Source of the DNA: Clostridium thermobutyricum
GTDB lineage: Bacteria > Bacillota > Clostridia > Ch29
Reading direction: 5' to 3'
NCBI GenBank assembly: GCA_016842005.1
Contig: JAENYD010000002.1
Span: forward strand, 124,001-188,000
DNA length: 64,000 nucleotides
Below are positions 1 through 64,000 of the stretch, piece after piece (position 1 is the first letter of the stretch; every line of letters begins with the position of its first letter). Below the pieces are notes generated by a model. The model was not told the DNA's origin. It was given only the letters and a program-made list of their open reading frames with translations, and did not search any database. Both the position numbers and the translations under genes were made by a program.

Positions 1-504
1 TTAACCTTAAATACTTTCTTATACAATACACCGCAGAAATTTGTGGCAGCGTTTAGAGATTCCATGAAGCCCGCCACCCAAGTCATGATGCAGTTCCCCT
101 TCTACGGAGGGATTATGGGTATGATGTCAGGTTCCGGGTTAACACTTATCCTGGCAGACGCACTGGTCCAAGTCGCCACAGTAAAAACTCTGCCATTCTT
201 TGCATATTTGTCATCATCCATTATTAACCTGTTTGTGCCTTCCCAAGGGGGACAGTGGATTGTCCAAGGACCTATCCTGGTTAAGGCAGCACAAGCAATG
301 AATGCCGATTTGCCGTTGATAATCAATGCATTTGTTTATGGCGATGAAGCAACCAACCTGATTCAACCGCTGTATGTCATACCTGCGCTTTCATTAGTAG
401 GCATGAAGCTTAAACATGTATGGGGGTTTATGGCATTCATCTGGTTTGCATGGTTTATTGTTACTTCAATAGGGCTTCTGACACTTCCGGCAATTTTAAT
501 GTAA
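1..504 (+). CDS. Short-chain fatty acid transporter, AtoE family (C-terminal part)
   Basis: The frame is open from base 1, so the gene starts outside the window; about 167 C-terminal residues are present. The protein is strongly hydrophobic with several membrane segments. The stretch with FPFYGGIMGMM and the later PSQGGQW motif match the C-terminal half of the AtoE/short-chain fatty acid transporter family (PF02667). Members take up short fatty acids such as acetoacetate or butyrate across the cytoplasmic membrane. The gene ends at TAA and is followed at 703-738 by a hairpin with a T-run. Upstream partners cannot be seen. Family assignment is good; the substrate is inferred from the family only. 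Confidence 0.8.
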   Translation, partial: LTLNTFLYNTPQKFVAAFRDSMKPATQVMMQFPFYGGIMGMMSGSGLTLILADALVQVATVKTLPFFAYLSSSIINLFVPSQGGQWIVQGPILVKAAQAMNADLPLIINAFVYGDEATNLIQPLYVIPALSLVGMKLKHVWGFMAFIWFAWFIVTSIGLLTLPAILM

Positions 505-702
505 ATATTGCTAATAGCATAAGTAATCCTGCCGGTCAAGCGTACTTTCAGCATACGGGCTGCGGAGGCAAAAAAACCATAGATATCCATACAAATACGT
601 CAAATATTTTGTACGCTGCCAATGCGCTCTACAAGCCGTACGATATTCATGCAGCAATCATAGAAGGCAGGCAGTTTCCTATATCTTTGATGCACAGCAG
701 AA

Positions 703-738
703 AGCCGCCCTGTTTCATCAGACAGGGCGGCTTTTATC
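703..738. terminator. Bidirectional rho-independent terminator
   Basis: AGCCGCCCTG (703-712) pairs with CAGGGCGGCT (723-732) over a 10-nt loop. T-rich sequence follows on the plus strand, and AAA at 701-703 gives a short U-run on the minus strand. It lies between two convergent genes, the fatty acid transporter and the nitroreductase. Confidence 0.85.
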
Positions 739-755
739 TTTTTTGTCGCAGAGGA

Positions 756-1259
756 CTATCGTTGGAATTGTTCCCTGTGCAGCACTTCATCCAGGCTGCG
801 CTTACTTTTCACAGGATTCTCCGCCGGGTATCCCAGTGAGATGAGGGATACCAGGGTATATTCCTGCGGGACCGAAAGCAGCCGGGCTATGTCTTCCCCG
901 TATTCCTTGCCATGGCCTGCCACCCAGCAGGAACCTATACCGTGGGCCTTGGCAGCCACCATTATATTCTGGGTTGCCGCAGAACAGTCTTCCAGGAAAT
1001 ATTTTTCACCTTTTTTGCCGAATACCGCCACGCAGGCCGGGGCATCAGCTATAAACCTGCCATAGGTGGCCTTTTGGGCAATATCCCTGCGCTTTTGTCT
1101 GTCGGTAACCAGTACGAAGGCCCAGGGCTGCTTGTTGTTGGCGGTAGCAGCCATCATGCCGCATTTTATAATATCCTCAAGAATTTCGCCGGGCACCTGC
1201 TTATCCAGGTATTTTCTCACGCTTCTTCTTTCTTTCAGTGCCTGTATTGCATCCATCAT
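756..1259 (-). CDS. Nitroreductase family protein
   Basis: This 167-residue protein has the N-terminal RRSVRKY motif, the ATANNKQPW segment and the later GIGSCWVAG segment of FMN-dependent nitroreductases (PF00881). Such enzymes use NAD(P)H to reduce nitro groups, quinones or flavins in the cytosol. It is the last gene of a minus-strand run that starts at the B12 riboswitch (btuF, btuC, btuD), 168 bp after btuD. BluB, the lower-ligand synthase of B12, is a related nitroreductase, but this protein is shorter and I see nothing BluB-specific, so a B12 role is only suggested by context. GGAG lies 5 nt before the first ATG and 8 nt before a second ATG; either could be the start. Confidence 0.85.
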   Translation of the reverse strand: MMDAIQALKERRSVRKYLDKQVPGEILEDIIKCGMMAATANNKQPWAFVLVTDRQKRRDIAQKATYGRFIADAPACVAVFGKKGEKYFLEDCSAATQNIMVAAKAHGIGSCWVAGHGKEYGEDIARLLSVPQEYTLVSLISLGYPAENPVKSKRSLDEVLHREQFQR

Positions 1260-1427
1260 GATCGCTCCCTTCCGTTATTTTCCCAGGGACAAGGGGATGA
1301 TTCTTCTGTCCCTTTTCTGCTTTCTCCCGGTTTAACCACCCGTGGAGAAGGTCCACACTGGTAGCAGTTCCATTTTATTGTTTCCCTGTTGATATGATTT
1401 AAAACATGCAGGTTACCACCGCGGCAA

Positions 1428-2216
1428 TCACAGGACAACCGTCTGCTGCCGGGAGATGGCAGGGAGAATGACATTATAAGGCTGCAGTATATCCACGTCT
1501 ATGTCAAAGACGTTCCTGATATTTTTTGCTGTCAGTGCCCTGCGGGGAGAACCGGATGACACTACCCTGCCCTCCTTCATCAGGACAACACTGTCGCAGT
1601 AACGGGCTGCCAGGTTTATATCGTGCAATACTACCAGGGCGGTAATGTTCATGGTATGACACAGAGTGCCTATCAGATTGATGATGCTGATCTGGTGCTT
1701 GATATCCAGGTGGGATACCGGTTCATCCATCAGCAGAATAACAGGTTTTTGGGCAAGAGCCCGGGCAATGAATACCCTCTGTCTTTCACCGCCGCTCAGC
1801 TGGTTTGCTATCCTGTTTTTCAGGTCCCATGTCCGGGTGAGTTCCATGGCTTCCCTGACCGCTTCGCGGTCTTCCCGGCTCTCACGCTGGAAGCGTTTCA
1901 GATAAGGCATTCTGCCCATCATTACTACATCGTAGGCTGTAAAGCTGAATTCGGTGATGGACTCCTGGGGTACATAGCCTATTAGTTTTGCCTTTTCTTT
2001 TGTGTTAAGGCTTTTCACGGCTCTGCCCAGGATACTTACCTCCCCCTTCTGGGGTTTCAGGTATCCCGAGATGTTTCTCAACAGAGTGGTTTTGCCACAG
2101 CCGTTGGGACCCAGTATTCCGGTGAACTGACCTTTGCCGGCAGTCAGGTCGACGCCCTTCAGTATTGTATTGTCTTCATACCTGAAATGGAGATTTTGAA
2201 CCCATACAGCTGTCAT
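1428..2216 (-). CDS. btuD: Cobalamin/iron-siderophore type ABC transporter ATP-binding protein
   Basis: This 262-residue ABC ATPase has Walker A GPNGCGKT at residues 36-43, the signature LSGGERQ and Walker B VILLMDEP followed by SHLD. It is typical of the FepC/BtuD class that powers FecCD-type importers. It would sit on the inner face of the membrane and drive uptake through the permease encoded just upstream. Because the transcript begins with a cobalamin riboswitch, vitamin B12 or another corrinoid is the likely substrate. The start is the ATG after AAGGGATG. A 186-bp gap containing a stem-loop at 2360-2391 separates it from the permease gene. Confidence 0.88.
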   Translation of the reverse strand: MTAVWVQNLHFRYEDNTILKGVDLTAGKGQFTGILGPNGCGKTTLLRNISGYLKPQKGEVSILGRAVKSLNTKEKAKLIGYVPQESITEFSFTAYDVVMMGRMPYLKRFQRESREDREAVREAMELTRTWDLKNRIANQLSGGERQRVFIARALAQKPVILLMDEPVSHLDIKHQISIINLIGTLCHTMNITALVVLHDINLAARYCDSVVLMKEGRVVSSGSPRRALTAKNIRNVFDIDVDILQPYNVILPAISRQQTVVL

Positions 2217-2359
2217 TTCATATCATCCCTTCTACCATGGCGTAACCGCCGGTAGTTCTTTACAGGCCGGGCTATGCTAACAGACTGGCAAGTTTCATTC
2301 CGGGTTTCCTGTTTCAGCCGGGGGGTAACAGACGCTAACACTCCCATTGGTCTGACTAG

Positions 2360-2391
2360 CATTCAGACGGAGTAAAAATGCCATCTGAATG
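2360..2391 (-). other. Intercistronic stem-loop
   Basis: An 11-bp stem (CATTCAGACGG against CCATCTGAATG, one G-T pair) closes a 10-nt loop between the btuC and btuD genes. No T-run follows on the minus strand, so it is more likely an mRNA-processing or stability element than a terminator. The rest of this 186-bp gap shows nothing else. Confidence 0.5.
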
Positions 2392-2402
2392 AAGTTTCAC
2401 TA

Positions 2403-3386
2403 TTATGTTAAGGATTTGTTGGTTCTCAGTATATACAGAAAAAACGGGCCTCCAAAGGCAGCGGTAATTATTCCTATGGGGATCTCCACCGGTTGTACCA
2501 CTGTCCTGGAAAGGGTATCGGCAAATACCAGGAAGATTGCCCCGAAGACTGCGCTGAAGGGTACCAGGACCCTGTTGTCGGGTCCTACCAGCAGTCTGGT
2601 GATGTGGGGGATTATCAGTCCCACAAATCCGATGATACCGCTGACAGAAACAGCAGTAGCCGTAACCAGTGAGCCGCACACCAGGATAATATTTTTGACC
2701 CTTTCTATATCAATACCCAGGTGTTCTGCTGTTTCTTCCCCCATTACAATTGCGTTCATTTCCCGGGAAAATATGTACATGACAGAAACGCCTGCCAGGA
2801 TAACAGGCAGCGACACTGCAACCTGCTTCCAGGATACCAGCTCCAATCCTCCCATCATCCAGAAGACGATATTGGAGAGCTCGTGGTTGTTAAAGAACAT
2901 CATCAGAGATATTACAGCCGACAAAAAAGCACTGACTGCCACCCCGGTAAGGAGCATTGTGGTCATCGGGATGCGGGAGCCTTTCTTTGCCAGGGCTATT
3001 ACAAGGTATATGGTTACCAGGCCGGTTGCAAATGCAAAGGCTTCGGTTCCCAGCAGGCCCATCCCCAGTACCATGGCAACGGTTGCTCCCAGGGCTGCTC
3101 CATTTGAAATTCCCAGTATATAGGGATCTGCCATGGGGTTATGCAGCAGTCCCTGAAAAAAAACGCCACTCACAGACAGTCCCAGACCTACTGCTGCAGC
3201 CTCAATAATTCGAGGAAGCCGGAGACCTAGCAGTATGGTGGTGTATGTTGGGTCACCATTTCCGGATAAAACCGCAATTACGTCCCCCGGAGGAATTGTG
3301 ACAGCTCCGACGACAGCCGAGATACCGATTATAAGAATAAGTATGATTATGGATACTATGCAGCCTGACAGATGTTTCTTTTTCAA
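2403..3386 (-). CDS. btuC: Cobalamin/iron-siderophore type ABC transporter permease
   Basis: About 327 residues with roughly ten hydrophobic segments form a FecCD-family permease (PF01032). Visible family hallmarks are VTIPPGDVIAVL near the N-terminus, LRLPRIIEAAAVGLGLSVSG, and the LVGPDNR region near the C-terminus. It forms the membrane channel of the importer with the adjacent ATPase and binding protein. I chose the TTG at 3386, 6 nt after GGAGAG; an ATG at 3422 with a weaker site would add 12 residues and begin 2 nt after the btuF stop. Corrinoid specificity is inferred from the riboswitch at 4474-4625; sequence alone cannot exclude a siderophore or heme. Confidence 0.88.
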   Translation of the reverse strand: MKKKHLSGCIVSIIILILIIGISAVVGAVTIPPGDVIAVLSGNGDPTYTTILLGLRLPRIIEAAAVGLGLSVSGVFFQGLLHNPMADPYILGISNGAALGATVAMVLGMGLLGTEAFAFATGLVTIYLVIALAKKGSRIPMTTMLLTGVAVSAFLSAVISLMMFFNNHELSNIVFWMMGGLELVSWKQVAVSLPVILAGVSVMYIFSREMNAIVMGEETAEHLGIDIERVKNIILVCGSLVTATAVSVSGIIGFVGLIIPHITRLLVGPDNRVLVPFSAVFGAIFLVFADTLSRTVVQPVEIPIGIITAAFGGPFFLYILRTNKSLT

Positions 3387-3424
3387 TTTTATCTCTCCAT
3401 TGAAGGGGGAAGCAACACTCATAA

Positions 3425-4345
3425 CTAGAAGACTTCCGGATGAAGGAACCTTGCTATTTCTTCCAGGCCCTGTACTATCCTGTAAGATGCTCTGGATATT
3501 ATGTTATCGTCACTTACTACAAAGACCCTGCCGTTCTTTACGGCAGCCGTATCTTTGTACCCCGGCATATTGAACAAATTTTTTACATTCCCTGCATGGG
3601 GAGAGGTTATTATTACATCGGGATTTTTTTCTACCATCTTTTCCACGCTGTACTGTATCCAGCCTTCTGCTTCATCCACTATATTCTCGCCTCCGGCTAT
3701 GGATAACAATTCATCTATAAAAGTTCCCCTGCCGGTGGTCCAGTTTCCGTTTGAATATACCAGGTAGAACACCTTTATCCTGGGCTGTTCTGATACCAGG
3801 TCTTCTATCCAGGCCATCTTTGCTTCTATTTCTTTGATTAGCTCTTCACTTTCCGGCTGGGTACCTGTGACAGTGGAAATAAGTGAAATGGACTGAGGGA
3901 TCTGTTCCAGTTCCTCTGCTTCAAGCATAATAACAGGTATACCGAGGTTTTGCAGTGCATCCATGCTGGCCTGACCTGACAGGGTGGACGCAAATACTAT
4001 ATCCGGCTTCTGCTCTACTATGGCTTCTATATTCGGCCCCTTAAATCCTCCAACTTTGGGTGCGGTTTCGACTTCCGGCGGAAAATCGTCGTATTCGGTA
4101 ACTCCCACAATCCTGTCTCCAACGCCCAAAGCGAACAGAATTTCGGTAGTGGCCGGGGATAAGGAGACTATTCTCTGCGGGGGTTTCTCCAGCACGACTT
4201 CCCTTCCAAGGAAGTCCACAATGGTCATGGGGTATCCTGACGGTATAGTATCATCCTGTTCCGCGTTTTTGTCCTGTGAGCATGCAGCAGCAGTAAAAAT
4301 AAGTACAAGCATAATAAGGGTGATGCAAAGTTTTCTTGATTTCAA
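3425..4345 (-). CDS. btuF: ABC transporter substrate-binding lipoprotein, likely cobalamin
   Basis: The 306-residue product has a lipoprotein signal (hydrophobic stretch, then TAAAC with Cys22) and a Peripla_BP_2 fold (PF01497): PPQRIVSLSPATTEILFALG near residues 55-75, EAIVEQKPDIV, and GNWTTGRGTFI. It would be anchored outside the membrane and hand substrate to BtuC. The TTG start is supported by GGGAGG 7-8 nt upstream; an open frame reaches further upstream to 4471 but lacks a site and runs through the riboswitch terminator. It is the first gene after the B12 riboswitch, which makes the whole operon likely repressed by adenosylcobalamin. Confidence 0.88.
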   Translation of the reverse strand: MKSRKLCITLIMLVLIFTAAACSQDKNAEQDDTIPSGYPMTIVDFLGREVVLEKPPQRIVSLSPATTEILFALGVGDRIVGVTEYDDFPPEVETAPKVGGFKGPNIEAIVEQKPDIVFASTLSGQASMDALQNLGIPVIMLEAEELEQIPQSISLISTVTGTQPESEELIKEIEAKMAWIEDLVSEQPRIKVFYLVYSNGNWTTGRGTFIDELLSIAGGENIVDEAEGWIQYSVEKMVEKNPDVIITSPHAGNVKNLFNMPGYKDTAAVKNGRVFVVSDDNIISRASYRIVQGLEEIARFLHPEVF

Positions 4346-4389
4346 AATTGTTTCCCTCCCAAGTACGCCATTTTCCTTTTGAAGCCGTA

Positions 4390-4428
4390 AAGAAATTATT
4401 AAAACCTGCCTTTCATCAGGCAGGTTTC
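4390..4428 (-). terminator. Expression-platform terminator of the B12 riboswitch
   Basis: On the minus strand AAACCTGCC (4427-4419) and GGCAGGTTT (4410-4402) form a 9-bp stem, followed by a T-rich tail. It lies between the aptamer and btuF. The 3' arm is also complementary to the identical AAACCTGCC within the aptamer's B12 box (4482-4490), so aptamer and terminator can compete. Confidence 0.8.
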
Positions 4429-4473
4429 TGGCGATGCAGCACACCGCACCTTCCCTCCGAAGGCCAAGCATTG

Positions 4474-4625
4474 AGCCTTAAGGCAGGTTTCCTGGCTTGC
4501 GATTCATCCTTCACCCGGCCTTCCCGTTTCCAGTGGCTATTCGGGCCTGTCATCGCTTACAGTAGCGGGGGCTGCAACGGATTCTCACCGTTTTCCCTAT
4601 TATCCCGTAAAGGGTCCATAAGGCT
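4474..4625 (-). promoter_or_regulatory. Cobalamin riboswitch (AdoCbl aptamer)
   Basis: Reading the minus strand, the conserved blocks occur in order: TAATAGGGAA, CGGTGAGAATCCG, GCAGCCCCCGCTACTGTAA, GCCACTG, GGGAAGG, GGATGAATCG and the B12 box AAGCCAGGAAACCTGCC. The closing helix P1 is AGCCTTA (4625-4619) with TAAGGCT (4480-4474). This is the known cobalamin riboswitch class (Rfam RF00174). It stands in front of btuFCD and should shut off transport when AdoCbl is plentiful. Confidence 0.95.
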
Positions 4626-4642
4626 GTGATATTTGGTTTTCG

Positions 4643-4677
4643 ATTGTATTGTACCACTTGGGAATGACGGGGGTCAA
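4643..4677 (-). promoter_or_regulatory. SigA-type promoter of the B12 operon
   Basis: TTGACC (4677-4672), an 18-nt spacer and TACAAT (4653-4648); a second overlapping TACAAT lies at 4648-4643. It is about 20 nt upstream of the riboswitch P1 helix on the minus strand. Confidence 0.7.
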
Positions 4678-4799
4678 GCAAAATGATTTTCCCGATCTTA
4701 GAAAACAAAAAGAGCGCCACCAAGCACTCCCATCATTTTATCTCTTTTGCATCAGTTCATTAAGATAGTTTCAAGATAATTTCGGTTTTACTCCTGTAG

Positions 4800-5261
4800 T
4801 CACTTAATTCGCTTAATAATAAATTCCTCGTGTTTAAGCACTTCTGATTGTATGCGGTTCAATTTTTCTGTGTTATGCTTATAACCATCGAACAGAGCAT
4901 CAAGCTTTTTGCCGTGGTCTTGTTCAATATTGAGTACGGTTTTCTCCACTCTATCCAGTCTCTGGTTTACCTCTTCAAATCTTTGGTCTATCATTTCAAA
5001 TCTTTGGTCTATCATTTCAAATCTTTGGTCTATCATTTCAAATCTTTGGTCTATCATTTCAAATTTTTGGTCTATCATTTCAAATCTTTGGTCTATCATT
5101 TCAAATCTTTGGTCTATTTTTTCAAATCTTTGATCTATTTTTTCAAATCTTTGATCTACCTTTTCAAATCTTTGATTTATACTCTTAAATCCGTCTTTCA
5201 TTTCAGAATATATCTGTCCTATTAGTTGAAGTAATTTATCTTCGTTATTCACATCCATCAT
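4800..5261 (-). CDS. Heptad-repeat coiled-coil protein
   Basis: The 153-residue protein is nearly all predicted coiled coil. After a 28-residue head, eleven consecutive heptads of the form DQRFEMI follow (about residues 29-105), with F and I/V at the hydrophobic positions. The tail (about residues 106-153) continues as a less regular charged helix. No signal peptide, membrane segment or catalytic motif is visible. AAGG precedes an ATGATG; either ATG may start. It has no obvious operon partner. It resembles short repeat proteins of unknown function found in Clostridia; function is not recognised. The DNA repeat underneath also gives open frames on the other strand, which I regard as artefacts. 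Confidence 0.7.
   Translation of the reverse strand: MMDVNNEDKLLQLIGQIYSEMKDGFKSINQRFEKVDQRFEKIDQRFEKIDQRFEMIDQRFEMIDQKFEMIDQRFEMIDQRFEMIDQRFEMIDQRFEEVNQRLDRVEKTVLNIEQDHGKKLDALFDGYKHNTEKLNRIQSEVLKHEEFIIKRIK
4947..5177. repeat. 21-bp tandem repeat, about 11 units
   Basis: Eleven near-identical 21-bp units (core CAAATCTTTGGTCTATCATT on the plus strand) each code for one heptad of the coiled-coil protein. Central units are almost identical in DNA; the outer ones have diverged. Such arrays can change copy number without shifting frame. Confidence 0.9.
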
Positions 5262-5498
5262 CCTTTCCTTCTATAAATCATCGCTTGCAACTTCTTTATC
5301 TTCAGTATAGTACCCATGGTCAATTTTTGCAAGTTCTAAAGGGTATATTTTCTATTAGCATTTCATCATCTCTTTTTCAACGTTCCATTCGAATTATACT
5401 TGCTATCCAAGAACTCAATATATATACTCGGCCTTCTTTATATCCTCATGGGACAGACCAGAGGTGTCCAGGTTATGCTCTAAAATCTATAACATACG

Positions 5499-5551
5499 AA
5501 AAAGCTCTTTCATGGATTAGTATTAGACCTATACCGGGAAAGAGCTTTTTC
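5499..5551. terminator. Terminator after the SsuBC-type operon
   Basis: AAAAAGCTCTTTC (5499-5511) pairs with GAAAGAGCTTTTT (5538-5550) around a 26-nt loop, with T/A runs on both sides. It lies downstream of the minus-strand permease gene. The remainder of the 355-bp gap (5262-5616) shows nothing recognisable. Confidence 0.65.
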
Positions 5552-5616
5552 AGCATTAACATTTCTTTATGATGTGTTTTCATCATTTGTCTGCGAATAC
5601 TATGGCGATATCTTTC

Positions 5617-6450
5617 TTAGTTCCACTTAATCATCCTTTTCTCCAGCCAGGAGACAAACTGGTACATGAGAGCAGCCAGGATGGCAAGGATGATAACACT
5701 GGTCATAACCAGGTCCAGTTTGAATACCTGTCCTCCATATACTATAAGGTATCCCAGCCCTGCCTTGGACACCAGGAATTCTCCCACTATCACTCCGACC
5801 CATGCCAATCCCACATTTATTTTCATTGCCGAGACTATGGTGGATATGCTGGCAGGAAGCATCACTTTGCGTAGTATCTGCAGTCTGGTAGCTCCGAAGG
5901 TTTTGAGAAGCTTTATCTTGTCTTCGTCTACCTGCCTGAAACCGTTGTATACTCCAATGATGGTGACCACCAGGGATATAATCAGGGCCATTGTAATAAT
6001 AGCCGGCATGCCTGCGCCGATCCACACCAGGATAATGGGCCCGAGGGCTATCTTGGGCAGGCTGTTAAGGACAACCAGGTAGGGGTCCAGGACCCGGGCG
6101 AGGAAATCCGACCACCACAGCAGTATGGCAATACCGATACCCAGAAGGGTGCCCGAAACGAAACCGCCTATTGTTTCCAGAAGGGTGTAACCTATGTGTA
6201 TATACAGACTGCCGTTTTCATGGAGGCCTATAAGGGTTCTGAACATCCTGGAGGGCTGACTGGTTATGAAGGAATCAATAAACCCGTAATTTGCAGCCAG
6301 TTCCCACATTACAAAAAATAGAACAAGAATAGCCACCTGGGTAACTCTGACAAATATTTCATTTTTCCTTATATCCCGTAGGAATGCCAGGTGCTCTTCA
6401 GACACCTGTTTTTGCCGGTCATGTATTATTTTCTGGTTATACATGTACAT
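5617..6450 (-). CDS. ABC transporter permease, SsuC/TauC/ThiX type
   Basis: About 277 residues with six hydrophobic segments and the binding-protein-dependent permease motif (PF00528) in the region LKTFGATRLQILRKVMLPAS, the EAA loop that contacts the ATPase. The family imports sulfonates, taurine, nitrate, cyanate or thiamine precursors. AAGGAG precedes two in-frame ATGs (6450 and 6444), and the gene overlaps the end of the ATPase gene by about 14 bp, a sign of translational coupling. No binding protein is encoded in this operon; the nearest candidate of the right family is at 18769-19782. Substrate cannot be told from sequence. Confidence 0.85.
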   Translation of the reverse strand: MYMYNQKIIHDRQKQVSEEHLAFLRDIRKNEIFVRVTQVAILVLFFVMWELAANYGFIDSFITSQPSRMFRTLIGLHENGSLYIHIGYTLLETIGGFVSGTLLGIGIAILLWWSDFLARVLDPYLVVLNSLPKIALGPIILVWIGAGMPAIITMALIISLVVTIIGVYNGFRQVDEDKIKLLKTFGATRLQILRKVMLPASISTIVSAMKINVGLAWVGVIVGEFLVSKAGLGYLIVYGGQVFKLDLVMTSVIILAILAALMYQFVSWLEKRMIKWN

Positions 6451-7210
6451 CCAGCTCCTTCCATATCCTATTGAAGTAGATTCTGAATTCAGGAGCTTCA
6501 CGGCTCTTTAAAGGTGAACGTTCTTCACAGGAAAGTTCTATCCTGTGAATGTTTTTGATCATACCCGGTCTTTTTGTCATTACCACTACCCTGTCAGCCA
6601 TTGATATAGCTTCTGCTATATCATGGGTAACCATTAATGCGGTTTTACCTTCTTTTTTCAGGATTATACCGATTTCATCGGCTATGGCCAGTCTTGTCTG
6701 GTAGTCCAGGGCGGAAAATGGTTCATCCATAAGCAGTATTTCCGGTTGAACTGCAAGAGTTCTGATTAATGCCGCCCTCTGCCGCATGCCTCCTGAAAGC
6801 TGCCTGGGATAATGGTGCTTGAACTCCCCCAGCCCGTATGTGTCAAGCAGCCCCTGGGCAAAGGCCCTTGTCTTTCCATTTAATTTATTCTGGATTTCCA
6901 GTCCGATCATTACATTTTCCAGGATGGTCCTCCATTCGAACAGGTGGTCTCGCTGAAACATATACCCTATATCCTTGCTGGTACCTTCAACTTTTCTGCC
7001 ATTTATCAGGACCCTGCCGGTGGAAGGCTTTATAAGGCCGGAAATAATGGACAACAGGGTTGATTTGCCACAGCCACTGGGTCCCACAAGGACCACAATC
7101 TCTCCGCTGTGTATGTCGAAGGAGATATCCTGAAGGGCCTGCGTTTCACCTTCCAGAGAATGGTAGGTCATGCCAATATTATTAATCTCCACAGCTTTCG
7201 ATTTTTTCAT
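6437..7210 (-). CDS. ABC transporter ATP-binding protein, SsuB/TauB type
   Basis: The 257-residue ATPase contains Walker A GPSGCGKS, Q-loop (YMFQRD), signature LSGGMRQR, Walker B ILLMDEPFSALD and the switch histidine in VTHDIAEA. The combination is typical of nitrate/sulfonate/taurine importers. The ATG at 7210 follows GGAGG with suitable spacing; an upstream in-frame ATG at 7243 lacks a site. It is the first gene of a two-gene minus-strand operon with the permease. I see no riboswitch in its leader, so a TPP-controlled thiamine-precursor role is not supported. Confidence 0.87.
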   Translation of the reverse strand: MKKSKAVEINNIGMTYHSLEGETQALQDISFDIHSGEIVVLVGPSGCGKSTLLSIISGLIKPSTGRVLINGRKVEGTSKDIGYMFQRDHLFEWRTILENVMIGLEIQNKLNGKTRAFAQGLLDTYGLGEFKHHYPRQLSGGMRQRAALIRTLAVQPEILLMDEPFSALDYQTRLAIADEIGIILKKEGKTALMVTHDIAEAISMADRVVVMTKRPGMIKNIHRIELSCEERSPLKSREAPEFRIYFNRIWKELDVHV

Positions 7211-7650
7211 CTGTCCGCCTCCTCCGGGAGAATAGATACACATATTATTTTATTCAACGGTGAGACATATGGTGAGGATTTAATTGAAGTAAGGAGGGGG
7301 ATAAAATTCCAATTTTTTTTGCCTGTTTTTATAGTTTTAAGTTTTCTGCTTCTAATCATATTATATACGGGCAGTATTACAAACAATTATTAAATATACA
7401 CGCAGCGTCAGGTTATCTCCGCAGTGCCACCCATTAATTTTTCTTTGATGATATGAAGTTTTTTGATAAAATTAATATATCTGTAAATAGCTTTTTTCAT
7501 ATTCTTTTTTTATATAACTGAAGGGCATTATAAGAATATAACCATGCATCAGGATAAATACAGGGAACATTTTCTCCCTTCAGAACGTCCAATAATATGG
7601 CTGATTGTCGTATTAATAAATAAAATAGGAGATAAAGGGGTGTCGTAGAA
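7211..7650. other. Intergenic region between divergent genes
   Basis: 440 bp, AT-rich, between the ABC operon (minus) and the cell-wall hydrolase (plus). It must carry both promoters, but I could not pick convincing -35/-10 pairs. No RNA motif or gene was recognised. Confidence 0.4.
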
Positions 7651-9762
7651 ATGTATGTAAAATTAAAGCATTGCAGCTGCCATTTGGTTGTGTTACTTCT
7701 GCTTACTCTTGCTCTTATTCAGTGGAATATACCTCCTGGGCTGGCTGCCGGCGATATCAAGCTGGTTATAGACGGTGAAAGTATCGAAAGTTCACCGTTG
7801 CCGGTAATTCAGAATGACCGGGTACTGGTGCCGGTGCGTCTCGTTTCGGAGAAATTGGGTGCACAGGTGGAATGGGACGGGCAAAACAGGACTGTATATA
7901 TTGTGAGAGGGAACCGTTCGGTACTTTTACGGATTGACAGCCGTCTGGTCGAGTACGATACGGGAGAGAAAGTTTTTAGTTTGAGTGATGTGCCTGCGCA
8001 AATTATCGGCGACCGCACTTTCGTGCCCATCCGTCTGGTCAGCAATGCTTTGGGGGTAACGGTGGGATGGGAGGGCGCCAGCAGGACAGTATATGTTGAT
8101 TCCAGCCAGGTCGCAGATATTACACCCTTTTTTGATATGAAATTATCATCCGTTCAGCCCGGACAGGTGATGACCGGGAATACAGAACTGCAGTCATCTT
8201 TTCCGGGGACGGTGCCGGCTGGAGCTGCGGAGATCCGATATCTCCTCCTTAACCCTGAAACAGGACGGGGAAGGATTATTGCCAGGGGGAGCGGTATGAC
8301 CGAAAAATATCACTGGCTGCCGGATCTGCAGGATAATGGGCAGCGGGTTCTTGTGGCTGCTGTCTATGATGGGGATGGATGTTTTCTGGCCGGGGATGCC
8401 GTTCGGGTGCAGGTAGCGGTGGTTCCCAGGGTGTCGTTAACCGGACTGGCCCAGGGACAGGTGATAAAGAATACTGTTTCTCTGGGAGTCGATTTGAATT
8501 TCGTGGCTTCTTATGTCAAATATGAGATTGCAAACAAGGATAAAGATAAGGTGTTTGTATCTGAAGAATCCGATCCCCAGGGGGTGTATAATTGGACACC
8601 GATGATGGAGGATAATGGAAACATTTCCTTCAGGGTGATAGCCTATGACCATACGGGACAGGCCTATGCCAGTCAGGTTCTTACCGCTAAGGTTGATGTG
8701 CCCCGAAAACTGGAATTGAGAGGGGTCAGAAGCGGCAGTACGGTGAAGAAGCCGGTTACGCTATGGGTTTCCCGGAATTTCCAGGTCAGTCAGACCGAAT
8801 ATGTGCTGAAAGATCCGCAGACAGGAGAGGAAGAGGTGCTGGCCCAGGTCGGGTACACAAGTTACCGGTGGTTCCCCGGCCCGGAGCTTACAGGAAACAA
8901 AGAACTGCTGGTCCGGGTCAAGGACACTTCAGGAGTTATCCATACAAGCGACAGTGTGGCTATCAGGCTGACGGGTGCTCCCATGTTGCTGTTGGAAGGA
9001 GTGGGACCCAAGCAGGTAGTGACCGGTTCGTTAAAGCTCACGGCATCAAGCAATGTTACTTTGGACAGTATCCAGTACATCCTGATCAACCCCAAAACAG
9101 GAGCGAAAAGGGTTATTGCCGGGGGTAATGATGCCCGGGCCGAATATATCTGGACACCGGGCCAGGGGGACGATGGAGAATGGGAGATGCAGGCTGAAGG
9201 GATTTTGCCTTCAGGAATAAAAATTACCAGCGAAGTCATTCCGTTCAAAGTGTATCTTGGCACTGTCTATCCGGCCAAGCCGATAACGGAGAAAAGCGAA
9301 TTTCTAGGTCTGGTATCCGGTTTAGCCAGCCAGTCATGGCAAAAAACAGGCATGTCCGCAGCATTGCAAGCTGCTCAGGCCATTCTGGAAACAGGCTGGG
9401 GACAGAGTGTTCCGGTAGATAAATATTCAGGGAAATTTTCGTATAACCTGTTCGGCATAAAGGGAACGGGTCCTGCCGGATCAGTAGTCTCAAACACCTG
9501 GGAAGAATACAATGGACAGGCCTTCCGTGTTGATGCCAACTTCCGGGCTTATAACAGTGTGGACGAGAGCTGGGCAGACCATAAGAGACTCCTGCTCACG
9601 GTCGACAGGTACCAGCCCTTCAGGGAAGTGATGCATGACAGCACCCAGGGTGCCTGGGCTTTAAGAAGAGCCGGTTATGCCACTGATTCCAAATACCCGC
9701 TGAAACTTATGGATATTATTGAACGATATGAACTTAAAAAACTTGATGAAGTGGGTATCTGA
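7651..9762 (+). CDS. Secreted cell-wall glucosaminidase with copper-amine-oxidase-like N-terminal domains
   Basis: The 703-residue protein has a signal peptide (about residues 1-33), then two copies of the short copper amine oxidase N-terminal-like motif (VPVRLVSEKLGAQVEW and VPIRLVSNALGVTVGW, about residues 55-155), a module common on clostridial surface proteins and believed to bind the wall. Four Ig-like repeats of about 90 residues follow (about 165-545). The C-terminus (about 550-695) is a glucosaminidase domain (PF01832) with the candidate catalytic Glu580 in AILETGWGQ and NLFGIKG further on. It should cleave peptidoglycan glycan strands outside the cell. It stands alone, with AGGGG 10 nt before the ATG. 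Confidence 0.87.
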   Translation: MYVKLKHCSCHLVVLLLLTLALIQWNIPPGLAAGDIKLVIDGESIESSPLPVIQNDRVLVPVRLVSEKLGAQVEWDGQNRTVYIVRGNRSVLLRIDSRLVEYDTGEKVFSLSDVPAQIIGDRTFVPIRLVSNALGVTVGWEGASRTVYVDSSQVADITPFFDMKLSSVQPGQVMTGNTELQSSFPGTVPAGAAEIRYLLLNPETGRGRIIARGSGMTEKYHWLPDLQDNGQRVLVAAVYDGDGCFLAGDAVRVQVAVVPRVSLTGLAQGQVIKNTVSLGVDLNFVASYVKYEIANKDKDKVFVSEESDPQGVYNWTPMMEDNGNISFRVIAYDHTGQAYASQVLTAKVDVPRKLELRGVRSGSTVKKPVTLWVSRNFQVSQTEYVLKDPQTGEEEVLAQVGYTSYRWFPGPELTGNKELLVRVKDTSGVIHTSDSVAIRLTGAPMLLLEGVGPKQVVTGSLKLTASSNVTLDSIQYILINPKTGAKRVIAGGNDARAEYIWTPGQGDDGEWEMQAEGILPSGIKITSEVIPFKVYLGTVYPAKPITEKSEFLGLVSGLASQSWQKTGMSAALQAAQAILETGWGQSVPVDKYSGKFSYNLFGIKGTGPAGSVVSNTWEEYNGQAFRVDANFRAYNSVDESWADHKRLLLTVDRYQPFREVMHDSTQGAWALRRAGYATDSKYPLKLMDIIERYELKKLDEVGI

Positions 9763-9798
9763 TACTCTTATAAATATGTGGAAAACATAACCCAGGCC

Positions 9799-9827
9799 TT
9801 GACTGCAAATAATCAAAAATATAAAAT
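9799..9827 (+). promoter_or_regulatory. SigA-type promoter of the GntR gene
   Basis: TTGACT (9799-9804), 17-nt spacer, TAAAAT (9822-9827). The -10 ends 6 nt before the ATG of the regulator, so the expected transcription start is at or next to the start codon. Confidence 0.6.
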
Positions 9828-9833
9828 ACAGTT

Positions 9834-10541
9834 ATGAATATCAATGAGAATGATAAATTATTGAATACATTAAAACAACGGAAAACGACACCTAGTCTTG
9901 TAGCAGAGATTCTGCGAAATGCAATATTGCATGGTGAACTGAAAGGTGGCGAGCAGCTCCGACAGGCAGAAATAGCTGAGCAATTCGGGATGAGCAGAAT
10001 TCCTGTCAGAGAGGCCTTAAGGCAACTTGAGGCAGAAGGCCTGGTTACTTTTGCCCCACACCGGGGGGCAACCGTCTCTATACTTTCAGCTAAAGAGGTC
10101 CGGGAGATTTATGAGATTAGGATGTTGCTGGAGATAGGAGCGATGCGATTCGCTCTGCCTTGCCTGACAGAAAAAGATTTGCTTAAAGCAGAAAAAGTTA
10201 TTGAGCAAATAGATAGAGAAGAGAATTCTTCCAAATGGACCGAACTTAACTGGAAATTCCATTCAACACTTTATTCTGCGGCTGATCGTCCCAGACTTAT
10301 GGCAATGATAAATAACCTGCATACTAATGTGGCTCCATACATGCGTATTTATTTGTCCTTAATGAATTATCAGCGTAAATCCCAGGAAGAGCACCGACAA
10401 ATACTGGAGGCATGTAAAAAGAAAGATGAAAGTGCTGCGATAGAAGCCATAGAAAAGCATTTGAGTACTGCCAGAGAATTGCTGGTTGATTATCTGGACC
10501 AGAAGGCACAAATGCAAAAGGCAAAAGAAAGGGATAAATAG
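9834..10541 (+). CDS. GntR family regulator (FadR/FCD subfamily)
   Basis: The 235-residue protein has an N-terminal winged helix (about residues 15-80; IAEQFGMSRIPVREALRQLEAEGLV is the recognition region, split here by its helix turn) and a C-terminal all-helical FCD ligand domain (about 90-220). Such regulators respond to small organic acids and usually repress neighbouring catabolic genes. It sits next to the glycyl radical enzyme and activase genes, which run toward it on the other strand, so control of that pair is the natural guess. No Shine-Dalgarno is seen before ATG 9834 and the promoter is so close that the mRNA may be leaderless. Confidence 0.88.
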   Translation: MNINENDKLLNTLKQRKTTPSLVAEILRNAILHGELKGGEQLRQAEIAEQFGMSRIPVREALRQLEAEGLVTFAPHRGATVSILSAKEVREIYEIRMLLEIGAMRFALPCLTEKDLLKAEKVIEQIDREENSSKWTELNWKFHSTLYSAADRPRLMAMINNLHTNVAPYMRIYLSLMNYQRKSQEEHRQILEACKKKDESAAIEAIEKHLSTARELLVDYLDQKAQMQKAKERDK

Positions 10542-10596
10542 CGAATCTGTATATATAGACTTGGAATACCAGTCAAAATGTTTCCATATGTTACAA

Positions 10597-11547
10597 TTAA
10601 TATTTCAGCACGTTTATCCCGGTTTCTCTAATTATTGTTTTTAACCTTTCCATCTCATTATTATCCGGAGGCTTGATGTCATCCAAATTGTATTTCAATC
10701 CCAGTGATTTATACTTACCTTTACCCAATTCATGGTAAGGCAGCAGTTCGATTCCTAAAGCATTAACCAGGTTTTCACGGACAAATTTGGCGGTAGCTTT
10801 TATATTAACTATGCTGTCATTGATTGAGGGTATAATCGGGATCCTTATTACTAAAGGGATTTTTTCTTGTGAAATTTTACAGGCGTTTTCCAAAATCTTT
10901 TTGTTAGAAGTTCCTGTAATGCATTTGTGAATTTCTGTGTCCATATGTTTGATATCCAAAAATATGAGCTTCATTTGTTTCAAAATATCTTTATTTTCTT
11001 CCCAAGAAAAATACCCGCATGTTTCTATAATTGTACTAAGTCCTAAAACATTACATTCTCTGAGTATACTCCTGACGAATTCAGGTTGGAGCAAAGGTTC
11101 TCCCCCGGAAAGAGTTATTCCGCCCCCGGATTGCGTATAAAAAATCATATCTTTTTTTATTTGTTTTATTACTTCACCGGTTGTCATGTGTTTACCTATC
11201 AGCTCTCTGGCATTGCTGTAACAGGCTTCCAGACATTGTCCGCAAGCTATACAATCGATTCTATTGTTAAAACCATTTTCAGCAGCCGGTAATGCTACTG
11301 CCTGCGGGCACGCTTCCTCACAATAGCGACAATTTGTGCATTTATCAGGGAATATGGCTATTTGGGGTTTCATAACCCAGGATTCCGGATTCGCACACCA
11401 CAGGCAACTTAAGGGGCATCCCTTCAGGAATACCACTGTCCTGATACCTGGACCGTCATTGGTTGACCAGCGCTGGATTTCGAATACTATTCCTTGGGTT
11501 TCATTATTACCATTCTCCATTGTCAAGTGACCTCTGCAATTACTCAT
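10597..11547 (-). CDS. Glycyl radical enzyme activating protein (radical SAM)
   Basis: The 316-residue protein carries the radical SAM motif Cys44-x3-Cys48-x2-Cys51 that holds the SAM-binding [4Fe-4S] cluster, then two ferredoxin-type motifs (Cys70/73/76/80 and Cys99/102/105/109) for two more clusters. This arrangement is characteristic of activases for non-PFL glycyl radical enzymes. It would use SAM to install the glycyl radical on the enzyme encoded upstream at 11819-14206. The ATG follows AAGGGGG with 8 nt spacing. A 271-bp gap with a strong hairpin separates it from the enzyme gene, which fits lower expression of the activase. Confidence 0.92.
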   Translation of the reverse strand: MSNCRGHLTMENGNNETQGIVFEIQRWSTNDGPGIRTVVFLKGCPLSCLWCANPESWVMKPQIAIFPDKCTNCRYCEEACPQAVALPAAENGFNNRIDCIACGQCLEACYSNARELIGKHMTTGEVIKQIKKDMIFYTQSGGGITLSGGEPLLQPEFVRSILRECNVLGLSTIIETCGYFSWEENKDILKQMKLIFLDIKHMDTEIHKCITGTSNKKILENACKISQEKIPLVIRIPIIPSINDSIVNIKATAKFVRENLVNALGIELLPYHELGKGKYKSLGLKYNLDDIKPPDNNEMERLKTIIRETGINVLKY

Positions 11548-11741
11548 TGGACCAACCCCCTTATTTAAGTGTAACAGTCCGCAAAATCTCGGAGATATTC
11601 CGATGGGGACATTGTTATTTCTCTGCAGACATTCCTGCCCACAGAGGAATACAGAAACTTTATCCGATGGGCTACCGCTACTAATACTCCTGTCCTCTTA
11701 GGCAGGAAATAAGGGCACTACGGGCCCCAGGCTAACAGGTT

Positions 11742-11782
11742 CTAAGCTTCAGAAGGGGGTTAAAACCTCCCCTGAAGCTTAG
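11742..11782 (-). other. Strong intercistronic hairpin between enzyme and activase genes
   Basis: CTAAGCTTCAG (11742-11752) pairs perfectly with CTGAAGCTTAG (11772-11782), with further pairing of the inner GGGGG to the C-rich strand. No T-run follows on the minus strand. It is likely an mRNA stability/processing element protecting the enzyme message. Confidence 0.6.
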
Positions 11783-11818
11783 GGTTCTATTTATCAGATG
11801 TGTCCCCTGAGCGCATAT

Positions 11819-14206
11819 CTATAGTTTTTTATATGATGTACGTTCAATTATTGCATCCTGGACTTCTTTTGACAGGGTTACAAATTTTGCACTGTATCCA
11901 GCCACTCGCACAAGGAGATTTGCATGTTTCTCAGGATGTTTTTGAGCATCTTTTAAGGTCTCCGGTGAAACAACATTAAACTGGACATGGAATGCTCCCA
12001 GCTCAAAATAAGCGCGGATTAAAGCTGCTAGATTGTTCAGGCTATTATCATTTTCCAATGCCTCGGGATTAAATTTGAGGTTCAGTAAGGTTCCTCCCGA
12101 ATGGCTTTCATGACTGATCTTTGATATGGATTTCATGGCTGCAGTGGGGCTGGTTATATCTGTGCCTGCATGAGGTGAGCAACCTTCTGTCAGTGGCGTC
12201 ATAGCCAGTCTGCCATCAGGAGTAGCGCCCAATACAGCACCCATAGGCATATAATTTGAAATGCCCATAAATGCTGAATTAAAAGGTTTACCCCACCAGT
12301 CCCTGTATTTACGCAGTTCCTCATGAACAAAATTGGTTAGTTCAACTGCAAAAGCATCTACATAGTCATTATCATTACCATACTTAGGACACCGGAGGGC
12401 CATTTGCCTAAGCCATTCATATCCTTCCCAGTTATTTTCGAGGGCATTATATAATTCCTGCATGCTTACTTTCTTTTCTTCAAAGACCAACTGCTTTACT
12501 GCTGCAAAAGAATTAACCACATCAGCCAGACCAATACTTGTCACCACAGCTCCAACCGTATAAGCGGCACCACCTTTACTTAAATCCCTGCCGCTTTCAA
12601 GACAGCCACCTACCAATGCCGACATGAAAGGCCTCGGGACTATTTCGGCATTAACCTCTTGTGCAACAACTGTGGCTATCACCGAATGTTTTATTAGATT
12701 TGCAAGCTGCAGGTAATATGCTTTTTTAAACTCCTCAAATGAATTGAAACTCACAGGGTCTCCGGTACATAACCCCATCTGTTGTTTAGTGATACGACTC
12801 TTGCCGTTATTTAAAGCATACTCTATGGCTGCTGCAAGGTTTAGATTTACTGCAGATGTCCATTCACCTATTTTCCTGAAATGCGGGACTACACAGCCAC
12901 AGTTACTCCAATCCCTGGCATCTTCAGGGGCTAGTCCTGCAGCAAGAAGCATTTCCATTCCGGTACGGTCATTATGAATTGCCGGAAAACCTGTACCTAC
13001 TCTTACAAGTTTGCATACATCCAACAGAAATTCAGGGGGGCAGCTGGAATGAATTCTGACGCTTAACCCTGGTTGATGTGTCCTTGTGTCTGCTGTAGCC
13101 TGCAAACACATATAAGAAATATCGTTGGTAGCATCGGTTCCATTTCTTTTCCTTCCTCCCACTGTAAGGTTTTGAAAAGAATTATATCCGGCAAAGTAAT
13201 TGGCAGTATTTTGGGATATGGCCCACACCCATTCAGACAGTTTTATCCATAGGCAGTCAAGCAATTCCTGCGCCTGCTCAATGGTTAATCGTTTATTTTC
13301 TATATCATTTTTATAGAAAGGATATGTGTATTGGTCAAATCGCCCTAGATTGAAAGCAAGAGGATTTTCCGAGAGAATTCCACCTATCTGGACAAACCAG
13401 ATCATTTGAAGGGCTTCCCAAAGATCTCTCGGTGGATTACCGGGGACTTGTCTGCAAACTCTGCTGATCTTCATAAGTTCTTCTCTTCTTTTTTCATTTT
13501 TTTCTGTCGCCGCCATTTTTCTGGCTTTTTCACTATATCTGTTGCCAAGAGTTATTATGCCTTCACACACTTCAACTATAGATGTATAGAAGTTCATTTT
13601 TTCAATGCTTTCATGGTTTATCGGTTCGAGTTTCTCAAGATAGTTATTGGCATCTTCTTTTATACCAAGGAATCCTTTTTTGAATATTATATCCTGGTAG
13701 TCAGGTGTAATCTCTCCAACGGCACTACGCCACTTCGAGTCATTATCTACAATACCTGTATCTACGCTTATTTTTGCTGTCTCCTCAGGTATTCTCGCAA
13801 GATATGCTTCTTCCAGAGAATTACCTTTCCAGTATGGAAAGATATAATTTTTTAAAAGCTCTTTGTCCTCATCTTTTATTTTATAGGGATCCTGTTTCCT
13901 TGTTTCAAAAGTATCCATTTCGTCTTCAACCCATTTCCAGGCGATTTCAGGACATACCAATGCAGAACGCCTGGCCTTACCTGTCTGACCTACAATTAAC
14001 TCATTATCGTTAATAATTACGGGTATTGCTCCACAAACTTCCCTGAAGGCCTTAGCTCTTCTTATTATAACCGGTTGGCCTTCAGTTTTCTCATGGGATT
14101 TGGTGAATGCCAGTGCTCGGGCAATACAAATAGTAGGGCTTGCCTCATCAAATCTTTTCTTAAGCTGTTGAATTCTTTCACTGGGTCGCTTCTTCTCATC
14201 AAACAT
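11819..14206 (-). CDS. Glycyl radical enzyme, PFL-like family, substrate unknown
   Basis: The 795-residue protein has the C-terminal glycyl radical loop RVAGYSA (Gly770 about) and the thiyl-radical cysteine Cys438 in the segment NCGCVVPHF. In the well-known dehydratases and lyases (glycerol dehydratase, CutC, HypD) the motif is GCVEP with a catalytic Glu two residues after Cys; here that position is Val440. Length is close to glycerol and hydroxyproline dehydratases and the region after Cys438 (GEWTSA) recalls CutC. Possible functions include an arylacetate-decarboxylase-like or other non-eliminase chemistry; I cannot decide. It is expressed with its activase downstream and probably controlled by the GntR regulator. 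No microcompartment genes are nearby. AAGGGGG-like site precedes the ATG. Confidence 0.9.
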   Translation of the reverse strand: MFDEKKRPSERIQQLKKRFDEASPTICIARALAFTKSHEKTEGQPVIIRRAKAFREVCGAIPVIINDNELIVGQTGKARRSALVCPEIAWKWVEDEMDTFETRKQDPYKIKDEDKELLKNYIFPYWKGNSLEEAYLARIPEETAKISVDTGIVDNDSKWRSAVGEITPDYQDIIFKKGFLGIKEDANNYLEKLEPINHESIEKMNFYTSIVEVCEGIITLGNRYSEKARKMAATEKNEKRREELMKISRVCRQVPGNPPRDLWEALQMIWFVQIGGILSENPLAFNLGRFDQYTYPFYKNDIENKRLTIEQAQELLDCLWIKLSEWVWAISQNTANYFAGYNSFQNLTVGGRKRNGTDATNDISYMCLQATADTRTHQPGLSVRIHSSCPPEFLLDVCKLVRVGTGFPAIHNDRTGMEMLLAAGLAPEDARDWSNCGCVVPHFRKIGEWTSAVNLNLAAAIEYALNNGKSRITKQQMGLCTGDPVSFNSFEEFKKAYYLQLANLIKHSVIATVVAQEVNAEIVPRPFMSALVGGCLESGRDLSKGGAAYTVGAVVTSIGLADVVNSFAAVKQLVFEEKKVSMQELYNALENNWEGYEWLRQMALRCPKYGNDNDYVDAFAVELTNFVHEELRKYRDWWGKPFNSAFMGISNYMPMGAVLGATPDGRLAMTPLTEGCSPHAGTDITSPTAAMKSISKISHESHSGGTLLNLKFNPEALENDNSLNNLAALIRAYFELGAFHVQFNVVSPETLKDAQKHPEKHANLLVRVAGYSAKFVTLSKEVQDAIIERTSYKKL

Positions 14207-14380
14207 ATTTTTATTCCCCCTTTAATAAAGTAGAAATTTAACTCATTTTTTCAGTTATGATGTATAGCTTTTTGAAAATATCACCCTGGTTTTCCGAAAG
14301 TTTGACAGTATAAGTTTTTATAGAATTGTATGCATGCATGGGTTGAATTATTGACGAGGGAGTACTTATTTCAAACATAA

Positions 14381-14406
14381 ATATTGTATATTGTATATTG
14401 TATACA
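14381..14406. promoter_or_regulatory. Tandem TTGTATA repeats upstream of the glycyl radical operon
   Basis: Three consecutive 7-bp TTGTATA units end in a TTGTATAC half-palindrome about 175 bp upstream of the enzyme start. AT-rich TTGT...ACAA sites are used by FCD-type GntR regulators, so this is a candidate operator. Nothing in the sequence proves it. Confidence 0.35.
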
Positions 14407-14450
14407 TTATTTATTTATATTATATACCTCTGCCATTGTTATGTCAAATG

Positions 14451-14548
14451 TGTCAGGGGGACGGTTCTTCTGACAATGTTGTCAGAAGAACCGTCCCCCT
14501 GACAGAGAAGAACCGTCCCCCTGACAGAGAAGAACCGTCCCCCTGACA
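14451..14548. repeat. Small REP/MITE-like inverted and direct repeat element
   Basis: A perfect 25-bp inverted repeat (14451-14475 and 14480-14504, 4-nt loop) with core GGGGGACGGTTCTTCTG is followed by two further 22-bp direct copies of the right arm ending at 14526 and 14548. The unit resembles dispersed GGGGACGGTTC repeats known from clostridial genomes and linked to REP-associated transposases. No transposase is present here. Confidence 0.85.
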
Positions 14549-14567
14549 ATGGAAGAAAATGGTGTGC

Positions 14568-14594
14568 TAAAGTATACATTTTTTTTGCCGAAAA
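14568..14594 (+). promoter_or_regulatory. SigD (sigma-28) type motility promoter
   Basis: TAAA (14568-14571), 15-nt spacer, GCCGAAAA (14587-14594), close to the Bacillus SigD consensus TAAA-N15-GCCGATAT. It lies 94 nt upstream of the cheW start and would tie this chemotaxis pair to the motility regulon. Confidence 0.65.
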
Positions 14595-14688
14595 GAATAA
14601 TTAGGAAATCATATTTTACTATTGTGCGGGAAAAGCACGTGTATTACGTAATATCAAGCGTATTAAATCTGTATATGGAGGGGGTATT

Positions 14689-15150
14689 ATGGAGGAAAAA
14701 CAGTTGGTGGTATTCAGGTTGAACCAAGGGGAATACGGTATAGACATTATGATAGTGAAAGAAATAATCAGATATCAGAAGATAACCGAAATACCTGATG
14801 CTCCGGAGTTCGTAGAGGGTGTGATAAATTACAGGAGTAAAGCTGTCCCCATAGTGGACCTGAACAAAAGATTTAATCTGACATCCGGAGACGTAGGTGA
14901 CAGCACAAGGATAATTATTGCCAACTTTGGGGACAAGCAGTTGGGGTTTAAAGTGGATGCAGTGGATGAAGTCCTGAGGATCCCGGAGGAAGACATAGAA
15001 CAGGTGTCTGATATTGCAGTAAATATTGACAAACACTACATAACGGGTATTGGGAAGCTGGAAGACAGGCTTATAATTTTACTTGACCTGTCTAAGATAC
15101 TGAGTGATGACGAGAAGGCAGAACTTCAGGAAGTACAGTCAGGGCTATAA
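14689..15150 (+). CDS. cheW: Chemotaxis coupling protein CheW
   Basis: The 153-residue protein is a single CheW domain (PF01584): QLVVFRLNQGEYGIDI at the start, IIRYQKITEIPDAPEFVEGVI in the middle (two short conserved blocks) and VDLNKRF. It links chemoreceptors to the CheA kinase at the cell pole. GGAGGGGG-type site precedes the ATG. It is 51 bp upstream of a chemoreceptor gene and behind a SigD-type promoter. A close paralogue of the same length is at 35956-36417, also placed before a chemoreceptor. Confidence 0.93.
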   Translation: MEEKQLVVFRLNQGEYGIDIMIVKEIIRYQKITEIPDAPEFVEGVINYRSKAVPIVDLNKRFNLTSGDVGDSTRIIIANFGDKQLGFKVDAVDEVLRIPEEDIEQVSDIAVNIDKHYITGIGKLEDRLIILLDLSKILSDDEKAELQEVQSGL

Positions 15151-15201
15151 TAATGTAGAATTATCTCAACGGATTCTGCATGAAAGGGGACTGTTTAAGT
15201 T

Positions 15202-17196
15202 ATGAAAAATGTTTTACGAATCAGGCTTATGGTAATGTTTCTGGCACTTACCATAATACCGATGATAGTATTAGGATTTTTTTCACTCAATAAATCGGTT
15301 AGTGTAATGGAAAATGAACTGAATCAGTCGGTAAAAGGGACAATGGTTCAGACAAACAATGCCTTTAATGATTATCTTAATAAAGTAGGTACATCCCTGA
15401 GTCTTATGGCGGTCAACGACTATGTAATGGATGCATATACCAGTGAAGAAGCGGTAAATAACATGTTTGTTGATTTTACCAAATATATTGATAACTATCC
15501 TGATATACAGTACATCTACCTGGGACTGGATGACGGGAGGTTTCTTGTATATCCTTCCTTTGACATACCCGAAGGTTTTGACCCCAGGCAGAGGCCATGG
15601 TATCGGGATGCCCAGGCGAACAGCGGCAAGCTGGTCTGGACAGAACCTTACATTGATGTAGCTACCTCAGAATACATAATAACTGCTGTTAAAGAACTAA
15701 AGGACAGGCAGGGCAATGTGGTCGGGGCTATAGGTGCAGATGTTAATCTTCAAAAACTGACGGGCTTGATATCTGAAATAAAGCTAGGCGAAAGAGGATA
15801 TTCTTTTATCATTGACAGTAAAGGGGTGGTTGTAGCCCATCCCGACAAAGAGCTTATCGGTACCAATTTAATCGAAAAGCATGAAGGTCTGAAGACTATA
15901 CTCCAGGAGCAAGAGGGCTCCATGGAGTATAGTTTCAACAACGAGGAGCAGCTTCTCAGCTTTGTAACAAATAATACAACAGGCTGGAAGATAGTCGGGG
16001 CTATATATAAGAGCGAACTGGTAGGCAAGTTAAACAGTATAAAAACAACAATTATGCTTGTAGGAGTGATAGCCGTCCTGCTGGCGTCGGGAGCGGCAGT
16101 AGTCATATCTGCCAATCTTACCGGAGGTATAAGCGCAATGGTTGTTCATGCAGGCATAATAGCCAGAGGAGACTTGAGCGCCAGTATTCCTGAAACCTTT
16201 CTGAACAAGCAGGATGAAGTGGGAGGTCTGGCAAGGGCTTTCAATGAAATGCAGTGGAACATACGGAATCTTATCCGGGAGGCAAGGGATACCGGTCTGG
16301 CAGTAGCTTCCTCCGCCAAGCAGATGTTAACCTCAACCGAAGAGGCCAGCCGGGCATCCGAAGAAATCACGCAGACCATTCAGGACCTTGCTCAGGGGGC
16401 AAACGATCAAGCTTCGGCAGCCCAGAGCGGCAGCCAGATAGTAGAAAAACTTGTGACGGGTTTGAGCCATATAACATCAAATATGGAGATGTCAGAGCAA
16501 CTGACCTTAAAGGCAAAAGAGACGGCCGAATCTGGCGTCAGCACTGTTGAATACCAGAAGAATAAGATGGAGGAGAACAAGCAGGCAGTTACAAATGTGG
16601 GCATGGAAATATCCAACCTGTCCGGTAAATCAAAGGAGATTGGTCAGATTATAGAGGTAATAAGTGATATTGCCGACCAGACAAATCTGCTGGCACTGAA
16701 CGCTGCCATCGAAGCCGCTAGAGCAGGGGAGCAGGGCAGAGGTTTTGCAGTGGTGGCGGAAGAGATTAGAAAACTGGCGGAGCAGGTGAGTACATCCACC
16801 CAGAAGATAGATGAGATTATAAGGCAGATACAGAAAGGTGTGGAACAGGCAGTTGAGCAGATGGGTAAAGCGGAGGTCATAGTGGGTGAGCAGGCAGTGG
16901 CTGTGAACCAGACTACAAATGCATTCTATGACATGATGAAGGTAATTGAAGAAGTGGCGAACAAAATGCAGGATGTTGCCAAGGCAACCGAAGAATTGAA
17001 CCAGAATGCCGTATTGGCCGGAACCGAAATACAGAACATTGCCAGCGTAGCAGAGGAAGGGGCTGCGGGGGCCGAGGAGATATCGGCTTCCACCGAGGAA
17101 CAGGCGGCTGCTATCCAGGAGATGGCCAGTTCATCAGAAAACCTGGCGAAGCTGGCAAACAAGCTTCAGGAAGCCATAGATAAATTCAAGATATAA
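15202..17196 (+). CDS. Methyl-accepting chemotaxis protein (dCache sensor)
   Basis: The 664-residue receptor has an N-terminal membrane helix (about residues 8-28), a large extracellular dCache-type sensing domain (about 35-275; RPWYRDAQ is the typical ligand-pocket motif), a second membrane helix (about 278-300), HAMP, and the cytoplasmic signalling domain with the conserved hairpin tip ([20 protein letters not shown]). It detects an outside ligand, likely an amino or organic acid, and signals through CheW/CheA. It forms a two-gene unit with the upstream cheW and ends at the terminator 17208-17246. It is more distant from the other two receptors in the window than those are from each other. 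Confidence 0.93.
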
Positions 17197-17207
17197 TTCA
17201 GATTGTT

Positions 17208-17246
17208 AAAGACCCGCTGCAAAAGCATGCAGCGGGTCTTATAATT
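17208..17246 (+). terminator. Rho-independent terminator after the chemoreceptor
   Basis: AAGACCCGCTGC pairs with GCAGCGGGTCTT (12 bp) over an 8-nt loop, followed by an AT-rich tail. Confidence 0.8.
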
Positions 17247-17353
17247 GCCGGACTGTCAATCCATGTCTAATTTTGGGGGATTTTTGCAGGAGGGATACAA
17301 GGGTCATTGTCAAATATCAAATTTAGTCAACCATATTGCTGGGGGTGGTGAGA

Positions 17354-17587
17354 GTGAGAGACGATAAGGAAGAGATAAAGAACAGGTACACCAGCATGAC
17401 AGGTATTTTGAGCAGGATTGAGGAGCAGATTGAGAGGCACCCTGTTTTGAGTAAAGTCTGCCATGGAAACTGTAAAGACCTAAATGTCCTGAGGAAGGAG
17501 TATGGCGATGATGTTGTGAACTATGCTGTTGAACTAATAGACATATATGATAAGCTTGTAGCGTCAGAGAAAAGATTAAAGGGGTAA
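17354..17587 (+). CDS. Small hypothetical protein
   Basis: About 77 residues, charged and mostly helical, with two cysteines in VCHGNCKDL. I do not recognise a family. The start is uncertain: GTG at 17354 follows a GGGGGTGG run, while in-frame TTG 17336 and GTGs at 17345/17348 are possible. It is 21 bp upstream of the Spo0E-like gene and likely cotranscribed. It lies in an area of short genes after a chemotaxis unit. No transmembrane segment or signal peptide is visible. Confidence 0.6.
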   Translation: MRDDKEEIKNRYTSMTGILSRIEEQIERHPVLSKVCHGNCKDLNVLRKEYGDDVVNYAVELIDIYDKLVASEKRLKG

Positions 17588-17608
17588 GAAGCAGTTAGGA
17601 GGAGTGGT

Positions 17609-17833
17609 ATGTATAATTTAAAAAGCAAGATAGAAGAACTGAAGAGTAAAGTTGATAAAAAGGTTTGTGAAAAGGATGGACACGGGAACATGGACACCTT
17701 CATTGAACTCGCTGCCGAACTGGACAGTCTGATCGATGAATATATTGGGGCGACCGCCTCTGAGTATTCCAACAATTGTGAGTGTTCGGGAAAAGACAAA
17801 GATAAATCCCTTTATGGAACCAGGAACAGATAG
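17609..17833 (+). CDS. Putative Spo0E-like sporulation regulatory protein
   Basis: This 74-residue protein begins with KSKIEELKSKV and has ELAAELDSLIDEY, close to the signature (S-x-x-LD-x-LI-x-x-Y) of Spo0E-family aspartyl-phosphate phosphatases (PF09388), which dephosphorylate Spo0A~P and restrain sporulation. The spacing of two helices joined by a short linker fits; the linker is longer than usual, so the match is tentative. AGGAGGAG 8 nt before the ATG gives a confident start. It would act in the cytosol. The preceding small gene is likely in the same transcript. Confidence 0.55.
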   Translation: MYNLKSKIEELKSKVDKKVCEKDGHGNMDTFIELAAELDSLIDEYIGATASEYSNNCECSGKDKDKSLYGTRNR

Positions 17834-18084
17834 GGTTAATGCTTCAAAACAAATTAATTACCTGTTATTTTTGCTTATGGCAGAGGATGATAGGAATAGC
17901 CGGTCATCATGTATCCTGTATGCCATTTTTATTTTTTTGTTTTTATCTTACAAAAATATCCACAAACATATCTTATTGTGTCAATTTGTAATATTAGAAG
18001 GAAAAATATAATAATATGCAGAACTATAGCATATAAGGATTTATCCATTTGTTATAGCCTTAAGGGTTCGGAGGTGTACGGCAA

Positions 18085-18423
18085 ATGTGGAACTACGAGG
18101 ATATAAGGAGTTTTTTCATCAGAGTTGCAGAGAGTTCAAAGAGGCGTCTCAGGGAGATCTCAGAGAAAGCAGTCGGTGACGACGGGCCAGCGTACAAAAT
18201 ACTGTATGATGATTGCCTGTCCAGGCTAAATGTGTATAGTTATTTAAACGACCGGTCTTTTCTGGTATCCTGCCAGCATTTGCAGAATGAACTCAGGCGA
18301 TTGCTGGATAATCCGGTATCCATTCCTGAAGAGGCTTATGACGGGGAAGTATATAGAAGATGCTGGAAGACACACATTAAGGGACTTATGGCATTGTGCG
18401 AGAAAAACAATACCGGTGCTTAA
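18085..18423 (+). CDS. Hypothetical protein
   Basis: The 112-residue protein is soluble, helical and charged (RSFFIRVAESSKRRLREISEK near the start, in parts), with three cysteines. No family is recognised. CGGAGGTG 10 nt before the ATG and normal codon use make it a real gene. It stands alone: the 250 bp before it show no clear promoter apart from a TATAAT at 18007-18012, and no terminator is obvious after it. Confidence 0.65.
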   Translation: MWNYEDIRSFFIRVAESSKRRLREISEKAVGDDGPAYKILYDDCLSRLNVYSYLNDRSFLVSCQHLQNELRRLLDNPVSIPEEAYDGEVYRRCWKTHIKGLMALCEKNNTGA

Positions 18424-18768
18424 AAACGTGACCATATTAGAAATTCTATGGGCTTAATCTGTTCTTTTCTTGTCCGTATGAATGCTGTAAAGTTCTGTAC
18501 CATTCGTGTTGAAAGTATTTCTTAGGGAAATGGCCCGGAGGGACATAACCCGCGGATAAGACTGAAGATGTCTGCCTGTTTCTCTGTAATACGGGTTGAT
18601 ACCTTAATACCCTGTTTGAATGTACCTGTCGGTATGCACCCTTCAGGCCCTGAAAAGCCGTATACAGATATATATATTTGTAGCGCGTTTTATACCATTA
18701 CCCCCCAATACCTGTCCGGCCTCGGGTTATGCCCTCCTTCTACCATTACCCAATATTTATTTTATTAT
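18424..18768. other. Intergenic region between convergent genes
   Basis: 345 bp between a plus-strand small gene and a minus-strand ABC binding protein. I see no gene, RNA motif or convincing terminator. Confidence 0.4.
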
Positions 18769-19782
18769 TTATTCTATTGTCCTGATTGCCTCTTCGGCAA
18801 ACTGTGTGGTCACTATTTTGTCGTAAGGGGCTCTTTTATCCAGTTCTCCGGCTGTCTGCATGATGTCCTGGAGGCGGTCCAGAGTTTCTGGGATCATCAC
18901 AGGATTGGAGCACCATGTTTCCTGGTCTTTATATCTTTTAACCACTGTTGTCAGAAGTTCTGTATCGGTATCCGGAAAGAAGGGCTGGATCTCTGCGGCT
19001 ATTTCTTCCGGGGTATGCTGTTCCACCCATATCTGGCCCCTGTATATGGCATTGGTAAACTTCTGGATGATGTCCGGATGGGCCTCTATATAGCTTTTCA
19101 GCGCACTGTAGGCTGTGTAGGCGATGGGCCCTCCGGCTCTGCCTATTGATGCAACTATATGGCCTCCTCCTTCCGCTTCAAGCATGGATGCAGTGGGTTC
19201 GAACAGCGCAACGTAGTCACCGGTACCCCCCTTGAAGGCTCCGGCGGTAGCGGTAAACTGAAGATTGGTGATCAACTGGACATCCTTGGATGGTTCCATA
19301 CCATGCTCCCTGAGAACATATTCCAGGGTCATCTCAGGAACTCCCCCCGGCCTGCCTCCGATTATTGTCTTACCCTTCATGTTTTCCCACCGGAAATCCG
19401 GTTCCGGGTTCCTGCCGACCAGGAAGGATCCATCCCTCTGGGTTAGCTGGGCGAACAATACCGAACAGTCTTCTTTACCCTGGTTGTATACGTAAATGGT
19501 TGCCTCAGGTCCCATAAAACCTATATCTGCCTGACCGGATAAGAGTGCTGTCATGGTTTTATCTGCGCCCTGGCCGGTATACAGTTCAATTTCCAGCCCC
19601 TCTTCTTCGAAGAAGCCTTTGTTCAGTGCCACATACTGCGGGGCGTAAAAGATAGAGTGTACCACCTCATTCAGCCTTACGGTTACCAGTTCCTGTTCTT
19701 GGCTGCTGCAGCCGGACATAATCCCTGCTGCAATTACTGCGATAAGTAGCAGGACAGATGATATCTTCAATATGGACTTCAA
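18769..19782 (-). CDS. ABC transporter substrate-binding lipoprotein, SsuA/NMT1 family
   Basis: The 337-residue product has a lipoprotein signal (hydrophobic core then SGC, about Cys25) and a NMT1/SsuA-type fold (PF09084): APQYVALNKGFFEEEGLEIE, GQADIGFMGPEA and KGKTIIGGRPGG are typical. These bind sulfonates, nitrate, bicarbonate, riboflavin or pyrimidine precursors outside the membrane. The TTG start follows AAGGAGGGAG. No permease or ATPase of this class adjoins it; the only matching pair in the window is at 5617-7210, which lacks a binding protein. A frameshifted permease of another family lies just upstream. Ligand unknown. Confidence 0.87.
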   Translation of the reverse strand: MKSILKISSVLLLIAVIAAGIMSGCSSQEQELVTVRLNEVVHSIFYAPQYVALNKGFFEEEGLEIELYTGQGADKTMTALLSGQADIGFMGPEATIYVYNQGKEDCSVLFAQLTQRDGSFLVGRNPEPDFRWENMKGKTIIGGRPGGVPEMTLEYVLREHGMEPSKDVQLITNLQFTATAGAFKGGTGDYVALFEPTASMLEAEGGGHIVASIGRAGGPIAYTAYSALKSYIEAHPDIIQKFTNAIYRGQIWVEQHTPEEIAAEIQPFFPDTDTELLTTVVKRYKDQETWCSNPVMIPETLDRLQDIMQTAGELDKRAPYDKIVTTQFAEEAIRTIE

Positions 19783-19848
19783 TTTTCTCCCTCCTTTTTA
19801 TGGCTTACTATATCCATTATATTCAGGAGGGGTATATTGGTGAGCGGT

Positions 19849-20363
19849 TCAGTCCGGTTTTCCTGAACTCATTGCATAAATGGCGCGTTTTTCTTCGAGG
19901 GATATAAGTCTGTCAATGAGCCACGATATCGCCAGTATTCCTGCAAAACTCAGTAATAACCGGGTTGCAGCGAACTTGTATCCAAGAGAAGCTGTTTCAA
20001 ACAGGAACATAGGTATCTTCATAGTGGACCATGCACCAAGGAATATTAAAATGTTTGAGAATCTGGCCCCTTTTTTTATCATTATGCCGGCTACGGGGAA
20101 AGCGACATATAGGGGTCCGGCCGCTGCAGCTCCCGGGAAAATCCGGAATTGTCTCCCATGTATCTGATAACCTTCTCCCGGGGGACCCAGATATCAAGCA
20201 GGCCTATGAGCAGAAATATCGGTGGTATTATCCCCAGCATCTGAAAGAAATTCAGACCTGTGCTCTTTAATACCCTTGTCCCGAGGTCCGGGTTGTTTAC
20301 CCATACTGCAATATCTGCAATTACAACAATTATGAACAAAAAATAGGGTTTAACCTTTTTCAT
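19849..20363 (-). pseudogene. Frameshifted half-size permease (PF03773-like)
   Basis: Two minus-strand frames read as one small membrane protein. The first (from ATG 20363) has KPYFLFIIVVIADIAVWV and IPPIFLLIGLLDIWVPRE, then loses frame at about 20130. A different frame continues with GAAAAGPLYVAFPVAG and runs on to IKKGARFSNILIFLGAWST and stops at 19849. Together they resemble the 160-170-residue permeases related to the YraQ/ArsP family. The joint lacks several residues expected in a loop-helix before GPLY, so a small out-of-frame deletion is likely; a sequencing error cannot be excluded. It would share a transcript with the downstream binding protein gene. Confidence 0.7.
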
Positions 20364-20473
20364 GACATAACCACCCCGATTATCACTGCTCAGCCAAAAT
20401 TTCAATAGTACAGTATAAAATGGATCATACACAATAGAGCCGTATTTTGTCACCTGGACAGGATTAAAGGCTA

Positions 20474-20503
20474 TTGACAGCTGTTACCCGCATATTATAC
20501 AAT
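20474..20503 (+). promoter_or_regulatory. SigA-type promoter of the P-type ATPase gene
   Basis: TTGACA (20474-20479), 18-nt spacer, TACAAT (20498-20503), placed about 40 nt upstream of the yybP-ykoY aptamer. Confidence 0.75.
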
Positions 20504-20540
20504 ATATACGCCAACTGAATAGGCAGAAACTTCTTTTTGG

Positions 20541-20634
20541 TTAAAGGGGAGTAGCCGTATAAGATAAAGCCACCATCACGGTATTATACCTGGCTTTATC
20601 CTTTGGGTTTCACCTGAAGGGCAAGACCTTTGGC
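20541..20634 (+). promoter_or_regulatory. yybP-ykoY (manganese) riboswitch
   Basis: The leader starts with AAAGGGGAGTAGCC and ends with GCAAGACCTTTGG, the two conserved strands of the yybP-ykoY class (Rfam RF00080), whose AAAGG and CCTTT form P1. Between them are the ATCA-containing element and a hairpin GATAAAGCCA/TGGCTTTATC. The class binds Mn2+ and turns on Mn efflux or homeostasis genes. It precedes a cation-pumping P-type ATPase. Confidence 0.88.
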
Positions 20635-20676
20635 ATAGTCTGTTTTTAAGGGTTATGTGGGGGGTCTTTTTGTTTT
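20622..20676 (+). terminator. Riboswitch-controlled terminator
   Basis: CAAGACC with following bases (20622-20637) pairs with TTATGTGGGGGGTCTT (20653-20668), followed by TTTTTGTTTT. The 5' arm is the 3' strand of the aptamer, so ligand-bound aptamer and terminator exclude each other: an ON switch. Confidence 0.75.
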
Positions 20677-20758
20677 GGATGAGTTTTATTGAAAGGTGTA
20701 CCTATCAGAAGGCACTTTTTCACATACTAAATATATTGACGATTGGGAGGGCTATGTA

Positions 20759-23458
20759 TTGAAAAGAAACAGGTGGTATGCCCTGGACAGAGAAGAGGCA
20801 GCCAAACAACTGGAAACCCATCTGGAGAAGGGGCTTTCTTCAGAGGCAGCGGAGGAAAGGCTCGTAAAGCATGGGTATAACGAAGTGCAGGGCAAAAAGG
20901 GATTAACAATATGGCAGATGCTGCTGGGGCAGTTCAAGGACTTTCTTGTGCTTATACTGATTGCGGCGAGCCTGGTTTCCATGTTCATCGGAGAAATGAC
21001 TGATTCCGTGGTAATAATACTCATCGTTATATTGAATGCAGTTCTGGGAGTTGCCCAGGAATACAGAGCGGGTAAGGCCATGGAGGCTCTCCAGAAAATG
21101 GCGGCTCCCGAGGCCAGGGTTATCAGGGACGGCCGTATTGTGGAGATACCTGCAAGGGAACTGGTACCCGGAGACCTGGTACTGCTGGAGGCCGGGAATT
21201 ATGTGCCTGCCGACCTCAGACTGATTGAAGGTATGAACCTGAAAATTAATGAAGCATCTCTTACGGGAGAATCAGTGCCGGTGGAAAAAAAGGCCGGTGC
21301 GGTCTATGAAGAAGAGCTGCCTCTGGGAGACAGGCTCAACACTGCCTATATGGGAACCGTGGTTACCTACGGCAGGGGTAAAGGCCTTGTAGTTTCCACA
21401 GGAATGAACACTGAAATCGGTTTAATAGCAGAAATGCTGGAATCCTATCAGGAAGGTGAGACTCCTCTCCAGAGGAAACTGAAAGAGTTTGGTAAGCTTC
21501 TGGGGATTGCCAGTCTTGCCATATGCGGGCTCATATTTGTCCTGGGATTTATAAGGGGGATACCGGTACTGGAAATGTTTATGACAGCGGTAAGCCTGGC
21601 GGTGGCGGCCATACCTGAGGGTCTTCCGGCCATAGTAACCATAGTTCTGGCTTTGGGTATGCAGCGGATGGTCAAACGTCACTCCATAATCAAAAAACTG
21701 CATGCCGTTGAAACACTGGGAAGCGTCACGGTTATCTGCTCTGACAAGACCGGGACCCTTACACAGAATGAAATGACTGTCACAAAAATTTATACCAACG
21801 GCAAAATGTATTCTGTTTCCGGGGAGGGATACAGGCCTTCCGGCGAATTCACTGTAGAGGATGCAACAGTGGAACCCGGGGCTGACGCCCATCTGAGGAA
21901 ACTGCTGACCATCGGGGTCTTATGTAATGATGCGAGACTGGAAGAAACACAGGGCAATAAAGAGGGTGAAAGGGGATGGCGTATACTCGGCGATCCTACC
22001 GAAGGGGCCCTCGTGGTGGCTGCAGCCAAGGCGGGGATTCTGCCGGAAGATTTGGAAAAGGCCATGCCCCGCCTGCAGGAAATACCCTTTGATTCGGACA
22101 GAAAGCGAATGACCACTTTCCACCCTGCCCGGGAAGGATATACAGCCTTCATTAAAGGAGCCCCGGATGTGCTGCTCAATTTGTCAACCAAAATCTACAG
22201 GGAAGGCAGGATACTCCCTATTACCGATGAGGACAAGGCGGATATTCTGGAGGCAAACCGTTCAATGGCTACCCGGGCCCTCCGGGTTTTGGCCCTGGGC
22301 TACAGGGAAATGGCCGAGATACCCGGGCAGCCTGACCCCGATGATATTGAAAGGGATATTATATTTGCCGGACTGGTGGGGATGATAGACCCTCCCAGAC
22401 CGGAGGCCGGGGAAGCCATCAAGGTGTGCAGGAATGCAGGCATAAAACCTGTTATGATTACCGGTGATTATAAAGATACGGCGGTGGCCATCGCCAAAGA
22501 GCTGGGGGTCATGACCGAAGGGTCAAAGGTGCTGTCCGGGACCGACCTGGATGCGATAGATGATGAAGAACTGGTTTCTGCGGCAAAGGAAGTTTCCGTA
22601 TACGCCCGGGTATCGCCGATACACAAGCTGAGGATTGTGGATGCCATTAAGAAGAACGGCCATATAGTTGCCATGACCGGAGACGGGGTAAATGACGCTC
22701 CTGCCCTGAAAAGGTCGGATATCGGTGTAGCCATGGGCATTACCGGGACTGATGTGGCTAAAGAGACAGCCGACATGATCCTGACCGATGACAATTTTGC
22801 CAGTATAGTTGCTGCGGTGGAAGAGGGAAGGGTTATATACTCCAACATACGGAAGTTCATATTCTTCCTGCTGTCCTGTAATATTGCGGAGATACTGATA
22901 ATTTTTGCGGCCATGATAACGGGACTGCCGGTACCGCTGAAGCCCATCCAGCTGTTATGGCTCAACCTGCTGACAGATGCCTTCCCTGCCCTGGCCCTGG
23001 GCATGGAAGAGAAAGAGCCCGGTATCATGAAAAAACCGCCCCGGGACCCCGCAGAACCCATCATGGATGGACGCATGAAGTGGCAGATAGGCATCCAGAG
23101 CACCTTTATGACCCTGGCAGTCCTGGGAGCATTTATATACGCACTGAATTTCAAAGACGGAATACAGACCGCCAGGACTTTTGCCTTTGCCACGCTTATT
23201 TTCAGTGAGCTGCTGCGGGCATATACATCCCGGTCAGAAACCCATTCTGTATTCAGCCTGGGGCTTTTCAGGAATAAATATATGATTGCCGGGACCCTTT
23301 GTTCCTTCCTGCTGCTACTGGCTGTTATTTATGTCCCCTATTTGAGGACTGTGTTTGATACCACACTGCTGTCTTTTGATGAATGGCGCATAATAGCTGC
23401 CTTTGGCATTATACCCTTTATTGCGGCCGAAGCAAGTAAATATTTCATGAAGAAATAA
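20759..23458 (+). CDS. P-type cation-transporting ATPase (Ca2+/Mn2+ type)
   Basis: The 899-residue P2A-like ATPase has TGES (169-172), PEGLP (286-290) in membrane helix 4 as in SERCA/PMR1 pumps, the phosphorylated Asp329 in DKTGTLT, and the hinge GDGVNDAP (641-648). N-terminal cation ATPase domain and C-terminal helices are complete. It should pump Ca2+ or Mn2+ out of the cytosol using ATP. The TTG start has GGGAGG 8 nt upstream; an in-frame GTG at 20696 lies right after the riboswitch terminator without a site. The Mn riboswitch upstream favours manganese export as a physiological role. A terminator follows at 23480. Confidence 0.92.
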   Translation: MKRNRWYALDREEAAKQLETHLEKGLSSEAAEERLVKHGYNEVQGKKGLTIWQMLLGQFKDFLVLILIAASLVSMFIGEMTDSVVIILIVILNAVLGVAQEYRAGKAMEALQKMAAPEARVIRDGRIVEIPARELVPGDLVLLEAGNYVPADLRLIEGMNLKINEASLTGESVPVEKKAGAVYEEELPLGDRLNTAYMGTVVTYGRGKGLVVSTGMNTEIGLIAEMLESYQEGETPLQRKLKEFGKLLGIASLAICGLIFVLGFIRGIPVLEMFMTAVSLAVAAIPEGLPAIVTIVLALGMQRMVKRHSIIKKLHAVETLGSVTVICSDKTGTLTQNEMTVTKIYTNGKMYSVSGEGYRPSGEFTVEDATVEPGADAHLRKLLTIGVLCNDARLEETQGNKEGERGWRILGDPTEGALVVAAAKAGILPEDLEKAMPRLQEIPFDSDRKRMTTFHPAREGYTAFIKGAPDVLLNLSTKIYREGRILPITDEDKADILEANRSMATRALRVLALGYREMAEIPGQPDPDDIERDIIFAGLVGMIDPPRPEAGEAIKVCRNAGIKPVMITGDYKDTAVAIAKELGVMTEGSKVLSGTDLDAIDDEELVSAAKEVSVYARVSPIHKLRIVDAIKKNGHIVAMTGDGVNDAPALKRSDIGVAMGITGTDVAKETADMILTDDNFASIVAAVEEGRVIYSNIRKFIFFLLSCNIAEILIIFAAMITGLPVPLKPIQLLWLNLLTDAFPALALGMEEKEPGIMKKPPRDPAEPIMDGRMKWQIGIQSTFMTLAVLGAFIYALNFKDGIQTARTFAFATLIFSELLRAYTSRSETHSVFSLGLFRNKYMIAGTLCSFLLLLAVIYVPYLRTVFDTTLLSFDEWRIIAAFGIIPFIAAEASKYFMKK

Positions 23459-23479
23459 CAAGTCTCATCAGCTAACTGA

Positions 23480-23515
23480 ACACCCTGACCGGCATAATCC
23501 GGCAGGGTGTTTTTC
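23480..23515 (+). terminator. Rho-independent terminator
   Basis: ACACCCTGaCCGG pairs with CCGGCAGGGTGT, followed by TTTTT, directly after the P-type ATPase. Confidence 0.85.
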
Positions 23516-23685
23516 GATCAATTTGACTTATTGATGGCTCGAAATTTATAATAGGTTTTAACAACAGTTTCTGCATGAAAATACGGTATAATGGTTTTGG
23601 CTATTAAACGGGGAAGACGTAAATGTCCAACAGCCGGTATCAAACCGGGGTATGCCGGATCCATGAACTTTCAGGGGGGAATGGA

Positions 23686-25302
23686 ATGAATGGGGATAAC
23701 AGGAATTTCAATGCCTTGCGTCCCGTGAAACAGTATTTTGAATGGGGCACCGTTAAATGGCTTGACGAGCCGGAAGATACTGACCAGGGAAGACTGCTGG
23801 TAGGTCATGTCACTTTTCTGCCACACAAAAGACAGGATGAGCACCTGCATACAGGAGACGAGCAGATATTGTATATTATTTCGGGTAACGGAGAGCACTG
23901 GGTTGACGGACGATGCTACCCGCTCCTGCCGGGGATGGTTTACCATATTTCTCCCTATGCCCGGCATGAGCTCAGAAATGCCGGAGACCAGCCCCTGGAG
24001 ATGATAATCGTATACAACCCCAGCAGTTCAAATCATAGCAGGATTCTGCCCTCGCCGGAATTTACCAGGGAATATATCGAGAATTACAAAGTGCAGAACC
24101 TGAGGGATATAATAGATATTGCAGCATTACAGAAGATACAGGACAAGTTCTCGGACGCATCAAGCCTGGCTATTGTTATACGGGATAAGGAAGGGAATGC
24201 CCTGACCGAGGTCAGTAACCTGCCTGACTTTTGCAGTATGAGATGTCGACAGTACAAAGGATGTAAATTCAAGAGCAGGATTGTTTCAGCCGACCGGGAA
24301 GAGCCGGTTGTTATACGGTGCTGTTATGAATCCATCAGCGTACATGCGCCCATATACTTTGGAGACCAGTATATCGGGAATATATTATGCGGTCCGGTTT
24401 TTCTCAATGAACCCTCCAGAGAGGCCATAGAAGCTGTCCGGACAGAAGGGAGAAAGTACGGGAACCCGGATATGGTAGAAGCATATATGGGCATCAGGAA
24501 GATTACTAGGGCACGACTGTATGCGATCATTGAACTGCTTAAAACAATAAACAGATACATTGTAGAGACCGGGATTAACACTCTGGGACACAGGGAACTG
24601 CATGCCAAGACCCTGAGGATACTGGAGGAAGTCCAGGCCCGCAACCAACTGGAAAAGTCCCTTGCGGAGGCCAGGATGAAAGCTGTCCAGGCCCAGATGA
24701 GTCCCCACTTTCTGTTCAACACCCTGAGTATAATCGGTGAACTGGCTTATATGAAGGGGGCCAGGGAGGCTGCCGAAACCACTTTCGCCCTGTCAAATCT
24801 GCTGAGGAAGAGCCTGAAGAAATCGCAGGAACTGGTGCCTGTGAAGGAAGAGATTGAATACATTGAAGATTATATTCTGATCCAGCAGAAGAGATTCCGC
24901 AGCTTTGTAAAAACCGATATAAATGTTTCTGAGGAAATAATGGATTTGCGGATACCTTTCATGACACTGCAGATTCTGGTGGAAAATGCCATAATACACG
25001 GGCTTCACCCTTCCGAAAGACAGGGGATGCTTGCGATAGAAGGGGAGCGGGAAGACGGGTATATGGTACTGAAAGTTGAGGATAACGGTGTGGGTATTCC
25101 CCAGAGCAGGTTACAGGACGTTATAAAGGGAAACCTGAAGATTTCCACCAGCGGTGCCGGACTGGGGCTGATCAATTTGAAAGAGCGGCTGTCATACTAT
25201 TACGGTGAAGACTATGAACTTGATATTAACAGCCGGTACGGCGAAGGAACCACCATTAGGGTCACTTTACCGCTTAAAGGCAAAAGGGGTGATTTTGCTT
25301 GA
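23686..25302 (+). CDS. Sensor histidine kinase with cupin and PocR domains (LytS/YesM type)
   Basis: About 538 residues with three modules. A cupin (about 20-105) keeps its metal ligands in EHLHTGDEQ. A PocR-type sensor domain (about 125-290) follows, with several cysteines (FCSMRCRQYKGC). The kinase part has the His_kinase box SPHFLFNTL (His341), N-box LVENAIIHG and G-boxes DNGVGI and GAGLGLINL. There is no membrane segment, so it should sense a cytosolic ligand. ATG 23686 follows AGGGGGG by 6 nt; an in-frame ATG at 23623 is the alternative. It overlaps the response regulator gene by 4 bp, and the pair precedes an IlvD/TRAP operon that it likely controls. Confidence 0.88.
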   Translation: MNGDNRNFNALRPVKQYFEWGTVKWLDEPEDTDQGRLLVGHVTFLPHKRQDEHLHTGDEQILYIISGNGEHWVDGRCYPLLPGMVYHISPYARHELRNAGDQPLEMIIVYNPSSSNHSRILPSPEFTREYIENYKVQNLRDIIDIAALQKIQDKFSDASSLAIVIRDKEGNALTEVSNLPDFCSMRCRQYKGCKFKSRIVSADREEPVVIRCCYESISVHAPIYFGDQYIGNILCGPVFLNEPSREAIEAVRTEGRKYGNPDMVEAYMGIRKITRARLYAIIELLKTINRYIVETGINTLGHRELHAKTLRILEEVQARNQLEKSLAEARMKAVQAQMSPHFLFNTLSIIGELAYMKGAREAAETTFALSNLLRKSLKKSQELVPVKEEIEYIEDYILIQQKRFRSFVKTDINVSEEIMDLRIPFMTLQILVENAIIHGLHPSERQGMLAIEGEREDGYMVLKVEDNGVGIPQSRLQDVIKGNLKISTSGAGLGLINLKERLSYYYGEDYELDINSRYGEGTTIRVTLPLKGKRGDFA

Positions 25303-26363
25303 CGAAAATACTGGTGGCCGATGATGAAGTCACTATAAGGGAGTATATCAGGTATGTAGTCAAAGAGCAAAATCTGCCGGTTGATATTTATGAAGCGGGC
25401 AGTGGAAAGGAAGCTATTGAAAAGGCCAGGGAACTGTGGCCCCACATTATACTGATGGATATACGGATGCCTGAAATGAGCGGACTGGAGGCGGCCCGGA
25501 TAATAAAACAGTTCTGTAAGTGGACCAGGATTATAATACTAACGGCCTACGACGAGTTTGCATATATCCGCGAAGCCTTACGGCTGGGGGTGGATGATTA
25601 TCTGCTCAAACCCATATCTCCCCGTGACCTGGTCAATGTTGTGGAGAGGACTGTTAAAGGGGACAGTGTCGCCGTTGACGATAATAGGGCTGTCTTTATT
25701 GAAGACATGCATCTGGAATCAAGGCTGGTAGAGAGTGTGAAATTCAACCGGCGGGAGGATGCCTTTGAAGTCCTTGACCACCTGCTGGCGGAAGACAGGA
25801 TTGATTGTCATGAAACAGGAGAGATGAAGAGATATATTATTGAACTCACCGGCGTTATTGTACGTTCTATTGCTTCCCTCGGCATTGATGCCGGTACAGC
25901 CGTTCAACTGAAGGAAGACAGTCAGAAGCGGATACTGGCTGCCTGTTCGGCCGGAGAAGTCAAGGAGCATATGAAGAGATTCTTATCCGATATTATAGAA
26001 GTGATAGGCAGGCATTGTCTATCTCCCAATGAGAAGGTGGCAATAAAGGCCGGGGACTATATCCGGCAGCACTATGCCCGTAAAATATACCTCAAGGATG
26101 CGGCGGACCATGTGGGCCTGAGTCCCTGCTACTTCTCGAGGGTGTTCAAACAATGCACCGGCAGGAGCTTTTCGCGGTATGTAAATGAGGTGAGAATAAA
26201 GCAAGCGAAGGAATATATACGGAATTTTGACATAAGTCTGGGAGAAATATCCCGAAGGGTGGGGTATGAGGACTTCAGTTATTTCAGTTCGGTGTTTTGT
26301 AAACTGGAAGGATGCCTGCCCAGCCAGTTCAGGAGAAGGGTGAAAGAAGAAAAGGACAAATAA
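25299..26363 (+). CDS. Response regulator with AraC-type DNA-binding domain (YesN type)
   Basis: The 354-residue protein has an N-terminal receiver (about 1-120) with acidic residues DDE, phospho-acceptor Asp54 in LMDIRMPE and Lys in LLKPISP, a helical linker, and a C-terminal AraC double helix-turn-helix (about 250-350; KDAADHVGLSPCYFSRVFK). It is the partner of the kinase whose stop it overlaps (TTGA). It should activate the promoter upstream of ilvD, which lies in the next gap (26364-26508), where TTGATT and TGTTAA are a possible weak promoter. Such systems usually switch on uptake of a carbon source. Confidence 0.9.
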   Translation: MTKILVADDEVTIREYIRYVVKEQNLPVDIYEAGSGKEAIEKARELWPHIILMDIRMPEMSGLEAARIIKQFCKWTRIIILTAYDEFAYIREALRLGVDDYLLKPISPRDLVNVVERTVKGDSVAVDDNRAVFIEDMHLESRLVESVKFNRREDAFEVLDHLLAEDRIDCHETGEMKRYIIELTGVIVRSIASLGIDAGTAVQLKEDSQKRILAACSAGEVKEHMKRFLSDIIEVIGRHCLSPNEKVAIKAGDYIRQHYARKIYLKDAADHVGLSPCYFSRVFKQCTGRSFSRYVNEVRIKQAKEYIRNFDISLGEISRRVGYEDFSYFSSVFCKLEGCLPSQFRRRVKEEKDK

Positions 26364-26508
26364 TTCGTAATCCCGAGCAAAAAAATCATAACGCTTCATG
26401 ACAAGAAATTCAGTATTTTCAATATTATTATTGATTGTACTGGATTTTTCTTTTTGTTAATCTATGTCTAACAAGCGGCTAAATCAATTTTTTTGGGAGG
26501 GAGCAGAA

Positions 26509-28176
26509 ATGAAGAGTAAAGAAGTGACCCAGGGGGCTGCCCGTGCACCTCATCGTTCACTGTTCTATGCCATGGGATATATTCCCGAAGACCTGAAGAA
26601 ACCGCTGATTGGAGTGGTCAATGCCCATAACGAAATTATTCCCGGTCATTTTCATCTTGATGAACTGGCCCAGGCGGTAAAGATGGGGGTCAGTGCCGCC
26701 GGGGGAACTCCGGTGGAATTTCCGGTTATCGGTATCTGTGACGGTATTGCCATGAATCACAGCGGTATGAAATATCCGCTGGCCAGTCGTGAACTTATAG
26801 CAGATTCCATAGAGGCCATGACTATAGGGCATAAGTTTGACGGTCTGGTGCTGGTGGGAAATTGCGACAAGATTGTGCCCGGGATGTTAATGGCTGCAGC
26901 CCGGCTCAATATACCGTCAATTTATGTAAGCGGGGGTCCGATGCTTCTGGGGCATCACAAGGGTAAAGCTGTTGATCTGATACGTGGAGCTTTTGAAGGA
27001 GTAGGAGCCCATGCCAGCGGGAAGATTACCGATGAAGAACTGGAACAACTGGAATACAGTTCCTGTCCCACTTGTGGAAGCTGTGCAGGGCTCTTTACAG
27101 CCAACACCATGAACTGCCTTGCAGAAGCCCTGGGTATGGCTTTGCCCGGCAACGGCACAATACCCGCCCCTTTCGGTGCCAGAAAGCAACTGGCCAGGAA
27201 GGCGGGTATGCAGATTATGGAACTGGTAAGGCGGGACATCCGGCCCAGAGACCTCATGACCATAGGAGCCTTCAGGAACGCCATCACTCTTGACATGGCC
27301 ATGGGCGGTTCCAGCAATACCATCCTGCATTTATTGGCCATAGCCGACGAGGCCGGAGTTAAACTCGACCTGGAGGAGTTTGACAGGATAAGTATGAAAA
27401 CGCCCAATATTACCAGGATAAGCCCGGCCGGCAGCCATGGCATGGAAGATATACACAGGGCAGGAGGCATATCGGCCATATTAAACCAGTTGTATAAGGC
27501 AGGCCTCATATATCCCGACGAATTTACGGTTGCCTGCAGGACGCTGGGGGAGAGTATATCCGGAGCAGAGGTTCTCGACCCTGTCGTAATCAGGCCCATG
27601 GATGACCCCTATAGAAAAGAGGGGGGGATGGCCATTCTGAGAGGTAATCTTGCCCCCGACGGAGCGGTGGTCAAACAGTCGGCGGTGGAACCTGAAATGA
27701 TGAAGCATAAAGGCCCCGCCAGGATATTTAATTCAGAGGAAGAGGCCTTTGAGGCCATCATGGCTAAAGGGATAAAACCGGGAGATGTTGTCGTAATTCG
27801 CTATGAAGGGCCCAAAGGATGTCCGGGTATGCGGGAGATGCTGAGTCCTACTGCTGCCATTGCCGGGATGGGCCTGGAAAAATCGGTGGCCCTGATAACC
27901 GACGGCCGGTTTTCGGGAGGTACAAGGGGTCCCTGCATAGGGCACGTTTCACCTGAAGCATCCGAAGGCGGACCTATTGCCATACTGGAAGAAGGGGATA
28001 TGATTGAAATTGATATACCCGGGAGGATGCTCCGGGTGGAAATTTCTGACGAAGAGATGGAAAAACGTCTTGCCAGATGGAAGCAGCCCCCGTCAAAGGC
28101 GGAAGAAGGTACCTATCTGATGCGTTACAGCAAACTGGTCACTTCTGCCAGCACCGGGGCGGTATTGAGAAAATAA
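26509..28176 (+). CDS. ilvD: Dihydroxy-acid dehydratase, IlvD/Edd family
   Basis: The 555-residue enzyme has cluster-binding cysteines Cys119 (GNCDK) and Cys186/189/192 (CPTCGSC), and late motifs KGCPGMREM and [11 protein letters not shown]. It dehydrates a 2,3-dihydroxy acid to a 2-keto acid; DHAD of branched-chain amino acid synthesis is the classic member, and sugar-acid dehydratases belong to the same superfamily. The sequence looks closest to true IlvD. However, it is 24 bp upstream of dctP in a TRAP transporter operon behind a PocR-type two-component system, so a catabolic role on an imported acid is possible. ATG follows GGGAGGGAG; an ATG at 26464 is in frame without a good site. Confidence 0.88.
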
Positions 28177-28200
28177 TAGATAAAAGGAGGAAATGGAAAG

Positions 28201-29208
28201 ATGAAAAAGCTTATGGTGCTGACCCTTTGCCTGATTATGGCAGTATCCCTGTCGGCAGGCTGCAGCAGGGATACGGGAGAACCTGAGACCTCCGGTGATG
28301 AGCCTGTAAAACTCCGTTTGGCCCATGTGGTTAATGAGAAGGACGGCTTCCACATTGCGGCTGTCAAATTCAAAGAGCTGGTAGAGGAAAAGACTGATAA
28401 CAAGGTACAGATAGAAATTTTCCCCAATGCTACCCTGGGGGACGAGAGGACACTGCTGGAAGGTATGCAGATGGGCACAATAGATATGGGGGTAATAACC
28501 AACGGCCCTGTAGCAAACTTCCTGCCCGAAATAGCAGTATTTGAACTGCCTTTTCTGTTCAGCAGTCCTGAAGAAGCATATGCTGTTCTGGACGGTCCCA
28601 TAGGCCAGGAACTGCTGGACAAACTGGAAACTGTCCAGCTCAAAGGTCTGGCATATGCGGAAAGGGGTTTCAGAAATCTTACAAACTCCAAAAGACCGGT
28701 TACCAGGCCTGAAGACATCAAAGGGCTGAAGATACGGGTCATGGAAAATCCTGTCTATATCGATACCTTCCAGGCGCTGGGGGCCAATGCCGTTCCCATG
28801 GCATGGACCGAAGCCCTGACTGCTCTCCAGCAGAAGACTATAGACGGTCAGGAAAATCCGGTTAATGTAATATATTCTTTCAAGCTTTCGGAAACCCAGA
28901 AATATCTGTCCATGACAAGGCATACCTATGCCCCTGCCATTTTTGTGATGAGCCTGGACAAGTTCAACAGTCTTCCGGAAGATATTCAGACGGTGTTTAC
29001 CGAATGTGCGCAGCAGGCAGCAGAGTATGAACGACAGGTGAATGCCGACAGTGAAAAACAGCAACTGGAAGAGATACGGGCCCAGGGAATGGAAGTGGTA
29101 TCCGAGATGGACACCACACCGTTCAAGGAAGCTGTACAAACTGTGTATGATAAGTACGGGGCCCAGTTCAGCCAATATCTTGGCAGGATACAGGAACAAC
29201 TGAAGTAA
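28201..29208 (+). CDS. dctP: TRAP transporter substrate-binding lipoprotein DctP
   Basis: The 335-residue protein has a lipoprotein signal (SLSAGC, Cys21) and a DctP fold (PF03480): ATLGDERTLLEGMQMGTID, GLKIRVMENPVYI and TALQQKTIDGQENP. The Arg in KIRV is the usual carboxylate ligand, so the substrate is an organic acid. It captures substrate outside the membrane for the DctQ-DctM permease encoded next. AAAGGAGG precedes the ATG. Codes directly downstream of the IlvD-type dehydratase. Confidence 0.93.
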   Translation: MKKLMVLTLCLIMAVSLSAGCSRDTGEPETSGDEPVKLRLAHVVNEKDGFHIAAVKFKELVEEKTDNKVQIEIFPNATLGDERTLLEGMQMGTIDMGVITNGPVANFLPEIAVFELPFLFSSPEEAYAVLDGPIGQELLDKLETVQLKGLAYAERGFRNLTNSKRPVTRPEDIKGLKIRVMENPVYIDTFQALGANAVPMAWTEALTALQQKTIDGQENPVNVIYSFKLSETQKYLSMTRHTYAPAIFVMSLDKFNSLPEDIQTVFTECAQQAAEYERQVNADSEKQQLEEIRAQGMEVVSEMDTTPFKEAVQTVYDKYGAQFSQYLGRIQEQLK

Positions 29209-29273
29209 TCAGCTCATAGCCCTGGCATTGGGAGATGCCAGGGCTAATACCAGAAAAAAAGGAATGATGTGGG

Positions 29274-29768
29274 ATGGTATTGACATCTTTTTTCAGACGG
29301 TTAAGCGAAAGGATGGACTTCATAATAAACAGGCTGGTTTTCGCTTTAATAGTAGCAATGATTTTAAGTATCACCCTTCAGATAGTTTTCAGGGTTTTCT
29401 TTAACGCCTTAACCTGGACCGAAGAGTTGTCCAGATACCTGCTCGTATGGAGTACTTTTCTCGGGGCAACCATGGCCTACAAAAGAGGAATGCATATTTC
29501 GGTCATATTTTGTGTTAATCTCTTTCCCCCAAGGGTAAGAAGATGGGTTGTTATTCTAAGTATTGTTCTGTCCGTCATATTTTTTGCTGTTGCAATAAAA
29601 TACGGCATCCAGCTGATGGCCTTCCAGAAGTCCCAGATATCACCGGCTCTCCGTCTGCCTATGCGGTGGGTGTATCTGGTCTTGCCTCTGAGCTTCGGCA
29701 TAATGGTGATTTATGGATTAACGGCAGTACTGGAAGAGTTCTCCGGAACGGGGGAGGTTAACGCATAA
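29274..29768 (+). CDS. dctQ: TRAP transporter small permease DctQ
   Basis: The 164-residue protein has four membrane helices and the DctQ (PF04290) hallmark TWTEELSRYLLVW around residues 45-57. It is the small subunit that pairs with DctM. AAGGA lies 10 nt before the ATG; the stop codon overlaps the dctM start by one base, so the two are translationally coupled. Confidence 0.92.
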   Translation: MVLTSFFRRLSERMDFIINRLVFALIVAMILSITLQIVFRVFFNALTWTEELSRYLLVWSTFLGATMAYKRGMHISVIFCVNLFPPRVRRWVVILSIVLSVIFFAVAIKYGIQLMAFQKSQISPALRLPMRWVYLVLPLSFGIMVIYGLTAVLEEFSGTGEVNA

Positions 29769-31027
29769 TGACAGGGATTCTGTTTATATCATTTTTCATT
29801 TTGTTGCTGCTGGGTATTCCGGTGGCTATAGTTATCGGCCTGTCTTCCCTGATTGTACTGTTTAAGGAAGGTGTTCCGCTGGTCCTGATAGCCCAGAGAA
29901 TGTTTGCCGGGACCGATAGTTTCCCCCTTATAGCAGTGCCCTTTTTCATTCTGGCAGGAGACCTCCTGGCAAAGGGGAAGGTGTCGGAAAAACTGGTGGA
30001 GTTTGCCGATGCCATCTTTGGTTTTCTTAAAGGAGGACTGTCTATTGTGGCCGTACTGGCAGGTATGTTTTTTGCAGCCATATCCGGCTCGGGTGCTGCC
30101 ACCACTGCAGCAGTAGGTACAACCCTGGTACCCGAGCTGAAGAAGAAAGGCTATGACGAGGCTTCATCGGCTGCTCTTATTGCTGCAAGCGGTACCATAG
30201 GCGTGGTCATTCCCCCTTCGGTACCTATGATTCTATATGCGGTAATAGCCGACCAGTCGGTTGCCCGGCTTTTTCTGAACGGTTTTATACCCGGCGTGAT
30301 AATGGGCATTGTACTTATAGGTATAGCCATAAAACAGGCCTATAAGAACAATTATCCCAGAGGGGCTGTCTTTTCACCCGGCAATGTGTGGAAGACCTTC
30401 AAAGAAGCCATATGGGGTATCCTTACACCGGTTATTATTCTGGGAGGAATTTTTTCGGGTTATTTTACCCCTTCGGAAGCAGCTGTCATAGCAGTGAACT
30501 ATTCTCTGGTGGTTTCCCTTTTAATATACAGGGATATGAAGCTCAGGGATGTATTCAGCATAATATGCAGGTCAGCCATGACCATGTCCGTTATTATGTT
30601 TATTATAGCCACTTCCAATATTTTGAGCTGGATTCTGGCCAACTGGAGTATCCCTGCAGCCATAGCAAAGGGTATACTGGTGCTGTCCGGCAATAAATAC
30701 ATTATTCTGTTGCTGATATCCGTCATAGTGCTGATTGCGGGAGTATTCATGGAGACAGCTTCTGCATTGATAATCCTCACACCCGTATTTCTGCCTTTGA
30801 TTGAGCAGTTGGGGGTTAATCTGGTGCATTTCGGGATAGTGATTGTAGTTGGCCTGGCCATCGGCATGATTACACCCCCTGTGGCCATAAATCTGTACGT
30901 GGCCAGTACCATTACCAGCCTGCCTATTGAAAGGATAACAAAGGCTGTTATACCTTTCATGATCGGACTGGTCGCAGTGCTGCTTCTGATACTGTATATA
31001 CCCCTCTTTACACCTGTTATTATATAA
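29768..31027 (+). CDS. dctM: TRAP transporter large permease DctM
   Basis: The 419-residue protein has about a dozen membrane helices and DctM (PF06808) motifs: AVPFFILAGDLLAKG, SGSGAATTAAVG and GVVIPPSVPMILY. It is the ion-coupled (Na+ or H+) transport subunit that moves the acid into the cell. It completes a full TRAP system with dctP and dctQ. A long hairpin at 31058-31125 follows the stop. Confidence 0.93.
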   Translation: MTGILFISFFILLLLGIPVAIVIGLSSLIVLFKEGVPLVLIAQRMFAGTDSFPLIAVPFFILAGDLLAKGKVSEKLVEFADAIFGFLKGGLSIVAVLAGMFFAAISGSGAATTAAVGTTLVPELKKKGYDEASSAALIAASGTIGVVIPPSVPMILYAVIADQSVARLFLNGFIPGVIMGIVLIGIAIKQAYKNNYPRGAVFSPGNVWKTFKEAIWGILTPVIILGGIFSGYFTPSEAAVIAVNYSLVVSLLIYRDMKLRDVFSIICRSAMTMSVIMFIIATSNILSWILANWSIPAAIAKGILVLSGNKYIILLLISVIVLIAGVFMETASALIILTPVFLPLIEQLGVNLVHFGIVIVVGLAIGMITPPVAINLYVASTITSLPIERITKAVIPFMIGLVAVLLLILYIPLFTPVII

Positions 31028-31057
31028 GAATACAGGAAAACCGCCGGGGTCCGGAAT

Positions 31058-31125
31058 ATCAAATATCATAAGGGCATACCGCAACAGTGAAATCATACTG
31101 GAAGCGGTATGCCCTTTGATATTTT
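31058..31125. terminator. Long-stem terminator after the TRAP operon
   Basis: AAGGGCATACCGC pairs with GCGGTATGCCCTT, and the stem extends outward through ATATCA/TGATAT with one bulge. The T-run is weak (TTTGATATTTTA). Confidence 0.7.
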
Positions 31126-31230
31126 ACCTGTATTCCGGGAATGGCAGTATTTTGGAAAAATACAAAAAATTCAGCTTATACGCAACTTATAAAGAAGGAA
31201 TTTGATTATTTATATAGAAAAAATATATAT

Positions 31231-31316
31231 ACAAAGGCAAACCTGCTAAAAGGCAGGGGCGCAAAGCCACGGGCCTAAGGCAATAAGGGGAGTTGCTATG
31301 GTAGCCGGGTTGCTGG
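31231..31316 (+). promoter_or_regulatory. c-di-GMP-I (GEMM-I) riboswitch
   Basis: The sequence AAAGGCAAACCTGCTAAAAG, then GGGGCGCAAAGCCACGGGCC and, later, ATGGTAGCCGGGTTGC match the class I c-di-GMP aptamer (Rfam RF01051) almost base for base. A possible promoter is TTGATT (31202-31207), 16 nt, TATATA (31224-31229). A terminator follows and then a GGDEF/EAL gene. Confidence 0.95.
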
Positions 31317-31332
31317 AATATTCAGGAGATAA

Positions 31333-31373
31333 GACCTACCTTTTACCGGCTGTCGGCAAGGTGTAGGTTTTTG
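31333..31373 (+). terminator. Expression-platform terminator of the c-di-GMP riboswitch
   Basis: ACCTACCTT (31334-31342) pairs with AAGGTGTAGGT, one bulge, followed by TTTTTG. It lies between aptamer and start codon. Confidence 0.8.
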
Positions 31374-31417
31374 TAATTTTCCGGGTAGCTGTGAGGCATT
31401 ACAGGGGGGAGATGCAC

Positions 31418-34400
31418 ATGTCTGGTGGGGGACGCATGAAACCAGGGGGTCACTATTTCAAAAAAGGGAAGCTTGATAAAAGTGCAGTTCTCGTTCTGCT
31501 TATAGTCTCCTGCATCGGTATGATGTGTTATTTTACCTTTGTGAGGAGAATACACCTGATATATACTCATTTCTTCTACATCCCCATAGTATTTTCAGGC
31601 TTTTTCTGGGGAAGGAAAAGTATCTGGGTAGCCGTTATTCTGGGTATATGTCTGTTATTGCCCTATACTGTTTTGGATTTCTCACCGGAACTTTTGGCAG
31701 GAGATATCCTGCGGGCGGCAATATTTGTTGTAGTCGCTGCCATTACCGGTTCCTTAAGGGAGTACAGCCTGTATTACGATAAGAGATTTTCGGACATCAT
31801 AGAGAGGAACCCGATACCGACCTTTGTGATTGATAAAGACCACACCATTACCCATTTTAACAGTGCCTGCGAGGTTATAACGGGTTTTTCGGCAAAAGAT
31901 ATGATTGGTACGGCTAACCAGTGGATGCTTTTTTATAAAAGAGAAAGGCCGGTGCTGGTGGATTATATTGTAGACGGTGCCGACCCGAAGGACATTCTGG
32001 AAGAATATAAGGATATAAAACTGTCTTCTGCAAAAGATGGTTATGAGGGAGAGGCCTTCAGTAAAAACATGGGAGAGAACGGCCGGTGGATTTATGTAAA
32101 TGCCGCGCCCATTAAATATGCCGATGGGGAAATTATAGGGGCTATACAAACCATGATAGACATAACCGACCAGAAAAAGGCGGAAAATGAACTCAGTTTG
32201 CAGAAGGCGTATTTCCAGCAGCTTTTTGAAAACTCGCCCGAAGCAATTGTTATGCTGGACAATAAAGACAGAGCAATGGACATAAACAGGGAATTCGAGG
32301 AAATATTCCAGTATTCACTGGATGAAATAAAAGGCTGTTACCTCAATGACATAATAGTACCGGGACACCTGGCTGAAGAGGCCTCAGTCCTATCCAACGC
32401 AGTGTTCGATGGCAAGGTCATCAGGAGGGAAAGCATAAGAATGCGGAAGGATGGGAGTCTTGTAAATGTCTCCATACTGGGATGCCCCATTATCGTGAAC
32501 AACGAGCAGGTGGGCATATACGGCATATACAGGGACATCACCGCTCAAAAGCTGGTTGAGCAGGCCCTCCAGGAAAGCGAGGAGCGTTACCGCAAACTGT
32601 TCGAACTCTCACCCGACAGTATTTATGTACATACCGACGGTATAATAGTATTTGCAAATCCGGCGGCGGCGAAATTACTGGGGGTATCCAGTCCCGACGA
32701 ACTCGTGGGAAAGCCCATATTGGATTTTATGCATCCTGACTTTCATGAAATTGCTGAACAGAGGATGCATCAGGTGCAGGAGGATGGGAGAGATGTGCCC
32801 CTGCTGGAGGAAAGGCTCGTCCGGGCTGACCGAACGGTTGTGGACACAGAGGTAGCGTCAATATCCCTGCCCTATGAAGGAATGAGAATGGTATTAAGCG
32901 TTTTCCGCGATATCACAGAACGGAAACGGGCAGAAAGGGAAATCAATCTTCAGAAGGCGTATTTCCAGCAGCTTTTCGAGAATTCCCCCGAGGCAATAGC
33001 CATGATGGACAATGAAGACCGTATAATCAATATAAACAGGGAATTCCATAAGCTTTTCCAGTATTCCATTGAAGAAATAAAGGGCTGCTATATTAACGAC
33101 ATTATTGTTCCCGAACACCTGGCTGACGAGGCATCAGAGGTATCTGACACCGTTATCCGGGGAGACTTTATTCAGAAGGAGACCGTGAGGAAGAGGAAAG
33201 ACGGAAGCTATGTAGACGTGTCCATTCTGAGATGTCCCATAGTGGTTGATGAAAGGCAGGTAGGGGGCTATGTTATATACAGGGATATTACAGAGCGTAA
33301 GCGTAGAGAAGAGATTATTAAATATCAGGCTTGTCACGACATACTGACCGGGCTACCCAACCGGGTCCTGTTCAATGACCATCTGGCCGGGGCGCTGGCA
33401 GATGCCTGTAATAACAGTAATATGACGGCCGTGATGTTCCTGGACCTGGATAAATTCAAGAATATTAACGACACTCTGGGACATGCCATAGGGGATGAAC
33501 TGCTCATTGAGGTTGGACGCAGGCTGAAAGGTCTTATTCGTCAGGTGGATATCGTTGCCCGTATGGGCGGGGATGAATTTACCATACTTTTGCCCGGTAT
33601 TTCAGGGGAAGAGGAGATAACCAAGGTGGCCCAGAGGATAATAGATGCCTTTCACTGGCCCTTCACGGTGCAAGGACGGGAATTATACATAACCACGAGT
33701 ATCGGTATAAGTGTTTATCCGGTGGACGGCGGCGATGTGAAAACCCTTCTCAAAAATGCCGATATCGCCATGTACAGGGCTAAAGAGATGGGTAGAAATA
33801 ATTTTCAGTTTTTTGCTTCGGATTTAAGCAGCGCCAGTTTGGAACACTTCAGTCTCACAAATGACCTGAGGCATGCCCTGGAGAGGGAGGAGTTTGAAAT
33901 CCACTATCAGCCCATAGTAGATATTACAGCCAACAGGATTTCGGGTATGGAAGCCCTGATCCGCTGGCGACACCCCGGCAGGGGGCTGATTTATCCTGTT
34001 GAGTTTATTCCCCTGGCCGAAGAGACCGGTTTTATAATTCCTATCGGCGAATGGGTACTGCGTAATGCCTGTGCCCAGAACAGGAAATGGCAGAAGGCGG
34101 GATATTCTTTCCTTAAGGTGGCTGTAAATCTTTCGGTACTGCAGCTCCGTCACCATAACCTGGTTGAGACGGTGACCGGCATTCTTCACGAGACCGGGCT
34201 TGACCCCCGCTGTCTGGAACTGGAGATCACCGAGAGCACTGTTATGCAGGACCTGGATTACAGTATAATGATGCTGCAGAACCTGAAAGACCTGGGTGTT
34301 CGGATTTCCCTGGACGATTTCGGTGCTGGCTGTTCTTCCCTGAGTTATCTGAAATATTTTCCCCTTGATAATCTGAAAATAAGCCAGTCCTTTATTCATT

Positions 34401-34621
34401 GTCTGGATAAAGATCAAAAGGATGGGGCAATTGTCGGTTCTATTATTGATATGGCCCACCGGTTAAGTCTCAGAACAATAGCCGAAGGGGTGGAAACCGA
34501 AAAACAGATTGCCTTTCTCAGGCATCACAAGTGTGACTGTATGCAGGGAAATATTTTCAGTAAACCGCTGCCTGCCCGTAAGTTCGGGGAGATGCTTGAA
34601 AAGGATAAGCGTTTGTATTGA
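31418..34621 (+). CDS. Membrane PAS-GGDEF-EAL c-di-GMP turnover protein
   Basis: About 1067 residues. The N-terminus has three to four membrane helices (about 15-105). Four PAS domains follow (about 120-245, 255-375, 385-500, 510-630); the second and fourth are near copies (both begin LQKAYFQQLFENSPEAI). The GGDEF domain has an intact GGDEF (717-721) and inhibitory RxxD (RQVD, five residues before), and the EAL domain has intact EALIRW (845-850). It could both make and degrade c-di-GMP in response to PAS signals. GGGGGGAG precedes ATG 31418; GTG 31391 is a longer alternative. Its mRNA carries a c-di-GMP riboswitch, implying feedback on its own expression. Confidence 0.93.
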   Translation: MSGGGRMKPGGHYFKKGKLDKSAVLVLLIVSCIGMMCYFTFVRRIHLIYTHFFYIPIVFSGFFWGRKSIWVAVILGICLLLPYTVLDFSPELLAGDILRAAIFVVVAAITGSLREYSLYYDKRFSDIIERNPIPTFVIDKDHTITHFNSACEVITGFSAKDMIGTANQWMLFYKRERPVLVDYIVDGADPKDILEEYKDIKLSSAKDGYEGEAFSKNMGENGRWIYVNAAPIKYADGEIIGAIQTMIDITDQKKAENELSLQKAYFQQLFENSPEAIVMLDNKDRAMDINREFEEIFQYSLDEIKGCYLNDIIVPGHLAEEASVLSNAVFDGKVIRRESIRMRKDGSLVNVSILGCPIIVNNEQVGIYGIYRDITAQKLVEQALQESEERYRKLFELSPDSIYVHTDGIIVFANPAAAKLLGVSSPDELVGKPILDFMHPDFHEIAEQRMHQVQEDGRDVPLLEERLVRADRTVVDTEVASISLPYEGMRMVLSVFRDITERKRAEREINLQKAYFQQLFENSPEAIAMMDNEDRIININREFHKLFQYSIEEIKGCYINDIIVPEHLADEASEVSDTVIRGDFIQKETVRKRKDGSYVDVSILRCPIVVDERQVGGYVIYRDITERKRREEIIKYQACHDILTGLPNRVLFNDHLAGALADACNNSNMTAVMFLDLDKFKNINDTLGHAIGDELLIEVGRRLKGLIRQVDIVARMGGDEFTILLPGISGEEEITKVAQRIIDAFHWPFTVQGRELYITTSIGISVYPVDGGDVKTLLKNADIAMYRAKEMGRNNFQFFASDLSSASLEHFSLTNDLRHALEREEFEIHYQPIVDITANRISGMEALIRWRHPGRGLIYPVEFIPLAEETGFIIPIGEWVLRNACAQNRKWQKAGYSFLKVAVNLSVLQLRHHNLVETVTGILHETGLDPRCLELEITESTVMQDLDYSIMMLQNLKDLGVRISLDDFGAGCSSLSYLKYFPLDNLKISQSFIHCLDKDQKDGAIVGSIIDMAHRLSLRTIAEGVETEKQIAFLRHHKCDCMQGNIFSKPLPARKFGEMLEKDKRLY

Positions 34622-34685
34622 TATTGAAGGAGCTATTTAAACAATGGGGATAAAAAAATCTTCATTGACAGAAGTTTCGTTTTGT

Positions 34686-34714
34686 AAAACCAGTGCAGCT
34701 GGTTTTTTGTTTTT
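34686..34714 (+). terminator. Rho-independent terminator
   Basis: AAAACCAG pairs with CTGGTTTT over TGCAG, followed by a T-run; it ends the GGDEF/EAL transcript. Confidence 0.75.
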
Positions 34715-34886
34715 CAGGGTGTCTATTCAATAGTAAATTTCCTGCACAGGGAGGAATAATAGCAGAGGAACGGTAAAATGCTAAAAACAGACTATTCAGA
34801 GAATATTTTTACAAAATCATTAATTTTTGATAATCTGTTAATATAAGATAACGAAGATGCAGTTTTAGATTAACCACAGCATAAAA

Positions 34887-34918
34887 AAGTTATACACAAT
34901 ACCCATTTTGTATAACTT
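34887..34918 (+). repeat. Left inverted recombinase-site candidate
   Basis: The site is built of 11-bp perfect inverted arms AAAGTTATACA (34886-34896) and TGTATAACTTT (34909-34919) around a 12-bp core containing ATACCC. Its 17-bp part ATACCCATTTTGTATAA (34899-34915) is repeated exactly, in inverse orientation, at 35805-35821. The layout resembles tyrosine-recombinase core sites. Confidence 0.75.
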
Positions 34919-34951
34919 TAAGGATTTGACGGACAGAGACCTGTCTTTGGG

Positions 34952-34977
34952 AAACGGCCTGAGCAGGCGGTTTTTTT
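34952..34977 (+). terminator. Terminator-like hairpin inside the inverted-site segment
   Basis: AAAC-g-GCC and GGC-g-GTTT enclose TGAGCA, followed by TTTTTTTG. It would stop any plus-strand transcript entering the segment from the left site, about 40 nt downstream of it. Confidence 0.55.
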
Positions 34978-35195
34978 GTTTTAATATTCAGGGCATAACA
35001 GCTGTCAGGCCTATTCTATTAATGCTGTTTCATGTTCTGGGACCCGATCCATTTTTTATTTACTCCACCGAACAATTCGACAAGTTATCTAGAATTCCTG
35101 CAAATTTTTCAAATTTTTCGGTTTTTTATCCTGTTTTTTAATATAACCGAAAGAGACTACCACAAGTTCTATATATTCACTATGATGATAGATAT
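34978..35195. other. AT-rich non-coding part of the candidate invertible segment
   Basis: 218 bp downstream of the recombinase gene. I see no gene with a ribosome-binding site and no known RNA. The stretch between the GGDEF/EAL terminator and the left site (34715-34886) is likewise empty. Confidence 0.4.
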
Positions 35196-35786
35196 TTATA
35201 CCAGCATATTCCGCTTTTTCAGTTTCTTATACATTTCTTCCTGCTGGGCAGTCGTAAACTGGAAGTAAATAAAGGTGTTATTGATATTCTTATGTCCTAT
35301 GTAGTACTGCACTTCCTTTAGATCCAATCCGCTTTCCGCCAAATGAACCGCCACTGAATGCTTGAGGGAGTGGAAATGCCATTTATCCCTGGTCGCTACT
35401 TTTCCTTTTTCACAGTACTTCTTGATAAGCTTATCCAGCATCTGCCGGGATATAGGTCTTTTTTCCTGGCTGGTGAACAAAAAGTCCGAAGCTTTAATAT
35501 CGTTTTCCATTATGTACCTGTTTAGAAATTTAACCGTCTTCATATCAAGTCTTATGGTGTTGTTCTGGGAACCCTTTAGTCTGCGACAGTACATCTCGCC
35601 TCTTTGCTGGTTAAAGTCTGAGGCCATTATAAGGCCAATTTCGGATGCTCTTAATCCACATCTGTATGCTACCCTGAAAATACATAGATTTCTTAGCCAG
35701 TATTTGTCTTCCTCTTTTGCATCTTCAATGGTACGGAAAAGTTTTTTTATTTCCTTCTGCGTAAAAAATTTTATTTCTTCCATCAT
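35196..35786 (-). CDS. Small tyrosine recombinase (catalytic domain only, FimB/FimE size)
   Basis: The 196-residue protein is a bare catalytic domain of the tyrosine recombinase family, without the N-terminal core-binding domain, the same build as the FimB/FimE invertases. Catalytic residues are Arg46 (GLRASE), Lys71 (RRLKG), His139 and Lys142 (HSLKH; Lys replaces the usual Arg, as in several small firmicute relatives), His165 (GHKN) and nucleophile Tyr174 (FIYFQ). AGGAGG precedes ATGATG. The gene is enclosed by two related sites in inverted orientation (34887-34918, 35802-35833); the right one overlaps its own probable -10 TATAAT (35809-35804). This suggests a self-contained DNA inversion module. 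Confidence 0.87.
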   Translation of the reverse strand: MMEEIKFFTQKEIKKLFRTIEDAKEEDKYWLRNLCIFRVAYRCGLRASEIGLIMASDFNQQRGEMYCRRLKGSQNNTIRLDMKTVKFLNRYIMENDIKASDFLFTSQEKRPISRQMLDKLIKKYCEKGKVATRDKWHFHSLKHSVAVHLAESGLDLKEVQYYIGHKNINNTFIYFQFTTAQQEEMYKKLKKRNMLV

Positions 35787-35801
35787 ATTACCTCCTCGTC
35801 T

Positions 35802-35833
35802 AAATTATACAAAATGGGTATAATATCTAACTT
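35802..35833 (-). repeat. Right inverted recombinase-site candidate
   Basis: Read on the minus strand it matches the left site at 27 of 33 positions, including AAGTTA at the outer end and the full 17-bp ATACCCATTTTGTATAA. It lies between the recombinase start codon and cheW and contains TATAAT-like -10 boxes pointing both ways (35809-35804 minus, 35819-35824 plus). Confidence 0.75.
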
Positions 35834-35955
35834 ATGAAATGTCGAATGTTGACGAATTTAATATACCAAAAAATTACATCGACGTAAAGTTAAAGTATAT
35901 AAATTAAGTAAATTAATGTAATACAAAAAAATAATTGTTTGAAGGGAGGGGTATT

Positions 35956-36417
35956 ATGCAAGAAAGGCAATTGGTGGTTTTCAAACTGGCCGAAGGAGAA
36001 TATGGCATTGATATAATGATGGTTAAAGAGATTATCAGGTACCAGAAAACGGTAAGAATACCTGACGCACCGGGGTTTATTGAAGGGATAATAAACTACA
36101 GAAAGAGTGCGGTTCCCATAATAGATTTGAACAGGAGATTGCATCTGGTAGAAAATAATATATCTGATGGCACCAGAATAATAATTGTTAATCTGGATGA
36201 AAAGCAGGTGGGATTTAAGGTGGACCAGGTTGAGGAAGTTTTAAGGATTGCTGAAGAAAGTATAGAGCAGGTGTCTGATATTATGTCAGATATTGACAAC
36301 AGGTACATAATGGGTATAGGAAAACTTGGTGACAGACTTATTGTTCTCCTGGATTTGTTTAAAGTACTGACCGAAAATGAGAAAGAAGAACTGAAAGAAA
36401 TATTACCATCCATATAA
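35956..36417 (+). CDS. cheW: Chemotaxis coupling protein CheW (second copy)
   Basis: This 153-residue CheW protein is a close paralogue of the one at 14689 (same length; shared blocks such as EGEYGIDIM and KEIIRYQK). It should couple a receptor to CheA. GGGAGGGG 7 nt before ATG 35956 decides the start over an in-frame ATG at 35935. It lies 220 bp before a chemoreceptor gene. No SigD-type promoter like that of the first copy is seen; the region upstream is AT-rich and begins with the right recombinase site, so inversion of the neighbouring segment could affect its expression. Confidence 0.92.
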   Translation: MQERQLVVFKLAEGEYGIDIMMVKEIIRYQKTVRIPDAPGFIEGIINYRKSAVPIIDLNRRLHLVENNISDGTRIIIVNLDEKQVGFKVDQVEEVLRIAEESIEQVSDIMSDIDNRYIMGIGKLGDRLIVLLDLFKVLTENEKEELKEILPSI

Positions 36418-36527
36418 CAGATTCAAGCAAAGGAGAATAATTCATTATAGGGCTATAGAATGGGGAAAATGTATTATCAAGACTGACACGGACAAATTAT
36501 TCAATTGTGAAAAAGAACTTAAAGTTT

Positions 36528-36612
36528 GTCTATAAAGAGGGAGCAACCCCAATGGATTCCCGGATAATCCCCAAATAATCTCCGAATAGTCCCCTGTTTC
36601 CTCTTTATAGAC
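36528..36612 (+). repeat. Leader inverted repeat with internal ATAATCCCC-type repeats
   Basis: GTCTATAAAGAGG (36528-36540) pairs with CCTCTTTATAGAC (36600-36612). The 59-nt loop contains four imperfect copies of a TAATCCCC-like unit about 11 bp apart. It ends 24 nt before the chemoreceptor start. No known RNA class recognised; a small mobile repeat or a translational control element are both possible. Confidence 0.6.
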
Positions 36613-36636
36613 TATATTTATAAGGGGGAATGCAAT

Positions 36637-38601
36637 ATGAAAAGTTTAAGGCTGAAAATTTTGATTCCAATACTAATTGTAGCTGTCGCCGGTCTTGCAG
36701 GCGTGGCTCTCAGCGGATATTTCCAGGCAAAAGAAATAGTAGAAACTGATATTGAGCATCTTGCTTCATCTGAGACTGATAAGCTGGTATCACAAATTGA
36801 CGGTAAACTCATGCTCATGAAAAAAGAAGTGCAAATGCTGGCCGATACAGATGCGGTCAGGGCCAGAGATATGGGAATGCTAAGACAGTACATATCAAGC
36901 AGGGAAAATATGTTTGAAAAATATGAGTCACTTTTTATAGCCGACAGAACAGGTAGCTATATTACAATTACAGGAAAAACAGGCAGTATTGCCGACAGGG
37001 ATTATTTTTACAGAGTGATGGATGGTGAAACAGTTGTAGAAGACCCTCTTGTATCTAAGGAAACCGGTAATCGGGTTATAGTTATCGCCAGTCCTGTAAA
37101 GGACAATACCGGCAGTATAATCGGGCTGATTGCCGGAACCGTTGAATTCAGCCAAGTATCAGATTTAATCCGCAGTGCCAGGCTGGGTGATACCGGGTAT
37201 GCATACATGATCAACCGGGAAGGCATAGTTGTAGACCATCCCCAAAAAGAGCTCCTCTCTACCAACCTGCTTCAGCATGAGACTCAGAGTCTGGTGGAAA
37301 TTACGGAAGAAATGGTTAACGGGGAGAAAGGGGTGGGATATTACGAATTTGAAGGTATAAAGAAAATAGCAGCCTATGCGCCTTTGGAAACATCAGATTG
37401 GGTTATGGCTATGACTACCACATACAGCGAGGTGGCGAAAAATGTAAACAGGCTAAGGAACAATGCGGCAATAATAGGGATTATTGCAGTATGCCTTATG
37501 ATAGTAATAACCATTTTGCTTGTTAATAATACGGTAAAACCGCTGGTTGAAATGGCCCGTATGACTCAGGAAGTGGCAAAAGGGAATCTCCAAACCAGGG
37601 TCAGTGTGACCACACATGATGAAGCAGGCCTTTTAGCCCGGAATTTTAACCAGATGATTGAAAGTATGCGAGAGCTGCTCCTTGAGATGAAAGAAACCGG
37701 GATGACTGTAGCATCTTCAGCCCAGCAAATGCTGGCCTCTTCAGAGGAAGCCAGCAGGGCATCCGAAGAGATTACGCAGACTATTCAGGACCTGGCCCAG
37801 GGGTCCACCGAACAGGCTGCAGCTGCTCAAAACGGGAGTCAGACGGTGGAAGAGCTTGTGGCAGGATTAAATCAGATTGCCATAAACATGGCCGACTCAG
37901 AAAAGTTGACTGTAGAGGCAAACAAAGCCGTAGAATCAGGAGTGAAAACGGTAGAATACCAAAGGGAGAAGATGGTAGAAAATAAACAGGCAGCAGTGAA
38001 TGTAGGTGAAAGAATATTCGAGTTATCCGATAAGTCCCAGGAAATCGGCCAGATTATTGAAGCCATAAGTGATATAGCAGACCAAACAAATCTACTGGCT
38101 TTGAATGCAGCCATTGAAGCGGCCAGGGCCGGTGAACAGGGCAGAGGATTTGCCGTTGTTGCGGAGGAGGTAAGAAAACTGGCGGAGGAAGCCAGCCTCT
38201 CCACTCAAAAGATAAGTGCCCTCATCAGACAGATACAGCAGGGGATAGAACTTGCTGTCGAGGAAATGCGTAAGGCAGAGGTCATTGTAGGAGAACAGGA
38301 AAAGGCTGTGGACAGCACAACAAAAGCATTCGATAATGTTATGGACATTATACGCGGTGTAACAAAACAGGTACAGGAAGTCTCTAAAGCTGTAGAATCA
38401 TTGAATGAGGGTGCATCATCCACAGGGGCGGAGATACAGAATATTGCCAGTGTAGCCCAGGAAAATGCTGCAGGAACCGAAGAAGTGGCCGCTTCTGCGG
38501 AAGAACAGACTGCTGCCATTCAGCAGATGGCAAGTTCAGCGGAAAATCTGGCAGGTGTGGCTCAAAAACTTCAGGAAGCTATTCAGAGGTTCAAAGTATA
38601 A
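36637..38601 (+). CDS. Methyl-accepting chemotaxis protein (dCache sensor)
   Basis: The 654-residue receptor has a membrane helix at about 8-28, an extracellular dCache domain (about 35-275, with SDRDYF-type pocket sequence [10 protein letters not shown]), a second helix (about 282-302), HAMP and a full signalling domain ([20 protein letters not shown] at the tip). It is a close paralogue of the receptor at 40285, from the MKSLRLKIL start onward, but the sensing domains differ, suggesting different ligands. AGGGGGAATGCAAT precedes the ATG. Preceded by cheW and followed by a terminator at 38702. Confidence 0.93.
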
Positions 38602-38701
38602 CAATTAGAGTTAAATGTTACCGCAGGACGAATTTGAAGAAATACTTCGGTAATGCTGGCAGGTTACAATAACCGGATTGCAAATAGTTGTTAAGACAGG
38701 A

Positions 38702-38746
38702 ACAAAACAGCTGCTCTGAACTAAGGGAGCAGCTGTTTTGTTTGGA
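38702..38746. terminator. Rho-independent terminator
   Basis: ACAAAACAGCTGCTC pairs with GAGCAGCTGTTTTGT (15 bp) over a 10-nt loop. Confidence 0.85.
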
Positions 38747-38895
38747 ACTCAAAACCATCCCATATGGGCAGGGGACGGATCGGGATATCTGGCGTAATGA
38801 CAGTTGCTGTTCTGTATATATTATTGTTTCAAAATGATGTAGACAGGGAATATTTTTGATACAATCGTTATATGAAGGACAATCGAGGTGAGAAT

Positions 38896-39795
38896 ATGGA
38901 TTTCCGGCAACTGGAGTCTTTTGTGACCATTGTCAAACACAATAGTTTTACCCGGGCTGCCCGTGAACTTTACCTGACGCAGCCTACCCTCACCGGCCAT
39001 ATACAGGCCCTGGAAAATGAACTCGGAACGGTCATATTTAACAGAAACGGTAAGAACATAACCCTGACGGATGCGGGAAGAATTTTATACAACCATGCTG
39101 TCAATATATTAAATATGAGAGAGCAGGCGGTTTATTCCCTGGCCCAATATGAGGGCAGGCTGGAGGGTGAACTGGCTATTGCATCCAGCAGTGTTCCTCA
39201 GAAATATCTGCTGCCGCCGCTGCTGAAAGATTTCAGTGATATATATCCGGGGATAAGCTACATAATCAGACAGTTTGACAGCAAGGGGGTAGTGGATTGT
39301 ATCCTGTCGGGGGATATGGATTTCGGACTGGTGGGGGCAGATATATCTCATCCAGGCCTTCAAAATATAGACCTCTGCCCGGACCAGCTTGTTCTGATAG
39401 CTCCCAATTCCGGCAGGTTTTCCGGATACAGGGGGAAGACCCTGAGCTGGGATCAGGTAAAAGATGAAAAATTTATTCTCAGGGAAGAGGGCTCCGGGAC
39501 AAGGGAACTGTTCTTCAAAGCCCTTGAAAAAAAGGGTATCGGTGAAAAAGACATAAGAATAATAGCCCAGATAGAAAATATACAGACTATCAACCTGTGC
39601 GTAAGGGCCGGGCTGGGAGTATCGGTGGTCTCAGAGAGGTCGGTGAAAGAGGAAGTGGAACTGGGTATGCTTAAAGCTTTTTATCTGGAAGGGCTGGAGC
39701 TGAAAAGGAAGTTTCATTTCGTTTATCACAAAAACAGGGTATTAAGCCCCCTGGCCAGGGCTTTCAAAGATTTTCTGGCGGATTATTACGGTTAG
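38896..39795 (+). CDS. LysR family regulator, probably selenium-metabolism associated
   Basis: The 299-residue protein starts MDFRQLESFV and has the LysR winged helix (about 1-60; AARELYLTQPTLTGHIQALE) and a two-lobed effector domain (about 90-295). The N-terminus resembles the LysR group that accompanies yedE, yedF and selD in anaerobic Firmicutes, and those genes lie 4-7 kb downstream here. GAGGTG 6-7 nt before ATG 38896 fixes the start; ATG 38872 upstream has no site. LysR proteins usually bind T-N11-A boxes at their targets. The exact effector and targets are not visible. A weak terminator follows. Confidence 0.85.
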   Translation: MDFRQLESFVTIVKHNSFTRAARELYLTQPTLTGHIQALENELGTVIFNRNGKNITLTDAGRILYNHAVNILNMREQAVYSLAQYEGRLEGELAIASSSVPQKYLLPPLLKDFSDIYPGISYIIRQFDSKGVVDCILSGDMDFGLVGADISHPGLQNIDLCPDQLVLIAPNSGRFSGYRGKTLSWDQVKDEKFILREEGSGTRELFFKALEKKGIGEKDIRIIAQIENIQTINLCVRAGLGVSVVSERSVKEEVELGMLKAFYLEGLELKRKFHFVYHKNRVLSPLARAFKDFLADYYG

Positions 39796-39831
39796 GTGCA
39801 TTATATCAGTTTCTGGCCGGATATTGTACAG

Positions 39832-39870
39832 ACCTGTGTTACCGACTGCCGGGCAAACAGGTTTTTTATT
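39832..39870 (+). terminator. Rho-independent terminator
   Basis: ACCTGTGTT pairs imperfectly with AAACAGGT and is followed by TTTTTTATTTG, just after the LysR gene. Confidence 0.65.
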
Positions 39871-39943
39871 TGTTTCAAGAAATTTCAGGTAAAATACGAT
39901 ATATAGAATAAGGACATTATTATATCAATACCGAGGTGATTAC

Positions 39944-40229
39944 ATGAATACGGATGCTGATAAACCGGTGAACAGCTAGGGTTTTCGCCGGCATATGGCT
40001 CACTGTCCGGGCATCAAGGTATATCCCCCCATCTGCTGAAACCTTTCGGTTTTTTGAAGGAGACTTGCAACGTGGCTTTTAAGGTCTGTCTGTGGGCGAA
40101 AGGCTGCTTGCGCAGGTCTTCTGGAAGGGTGTAGTGGATGATGTTACCTTGTCTCTCCGGATAACCGGTCGGAAGCGCATTAACTATACAGCAACGCAGA
40201 GGAAAGGAGGTATATCAGGCTGTAAATAA
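39944..40229 (+). pseudogene. Degenerate gene remnant with several frameshifts
   Basis: A good start signal (GAGGTG, 5 nt, ATG) begins a frame that stops after 11 codons. Protein-like stretches then continue in other frames: WLTVRASRYIPP, LKPFGFLKE-like, and a final GERLLAQVFWKGVVDDVTLS stretch running to TAA at 40227-40229. This looks like a decayed gene. The last part vaguely recalls the repeating domain of FliK-like flagellar proteins, but that is a guess. The rest of the gap up to 40284 is empty. Confidence 0.4.
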
Positions 40230-40284
40230 TACGGTTGACTTACAGGGCGAAAAACCATTTTGTTGTAAGGGGGAATAAGTAAGT

Positions 40285-42252
40285 ATGAAGAGCTTGAGGT
40301 TAAAAATTCTAGTGCCGGTACTGGTAGTGGCAATAGCCGGTTTCGCAGGGCTATCCGTCAGCGGATACCTCCAGGCCAGGAATATAGCTGTAAAGGACAT
40401 TGAAAATATGGCCCACAGGCAGGTGGAAAAACTGGTAATTGACCTGGATGGTAAGCTGAATGCTTATAAGAAAGGAATAGAAGTACTGGCAGCTACGGAT
40501 GAGGTAAAATCCATGGACAGGGCTGTGGCGGAAGGCTACCTTTTGCAAAGAAAGGACCTGTTCCAGGATTTCCTGTACATTATGATAGCCGATACAACCG
40601 GTAACTATTATACGACTCTGGGAGGAAGCGGGAACATATCGGACAGGGACTATTTCCAGGAGGTTATGAAAACCGGAAATTTTGTTGTAGGGGACCCTGT
40701 CGTCTCCAAATCGACAGGGAAAAACATTGTGGTTATTTCCACACCCATCAGGGATGCAAAAGGGAATATCATCGGAATGTGTTCAGGGTCGCTGGAACTG
40801 GCCACATTGTGTGACATGATCAGTACTGAAAAACTGGGGGAAACGGGTTATGCCTATATGATTGACAAAAACGGAAGGGTAATAGCCCATCCCGATGAAG
40901 AACTCATATTCACCAGCCTGTTGGAGCATGAAAGTCAGAGCCTGGCTGAAATATCCCGGAAAATGGCCGGTGGAGGCAGCGGAGTGGAATACTATGAATT
41001 TGAAGGAGAGAAGAAAATAGCGGCTTACCAGCCACTGAGCATGGCCAGCTGGTCCATAGCCATGACTACAACGTACAGAGAGATAGCCAATACTATAGGG
41101 AAACTCAGAAACGGCGCTTTGCTGATAGGATTTCTGGCAGTGGGCCTGCTGGGTATAGTATTAACCCTCCTGATTTCAAATTCGGTTAAGCCTATCCTGG
41201 AAATGACCAGTATCACCAGAGAGGTAGCCCGGGGAAATCTGCAGACCAGGGTTAGTGTAGCTACAAAGGATGAGGTCGGGATGCTGGCCCAGCATTTTAA
41301 CCAGATGATTGATGGCATGAGGGGATTACTTCTGGAGATGAAGGAAACCGGCATGTCGGTAGCGTCTTCGTCCCAGCAGATGCTGACATCTTCCGAGGAG
41401 GCCAGCCGGGCAGCCGATGAGATAACACATACGGTCCAGGACCTTGCCCAGGGAGCCAATGAGCAGGCTGCAGCCGCTCAAACAGGGAGTCAGACGGTGG
41501 AGGACCTGGTTAACGGACTGAGCCAGATAGCGGCAAGCATGGACAGGACAGAAGAACTGACTCTGAAAGCAAAAGAAAGTGTTGAAGCAGGTGTACAGAC
41601 TGCTGAGTACCAGAGGGGCAAGATGGAGGAAAGTAAACAGGCATCTGTGAATGTGAGTGAAAAGATATCTATATTGTCTGATAAATCAAAGGAAATCGGA
41701 CATATCATAGAAGTAATAAGCGATATTGCGGACCAGACAAATCTGCTGGCATTGAATGCTGCCATTGAAGCTGCCAGGGCAGGGGAACAGGGCAGAGGCT
41801 TTGCCGTTGTTGCGGAAGAGGTAAGAAAACTGGCGGAAGAGGCCAGTCTCTCCACTCAGAAAATAGGAGACCTGGTAAAGCAGATACAACTGGGTGTTGA
41901 ACAAACGGTTGCTGAGATGAATAATGCAGAGATGGCCGTTAAGGAGCAAGAGACAGCCGTTGATGAGACGACCAGGGCATTCCATAATATTACAGGAATA
42001 ATTTCTGACGTGACCAATCAGATACAGAAAGTAGCCAAGGCGGCTGAAGAGCTGAACAAGAATGCAGCTTCTGCCGGGGAAGAGATTCAGAACATCGCCA
42101 GCGTGGCACAGGAGAGTGCTGCCGGGATAGAAGAAGTAGCCGCTTCCACCGAAGAGCAGACGGCAGCTATACAGCAGATGACCAGTTCAGCGGATAATCT
42201 CGCAGAGCTCGCCAATAAGCTGCAGCAAGTGATTGAGCGGTTCAGGATTTAA
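40285..42252 (+). CDS. Methyl-accepting chemotaxis protein (dCache sensor)
   Basis: The 655-residue receptor has a membrane helix (about 8-28), extracellular dCache domain (about 35-275, [11 protein letters not shown]), second helix (about 283-303), HAMP and signalling domain with conserved tip. It shares the MKSLRLKIL start and most of the cytoplasmic part with the receptor at 36637, pointing to a duplication. No cheW accompanies it, unlike the other two receptors. AGGGGGAATAAGTAAGT precedes the ATG. A very strong bidirectional terminator follows. Confidence 0.93.
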
Positions 42253-42289
42253 CTATGAAAAATGATGACTTCTGTCATGGAAAATAGAG

Positions 42290-42332
42290 GAATAAGGAAG
42301 AGGGTGCCGGTACAGGCACCCTCTTCCTTATG
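42290..42332. terminator. Strong bidirectional terminator
   Basis: AAGGAAGAGGGTGCC pairs with GGCACCCTCTTCCTT over a 6-nt loop, stem of up to 18 bp, between convergent chemoreceptor and aminotransferase genes. Confidence 0.85.
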
Positions 42333-42344
42333 GTCTCAACTATC

Positions 42345-43499
42345 CTAAAGCTCTTTCAATGTCCTGTTTATTGCGTATATGACATATTCTATTTCAGCCC
42401 GGGTATTGAAATGCCCCGGACTGAATCTTACGGTGCCCCGGGGGAAGGTATCCAGGGTTCTATGGGCGGAGGGAGCGCAATGCAGACCACAACGGGTTTT
42501 TATCCCGTATTGTTTGTCCAGCCAGTGGGCGATTTCCGCATTGTCCCTGTCCGGAAAATCAAGGGATATTACTGCGGTTCTACCGTCAGTATCTTCCAGC
42601 CCTGCCATGTTTGCGTTTTTAATATTCTTTACCTCATTTATGAACCTGCCGGCCAGATCAAGCTCTTTCTCTCTTATAGCATCAATACCTGTTTTATTCA
42701 GATATTTCAGCGCTGCATGCAGGCCGAATATGCCCGGCAGGTTCATGGTACCCGATTCGAATTTGTCCGGCATATAATCAGGCTGTTCCTCCAGTTCCGA
42801 AAGGCTTCCCGTACCTCCGCAAATAAGGCTGTCAATAGTATGGGCCAGTCTGTGGCTTATAAGGAATCCCCCTGTGCCCTGGGGGCCTAAAAGTCCTTTG
42901 TGACCGGTAAAGGCAATGGCGTCTGCATTCAGCTCTTGAAAGTCTATATCCAGTATCCCGGCGGTCTGGGCGGTGTCGATTATAAAGAAAAGGTCCTTTT
43001 CACTGCAGATTTTTCCTATATCGTGAACAGGCAGTATGGTGCCGCATACGTTGGAGGCATGCGTTAATATAACTGCTTTTGTGTTGTCTTTAATGCATTT
43101 GTAAATGTCCGAGGGGTTCATCTGTCCCCTGATATCGCACTGCACCCTGGAAAAATCCACTCCGGTTTTCTGCAGTTGCATGAGAGGTCTCATTACGGCA
43201 TTATGCTCCATGGAGGATACGATGCAGTGGTCACCGGGTTTTAAAAGCCCTTTCAACAGGAAATTCAGGCTCTGGGTAATATTCATGGTAAATATGATAT
43301 TCTCGGGCGTGCCGAAATTGAATAGGCTTCCAAGCATTTCCCGGGTTTCAAAGACTATTTCTTCCGGGGAAAATGTATCCAGGTAACCGCTCCTGTTTAC
43401 ATTACAGCCTATATCATCTATATAACGTTTTACCGCATCTCCGACTCCCGGGGCTTTGGGGTATGAAGTCGCGCCATTGTCCATATAAATTCTCTTCAC
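42345..43499 (-). CDS. Class V aminotransferase, cysteine desulfurase/selenocysteine lyase-like
   Basis: The 384-residue PLP enzyme has the PLP lysine Lys201 (FTGHKGLLG), HASNVCG and IIDTAQTAG cofactor motifs, and a C-terminal CGLHCAP (Cys337, Cys341) at the place of the catalytic cysteine loop. It belongs to the cysteine desulfurase-like group (TIGR01977 type) often encoded next to yedE/selD. It could deliver sulfur or selenium from (seleno)cysteine. The GTG start has GAGGAGG 9-10 nt upstream. It diverges from yedE with a shared 254-bp control region. Selenium specificity is an inference from neighbourhood. Confidence 0.88.
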   Translation of the reverse strand: MKRIYMDNGATSYPKAPGVGDAVKRYIDDIGCNVNRSGYLDTFSPEEIVFETREMLGSLFNFGTPENIIFTMNITQSLNFLLKGLLKPGDHCIVSSMEHNAVMRPLMQLQKTGVDFSRVQCDIRGQMNPSDIYKCIKDNTKAVILTHASNVCGTILPVHDIGKICSEKDLFFIIDTAQTAGILDIDFQELNADAIAFTGHKGLLGPQGTGGFLISHRLAHTIDSLICGGTGSLSELEEQPDYMPDKFESGTMNLPGIFGLHAALKYLNKTGIDAIREKELDLAGRFINEVKNIKNANMAGLEDTDGRTAVISLDFPDRDNAEIAHWLDKQYGIKTRCGLHCAPSAHRTLDTFPRGTVRFSPGHFNTRAEIEYVIYAINRTLKEL

Positions 43500-43642
43500 A
43501 ATAGAATACCTCCTCGTATACTATGAACAGCAAATCTTTTAAATAATTTCCAGCTGGTTGCCGGATGTCACACCGCTACCTCTACTCCCATTTTACTATA
43601 TTCCCTTGTAATACCGTGATAAATTTTTTCAATTACTCAGGG

Positions 43643-43671
43643 TTATACATAAGAATAAACTATTGTACAAC
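43643..43671 (-). promoter_or_regulatory. SigA-type promoter of the aminotransferase gene
   Basis: TTGTAC (43671-43666), 17-nt spacer, TATAAC (43648-43643). Opposite it, TATAAT at 43705-43710 is the likely -10 for yedE. Confidence 0.6.
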
Positions 43672-43753
43672 ACACAGAAAATTTTGTTACTATTATGGCG
43701 GTCATATAATATTAATGCAATTATTAATTGTGAGTAAGGTAGGGAGGATTATT

Positions 43754-44839
43754 ATGAGTGGTAAAAAAGGAATTATTCTTGTGGGAGCTATTGTAGGCTT
43801 TGTGGCTGTGGTCCTTGTCAGGTTCGGCAACCCGGTCAACATGGGTCTCTGTATCATATGCTTTATAAGGGATACGGCAGGAGCCCTGGGATTACACAGG
43901 GCCGGTGTGGTACAGTACATAAGACCGGAGTTGATAGGCCTGGCCCTGGGAGCCTTTTTAATGGCTGCCAGAAGCAAAGAGTATTATTCCCGGGGCGGTT
44001 CGGCGCCTTTTACCCGCTTTGTACTGGGATTTTTGGTTACGATAGGTGCCCTGATGTTCCTGGGGTGTCCCCTGAGGATGGTGCTGAGGCTGGCCGGAGG
44101 AGACTTGAACGCCTTAATGGGATTGGCCGGATTTGTTGTGGGGATACTCATAGGTATTGCATTTCTGAATAAGGGGTTTACCCTCAAGAGGACATACGCC
44201 CTGTCCAGATTTGAAGGTTACCTGTTTCCGGCCGTTCAACTGGGTCTTCTAGTACTGTTGGTGGCTGCGCCGGCGTTCGTTTTTTTCAGTGAAAAGGGAC
44301 CGGGGGCGGCCCACGCACCTATCATTCTGTCACTGATTGCAGGCCTGATTATCGGCATTGGGGCTCAAAAGACCAGGCTCTGTATGGTAGGTGGTATCAG
44401 GGACCTCATCATGTTTAAGGACTGGCACCTGATATCGGGCTTTATTGCCATATTTGTTGCTGCGCTGGCAGGAAATATTGTAACCGGCACATTCAATATG
44501 GGCTTTGAGGGGCAGCCTGTTGCCCATGCAGACGGCCTTTGGAATTTTCTCGGGATGCTCCTGGCAGGTCTGGGTTCGGTACTTCTGGGTGGATGCCCTA
44601 TGAGACAGATTGTCCTGGGAGCGGAGGGCAACATTGATTCTGTTATTACTGTACTGGGTATGTTTGCAGGGGCCGCTTTTGCCCACAACTTCAGTCTGGC
44701 TGCATCTCCTGCAGGACCGGCGCCTAACGGTCAGGTTGCAGTAATAATAGGTCTTATTGTTGTTTTGTTAATAGGGTATTTTAATGTTGATAGAAAAGAA
44801 GAGATTATAATGAAGGGGGATGTGGAACTTGAGGCTTAA
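43754..44839 (+). CDS. yedE: YedE-type putative selenium transporter
   Basis: The 361-residue membrane protein has about ten helices and belongs to the YedE/YeeE sulfur-transport fold (PF04143). Conserved cysteine motifs include MGLCIICFIRD, FLGCPLRMVLR, KTRLCMVGGIRD and LLGGCPMRQIV, which are thought to handle the chalcogen. It is the membrane part of a selenium module with the TusA-like, DUF3343 and SelD proteins that follow. GGGAGG precedes ATG 43754. The next gene starts inside its last codons, showing translational coupling. Confidence 0.9.
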   Translation: MSGKKGIILVGAIVGFVAVVLVRFGNPVNMGLCIICFIRDTAGALGLHRAGVVQYIRPELIGLALGAFLMAARSKEYYSRGGSAPFTRFVLGFLVTIGALMFLGCPLRMVLRLAGGDLNALMGLAGFVVGILIGIAFLNKGFTLKRTYALSRFEGYLFPAVQLGLLVLLVAAPAFVFFSEKGPGAAHAPIILSLIAGLIIGIGAQKTRLCMVGGIRDLIMFKDWHLISGFIAIFVAALAGNIVTGTFNMGFEGQPVAHADGLWNFLGMLLAGLGSVLLGGCPMRQIVLGAEGNIDSVITVLGMFAGAAFAHNFSLAASPAGPAPNGQVAVIIGLIVVLLIGYFNVDRKEEIIMKGDVELEA

Positions 44840-45041
44840 TCAGGTTGATACCAGAGGCAAGTCCTGTCCTGAACCAGTACTGCTGACAAAGAAAGCCCTT
44901 CAGCAGCATCCTGAAGGGGTATCGGTAATTGCCGATAATACTACTGCCAGGGATAACATCACCCGGTTTGCCAGGAATGCGGGATACACGGTAGAGGTAA
45001 CCCGAAGCGGAGCGGATTATATTCTCACACTGACCAGGTGA
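44829..45041 (+). CDS. TusA/SirA-like protein (YedF N-terminal domain type)
   Basis: The 70-residue protein is a single TusA domain (PF01206) with the CPEPV motif whose Cys carries sulfur or selenium. Full YedF proteins of selenium operons are nearly 200 residues with a second domain; here only the TusA part is present, and the next gene codes a DUF3343 protein. I chose TTG 44829, which has AAGGGGG 9 nt upstream and gives the usual MRLNQVDTRG start; ATG 44820 abuts the site. It overlaps the end of yedE. Confidence 0.85.
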   Translation: MRLNQVDTRGKSCPEPVLLTKKALQQHPEGVSVIADNTTARDNITRFARNAGYTVEVTRSGADYILTLTR

Positions 45042-45048
45042 ATGCGGC

Positions 45049-45291
45049 ATGGAATATGCAGCAACTTTTTATACTCATTCAGGAGCGGTAAAATACCAGA
45101 GGTTTATGAAGAGGAAAGGCATTGACATTGAGCTTATGCCTGTTCCAAGAAAGTTCAGTTCTAGTTGCGGTATTGGCGCTCGTTTCACTCTTGAAGAAGA
45201 CATTAGAAATTTTATAAGTGATGATATTGAAAAACTGTTTTTGATAACAGGAGAAGAGGATAAGCTAATATACAGGGGAGATAGGGACTAA
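45049..45291 (+). CDS. DUF3343 protein, putative Se/S carrier
   Basis: The 80-residue protein matches the DUF3343 family (PF11823): YAATFYTHSGAVKYQRFMK at the start, LMPVPRKFSSSCGIGARF in the middle, where the conserved Cys lies. Family members are found beside selD/yedF and proposed to carry sulfur or selenium. It starts 7 bp after the TusA-like gene and 60 bp before selD. No enzymatic motif beyond the cysteine is visible. Confidence 0.85.
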   Translation: MEYAATFYTHSGAVKYQRFMKRKGIDIELMPVPRKFSSSCGIGARFTLEEDIRNFISDDIEKLFLITGEEDKLIYRGDRD

Positions 45292-45351
45292 TTGCAGTCC
45301 CTGTTCCTGTATTATATTATAATAATAGCAATTGATGAAAGCAGGGATAAA

Positions 45352-46395
45352 ATGGCGCATGACAGAATCAGGCTGACGCAAATGACCAAAAGTTCAGGGT
45401 GAGCTGCCAAGCTGGGTCCTGATGCCCTGGCACAGGTTCTGTGCCATCTGCCGAAATTTGAAGATAAAAACTTAATAGTAGGACTGGGTACATCGGATGA
45501 TGCTGCAGTATACAGGATAAGCCATGACAAAGCAGCAATACTGACAGTGGATTTCTTCACGCCTGTGGTTGACGACCCCTATATGTTCGGACAGATTGCT
45601 GCAGCCAATGCACTGAGTGATGTGTATGCGATGGGGGGGAAACCTGTAACAGCAATGAACATAGTGTGTTTTCCCACCTGCCTGACAATGGATGTAATGA
45701 GGGAAATATTAAGGGGCGGTGCTGACAAAGTGGCCGAGGCGGGAGCAATTCTTGCGGGAGGTCACAGCATTGAAGATGATGAACCTAAATATGGCCTTTC
45801 GGTTATGGGACTTGTACATCCGGACCGTGTCCTTGTCAATGGCGGAGCGAGACCGGGAGACATGCTGGTCCTTACAAAACCTTTGGGTGTGGGCATTTTG
45901 AATACGGCGATTAAAGCGGATATGCTGGATGAAACTGTGTATTCCCGGACGGTGGAAACCATGGCCTACCTCAATAAGGATGCCTGTGATGCAATGCTGG
46001 AAGTGGGGGTGTCCGGCTGCACCGATATAACAGGTTTCGGATTCCTGGGACATGCCTGCGAGATGGCTCTGGCAAGCAATGTTACCCTGGAAATATTCTC
46101 GGACAGTATCCCTGTTATAGATGAAAGTATTGAGCTGGCAAAAATGGGTATTATACCCGCAGGGACATATAATAACGAAGCCTTTCTCCAGGGGAAAGTG
46201 GTGTTCGGTGACCGGGTAAAACAAGAGATAAGGGATATAATGCATGACCCGCAGACTTCGGGAGGTCTTCTTATATCGGTGCCGGCGGATAAGGTAGACC
46301 GGCTGATGGAACTCCTGGCAGAAAAGAATAAAGTCTCCTTCGGAATTGTTGGGAAAGTGAAGACCAGGACAGGACACTGCATTGAAGTGGATTAG
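45352..46395 (+). CDS. selD: Selenide, water dikinase SelD, selenoprotein (UGA codon 17)
   Basis: The full 347-residue SelD is obtained only if the in-frame TGA at 45400-45402 is read as selenocysteine: the segment SSG-U-AAKLGP is the normal SelD active-site loop, with Sec in place of the catalytic Cys. Downstream are GLGTSDDAAVY, NALSDVYAMGGKP, ILAGGHSIED and DPQTSGGLL, all SelD hallmarks. The enzyme makes selenophosphate from selenide and ATP. AGGGA lies 5-6 nt before ATG 45352. A gene call that stops at TGA would begin falsely at GTG 45547. Selenoprotein SelD is known in many Clostridia; it implies that selA, selB and selC exist elsewhere. Confidence 0.95.
45400..45436 (+). promoter_or_regulatory. 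Candidate bacterial SECIS hairpin
   Basis: Starting just after the UGA, TGCCA (45405-45409) pairs with TGGCA (45428-45432) and GGG (45414-45416) with CCC (45425-45427), with a 4-nt bulge and an 8-nt loop. Position and size fit a SelB-binding SECIS. Confidence 0.55.
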
Positions 46396-46401
46396 CAAGG
46401 T

Positions 46402-47481
46402 TCAATTAGGTAGAGTACCCGATATACCGTATTTAAGCAGGCTGCTGTATTCAAGTATACGGTTGAGTATCCTGTGTTTTGCCCCACCCTTGAGAACTGT
46501 GGGCTGGTAGTCGTTTGTGTAATTTACAGAAGAAATGCTGCAGGGAATTATACTGACCCGGGTATCCGTTATGCAATTATCTCTGAAAGTTGCATTATAC
46601 TGGAATATAAAGGTGTCTTTATCGGAGGGGTTTCGATTGCCCCCAAAGCAGAAATTGCCCAGGCTGTATACTATATATCTGTTTTTATACTTTTCGATAC
46701 CCTGGATGACGTGGGGATGGTGGCCTATCACTATATCAGCCCCCCGGTCAATGCAAAACCGCCCCAGTTCCAGCTGAGTATTGTTGGGGCAGAAGGACCT
46801 TTCTTCCCCCCAGTGGAGAGAAACAATAACGAGTTCTGCCTTGTCCCTTGCCTTTTGAATGTCAGAGGCCATCCGTTTTTTTATGGAAGTGTCCCATCCG
46901 GTATAGCCCAGGCTGGCCACGGTGATGCCTTTAATGTTCACTATTGCTGTATGGCCTTCTCCTGAATAGAGTATTCCGGCTTTCTCAAGGGTTTCCAGGG
47001 TCTCGGTGTAGCCCTCTTCTTTATAATCGTAGATGTGGTTGTTGGATATATTTACAATCTCTATACTGCCTTCTTTAAGAATATTCACATAGGAGGGGTC
47101 GCCCCTGAACCTGTATTTTTTTTCAGCGGGGGCAGCAGCCCGGGTAAGGGTGGTTTCCAGGTTGACAATAGTTAAGTCATCCTCCTCAAAGATGGGTTTT
47201 ACACTGCGGAAGAAGTACCCGTAGTCATTGTTATTCATTTCCAGTTGATAGGGGAATGAATTCTCATAAGGGAAGGATATGTCAGTACCAATGGTACAGT
47301 CTCCTGCAAAGGAAATGGTTATGGTGGTTTCCGGCGGGGGATATGTATGGACACTTAACAGGGGTTGGTATAAATAGGATTCATGGTGAACATTCTCCTC
47401 AAAGGCGGAAAATGCATCAGAAGCGGTTAAAAGAAGGAAACACACAGATAAGAAAACAGCTAGAATGGTGTATCTGAACAA
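46402..47481 (-). CDS. CapA family (PGA_cap) metallophosphatase-like protein
   Basis: The 359-residue protein has an N-terminal hydrophobic signal (about 1-27) and the CapA fold (PF09587): FAGDCTIG, NLETTLT, NISNNHIYD, VSLHWGEE and GHHPHVIQG, which carry metal ligands of a calcineurin-like phosphoesterase. CapA proteins take part in polyglutamate capsule production, but many members in Firmicutes are of unknown role. No capB/capC is nearby. The TTG start at 47481 has only a weak site; a strong GGAGGTGAT lies 29 nt upstream, so the start is uncertain. It converges with selD, with 6 bp between stops. Confidence 0.85.
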   Translation of the reverse strand: MFRYTILAVFLSVCFLLLTASDAFSAFEENVHHESYLYQPLLSVHTYPPPETTITISFAGDCTIGTDISFPYENSFPYQLEMNNNDYGYFFRSVKPIFEEDDLTIVNLETTLTRAAAPAEKKYRFRGDPSYVNILKEGSIEIVNISNNHIYDYKEEGYTETLETLEKAGILYSGEGHTAIVNIKGITVASLGYTGWDTSIKKRMASDIQKARDKAELVIVSLHWGEERSFCPNNTQLELGRFCIDRGADIVIGHHPHVIQGIEKYKNRYIVYSLGNFCFGGNRNPSDKDTFIFQYNATFRDNCITDTRVSIIPCSISSVNYTNDYQPTVLKGGAKHRILNRILEYSSLLKYGISGTLPN

Positions 47482-47835
47482 GACAGATCAATCCCGTTGT
47501 TTTATTTATCACCTCCGATATTTTTCCCCTGTTTTTCGGGCCGGTTTTATCCGCCGGACAGTCGTTCCAAGGAGCCTGTTACCGGTTCATACCCAGGCCC
47601 CATATACATCTCATATTTTCATCCAGAGTTGGGTCTGTTTCGAAGGGCAAACAAAAAGAACCGTATCTTTTGTTCTGATTCCTGACTGCTATTTTAATTT
47701 ATTCTGGTAGCGGGAAGAATAGAACCGCGGGTGTGGTTTTTAATAAGTAAAACTCCAGGGGGAAAAAAGAATAATTTTATATGATGGAGTAATACTGAAT
47801 AGGGAAGACCTGCAAACCGTACGGAGGTGGAATGG
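47482..47835. other. Intergenic region between divergent genes
   Basis: 354 bp. A strong Shine-Dalgarno-like GGAGGTGAT on the minus strand near 47510 has no start codon at the right distance in the capA frame. No RNA motif or gene recognised. Confidence 0.4.
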
Positions 47836-48183
47836 ATGGAAATAACTAATATCCAGGATAAAGTGCAGTTTCTGGACGGGTCTTTTACAAAAAGGGTAAT
47901 TTATCAGGACGAGAATATTGTTTCTTTTGTACTGAATTTCAAGCCGGGGCAGGAACTGCCGTACCGTGCCCTTTCCGGTTCAACAGTAGTAATCGACGTT
48001 CACTCAGGAACGGGGGAGATTGTAGGAGAAAGGAGGGTTATCCCGATCACTGCCGGGGACATTATCTCGGTTAAAGGAAATGAAAACTTAGGAGTGAGAA
48101 ATACCGGCAGCGATAGTATGACACTGTATGTAAACATGGCTCCAAGGCCTTCCGATACAAGATACAGCCAGGATATCGGCTGA
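47836..48183 (+). CDS. Small single-domain cupin-like protein
   Basis: The 115-residue protein has a cupin pattern (FKPGQELPYR, then ITAGDIISVKGNENLGVRN). The usual metal-binding histidines are absent (PYR stands at the HxH position), so it may be a non-metal cupin binding or sensing a small molecule. GGAGG 9 nt before ATG 47836 decides the start. It is a single gene ended by the hairpin 48185-48234. Function unknown. Confidence 0.75.
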   Translation: MEITNIQDKVQFLDGSFTKRVIYQDENIVSFVLNFKPGQELPYRALSGSTVVIDVHSGTGEIVGERRVIPITAGDIISVKGNENLGVRNTGSDSMTLYVNMAPRPSDTRYSQDIG

Positions 48184-48184
48184 G

Positions 48185-48234
48185 AGGAAAGCGATGCAGG
48201 CGGTTGAACGTATCCCTCTACATCGCTTTTTCCT
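48185..48234. terminator. Bidirectional terminator overlapping a gene end
   Basis: AGGAAAGCGATG pairs with CATCGCTTTTTCCT around a 24-nt loop, T-run on the plus strand. It serves the cupin gene and overlaps the last codons of the convergent lipoprotein gene. Confidence 0.7.
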
Positions 48235-49084
48235 TTATCTGGTCAAGGTTCTTCAGGGCAATTTCCTTCTTTATGTTTATCAACTCCACATTCTTCATGC
48301 CTATGACATTTTTCACGTCTTCCAGCGAAAGGCGAAGCTTCTCCAGGAGCTTTTTACTTTCTCTGTCCGGTTTTGCCATGGCACTGATACGACTGAACAA
48401 AGGATCAATTTCCAGCGACTGTAGCTCTGCCTTATCCCATTCTCCCTGCTGGCCGTACAGGTAAATCTGGCGTATGTTATATTTCATTCTGATAATGCTG
48501 GCATCCGGATTACCTTTGTACAGGTCAAAAAAGTCAGCCATATGCAGTGTCAACTGGTTTGTCAGGGTAAGCACGTCTACGGGATTTTTGCCTTCGGCCG
48601 TGACTGTCAGCCTGTCCAGGGCATCTTCAAAATCGCTGATGTCTTCTTTTCGGCTGTTGTCGTCCATGGCCGTTGTTTCATAACTGTTCCAGTCTGAATG
48701 CATCTCTTTTATCATACCCGTGACCTTTTCAATGGTTTTCTCTATTTTTTCTTCTCTGGCACTGGTATCGCTCTGTTGCTTGGCCTGTTCTCCCTGTCCC
48801 TGTTGCTCTGCTTCACCCTGCTGACCCTGACTTTTCTTTTGTTCTCCCCCGGTTTCTTGTTCTGGAGGCTCCGGTTTTTTCAATTCCTCCTGTAATTTTT
48901 CAACCTCCGTAAAAATATCTTCAGCCTTCTGATACATGGATACCAGTTCTTTCGGGATTTCTTCTTTGGTCTCGGGGGAAGCGGGTCTTTGTTCCTTTTT
49001 ACGGCAGGAAACCCCGGCCGACAGTGGTATTACAGATATCAGGAGAAAACAGATAACTTTCAATTTGACATTGTTGTGTTTCAA
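48218..49084 (-). CDS. Putative lipoprotein with Gln/Glu-rich linker
   Basis: About 288 residues. A signal of lipoprotein type ends at SAGVSC (Cys27). A helical segment follows, then a low-complexity Q/G/E-rich stretch (about residues 70-105), then a helical C-terminal domain (about 110-285). It would sit outside the membrane. No family recognised. GAGG 8 nt before TTG 49084 supports that start; GTG 49093 is an alternative. The gene diverges from the two-component operon at 49307 and may be its neighbour target, but nothing proves this. Confidence 0.75.
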   Translation of the reverse strand: MKHNNVKLKVICFLLISVIPLSAGVSCRKKEQRPASPETKEEIPKELVSMYQKAEDIFTEVEKLQEELKKPEPPEQETGGEQKKSQGQQGEAEQQGQGEQAKQQSDTSAREEKIEKTIEKVTGMIKEMHSDWNSYETTAMDDNSRKEDISDFEDALDRLTVTAEGKNPVDVLTLTNQLTLHMADFFDLYKGNPDASIIRMKYNIRQIYLYGQQGEWDKAELQSLEIDPLFSRISAMAKPDRESKKLLEKLRLSLEDVKNVIGMKNVELINIKKEIALKNLDQIKEKAM

Positions 49085-49306
49085 ATGTATCACCTCATAA
49101 AATAGTATGTCCTGACAGGATAACTAAAATAATAGATATAAAGCGAAACTTCTTTCTGATATAGTGGATTTGCAGTACAGTTCTTCATAAAAAAAACACA
49201 TTTTTATAGTAAAATAATACTAACCGTTTGTTATCTTTTCTCCATACGATTGTAGGGGAGTTGCGCATTGACACTGGGAAATGTGAGCGGGGAGGTGTAC
49301 GACCAT

Positions 49307-49999
49307 ATGAAAGAGAAAAAGAAGATACTGGTGGTTGACGATGAGAAGAATATTGTGGAGGTAGTTGCTTCCTATCTGGCAAAGGAGGGATACGAAGTAT
49401 CCACTGCATATACCGGGCAGGAAGCCATGGATTTGTTCTATGATGAAGTACCCGACCTTATTGTACTGGATTTGATGATGCCGGGTATTGACGGGTGGCA
49501 GGTATGCAAAAAAATACGGGAAACCTACCGGGTTCCCATAATCATGCTGACTGCCCGCAGTCACGTGGATGACAGGGTGGAAGGGCTGGAAATAGGCGCT
49601 GACGATTATGTGCTCAAACCCTTCAGCCCCCGGGAACTGGTTGCAAGGGTAAGAACAGTGCTCAGGAGAACTCAGGAAGCGAACAAAGCAGCGGATGTAC
49701 TCTCTTTTAACGACGGAAGGCTCAGGATTGATACAGTCAGGCATATGGTATTTAAGGAAGGATTGCCTCTGGAATTGACCCAGGTAGAGTTTAAGCTTCT
49801 TGAAACCCTGGCAGGGAACCCGGGCAGAGTATTCAGCAGGGAGCAACTGATCGATATGGTGCTGGGTTTTGATTACCAAGGATATGACAGGACCATAGAT
49901 ACTCATATTAAGAATATAAGGCACAAGATTGAGGATGACAAAAGCAGGCCTTCCTACATAAAGACCGTTTACGGTGTGGGATATAAGTTTGGGGGATGA
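49307..49999 (+). CDS. OmpR family response regulator
   Basis: About 230 residues: receiver domain with DDE near the start, phospho-Asp in LIVLDLMMPG and Lys in LKPFSPRE, then an OmpR/PhoB winged helix (about 130-228) with GYDRTIDTHIKNIRHKI. It is a transcription factor phosphorylated by the kinase encoded 4 bp downstream. I prefer ATG 49307 (GGAGG 11 nt upstream), because the longer TTG 49268 start, though it also has GGGGAG, adds residues not seen in the family. Target genes are not visible. Confidence 0.9.
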   Translation: MKEKKKILVVDDEKNIVEVVASYLAKEGYEVSTAYTGQEAMDLFYDEVPDLIVLDLMMPGIDGWQVCKKIRETYRVPIIMLTARSHVDDRVEGLEIGADDYVLKPFSPRELVARVRTVLRRTQEANKAADVLSFNDGRLRIDTVRHMVFKEGLPLELTQVEFKLLETLAGNPGRVFSREQLIDMVLGFDYQGYDRTIDTHIKNIRHKIEDDKSRPSYIKTVYGVGYKFGG

Positions 50000-50003
50000 G
50001 GAC

Positions 50004-51389
50004 ATGGTCAAAAGTCTTAAATTCAAGTTCTTGCTGGCTTTTCTTGCTGTGGCCCTGGGTTCGGTTTTGTTTACCGGGCTGTTGATAAACAGAACGGTTG
50101 GCACCAGTTTTTACGACTATATGCAGAAGAGGCTGCAGACCAGGAACCAGGAATTGGTGGATGCCCTTACCGACTACTATAAAGAATATGGGAGATGGGA
50201 GTGGTCCTACTGCAGTTCAGTGGCCCGGACCGCCCTGTACCGGGGAGCCGGGTTGAGGATAAGGGATGAGAAGGGCGGGACTGTATTCTGGTTTGAACCG
50301 CGCAAACCGCCCGGAATGCGGTTCAGGATGAACGGCAATGGGGAAGAATACAAGGAATATACTTATCCGGTAACTGTTGATGGCGAGAAAGTCGGAGAGG
50401 TGGGTATCGGGTATTATGAACCGGAGCTTTTGTCTCCCGTGGATGCCGCCTTTGAGAAGCGAATAAGCTGGATAATGATAGCGGCAACTGTTTCAGCAGT
50501 AATACTGGCTGTAGTGGGGAGTATCGCATTCAGCAGCCGACTCACCGGGCCAATATCCCAGATCATTGATGCCACAGGCCAAATGTCCAAGGGTGACCTG
50601 AAAAGAAGGGTGCCCAGTACAGACAGGGAGGACGAGCTTGGAGAACTGGCCCGTTCGGTTAACAAACTGGGGGAGTGGGTGGAAAACCTTGAAAGCATGA
50701 GACGGCAGATGACGGCAGACGTAGCCCATGAGTTGAGAACACCCCTTACAACTCTTCAGGGGCATCTCGAAGCCATCATGGATGGGGTATGGGACCCCAC
50801 CCCCGAAAGGATAGCCATTTGTCACGGTGAGGTTGTGAGGCTTGCATCCCTGGTCAAGGATATTGAAAGGCTTTCCAGTTGTGAAAATGAAGCTGTCCGG
50901 TTGAATGTAACAGAGTTTGACGTAGGGGACGTGATAAAGGAAGTATACTGTTATTTTGAGAGCAGCTTTGCGGAAAAGAATGTGTACCTCAATATGAATA
51001 CAGGGGACAGTCTTGTTCTTAAAGGGGACAGGGACAAGATAAAACAGGTTGTGATTAATCTGCTTTCAAATGCCTTGAAATATACCCCTGAAGGAGGAGA
51101 GGTGAAGGTGGAGGCATACAGGGCTGAAACCGGCACGGTCATCCAGGTACAGGATACAGGTAAGGGTATTTCCCCGGAAGACCTGCCTTTCATCTTTGAA
51201 CGGTTCTACAGGGGGGACAAGTCCAGGAGCAGGAGCGGCGGGTGGGGGTCAGGTATAGGTCTGGCTATTGTCAAAGCTATAGTGGAACTGCACGGCGGCA
51301 GTGTGAAAGTTGACAGCCAGCCGGGAAAAGGAAGCGTATTTCGAGTAATTCTACCTCAAACAGCTGCAGAAGCTAGAGACAGCCGGTAA
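50004..51389 (+). CDS. Sensor histidine kinase, BaeS-like
   Basis: About 461 residues: membrane helix (about 9-29), extracytoplasmic sensor of about 115 residues, second helix (about 150-172), HAMP, and a kinase core with His in DVAHELRTPL, N-box NLLSNALKY and G-boxes DTGKGI and GSGIGLAIV. It resembles BaeS/envelope-stress kinases. It is coupled to the OmpR-type regulator just upstream. ATG 50004 follows a GGGGGATGAGGAC run. A terminator follows at 51401. Confidence 0.9.
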   Translation: MVKSLKFKFLLAFLAVALGSVLFTGLLINRTVGTSFYDYMQKRLQTRNQELVDALTDYYKEYGRWEWSYCSSVARTALYRGAGLRIRDEKGGTVFWFEPRKPPGMRFRMNGNGEEYKEYTYPVTVDGEKVGEVGIGYYEPELLSPVDAAFEKRISWIMIAATVSAVILAVVGSIAFSSRLTGPISQIIDATGQMSKGDLKRRVPSTDREDELGELARSVNKLGEWVENLESMRRQMTADVAHELRTPLTTLQGHLEAIMDGVWDPTPERIAICHGEVVRLASLVKDIERLSSCENEAVRLNVTEFDVGDVIKEVYCYFESSFAEKNVYLNMNTGDSLVLKGDRDKIKQVVINLLSNALKYTPEGGEVKVEAYRAETGTVIQVQDTGKGISPEDLPFIFERFYRGDKSRSRSGGWGSGIGLAIVKAIVELHGGSVKVDSQPGKGSVFRVILPQTAAEARDSR

Positions 51390-51400
51390 ATATTTTTGTT

Positions 51401-51446
51401 GAAAACCTGCTTTAAACGGTAGAACGTGGTGGAGCAGGTTTTCTGT
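51401..51446 (+). terminator. Terminator after the two-component operon
   Basis: GAAAACCTGCT pairs with AGCAGGTTTTC (11 bp) over a 21-nt loop; only a short T-rich tail. Confidence 0.65.
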
Positions 51447-51454
51447 ATGTTCTC

Positions 51455-51483
51455 TAAAAAGAGGCCGGGGGTTACCCCCCCGG
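51455..51483 (-). terminator. Terminator of the YjcZ-like gene
   Basis: On the minus strand CCGGGGG and CCCCCGG form a GC-rich stem followed by CCTCTTTTTAG. Confidence 0.7.
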
Positions 51484-51507
51484 ACACAAGCAGCGTTCAA
51501 TAGAGAT

Positions 51508-51615
51508 TTAATAACAGGGTTTTGCTGCTGCAAAGAATATTATGATTATAACCAGCAGTAAAAACAGGGTTCCATATCCGCAACCGAAAAATCCACCAAG
51601 TCCTCCGCCTGACAT
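51508..51615 (-). CDS. YjcZ-like sporulation micro-protein
   Basis: A 35-residue frame preceded by AAGGAGGTGATATA. It begins MSGGGLGGFFGCGYG, followed by a single hydrophobic helix rich in L, I, V and F, and ends AAAKPCY. This matches the small YjcZ family (Gly-rich head plus one membrane helix) found in spore-forming Bacilli and Clostridia. It is too short for most gene finders. The perfect Shine-Dalgarno and a terminator downstream support it. Its exact role is unknown in the family. Confidence 0.75.
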   Translation of the reverse strand: MSGGGLGGFFGCGYGTLFLLLVIIIIFFAAAKPCY

Positions 51616-51776
51616 TATATCACCTCCTTGTTTTTTTCACTATAAGTTATTGAGTAACCCGATTTTTTGTGAATGGTTTCCAGGTAACACAAAAAAATTC
51701 ACAGGAATACAATACTAGAGGGGCAGAAGTACTGCCTGACCGGTTACAGGATCAATAACCGAAAGAGGTGTATATT

Positions 51777-52115
51777 GTGAGCTTGAATGATAAAGCGAGA
51801 GAATTCGCAGAAGAGGTGAAAAAAACCAGGGAATTTATTGAACTGAGGCAGGCCAGGGCAAAAATCGACAAGGACAGAGAGATGAAGGCCAGGGTGGATG
51901 GATTCATCAAGAAGCAGGCTGAGGTCTTTGCTAAGGGCGGCTGGTCACGGGAAACCGAGGCCAGGGTAGCAGAACTTAACCGGGAGTTTGACAGCCTATT
52001 AAAGGTTCCCGATGTAGACAGATTTGTAAAGGCCGGGAAGAGGTTTAACGATATGATGCTTCAGGTGAACAAATCGGTGGCCGCAATGATAGAATCAGGG
52101 CTGAAAGGCCGGTAA
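51777..52115 (+). CDS. YlbF/YmcA family protein
   Basis: The 112-residue helical protein fits the YlbF family (PF06133; formerly DUF964): KAREFAEEVKKTREF at the start and FNDMMLQVNKSVAAMIESGL at the end are typical. In Bacillus, YlbF and YmcA form part of a complex affecting RNase Y, competence, biofilm and sporulation. The GTG at 51777 has GAGGTG 8 nt upstream; GTG 51768 directly abuts it. It is a single gene with its own terminator. Confidence 0.85.
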   Translation: MSLNDKAREFAEEVKKTREFIELRQARAKIDKDREMKARVDGFIKKQAEVFAKGGWSRETEARVAELNREFDSLLKVPDVDRFVKAGKRFNDMMLQVNKSVAAMIESGLKGR

Positions 52116-52152
52116 AAAAACAAGGAGGCAGCCAGGGGCCTCCTTGTTTTAA
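52116..52152. terminator. Rho-independent terminator
   Basis: AAAACAAGGAGGC pairs with GCCTCCTTGTTTT over a 7-8-nt loop, between the convergent ylbF-like and DUF2680 genes. Confidence 0.85.
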
Positions 52153-52167
52153 ATTGGAAGTTTTTGC

Positions 52168-52668
52168 TTATTCTGTTGGGGTATTCTTATTGAACCCGTC
52201 GAACCCTCCAGCCCTTCTTCCACCGCCGAATCCTCTGGGTCCAAATCCCTTTCTGCCCATACCAAATCCCTGATTAAAGCATTCAAAACCGTTCTCTTCA
52301 ACAAATTTTACTCTGTCTTCCAGGCGGGTTATATATTCCTGGGCCTGCTCCTCGGTAATAATACCATCTTCAACGGCTTGTTCCAGTTTGTCTTTCTGCC
52401 AGTCAATCTTATCGTAGAACCATTGGGGCACTTCTTCGGAAGCAAAGATCAGGGATTGCTTGGACCTGGCTTCCAGGCGGTCAATGAACTCCTGGGCCTG
52501 CTCTTCGGTGAGGGTGCCGTTTTCAACCGCTTGTTCCAACCGTGCTTTCTGCCAGCTGATCATGTCGTTGAACCATTGGGGCATATTGTCAGTGGTTGCA
52601 GCAAAGGCTACCGAGAACAGGCTGATAAGTACCAGCGCAACAACAGTTAGTGTGATGGTTTTTTTCAT
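52168..52668 (-). CDS. Secreted DUF2680 repeat protein
   Basis: About 166 residues: a cleavable signal (about 1-24, ending AFA), then two tandem copies of a 40-residue unit (QWFNDMISWQKARLEQAVENG and QWFYDKIDWQKDKLEQAVEDG begin them, each followed by TEEQAQE), which is the DUF2680 helical repeat, and a Gly/Arg-rich tail (about 135-160). It should be exported; the role is unknown. AGGAGGAGG precedes; ATG 52668 has the better spacing, ATG 52674 is the other choice. Confidence 0.8.
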   Translation of the reverse strand: MKKTITLTVVALVLISLFSVAFAATTDNMPQWFNDMISWQKARLEQAVENGTLTEEQAQEFIDRLEARSKQSLIFASEEVPQWFYDKIDWQKDKLEQAVEDGIITEEQAQEYITRLEDRVKFVEENGFECFNQGFGMGRKGFGPRGFGGGRRAGGFDGFNKNTPTE

Positions 52669-52764
52669 GCGCATTCCTCCTCCTTTTCATGTTTATTTTC
52701 ACTGATTAAAGTATAATGTTTAAATATGAAGATATTATGAAGAGGAGTAAAATTTTAATAGCGG

Positions 52765-52793
52765 TTGACACAGGATGAAATGAATAATATTAT
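52765..52793 (+). promoter_or_regulatory. SigA-type promoter of the tetR-exporter operon
   Basis: TTGACA (52765-52770), 17-nt spacer, TATTAT (52788-52793), near consensus. The -10 overlaps the palindrome at 52790-52817. Confidence 0.8.
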
Positions 52794-52817
52794 TTAATTA
52801 ACCGGTTAGTTAAATAA
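52790..52817. promoter_or_regulatory. Palindromic operator, probably TetR site
   Basis: A 28-bp palindrome centred on ACCGGT (TTATTTAATTAACC and its mirror, one mismatched pair) covers the -10 and transcription start region of the following TetR-type regulator. Autorepression is the usual arrangement in this family. Confidence 0.75.
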
Positions 52818-52834
52818 TTTGTTTGGAGGCAGAA

Positions 52835-53473
52835 ATGGATAATAAGCCAGACAGGAGCACTGCGGAAAAGATGGGCAGCAAGCAAAAGATACTGAAAGCC
52901 GCTGAAGAAATCTTCGGAGATAAGGGCTTTGACGGCGCAAGGGTTGACGAAATCGCCGCAAAGGCGGGGGTGAATAAAGCTCTCATATATTATTATTTTG
53001 ACGGTAAAGAAAAAATCCTGGAGGAACTCATAAGATTAAATATGGAAGATGCACTGGAGATAAAAGCGTCTTATCTGCAGGGGATAAATTCTATCAGCGA
53101 TATAGACTTTGAAGAGGCTTACGGACTGTTGCCGGAATTTCTGAGGGAAAAAAGACTTTTTCTCAAGATAATGGGTATGGAGGCATTGAAAAATCACCCG
53201 AAGGATGCATCCATATTCAGTTTCCTTGACCCCATTCTGAGCTACTCGCTGCAGAAAATGGAGGAACTGGGAGTCAAGTTTGAGGATGCAGTTTATATAC
53301 AGATGATAGCCTTTTTCTTCGGGATGTTGCCCCTGTGCTCCTTTTACGCCCTGGGAGAAAAATGGGCTGAATACTATCATGTTGATGAAGAGGAAGCAGA
53401 AAGAAGATTTATGGAAGCCTATAAGGAAATGTATGTTGTTCCCTTGATGGGAAAGCTGGTCAAAGATGTATAG
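52835..53473 (+). CDS. TetR family transcriptional regulator
   Basis: About 212 residues: an N-terminal TetR helix-turn-helix (KQKILKAAEEIFGDKGFDGA, then AKAGVNKALIYYYF), and a helical ligand domain. It likely represses its own operon by binding the palindrome over the promoter. GGAGG 5-6 nt before ATG 52835 decides the start. It is followed after 72 bp by a MacAB-like exporter, the presumed target. The inducer is unknown but may be an exported compound. Confidence 0.9.
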   Translation: MDNKPDRSTAEKMGSKQKILKAAEEIFGDKGFDGARVDEIAAKAGVNKALIYYYFDGKEKILEELIRLNMEDALEIKASYLQGINSISDIDFEEAYGLLPEFLREKRLFLKIMGMEALKNHPKDASIFSFLDPILSYSLQKMEELGVKFEDAVYIQMIAFFFGMLPLCSFYALGEKWAEYYHVDEEEAERRFMEAYKEMYVVPLMGKLVKDV

Positions 53474-53545
53474 GTGGCGGGCAGTTTATATTTGAACCCG
53501 GAATAATGGAAGCAAGAAATTCGAATGCTATGGGGGATGGATTTA

Positions 53546-54253
53546 ATGGGAGAAGTTCTTCTTAAGGTCAAAAATTTGAGCAAGATCTACCAGATGGGCG
53601 AGGTTAAGGTGGAAGCCTTAAAGGATGCCAGTTTCGAGATAGCCGAAGGGGAATTCATTGTTATTCTCGGTCCCAGCGGGTCAGGAAAAAGTACCCTTCT
53701 AAATATTATTGGCGGTATGGATACTCCTTCCGATGGAGAAGTATACTTCCGGGAACAGAGACTGCAAGAAATGAAAGACAGTGAACTTACCCTGTACAGG
53801 AGAGAGAAGGTGGGTTTTGTATTCCAGTTCTATAACCTCCTGCCCAATCTGACTGCAAGGGAAAATGTGGAACTGGTAACAGACATCAGTATAGACCCTC
53901 TTGATGTGCTGGAGGTACTGGAGATGGTAGGCCTGAAGGAGAGGGCAGAACATTTTCCTTCCCAGATGAGCGGAGGAGAACAGCAGAGGGTGGCCATTGC
54001 CAGGGCCATAGCTAAGAATCCCCATCTCCTCCTTTGTGATGAGCCTACCGGGGCCCTGGACAATACTACGGGGAGAATAGTATTAAAGGTTCTCAAATAT
54101 ATTAATACCAATCTGGGCAAAACGGTTGTAATTATAACCCACAATTCGGCCATTGCCCGGATGGCCAATACGGTTATCAACCTGAGCAGCGGAAGAATTG
54201 TAAGTATAAGGGATAATGAAAGGCCTATTGATCCTGAAAGGATTGAGTGGTAA
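53546..54253 (+). CDS. ABC exporter ATP-binding protein, LolD/MacB type
   Basis: About 235 residues with Walker [10 protein letters not shown]-loop FQFYNLLP, signature MSGGEQQR, Walker [13 protein letters not shown] and the H-switch ITHN. The FQFYNLLP and DEPTGALD forms are those of the LolD/MacB/FtsE group that works with FtsX-type permeases. It should power the permease encoded next, whose start overlaps its stop by one base. GGGGG 9 nt before ATG 53546 was preferred over earlier ATGs (53525, 53537). Confidence 0.9.
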
Positions 54254-56616
54254 TGAAAAAGCTGAATCTTATGGCCTTGAGGGATATAAAATTCAACAAG
54301 GCCCAGTATATTGCAGTTATACTTGTGGTAACCATCGGTATAGCCCTGTACAATGCCTCTTTCATGTCTTACCAGAATCTCAAGCAGTCAACCGATTTCT
54401 ACTATGAACAGTACAACCTGCCCCATTTGTTTATCAGGATGAACAGGTCTCCGGAGGGCATCGTGGGCAGAATTAAAGAGCTTGACGGTGTGGCCGGGGT
54501 ACAGGGCAGAGTGGTTTTTGAGGTGCCCATGGATGTGCCGGGTTATGAGAATAAGGTTCATGCCCGGATTATATCGGTTCCCGCCGTCAATGAAGGGGCC
54601 CTGAACACCCTCTATATCGAAGAGGGCAGCTATATATCGGGTAAAGGGCAGGGCCAGGTGCTGGTGGAGAAGCAGTTCTGGGATTACCATAATCTTAATA
54701 CAGGAACACCCCTGTATCCGGTTGTAAACGGGAAAAGGGCCAGGCTGACCATACAGGGTAAGGTGGTAAGTCCGGAGTACATTTATCCTGTGCCTTCGGC
54801 ACAGCAGATTATGCCTGATAATGAGAAGTTTACCATATTATATATTGAGCATGATTTCGCCCAGCAACTGTTCGGGTATGACGGGATGGTCAACGATATT
54901 GTGGTGCTGCTGGACAGTGAGGACAGGGTGGAGGACGTGAAGAAGACCCTTGAAGATATGCTCAAGCCCTATGGCCTGGTTGCGGTTACCGAGAGAGATG
55001 ACCAGATAAGCTATAAGATGCTGGACAATGAGATGAAGCAGCTTGAAAATATGGGTCTGGCATATCCCTTCATATTCCTGATGATAGCATCAATAGTAAT
55101 CTATATGCTGCTCCTGAGGCTGGTTGACAATCAGCGTCAGCAGATAGGCGTCCTTATGGCTATGGGATTCAGCAAAAAATCGATAATGCTCCATTATATG
55201 AGTTACGCACTGTTTGTAGGGTTTACCGGTTCTGTCCTGGGTGGAATACTGGGCATGTGGATGGGAGATGCCCTGACCAGGTACTACCTCGTATTTTTTA
55301 ACATACCTGTACTGAAGGTCAGGATTTACTACAGCACTGTTCTTGCGGGAATAGGGATGAGTGTTGGCTTCTGCGGTATAGCCGGGCTGAATGCGGCAAA
55401 AAGAGTACTGAGAATTAGCCCGGCCCAGGCCATGAGGCCTGTGGCCCCTCCCGGAGGTGCCAGGTGGTGGGGGGAAAGGATAATTCCCTTTCTCAGGAAT
55501 GTTAGCATAACATGGCGTCTGACATTCAGAAATCTATGGAGAAACAAGGTCAGAACCCTTTTTACGGTATTTGCAATATCCATTACCGTTGGGCTTATGA
55601 TTTCAACCCTTTTCTTCCTTGATTCCATGGAATACCTGTTTGACAAAGCTTTCAACGAGGTTCAGGTATATGACTACAAGGTGCTGTTTGCCAGGGATAT
55701 GGGAAGGGTTGCGGTAAACGACCTTTTGGAGTACAGGGAAGTGGATTATGCGGAACCCATTGCCGAATATCCCTTCAAACTGGAGAAGGGATGGAAACAA
55801 AAGGATGCTGTTATTGTCGGGATTGACAGAAGGTCGGACCTGTATAAACTGGTATCGGAGGATGGCAGCAGGATATATCCAGGGGGAAGGGAGATACTGC
55901 TTTCGGATGTGCTGGCCCGGCAGCTCGGGGTAAAACCGGGGGATGAACTGCACCTGAAGTCACTATACAAACCCGGTATAGAGAGGGATGTGAAGATTGC
56001 GGGACTGGTCAAACAATACCTGGGATTTAACGGGTTCCTGGATATAGACTATCTTGGCAGCACAATGCAGGAAGGAAATATTGTCAACGGTGCACTCCTG
56101 GAAGTAAAGTATAACTCGGGGGATTTTCTGAAGAAACTGCAGGATATGCCTTTTGTTGAAAATGTTGAAGCCCCCGATGAAATGGTTAAACAGTTCAATG
56201 AATATCTGGACCTGATGTATGCATATATCGGTGTTATTATACTGATGAGTTCGGTAATGGGATTTGCCATAATATATAATACTACAACCATAAACATCAT
56301 GGAGAGGAAACGGGAACTGGCTTCTCTGAGGGTTATGGGTTTCTCACGGAAAGAGGTGGCGGAATTAATCTTTAACGAAAATATTGCTGTCAGTATACTC
56401 GGACTGACGGCAGGGATGCCTTTGGGCAGAATGATGGCAAGCGTCATGGTAACGCTTGTTCCGGAAGAGGTGATGAGTATGCCCCCGGTTGTATACCCGA
56501 GGACTTATCTTCTGGCAGTTGTTACTGTGTTCGTCTTCGTATTTTTCGCCCAGCTGGCCAATATGAGAAGGATTTCAAGGCTGGACATGGTTGAAGTGAT
56601 GAAGAGCAGAGAATAG
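54253..56616 (+). CDS. FtsX-like ABC permease
   Basis: The 787-residue membrane protein contains two FtsX domains (PF02687; about 270-390 and 665-780), each with three to four helices, a membrane helix at about 20-40 and two large extracytoplasmic domains. It resembles the single-chain exporters of lipids, peptides or drugs in Firmicutes. It works with the ATPase before it and the membrane fusion protein after it. ATG 54253 overlaps the previous TAA. Substrate unknown. Confidence 0.9.
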   Translation: MKKLNLMALRDIKFNKAQYIAVILVVTIGIALYNASFMSYQNLKQSTDFYYEQYNLPHLFIRMNRSPEGIVGRIKELDGVAGVQGRVVFEVPMDVPGYENKVHARIISVPAVNEGALNTLYIEEGSYISGKGQGQVLVEKQFWDYHNLNTGTPLYPVVNGKRARLTIQGKVVSPEYIYPVPSAQQIMPDNEKFTILYIEHDFAQQLFGYDGMVNDIVVLLDSEDRVEDVKKTLEDMLKPYGLVAVTERDDQISYKMLDNEMKQLENMGLAYPFIFLMIASIVIYMLLLRLVDNQRQQIGVLMAMGFSKKSIMLHYMSYALFVGFTGSVLGGILGMWMGDALTRYYLVFFNIPVLKVRIYYSTVLAGIGMSVGFCGIAGLNAAKRVLRISPAQAMRPVAPPGGARWWGERIIPFLRNVSITWRLTFRNLWRNKVRTLFTVFAISITVGLMISTLFFLDSMEYLFDKAFNEVQVYDYKVLFARDMGRVAVNDLLEYREVDYAEPIAEYPFKLEKGWKQKDAVIVGIDRRSDLYKLVSEDGSRIYPGGREILLSDVLARQLGVKPGDELHLKSLYKPGIERDVKIAGLVKQYLGFNGFLDIDYLGSTMQEGNIVNGALLEVKYNSGDFLKKLQDMPFVENVEAPDEMVKQFNEYLDLMYAYIGVIILMSSVMGFAIIYNTTTINIMERKRELASLRVMGFSRKEVAELIFNENIAVSILGLTAGMPLGRMMASVMVTLVPEEVMSMPPVVYPRTYLLAVVTVFVFVFFAQLANMRRISRLDMVEVMKSRE

Positions 56617-56628
56617 GGGGGATTTAAT

Positions 56629-57879
56629 ATGAAGTTGGGATTTTTCGAAAAGATATTGCGGCAAACACCTAAGAAGTTGTTTGCCGGCAGTAAAAAAAGG
56701 ATATGGGCCATTATTTTTGTCGTTGTACTGGTTACCGCCCTTCTTATGTATAATGCCGAAAAAGCCGTGGAAGTGAACACTGTTTCTCCGGTAAGAGGCT
56801 ATATAGGTAATGTGATTGAACAAACCGGGGAGATTGAAACGGTGGAGAAGCAGGAAATATATGCGTTATACGGGGGGAGACTGGAAAACATTCCGGTGGA
56901 TGTGGGGCAGGACGTTACCGAGGGCCAGTTGTTGCTGGAATTTGACCTTGAAGACCTGAGAATCAGGCTGGAACAGGCGGAGGCCCAGCTCGCACAGGCA
57001 CAGCAGAGTACCCGGGTCAGCGCCGAGGTTGCAGCTGCTGCTGCAGCCCTGGAACAGGCAGCCCTTGGCAGGGACCGTGCTCAGGAAGAGTTAGAAAGGA
57101 TATCCGCCCTGTACCGGGAAGGGGCTGTCAGCCAGAAGGATTACCAGCAGGCTGCCGATGCCCTGGCACTGGCGGAAGTTCAGCTTACTTCCGCTGCTGC
57201 AGCTCTGGATGCAGCCAGGCAAGGTGAGACGGCGCAACAGGCTGCTGTGGCTTCCGCCCGGGCTGAGGTCCTTCTTATAGAAAGGCAGATAGAAGAAGGG
57301 GTGGTTTCTGCCCAAATGGATGGGACTGTCCTGGAGAAGAATTTTGATGAGGGTATGATAGTGCCTTCCGGCAGCATGATAATGCGTATCGGGAATCTGT
57401 CCAGTCTGCAGGTAAAATGTATGTTTCTGGCCAGTGAAGCGGTGGATATTCAGGAGGGAGATGCGGTACTCGTCAAAGGCGATATACTTAAGAAGGACGT
57501 ATTAAAAGGTAGGGTTAGAAAAGTATATCCCCAGGCGGTGACGGTTGTTTCCCAGCTGGGGGTGGAACAGCAGAGGGTGCCTGTGGAGATTGAGCTCCTG
57601 GATACCCACAGAAACCTCAAACCGGGTTACAGCGTAGATATTGAGGTCATCACCGAAGAGGCGGAAGATGCCCTTATGGTGCCCGGGGAGGCAGTTTTTG
57701 AAATGAATGACAGGGATTATGTGTTTGTTGTAAAAAACGGTAAGGCCCTGCTCAGGGAAATTGTCAAGGGAGTGGAAAACAAGGACTGGGTTCAGGTGGT
57801 TGAAGGGCTGGATGAAAAGGATAAGGTTATCGTGGACCCTCCCAATGATATGGAGGAAGGCATGAAAGTAAAAGAATAA
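56629..57879 (+). CDS. Membrane fusion protein (HlyD/MacA-type adaptor)
   Basis: The 416-residue protein has an N-terminal membrane helix (about 24-42), a biotinyl-lipoyl half-domain (about 60-100), a long Ala/Gln/Glu-rich helical hairpin (about 105-225), the second half-domain (VVSAQMDGTVLEKNFDEG) and beta-barrel domains. It is the extracytoplasmic adaptor of the ABC exporter. AGGGGGGATTTAAT precedes the ATG. In a one-membrane bacterium such adaptors probably help substrate handling at the wall. It completes the tetR-ATPase-permease-adaptor operon. Confidence 0.9.
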   Translation: MKLGFFEKILRQTPKKLFAGSKKRIWAIIFVVVLVTALLMYNAEKAVEVNTVSPVRGYIGNVIEQTGEIETVEKQEIYALYGGRLENIPVDVGQDVTEGQLLLEFDLEDLRIRLEQAEAQLAQAQQSTRVSAEVAAAAAALEQAALGRDRAQEELERISALYREGAVSQKDYQQAADALALAEVQLTSAAAALDAARQGETAQQAAVASARAEVLLIERQIEEGVVSAQMDGTVLEKNFDEGMIVPSGSMIMRIGNLSSLQVKCMFLASEAVDIQEGDAVLVKGDILKKDVLKGRVRKVYPQAVTVVSQLGVEQQRVPVEIELLDTHRNLKPGYSVDIEVITEEAEDALMVPGEAVFEMNDRDYVFVVKNGKALLREIVKGVENKDWVQVVEGLDEKDKVIVDPPNDMEEGMKVKE

Positions 57880-57934
57880 GGCTGTGACCAATGCAAGGGT
57901 ATGCACATTCCGGAGAGAAGGAGAGGACGATGGA

Positions 57935-58555
57935 ATGAACGGTTTTGAACAGGCAGTGGCAGGATATATAGGGGAGAACAACCTCAGGAAAATACAGTCC
58001 TATAGAGTGGGGATAGCAGGGGCGGGGGGACTGGGGTCCAACTGTGCCTTCAACCTGGTCAGGTGCGGTTTCAGGTCTTTTGTAATAGCGGATTTTGACC
58101 TGATTGAATATTCAAATCTGAACAGGCAGTTTTATTTTAACGACCAGGTGGGAGAGAAGAAGGTTGACGCCCTTAAGGCCAACCTGCTGCGTATTAACCC
58201 GGACCTGGACATACAGGCCGTCCACCTGAAGGTCACGGATGAAAACGCTGAGGAGTTATTCGGGGACTGTCATATTATTGTTGAGGCCTTTGATAAAGCG
58301 CAATATAAGAAGATGATAATAGAAAAGTTCATGGATTCCCCCAAGCTGGTCGTGGCTGCCAGCGGTATTGCATACTGGGGCAGTTCAGACGACATAAGGA
58401 CTGAAAGGGTAAAGGATAACTTTTATATTGTGGGGGATTTCAAAACGGAGGTGGGACCCGACAGGCCCCCGGTATCCCCCAGGGTCAATATTGCTGCCGC
58501 CAAGCAGGCGGATATTATAATGGAGTATGTACTGGACAGACACCCCCCGGTCTAA
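57935..58555 (+). CDS. thiF: ThiF-like sulfur carrier protein adenylyltransferase
   Basis: About 206 residues in the E1-like ThiF family (PF00899): nucleotide-binding GIAGAGGLGSN, DFDLIEYSNLNRQF with the adenylation Asp/Arg region, and EAFDKAQYK. It is of the short ThiF type that adenylates the C-terminal Gly-Gly of ThiS in thiazole synthesis. No thiS, thiG or thiH is in the window, so its carrier partner is unproven. GAGAGG lies about 9 nt before ATG 57935; it follows the exporter operon by about 55 bp. Confidence 0.85.
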   Translation: MNGFEQAVAGYIGENNLRKIQSYRVGIAGAGGLGSNCAFNLVRCGFRSFVIADFDLIEYSNLNRQFYFNDQVGEKKVDALKANLLRINPDLDIQAVHLKVTDENAEELFGDCHIIVEAFDKAQYKKMIIEKFMDSPKLVVAASGIAYWGSSDDIRTERVKDNFYIVGDFKTEVGPDRPPVSPRVNIAAAKQADIIMEYVLDRHPPV

Positions 58556-58613
58556 CAATCCACTTTCTCTCTTAACGGGTGTTAACAAAAAGTTATATCC
58601 AAACATGCGTTTA

Positions 58614-58642
58614 TTGAATGGTTGTAAATTCATTGTTATAAT
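58614..58642 (+). promoter_or_regulatory. SigA-type promoter of the PLD-family gene
   Basis: TTGAAT (58614-58619), 17-nt spacer, TATAAT (58637-58642), 64 nt upstream of the start codon. Confidence 0.7.
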
Positions 58643-58705
58643 TCCATTAAGACATTAATCGGGTACTGTTTTCAAATCATAATTATTAAAAGAGTTGAGG
58701 GGAAA

Positions 58706-59515
58706 ATGTTTGAGATAATTAATAGTCCATGGGAGGATCGTTTCATTTCTTGTGTACAAAATGCGAATGAAAATATTAGTATTTGTTCTCCTTACGTGAA
58801 ATTTAATGTTTTGAAAGAAGTGTATAAACATAAAAAAAATAATGTAAATTTTTGTTTGATTACCAATTTTAATTTTGCCAGTTTTTATGATCATTCTTCT
58901 GATATAAATGGAATGAAGTATATCTTGGAAAATGGTGATGAAATTACTAATTACCAAAGCTTACACGCTAAAATATATATTTTTGACAAAAAGTCGGTTG
59001 TTATTACTTCTGCCAACCTTACCAAATCGGGTTTAGCAAAAAACTATGAGTATGGGATTTTCTGCGATGAATTATCCTTTGTAAAAAAAGTCTGTGAGGA
59101 TTTTGATGCAATATTAAACAGTAATCAGAGCGGAAAAATTTCTTTACAAATAATATATGATATTATAAATATTTTAAATAGCATACCCCGAAAACAAACC
59201 ATTAAACTTCCTTATATGGAACGTGATTATTTCAATAGGGAAGAAATCGAATTAGATAAAATATATACTGATGACATAAAAGCTATACAAAAAGGCCTTT
59301 CAGGTTGGAAATTAGAAATATTTAATGAGGTTGAAAGGCTAAATAAGCAATATTTTGAGTTGACGGAATTATATAAAAGAAAAGAATATTTAAAGCAGAA
59401 ATATCCTGACAATAAATTTGTAGAAGCAAAAATAAGACAACAACTTCAATTCCTTAGGGATTTGGGATTAATAAAATTTTTAGGTAACGGGAGGTATAAG
59501 AAACTATGGGCATAA
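58706..59515 (+). CDS. PLD-family putative nuclease with C-terminal winged helix
   Basis: The 269-residue protein has a phospholipase D-like active site His87-x-Lys89-x4-Asp94 (LHAKIYIFD) with Asn104 (SANLTKSG) after it. Only one such motif is present, so the enzyme would work as a dimer like BfiI or Nuc. The C-terminus (about 215-268; LQFLRDLGLIKFLGNGRYKK) resembles the winged-helix DNA-reading domain at the end of DpnI-like restriction enzymes. A DNA-cutting role is thus likely. The gene is clearly AT-richer than its neighbours and is followed, with a 10-bp overlap, by a small unknown gene. No methyltransferase is nearby. Confidence 0.75.
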   Translation: MFEIINSPWEDRFISCVQNANENISICSPYVKFNVLKEVYKHKKNNVNFCLITNFNFASFYDHSSDINGMKYILENGDEITNYQSLHAKIYIFDKKSVVITSANLTKSGLAKNYEYGIFCDELSFVKKVCEDFDAILNSNQSGKISLQIIYDIINILNSIPRKQTIKLPYMERDYFNREEIELDKIYTDDIKAIQKGLSGWKLEIFNEVERLNKQYFELTELYKRKEYLKQKYPDNKFVEAKIRQQLQFLRDLGLIKFLGNGRYKKLWA

Positions 59516-59781
59516 ACCATTACATATTTTTAACAGTTGAGGGTTATTCTTATCAACCAGACTCAGAATCTATTTTACCTGATATAGATAATTTGCAAGT
59601 TATCGGTTTCTATTCAGGGGAGAATGCTGAAAAAGCTTATACCAACCTGATAAAACAAAACCCCTATATTTTGAGAACCAGATATGATGAAATATTTAGT
59701 TATAAGCTGGATGTTGATTATCAAAAGTCAAAAAAAAGATTTTATTTAAGTGATTATAAGAAATCAGCAAATAATTATTAA
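59506..59781 (+). CDS. Small hypothetical protein coupled to the PLD-family nuclease
   Basis: The 91-residue soluble protein (INHYIFLTVEGYSYQPDS near the start, YSGENAEKAYTNLIKQNP in the middle) is not recognised. Its ATG overlaps the end of the nuclease gene, indicating translational coupling, and base use is equally AT-rich. It may be a partner, specificity or immunity factor of the nuclease; this is inference only. No domain or membrane helix is seen. Confidence 0.65.
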   Translation: MGINHYIFLTVEGYSYQPDSESILPDIDNLQVIGFYSGENAEKAYTNLIKQNPYILRTRYDEIFSYKLDVDYQKSKKRFYLSDYKKSANNY

Positions 59782-59919
59782 TAATGGAGAAAACCCTTGC
59801 TGTCCGGAGTTTCTCTTTGTGATAAGACTTGCAGGAATCGGTAATGATTTATAGAATAGTCTATACATATATAGGTTTTGGATGGCAGGTCTATATAAGC
59901 AGAATAAACGAGGTGCTCT

Positions 59920-60450
59920 ATGAATATTCCCAATTTGCTGACAGTCATCAGGTTTCTGTTGATTCCTGTATTTTTTTCGGTATTTTATTCTAATCTGCCC
60001 AATAATATAACACTGTCTATTTTGATATTTGTGCTGGCAGGGGCAACCGATGTCCTGGACGGATATATCGCCAGAAAGCACAACATGATTACAAAATGGG
60101 GTATAGTGTTCGACCCTCTTGCAGACAAGCTTATGCTTATCTCAGTGCTCTATGCTATTACCGACAAAGGATATCTTCCTTTATGGGTGATTATCGTGGT
60201 GGCAGGGAAAGAGACTTTTATGGCTCTGGGGGCTGCCGTTCTTTATTTTACCCAGGATAAGACGGTTATCCCCGCCAACAGATACGGGAAACTCGCTACC
60301 ATACTCTTTTATCTGTCCATCGTGGCCCTGGTTTTCGGGGTCCCGTACAGCTGGTATCTTGTTGTAATCGCAGTTATGGTCACCATTATTGCCTTCGTGA
60401 ATTATGCCAGACATTTCGGAAGTATCAAAATAAACAGCAAGTCAGGCTGA
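59920..60450 (+). CDS. pgsA: CDP-diacylglycerol-glycerol-3-phosphate 3-phosphatidyltransferase
   Basis: The 176-residue membrane enzyme has the CDP-alcohol phosphotransferase motif D-x2-DG-x2-AR-x8-G-x3-D-x3-D, seen as DVLDGYIAR then WGIVFDPLADK. It makes phosphatidylglycerol phosphate, the first step to phosphatidylglycerol and cardiolipin. The length is normal for PgsA. ACGAGGTG lies upstream of the ATG. It is followed by the T-box and valS on the same strand but with their own promoter. Confidence 0.92.
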   Translation: MNIPNLLTVIRFLLIPVFFSVFYSNLPNNITLSILIFVLAGATDVLDGYIARKHNMITKWGIVFDPLADKLMLISVLYAITDKGYLPLWVIIVVAGKETFMALGAAVLYFTQDKTVIPANRYGKLATILFYLSIVALVFGVPYSWYLVVIAVMVTIIAFVNYARHFGSIKINSKSG

Positions 60451-60478
60451 AAACCGAAAAAATATACCTGTAACCGTG

Positions 60479-60506
60479 TTGACAAATGACGGTATTTATA
60501 TATAAT
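60479..60506 (+). promoter_or_regulatory. SigA-type promoter of the T-box/valS transcript
   Basis: TTGACA (60479-60484), 16-nt spacer, TATAAT (60501-60506), both perfect. Confidence 0.85.
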
Positions 60507-60524
60507 ATGTTTTAAAAGCTTTAT

Positions 60525-60768
60525 ATCCGATTAAAGGCTGTGAAGGAGAGGAGTAAACAGGCAAAAGCCTTCAGAGAGGGCATTGTGTGGTGGAAGATGC
60601 CCGGCAGGAGTCTGTTGAAGGTAGCTCCGGAGCTGTCCGGCTGAAACAGCAGTAAGCCGGATCGGTTAACCGTTAACTGAATGAGGGCCCGGAAACCGGG
60701 AAATAAGGTGGTACCGCGAAATAACCTTCGTCCTTTTACGGACGGGGGTTTCAGTTTTTTTTGGAGCA
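60525..60768 (+). promoter_or_regulatory. T-box leader (tRNA-Val specific)
   Basis: The leader has the AGTA box in GGAGAGGAGTAAAC, the AG-bulge/AGAGAGGG part of stem I, the specifier GTA (60621-60623, Val) after GAAG, the T-box AAGGTGGTACCGCG (60705-60718), and a terminator stem CCTTCGTCC/GGACGGGGG with TTTTTTTT. Uncharged tRNA-Val should pair with it and prevent termination, turning on valS. Confidence 0.93.
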
Positions 60769-60797
60769 AAGAATATCTCATGAGGAGGCATAGGATT

Positions 60798-63458
60798 ATG
60801 GCAGAGAACAAAAGACTGGCAGACAGGTACAATCCCCGTGAATTCGAAGAGAAGCTGTATCAATGGTGGGTGGAAGAGGGTTTCTTCACCCCTGAGATAG
60901 ATGAGGGCAAGCATCCCTTTACCATCGTTATTCCACCGCCTAATATAACCGGTCAGCTTCATATGGGGCATGCCCTGGACAACACCATCCAGGACATTCT
61001 GATCAGGTGGAACAGGATGAAAGGACGCCCCACCCTGTGGCTGCCGGGTACAGACCATGCAAGTATAGCCACCGAAGTAAAGATAGTGGAGAAGCTCGCT
61101 GAGGAGGGGCTTTCCAAACAGGACCTGGGGAGAGAGAAGTTCCTGGAAAGGGCCTGGCAGTGGAAGGAAGAATACGGCGGACGTATTATAAACCAGCTCA
61201 AGAAACTGGGGACATCCTGTGACTGGACAAGAGAGCGGTTTACCATGGATGAAGGCTGCAGCCGTGCGGTTACCGAGTTTTTTGTAAGTCTGTACGAAAG
61301 GGATCTCATATACAGGGGAGACAGGATAATAAACTGGTGTCCCACATGCAAGACCTCCCTGTCGGATGCCGAAGTGGAACACCAGGAACTGGAAGGCAAG
61401 TTCTGGCATATCAGGTATCCGTTGAAGGACAGTGATGATGGCATTATTGTCGCCACAACCAGACCGGAGACAATGCTGGGGGATACCTGCGTGGCGGTGC
61501 ACCCCGAAGACCCGAGGTACAGCAGGTATATCGGCAGAACGGTGGTACTGCCCCTTATGAACAGGGAAATTCCTGTGGTGGCCGATCCATATGTTGATAT
61601 GGAAAAGGGGACGGGTGCGGTTAAGGTAACCCCCGCCCATGACCCCAATGATTTTGAAATCGGGGAAAGGCATGGTGTGGACAGGATAAATATTATGAAC
61701 CCGGATGGCACCCTGAACCACAATGCCGGGAAATACCGGGGGATGGACAGGTATGAGGGCAGGAAGGCGGTGGTGCATGACCTGGAAAAAATGGGACTGA
61801 TTGTTAAAATAGAGAATATAAAACACAATGTGGGGCACTGTTACAGGTGCGACACTGCGGTGGAGCCTCTGATATCAAGGCAGTGGTTTGTCAGGATGAA
61901 ACCCCTGGCGGAGGCTGCCATAAAGGCGGTTAAAGAGGGGGAAATAAGGTTTGTTCCCAAACGCTTTGAAAAAGTGTATTTCCACTGGATGGAAAATATC
62001 AAAGACTGGTGCATTTCCCGCCAGCTCTGGTGGGGACACAGGATTCCCGCTTATTACTGCAGCGGGTGCGGAGAGACAGTAGTGTCCAGGACACAGCCGG
62101 ATAAATGTCCAGGATGCGACGGTTCCGGCTTTGAGCAGGATGGAGATACCCTTGATACGTGGTTCAGTTCGGGACTCTGGCCTTTTTCCACCCTGGGATG
62201 GCCGGACAAAACCGATGACCTTGATTATTTCTATCCTACCAGTGTACTGGTAACCGGTTACGATATAATCTTTTTCTGGGTTGCCCGGATGATTGTGTCC
62301 GGGCTTGACCAGATGAAGGAAAAGCCTTTCAGCGATGTACTCATTCACGGGCTGGTGAGGGATGCCCGGGGCAGGAAGATGAGCAAATCCCTGGGTAATG
62401 GCATAGATCCCCTGGAGATAATCGAGCAGTACAGTGCGGACGCCCTGCGGTTCACCCTTGCAACGGGGAATTCTCCCGGAAATGATATGAGATTTTATAT
62501 GGAGAAGGTGGAGGCCAGCGGTAACTTTGCCAATAAACTGTGGAATGCTTCCCGGTTTGTACTGATGAACATGGACGGGGATGCTGTGCGGGATGCGGCC
62601 AGTATTGCCTCCGACGAAAATCTGGAGCTTTCGGACAGGTGGATACTCTCCAGGATGAACAGTGTTACCAGGGAAGTTACCGAAAGCCTTGAAAAATATG
62701 AACTGGGCATGGCGGCCCAGAAGATATATGATTTCATCTGGAACGAATACTGTGACTGGTATATTGAGCTGGTTAAGCACCGTCTGTACGGGGAGCAGGA
62801 TGAAACAAGGAAAGTTGCCCGGGAGGTTCTGTGCTGTGTACTGGACAGGGTTCTCAGGCTTTTGCATCCCTTCATGCCCTTTGTTACAGAAGAAATATGG
62901 CAACACCTGCCCGTGGAAGGCAAGACCATAACCCTGGCTTCATGGCCGGAGTACCTGGACTGTCTGGAATTTCCGGAGGCCGGTAAGAAAATGCAGTTAA
63001 TCATGGATGCCATAAGAAGCATCAGGAACATGAGGGCTGAGATGGATGTGCCACCTTCCAGGAAAGCCAGGGTGCTGATAGTGACCGGTGACAGGGATAT
63101 TGCGGCAATGTTCGGGGAAAACAGCGTATACCTGGAGAAGCTGGCTTCTGCTTCCCGGGTCATTGTACGGGACACAAGGGAAAATATACCGGACGATGCT
63201 GTTACCGGCGTTGTGGAAGGCGTACAGATATTCATTCCCCTGGATGAGCTTGTGGATACGGAAAAGGAGATGGAACGGCTGGAGAAAGAGCGGGATAAGC
63301 TGGAGAAGGAATTGGAGAGGGTAAACAAGAAACTGTCAAACAGGGGTTTCCTGGAAAAAGCGCCCGTACAGGTTGTCCAGGAGGAGAGAGAGAAGAAAGA
63401 AAAGTACCAGGAGATGATGGATAAGGTGCTGGAAAGTCTGGAAAAGTTAAAGAAATAG
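60798..63458 (+). CDS. valS: Valyl-tRNA synthetase
   Basis: The 886-residue class I synthetase has the HIGH-type motif [11 protein letters not shown], the KMSKS motif ([10 protein letters not shown]), the editing (CP1) domain with [10 protein letters not shown], anticodon-binding helices and the C-terminal coiled-coil typical of ValRS (last about 65 residues). It charges tRNA-Val in the cytosol. ATG 60798 follows GAGGAGG by 9-10 nt; an in-frame extension reaches into the T-box and is not coding. Regulation is by the Val T-box upstream. Confidence 0.97.
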
Positions 63459-63463
63459 CATGT

Positions 63464-63503
63464 ACACACCGGATACCCGTCGGGGAGGGTATCCGGTGTA
63501 TTA
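63464..63503. terminator. Terminator after valS
   Basis: ACACCGGATACCC pairs perfectly with GGGTATCCGGTGT (13 bp) over an 8-nt loop. The T-run is poor, so it may only slow transcription into folC. Confidence 0.7.
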
Positions 63504-63530
63504 TGCCTTATGGTATTGGAGGGAAAGGGT

Positions 63531-64000
63531 ATGAATTACCAGCAAGCGCTTGATTATATACACGGAACCCATAAGTTTGGAATGGAACTGGGCCTGGGCA
63601 GCATAAGCCGTCTGATGGACCTTATGGGACAGCCCCATGCATCTTTCAGGAGCGTACATGTGGCAGGGACCAACGGTAAAGGTTCAACTTCTGCCTTTAT
63701 AGAATCTATTTTGCGGGAAGGCGGTTTTAGGACCGGCCTGTTTACCTCTCCCTATCTTGAAAGATTTACCGAGAGGATAAGGGTGGGAGGAGAAGAAATC
63801 CCCGGGGAAGACCTGGGGGAGATGACCGGATATGTAAAAGGTTTTGTTGATGCGCTCCTTGGGGAGGGACGGCCTCATCCTACCGAATTCGAAATAGTCA
63901 CAGCCATCGGGTTCGAATATTTCAAGAGGAAAAGGATAGATTACGGGATAATAGAAGTGGGTCTTGGAGGCAGGCTGGATGCCACCAATGTTATAACGCC
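63531..64000 (+). CDS. folC: Folylpolyglutamate synthase/dihydrofolate synthase (N-terminal part)
   Basis: The frame runs from ATG 63531 (GGAGGGAAAGGGT upstream) to the end of the window, about 156 residues. It has the FolC P-loop VAGTNGKGSTSAF (about residues 43-56), the TSPYLERFTERI omega-loop region and IIEVGLGGRLDATN, all family hallmarks. It adds glutamate to folates in the cytosol. The gene is cut by the window edge. It lies 73 bp after valS, an order common in Firmicutes. Confidence 0.95.
   Translation, partial: MNYQQALDYIHGTHKFGMELGLGSISRLMDLMGQPHASFRSVHVAGTNGKGSTSAFIESILREGGFRTGLFTSPYLERFTERIRVGGEEIPGEDLGEMTGYVKGFVDALLGEGRPHPTEFEIVTAIGFEYFKRKRIDYGIIEVGLGGRLDATNVIT

Follow-up and report, generated by a model that had tools for sequence, protein, structure and literature searches.

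A candidate self-enclosed DNA inversion module with a small tyrosine recombinase beside c-di-GMP and chemotaxis genes in Clostridium thermobutyricum

Invertible switches in C. difficile precede c-di-GMP phosphodiesterases and flagellar genes (pdcB/Cdi2, pdcC/Cdi3, and flg/Cdi4), and across the Clostridia there is a trend for invertible sites to lie near signalling and chemotaxis genes (PMC5386303, PMC9286219, PMC5903667). The pdcB switch is an invertible promoter whose recombinase was not identified (PMC9286219). An invertible segment that encloses its recombinase, 844 bp long and located by fimbrial genes, has been published for Providencia stuartii (PMC5903667). In single-recombinase Xer/dif systems, namely XerS/difSL and XerH/difH, the dif site lies near the recombinase gene (PMC5357621).

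The locus described here lies in a 64,000-nucleotide stretch of C. thermobutyricum DNA (the window) and shares features with each of these systems. As in C. difficile, the arrangement suggests site-specific inversion beside c-di-GMP and motility genes. However, the C. difficile segments are about 0.15–0.2 kb long and carry no recombinase, RecV acting from elsewhere. The C. difficile flg repeats as printed, AAGTT(A/G)CTAT(A/T)TTACAAAAAA, also differ from the motif of the window family. No Clostridioides locus is among the 49 family loci from the scan of named genomes. In the fim switch of E. coli, FimB and FimE are single-domain tyrosine recombinases of about 200 aa, encoded next to a short invertible promoter. 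Clostridium relatives of the window recombinase match this arrangement closely, whereas in the window the recombinase gene sits within the segment and its product falls far short of the FimB/FimE cut-offs. Hin of Salmonella and the P. stuartii segment resemble the window in that the invertible stretch, about 0.9 kb long, includes the recombinase gene; Hin, however, belongs to the serine recombinases and its segment has an internal promoter, and the P. stuartii segment lies by fimbrial genes. The likeness to Xer/dif consists of a palindromic site adjoining the recombinase gene and of similar arms in the Xer-linked palindrome of the host. Unlike those systems, the window recombinase has no N-terminal domain, and its two sites are inverted and separated by 0.9 kb; the expected outcome is therefore inversion rather than dimer resolution. 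The locus is likely to be a self-contained phase-variation module in which the recombinase would invert about 0.9 kb that includes its own gene, a change that may couple the level of recombinase to chemoreceptor expression.

Recombinase and paired sites

The following features (window coordinates) define the locus:

31226–31317, + strand: c-di-GMP-I riboswitch upstream of the GGDEF-EAL gene, outside the segment (RF01051, 81.5 bits)
31391–34621, + strand: PAS-GGDEF-EAL c-di-GMP enzyme, left of the segment (PF00990, PF00563, PAS)
34686–34706, + strand: GGDEF-EAL terminator, preceding the left site (terminator scan, fold)
34887–34918, + strand: left recombination site, a near-perfect palindrome, AAGTTATACACAAT-ACCC-ATTTTGTATAACTT
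34903–35817, no strand: segment expected to invert, judged from the shared core (cut position approximate)
35196–35786, − strand: tyrosine recombinase of 196 aa, catalytic domain only (PF00589, 3.7e-36; family alignment)
35802–35833, − strand: right recombination site, in the opposite orientation to the left site, with the same core ATACCCA and one degenerate arm
35956–36417, + strand: cheW, first gene right of the segment (PF01584, 5.1e-37)
36637–38601, + strand: dCache chemoreceptor, MCP (PF02743, PF00672, PF00015)

The domain matches bear out an earlier description, made from the letters of the window (the sequence-only reading), of a c-di-GMP enzyme gene before the segment and of cheW and a chemoreceptor after it. 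They likewise confirm a 196-residue tyrosine recombinase between the sites, whose frame is intact and which reaches 124.9 bits against PF00589 (cut-off 27.1). The FimB/FimE build ascribed to this enzyme holds for its size and single domain, but the curated FimB and FimE models give 82.0 and 67.3 bits and do not reach their cut-offs of 221 and 222. Only the C-terminal part of the XerC/XerD models is matched. The next homolog in the same genome, full length, is 33% identical, and a search of viral contigs found no relative.

The conserved positions of the window recombinase are occupied by R46, K71, H139, K142, H165, and Y174, and all but K142 are invariant across 49 family members. Position 142 is usually arginine, the second catalytic arginine, which to our knowledge is nearly invariant in the tyrosine recombinase superfamily; lysine replaces it in 47 of the 49. 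A literature search for lysine at this position found nothing. Flipped elements in relatives, described below, argue for a catalytically active family despite the lysine.

The two sites form an inverted pair in which 27 of 32 nt match (84% complementary), with 883 nt between the arms. The sequence-only reading had counted 27 of 33; its inverted pair with 17 identical bases stands, and the count is corrected. The identical stretch, ATACCCATTTTGTATAA, occurs without mismatch in the 2.62-Mb genome only at these two sites, and near matches elsewhere fall within a coding frame (contig C6) and on the Xer-linked palindrome (C45). The left site is the near-perfect palindrome that had been proposed, its 15-nt arms being 93% complementary and separated by a 4-nt centre. 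Far less palindromic, the right site keeps the core and one arm, and it is placed just upstream of the recombinase start, as is the site in most family members with enough flanking sequence. When a site position model trained on Clostridium sites alone is scanned over both strands of the 64 kb, the left site ranks first at 19.3 bits (maximum of 8.2 in 20 shuffles), while the right site, at 7.0 bits, is too weak to stand alone.

In simulated pairs (400-bp flanks with the local dinucleotide make-up), at least 17 exact bases were found in 1 of 5000. This frequency, the separately obtained match to the family motif, and the shared layout of the closest relative (G001) make it scarcely credible that a chance inverted repeat happens to lie beside an unrelated recombinase, although another exact inverted pair of 16 bp without evident role is found nearby. 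This second pair (35507–35522 and 36298–36313) joins the recombinase gene and cheW, encodes NRYIM in both, and is perhaps due to chance. A site-like TACATAATGGGTATA (36304–36318) overlaps it within cheW.

The low score of the right site is also what a decayed switch would leave behind, one that was once invertible and became locked in one orientation when the right site lost an arm. The segment has no clear internal promoter, and some Clostridium relatives retain only one site, both of which fit such a history. A locked switch is nevertheless unlikely, as the two sites agree fully over the 7-bp core and one entire arm, and the recombinase keeps an intact frame with the conserved residues of its family.

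Relatives with flipped promoters and a self-enclosed branch

About 50 homologs were found in all, and the 49 loci of the named-genome scan are nearly all from Clostridium, one being the G001 contig. In 23 loci (22 from the named-genome scan and one from the genome search), the motif ACAAAATAAATATTTTGT occurs as an inverted pair upstream of the recombinase, one site at about 250 bp and the other at about 70 bp, with 120–170 bp separating them. Most of these elements sit between the recombinase and a divergent gene. The site model adds further pairs at L054, L056, and L061. The sequence-only reading had held that homologs lacking paired sites would speak against a switch; some homologs, including Clostridium relatives, do carry a single upstream site, but pairs are present in the 23 loci. 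Strand exchange by tyrosine recombinases requires an identical core in both sites. Within each locus the two sites carry one and the same 7-bp core (23 of 23), which varies between some loci; the agreement is partly built in because the pairs were found by similarity.

The best consensus promoter lies near one edge of the element in 21 of the 23 loci, directed toward the recombinase in 18 and toward the neighbour in 3; 2 loci are unclear. In C. puniceum and C. chromiireducens (L074/L079), the element aligns only when flipped (66 vs 17; shuffles at most 29), in a syntenic setting with recombinases that are 85% identical and two flanking proteins that are 67–69% identical. Both orientations of the promoter-only form thus exist between related species. 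The element of L063/L060 also aligns flipped (60 vs 24; shuffles at most 47), synteny being established for L074/L079 only. Contigs begin no more than 160 bp upstream of the recombinase match in 7 of the 49 loci, and an N gap separates the two sites in one assembly. Mixed orientations are the simple reading of these breaks, though not the only one.

Domains of c-di-GMP or chemotaxis proteins are encoded by 28 of 32 divergent neighbours (17 EAL, 2 HD-GYP, 8 MCP signalling, and 1 CheW). A local search of the genes at +2 to +5 found such domains in 5 of 150. At L034 (7837–8766), a chemoreceptor fragment without its sensor half directly follows a family recombinase and faces a full chemoreceptor across from it.

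The order-wide search gave one close homolog, 71% identical, in G001. Its gene is likewise enclosed; the flanking inverted pair is perfect over 25 bp and ends in ATTTTGTATA. The segment, of 0.95 kb (L031 6556–7506), lies at an unrelated genomic place where the divergent neighbour is a PAS-HD-GYP gene. In the recombinase tree, the window and G001 enzymes form one group (100/98) that adjoins a group beside type I restriction genes. No other recombinase-enclosing motif pair was found within 2.5 kb in the wider family. The restriction-associated sister group (L026, L041, and L042) lies near genes that include hsdS. Inversion of hsdS was considered there and rejected: apart from a single site upstream of the recombinase, none was found nearby.

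The unrelated position of the G001 module would suit a small mobile element with terminal inverted sites and no switch, as would two more distant homologs that lie among element-like genes with a single site. Such an element is very improbable, however, given one copy per genome and a steady family position beside c-di-GMP and chemotaxis genes that speaks for regulation in cis. The distant homologs (L102/L104 and L103/L105, in G749 and G441) are resolvase-like and have one palindromic site, GTCAAAAT..TTTTGAC, upstream. A possible history is that a single-site, resolvase-like enzyme became an invertase once a second, inverted site arose.

The G001 segment also contains a c-di-GMP-I riboswitch (L031 7318–7402) at its far end, pointing outwards and followed by a strong hairpin. 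Because of this outward orientation, inversion would, judging from the map, set the riboswitch before the HD-GYP gene. Near the Clostridium switches, c-di-GMP riboswitches were found in 0 of 22 loci, and the enclosed riboswitch is therefore so far particular to G001. A search of the window's own segment gave no credible riboswitch at E up to 10. Elsewhere, the window contains a cobalamin riboswitch (4465–4635, − strand) and a T-box leader (60531–60738, + strand). Several inverted copies of TGTCAGGGGGACGGTTCTTCT occur within 100 bp at 14451–14550, and a similar GGGACGGTTCTT hairpin is found in L031.

The resident Xer system offers another account of the sites. In six of six order genomes, a full-length Xer-like gene is immediately preceded by one perfect palindrome, TACAAAAT-N4-ATTTTGTA (G000:C45:111996–112015, and the same place in G001–G005, L088–L093). 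This pair is a candidate single-Xer/dif system, with the palindrome as the presumed dif; no convincing canonical Bacillus-type dif was found in the window's genome. A second intergenic palindrome, TTATACAAAATTAATCTTTTGTATAA (G000:C55:1832–1851, L095), has the same arms and another centre. The window left site equals the Xer-linked arms with one mismatch, and the right site does not match. The window sites could, on this account, be dif-like targets of the full-length Xer-like recombinase, with the small recombinase as a passenger or competitor. This is decidedly unlikely, since the same motif accompanies the small recombinase itself in Clostridium and the core bases differ (ACCC vs ATTC). In addition, one arm has drifted away from the resident perfect palindrome in the switch sites of G001, and likewise in the right site of the window.

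A possible switch acting on the cheW-receptor unit

Inversion by the small recombinase remains the preferred reading, and three further features bear on what it would do to transcription:

34808–34836, + strand: candidate promoter left of the segment and directed into it, TTTACA-17-TAATCT with TG (weak consensus match)
34949–34978, + strand: hairpin resembling a terminator, immediately interior to the left site, with an AAAC-GGCC stem followed by TTTTTTT
35860–35888, − strand: candidate fixed recombinase promoter, outside the segment, TTTACG-17-TG.TATATT (consensus match only)

The last of these replaces the earlier placement of the recombinase −10 box in the right site, as it is the better consensus promoter. 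A consensus scan found no strong outward promoter inside the segment. About 277 bp of non-coding DNA lie 3′ of the recombinase stop within the segment. The fold of 34919–34990 (+ strand) has −18.1 kcal/mol, only 1.5 sd below shuffles, and is of moderate stability; the hairpin was not picked up by a simple terminator scan. Read-through of the GGDEF-EAL transcript into cheW was considered and judged less likely because a terminator (34686–34706) precedes the left site.

In the proposed mechanism, the small tyrosine recombinase would bind both inverted sites and exchange strands within the identical core, and the 0.9 kb holding its own gene would invert. In the present orientation, the fixed promoter right of the segment would drive the recombinase, while rightward transcription from the left promoter would be stopped by the terminator at 34949–34978. 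After inversion, the recombinase would be parted from the right promoter, which would meet the turned terminator, and transcription from the left promoter would pass across the recombinase gene to cheW and the chemoreceptor gene. Such a switch would tie the recombinase level to chemoreceptor expression and would leave cells of one clone differing in chemotaxis. The Clostridium form departs from this: there the promoter flips and the genes stay, whereas the flipping part in the window and G001 would be the recombinase.

The inversion-module reading is supported by a family found beside inverted pairs of the same motif, by c-di-GMP and chemotaxis neighbours, and by both orientations among relatives. 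Confidence that the locus is an inversion module is accordingly high on comparative evidence, and the window recombinase can probably flip its own DNA segment. Confidence in the output on cheW and the receptor is moderate at best because it rests on consensus promoter matches, which in this region are not above chance in number. An effect of inversion on this unit is plausible and fits the anatomy. Since relatives in the Clostridia flip a promoter beside c-di-GMP or chemotaxis genes, the module most probably acts as a random on/off switch of motility-type behaviour.

A broader proposal is tentative, and doubtful in its full extent. The Clostridia family with lysine for the second arginine may be specialised for flipping c-di-GMP and chemotaxis genes, and the branch of the window and G001 may flip itself, parting the recombinase from a fixed promoter. 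In G001, this would move a c-di-GMP riboswitch before a phosphodiesterase gene, giving a switch that is both heritable and ligand-controlled.

The c-di-GMP and flagellar switches of C. difficile, the Clostridia trend, and recombinase-enclosing segments are already published. As far as the cited papers show, the recombinase family with its motif, the tight association with its targets, the self-flipping branch, and the enclosed riboswitch of G001 are new. The recombinase family, site motif, and targets are seen together across many Clostridia, and site recognition, catalysis with lysine, and the coupling of inversion to motility are therefore testable in simple plasmid systems. If true, the pairing of self-enclosure with a riboswitch in G001 would be a new way of joining a heritable switch to a metabolite signal.
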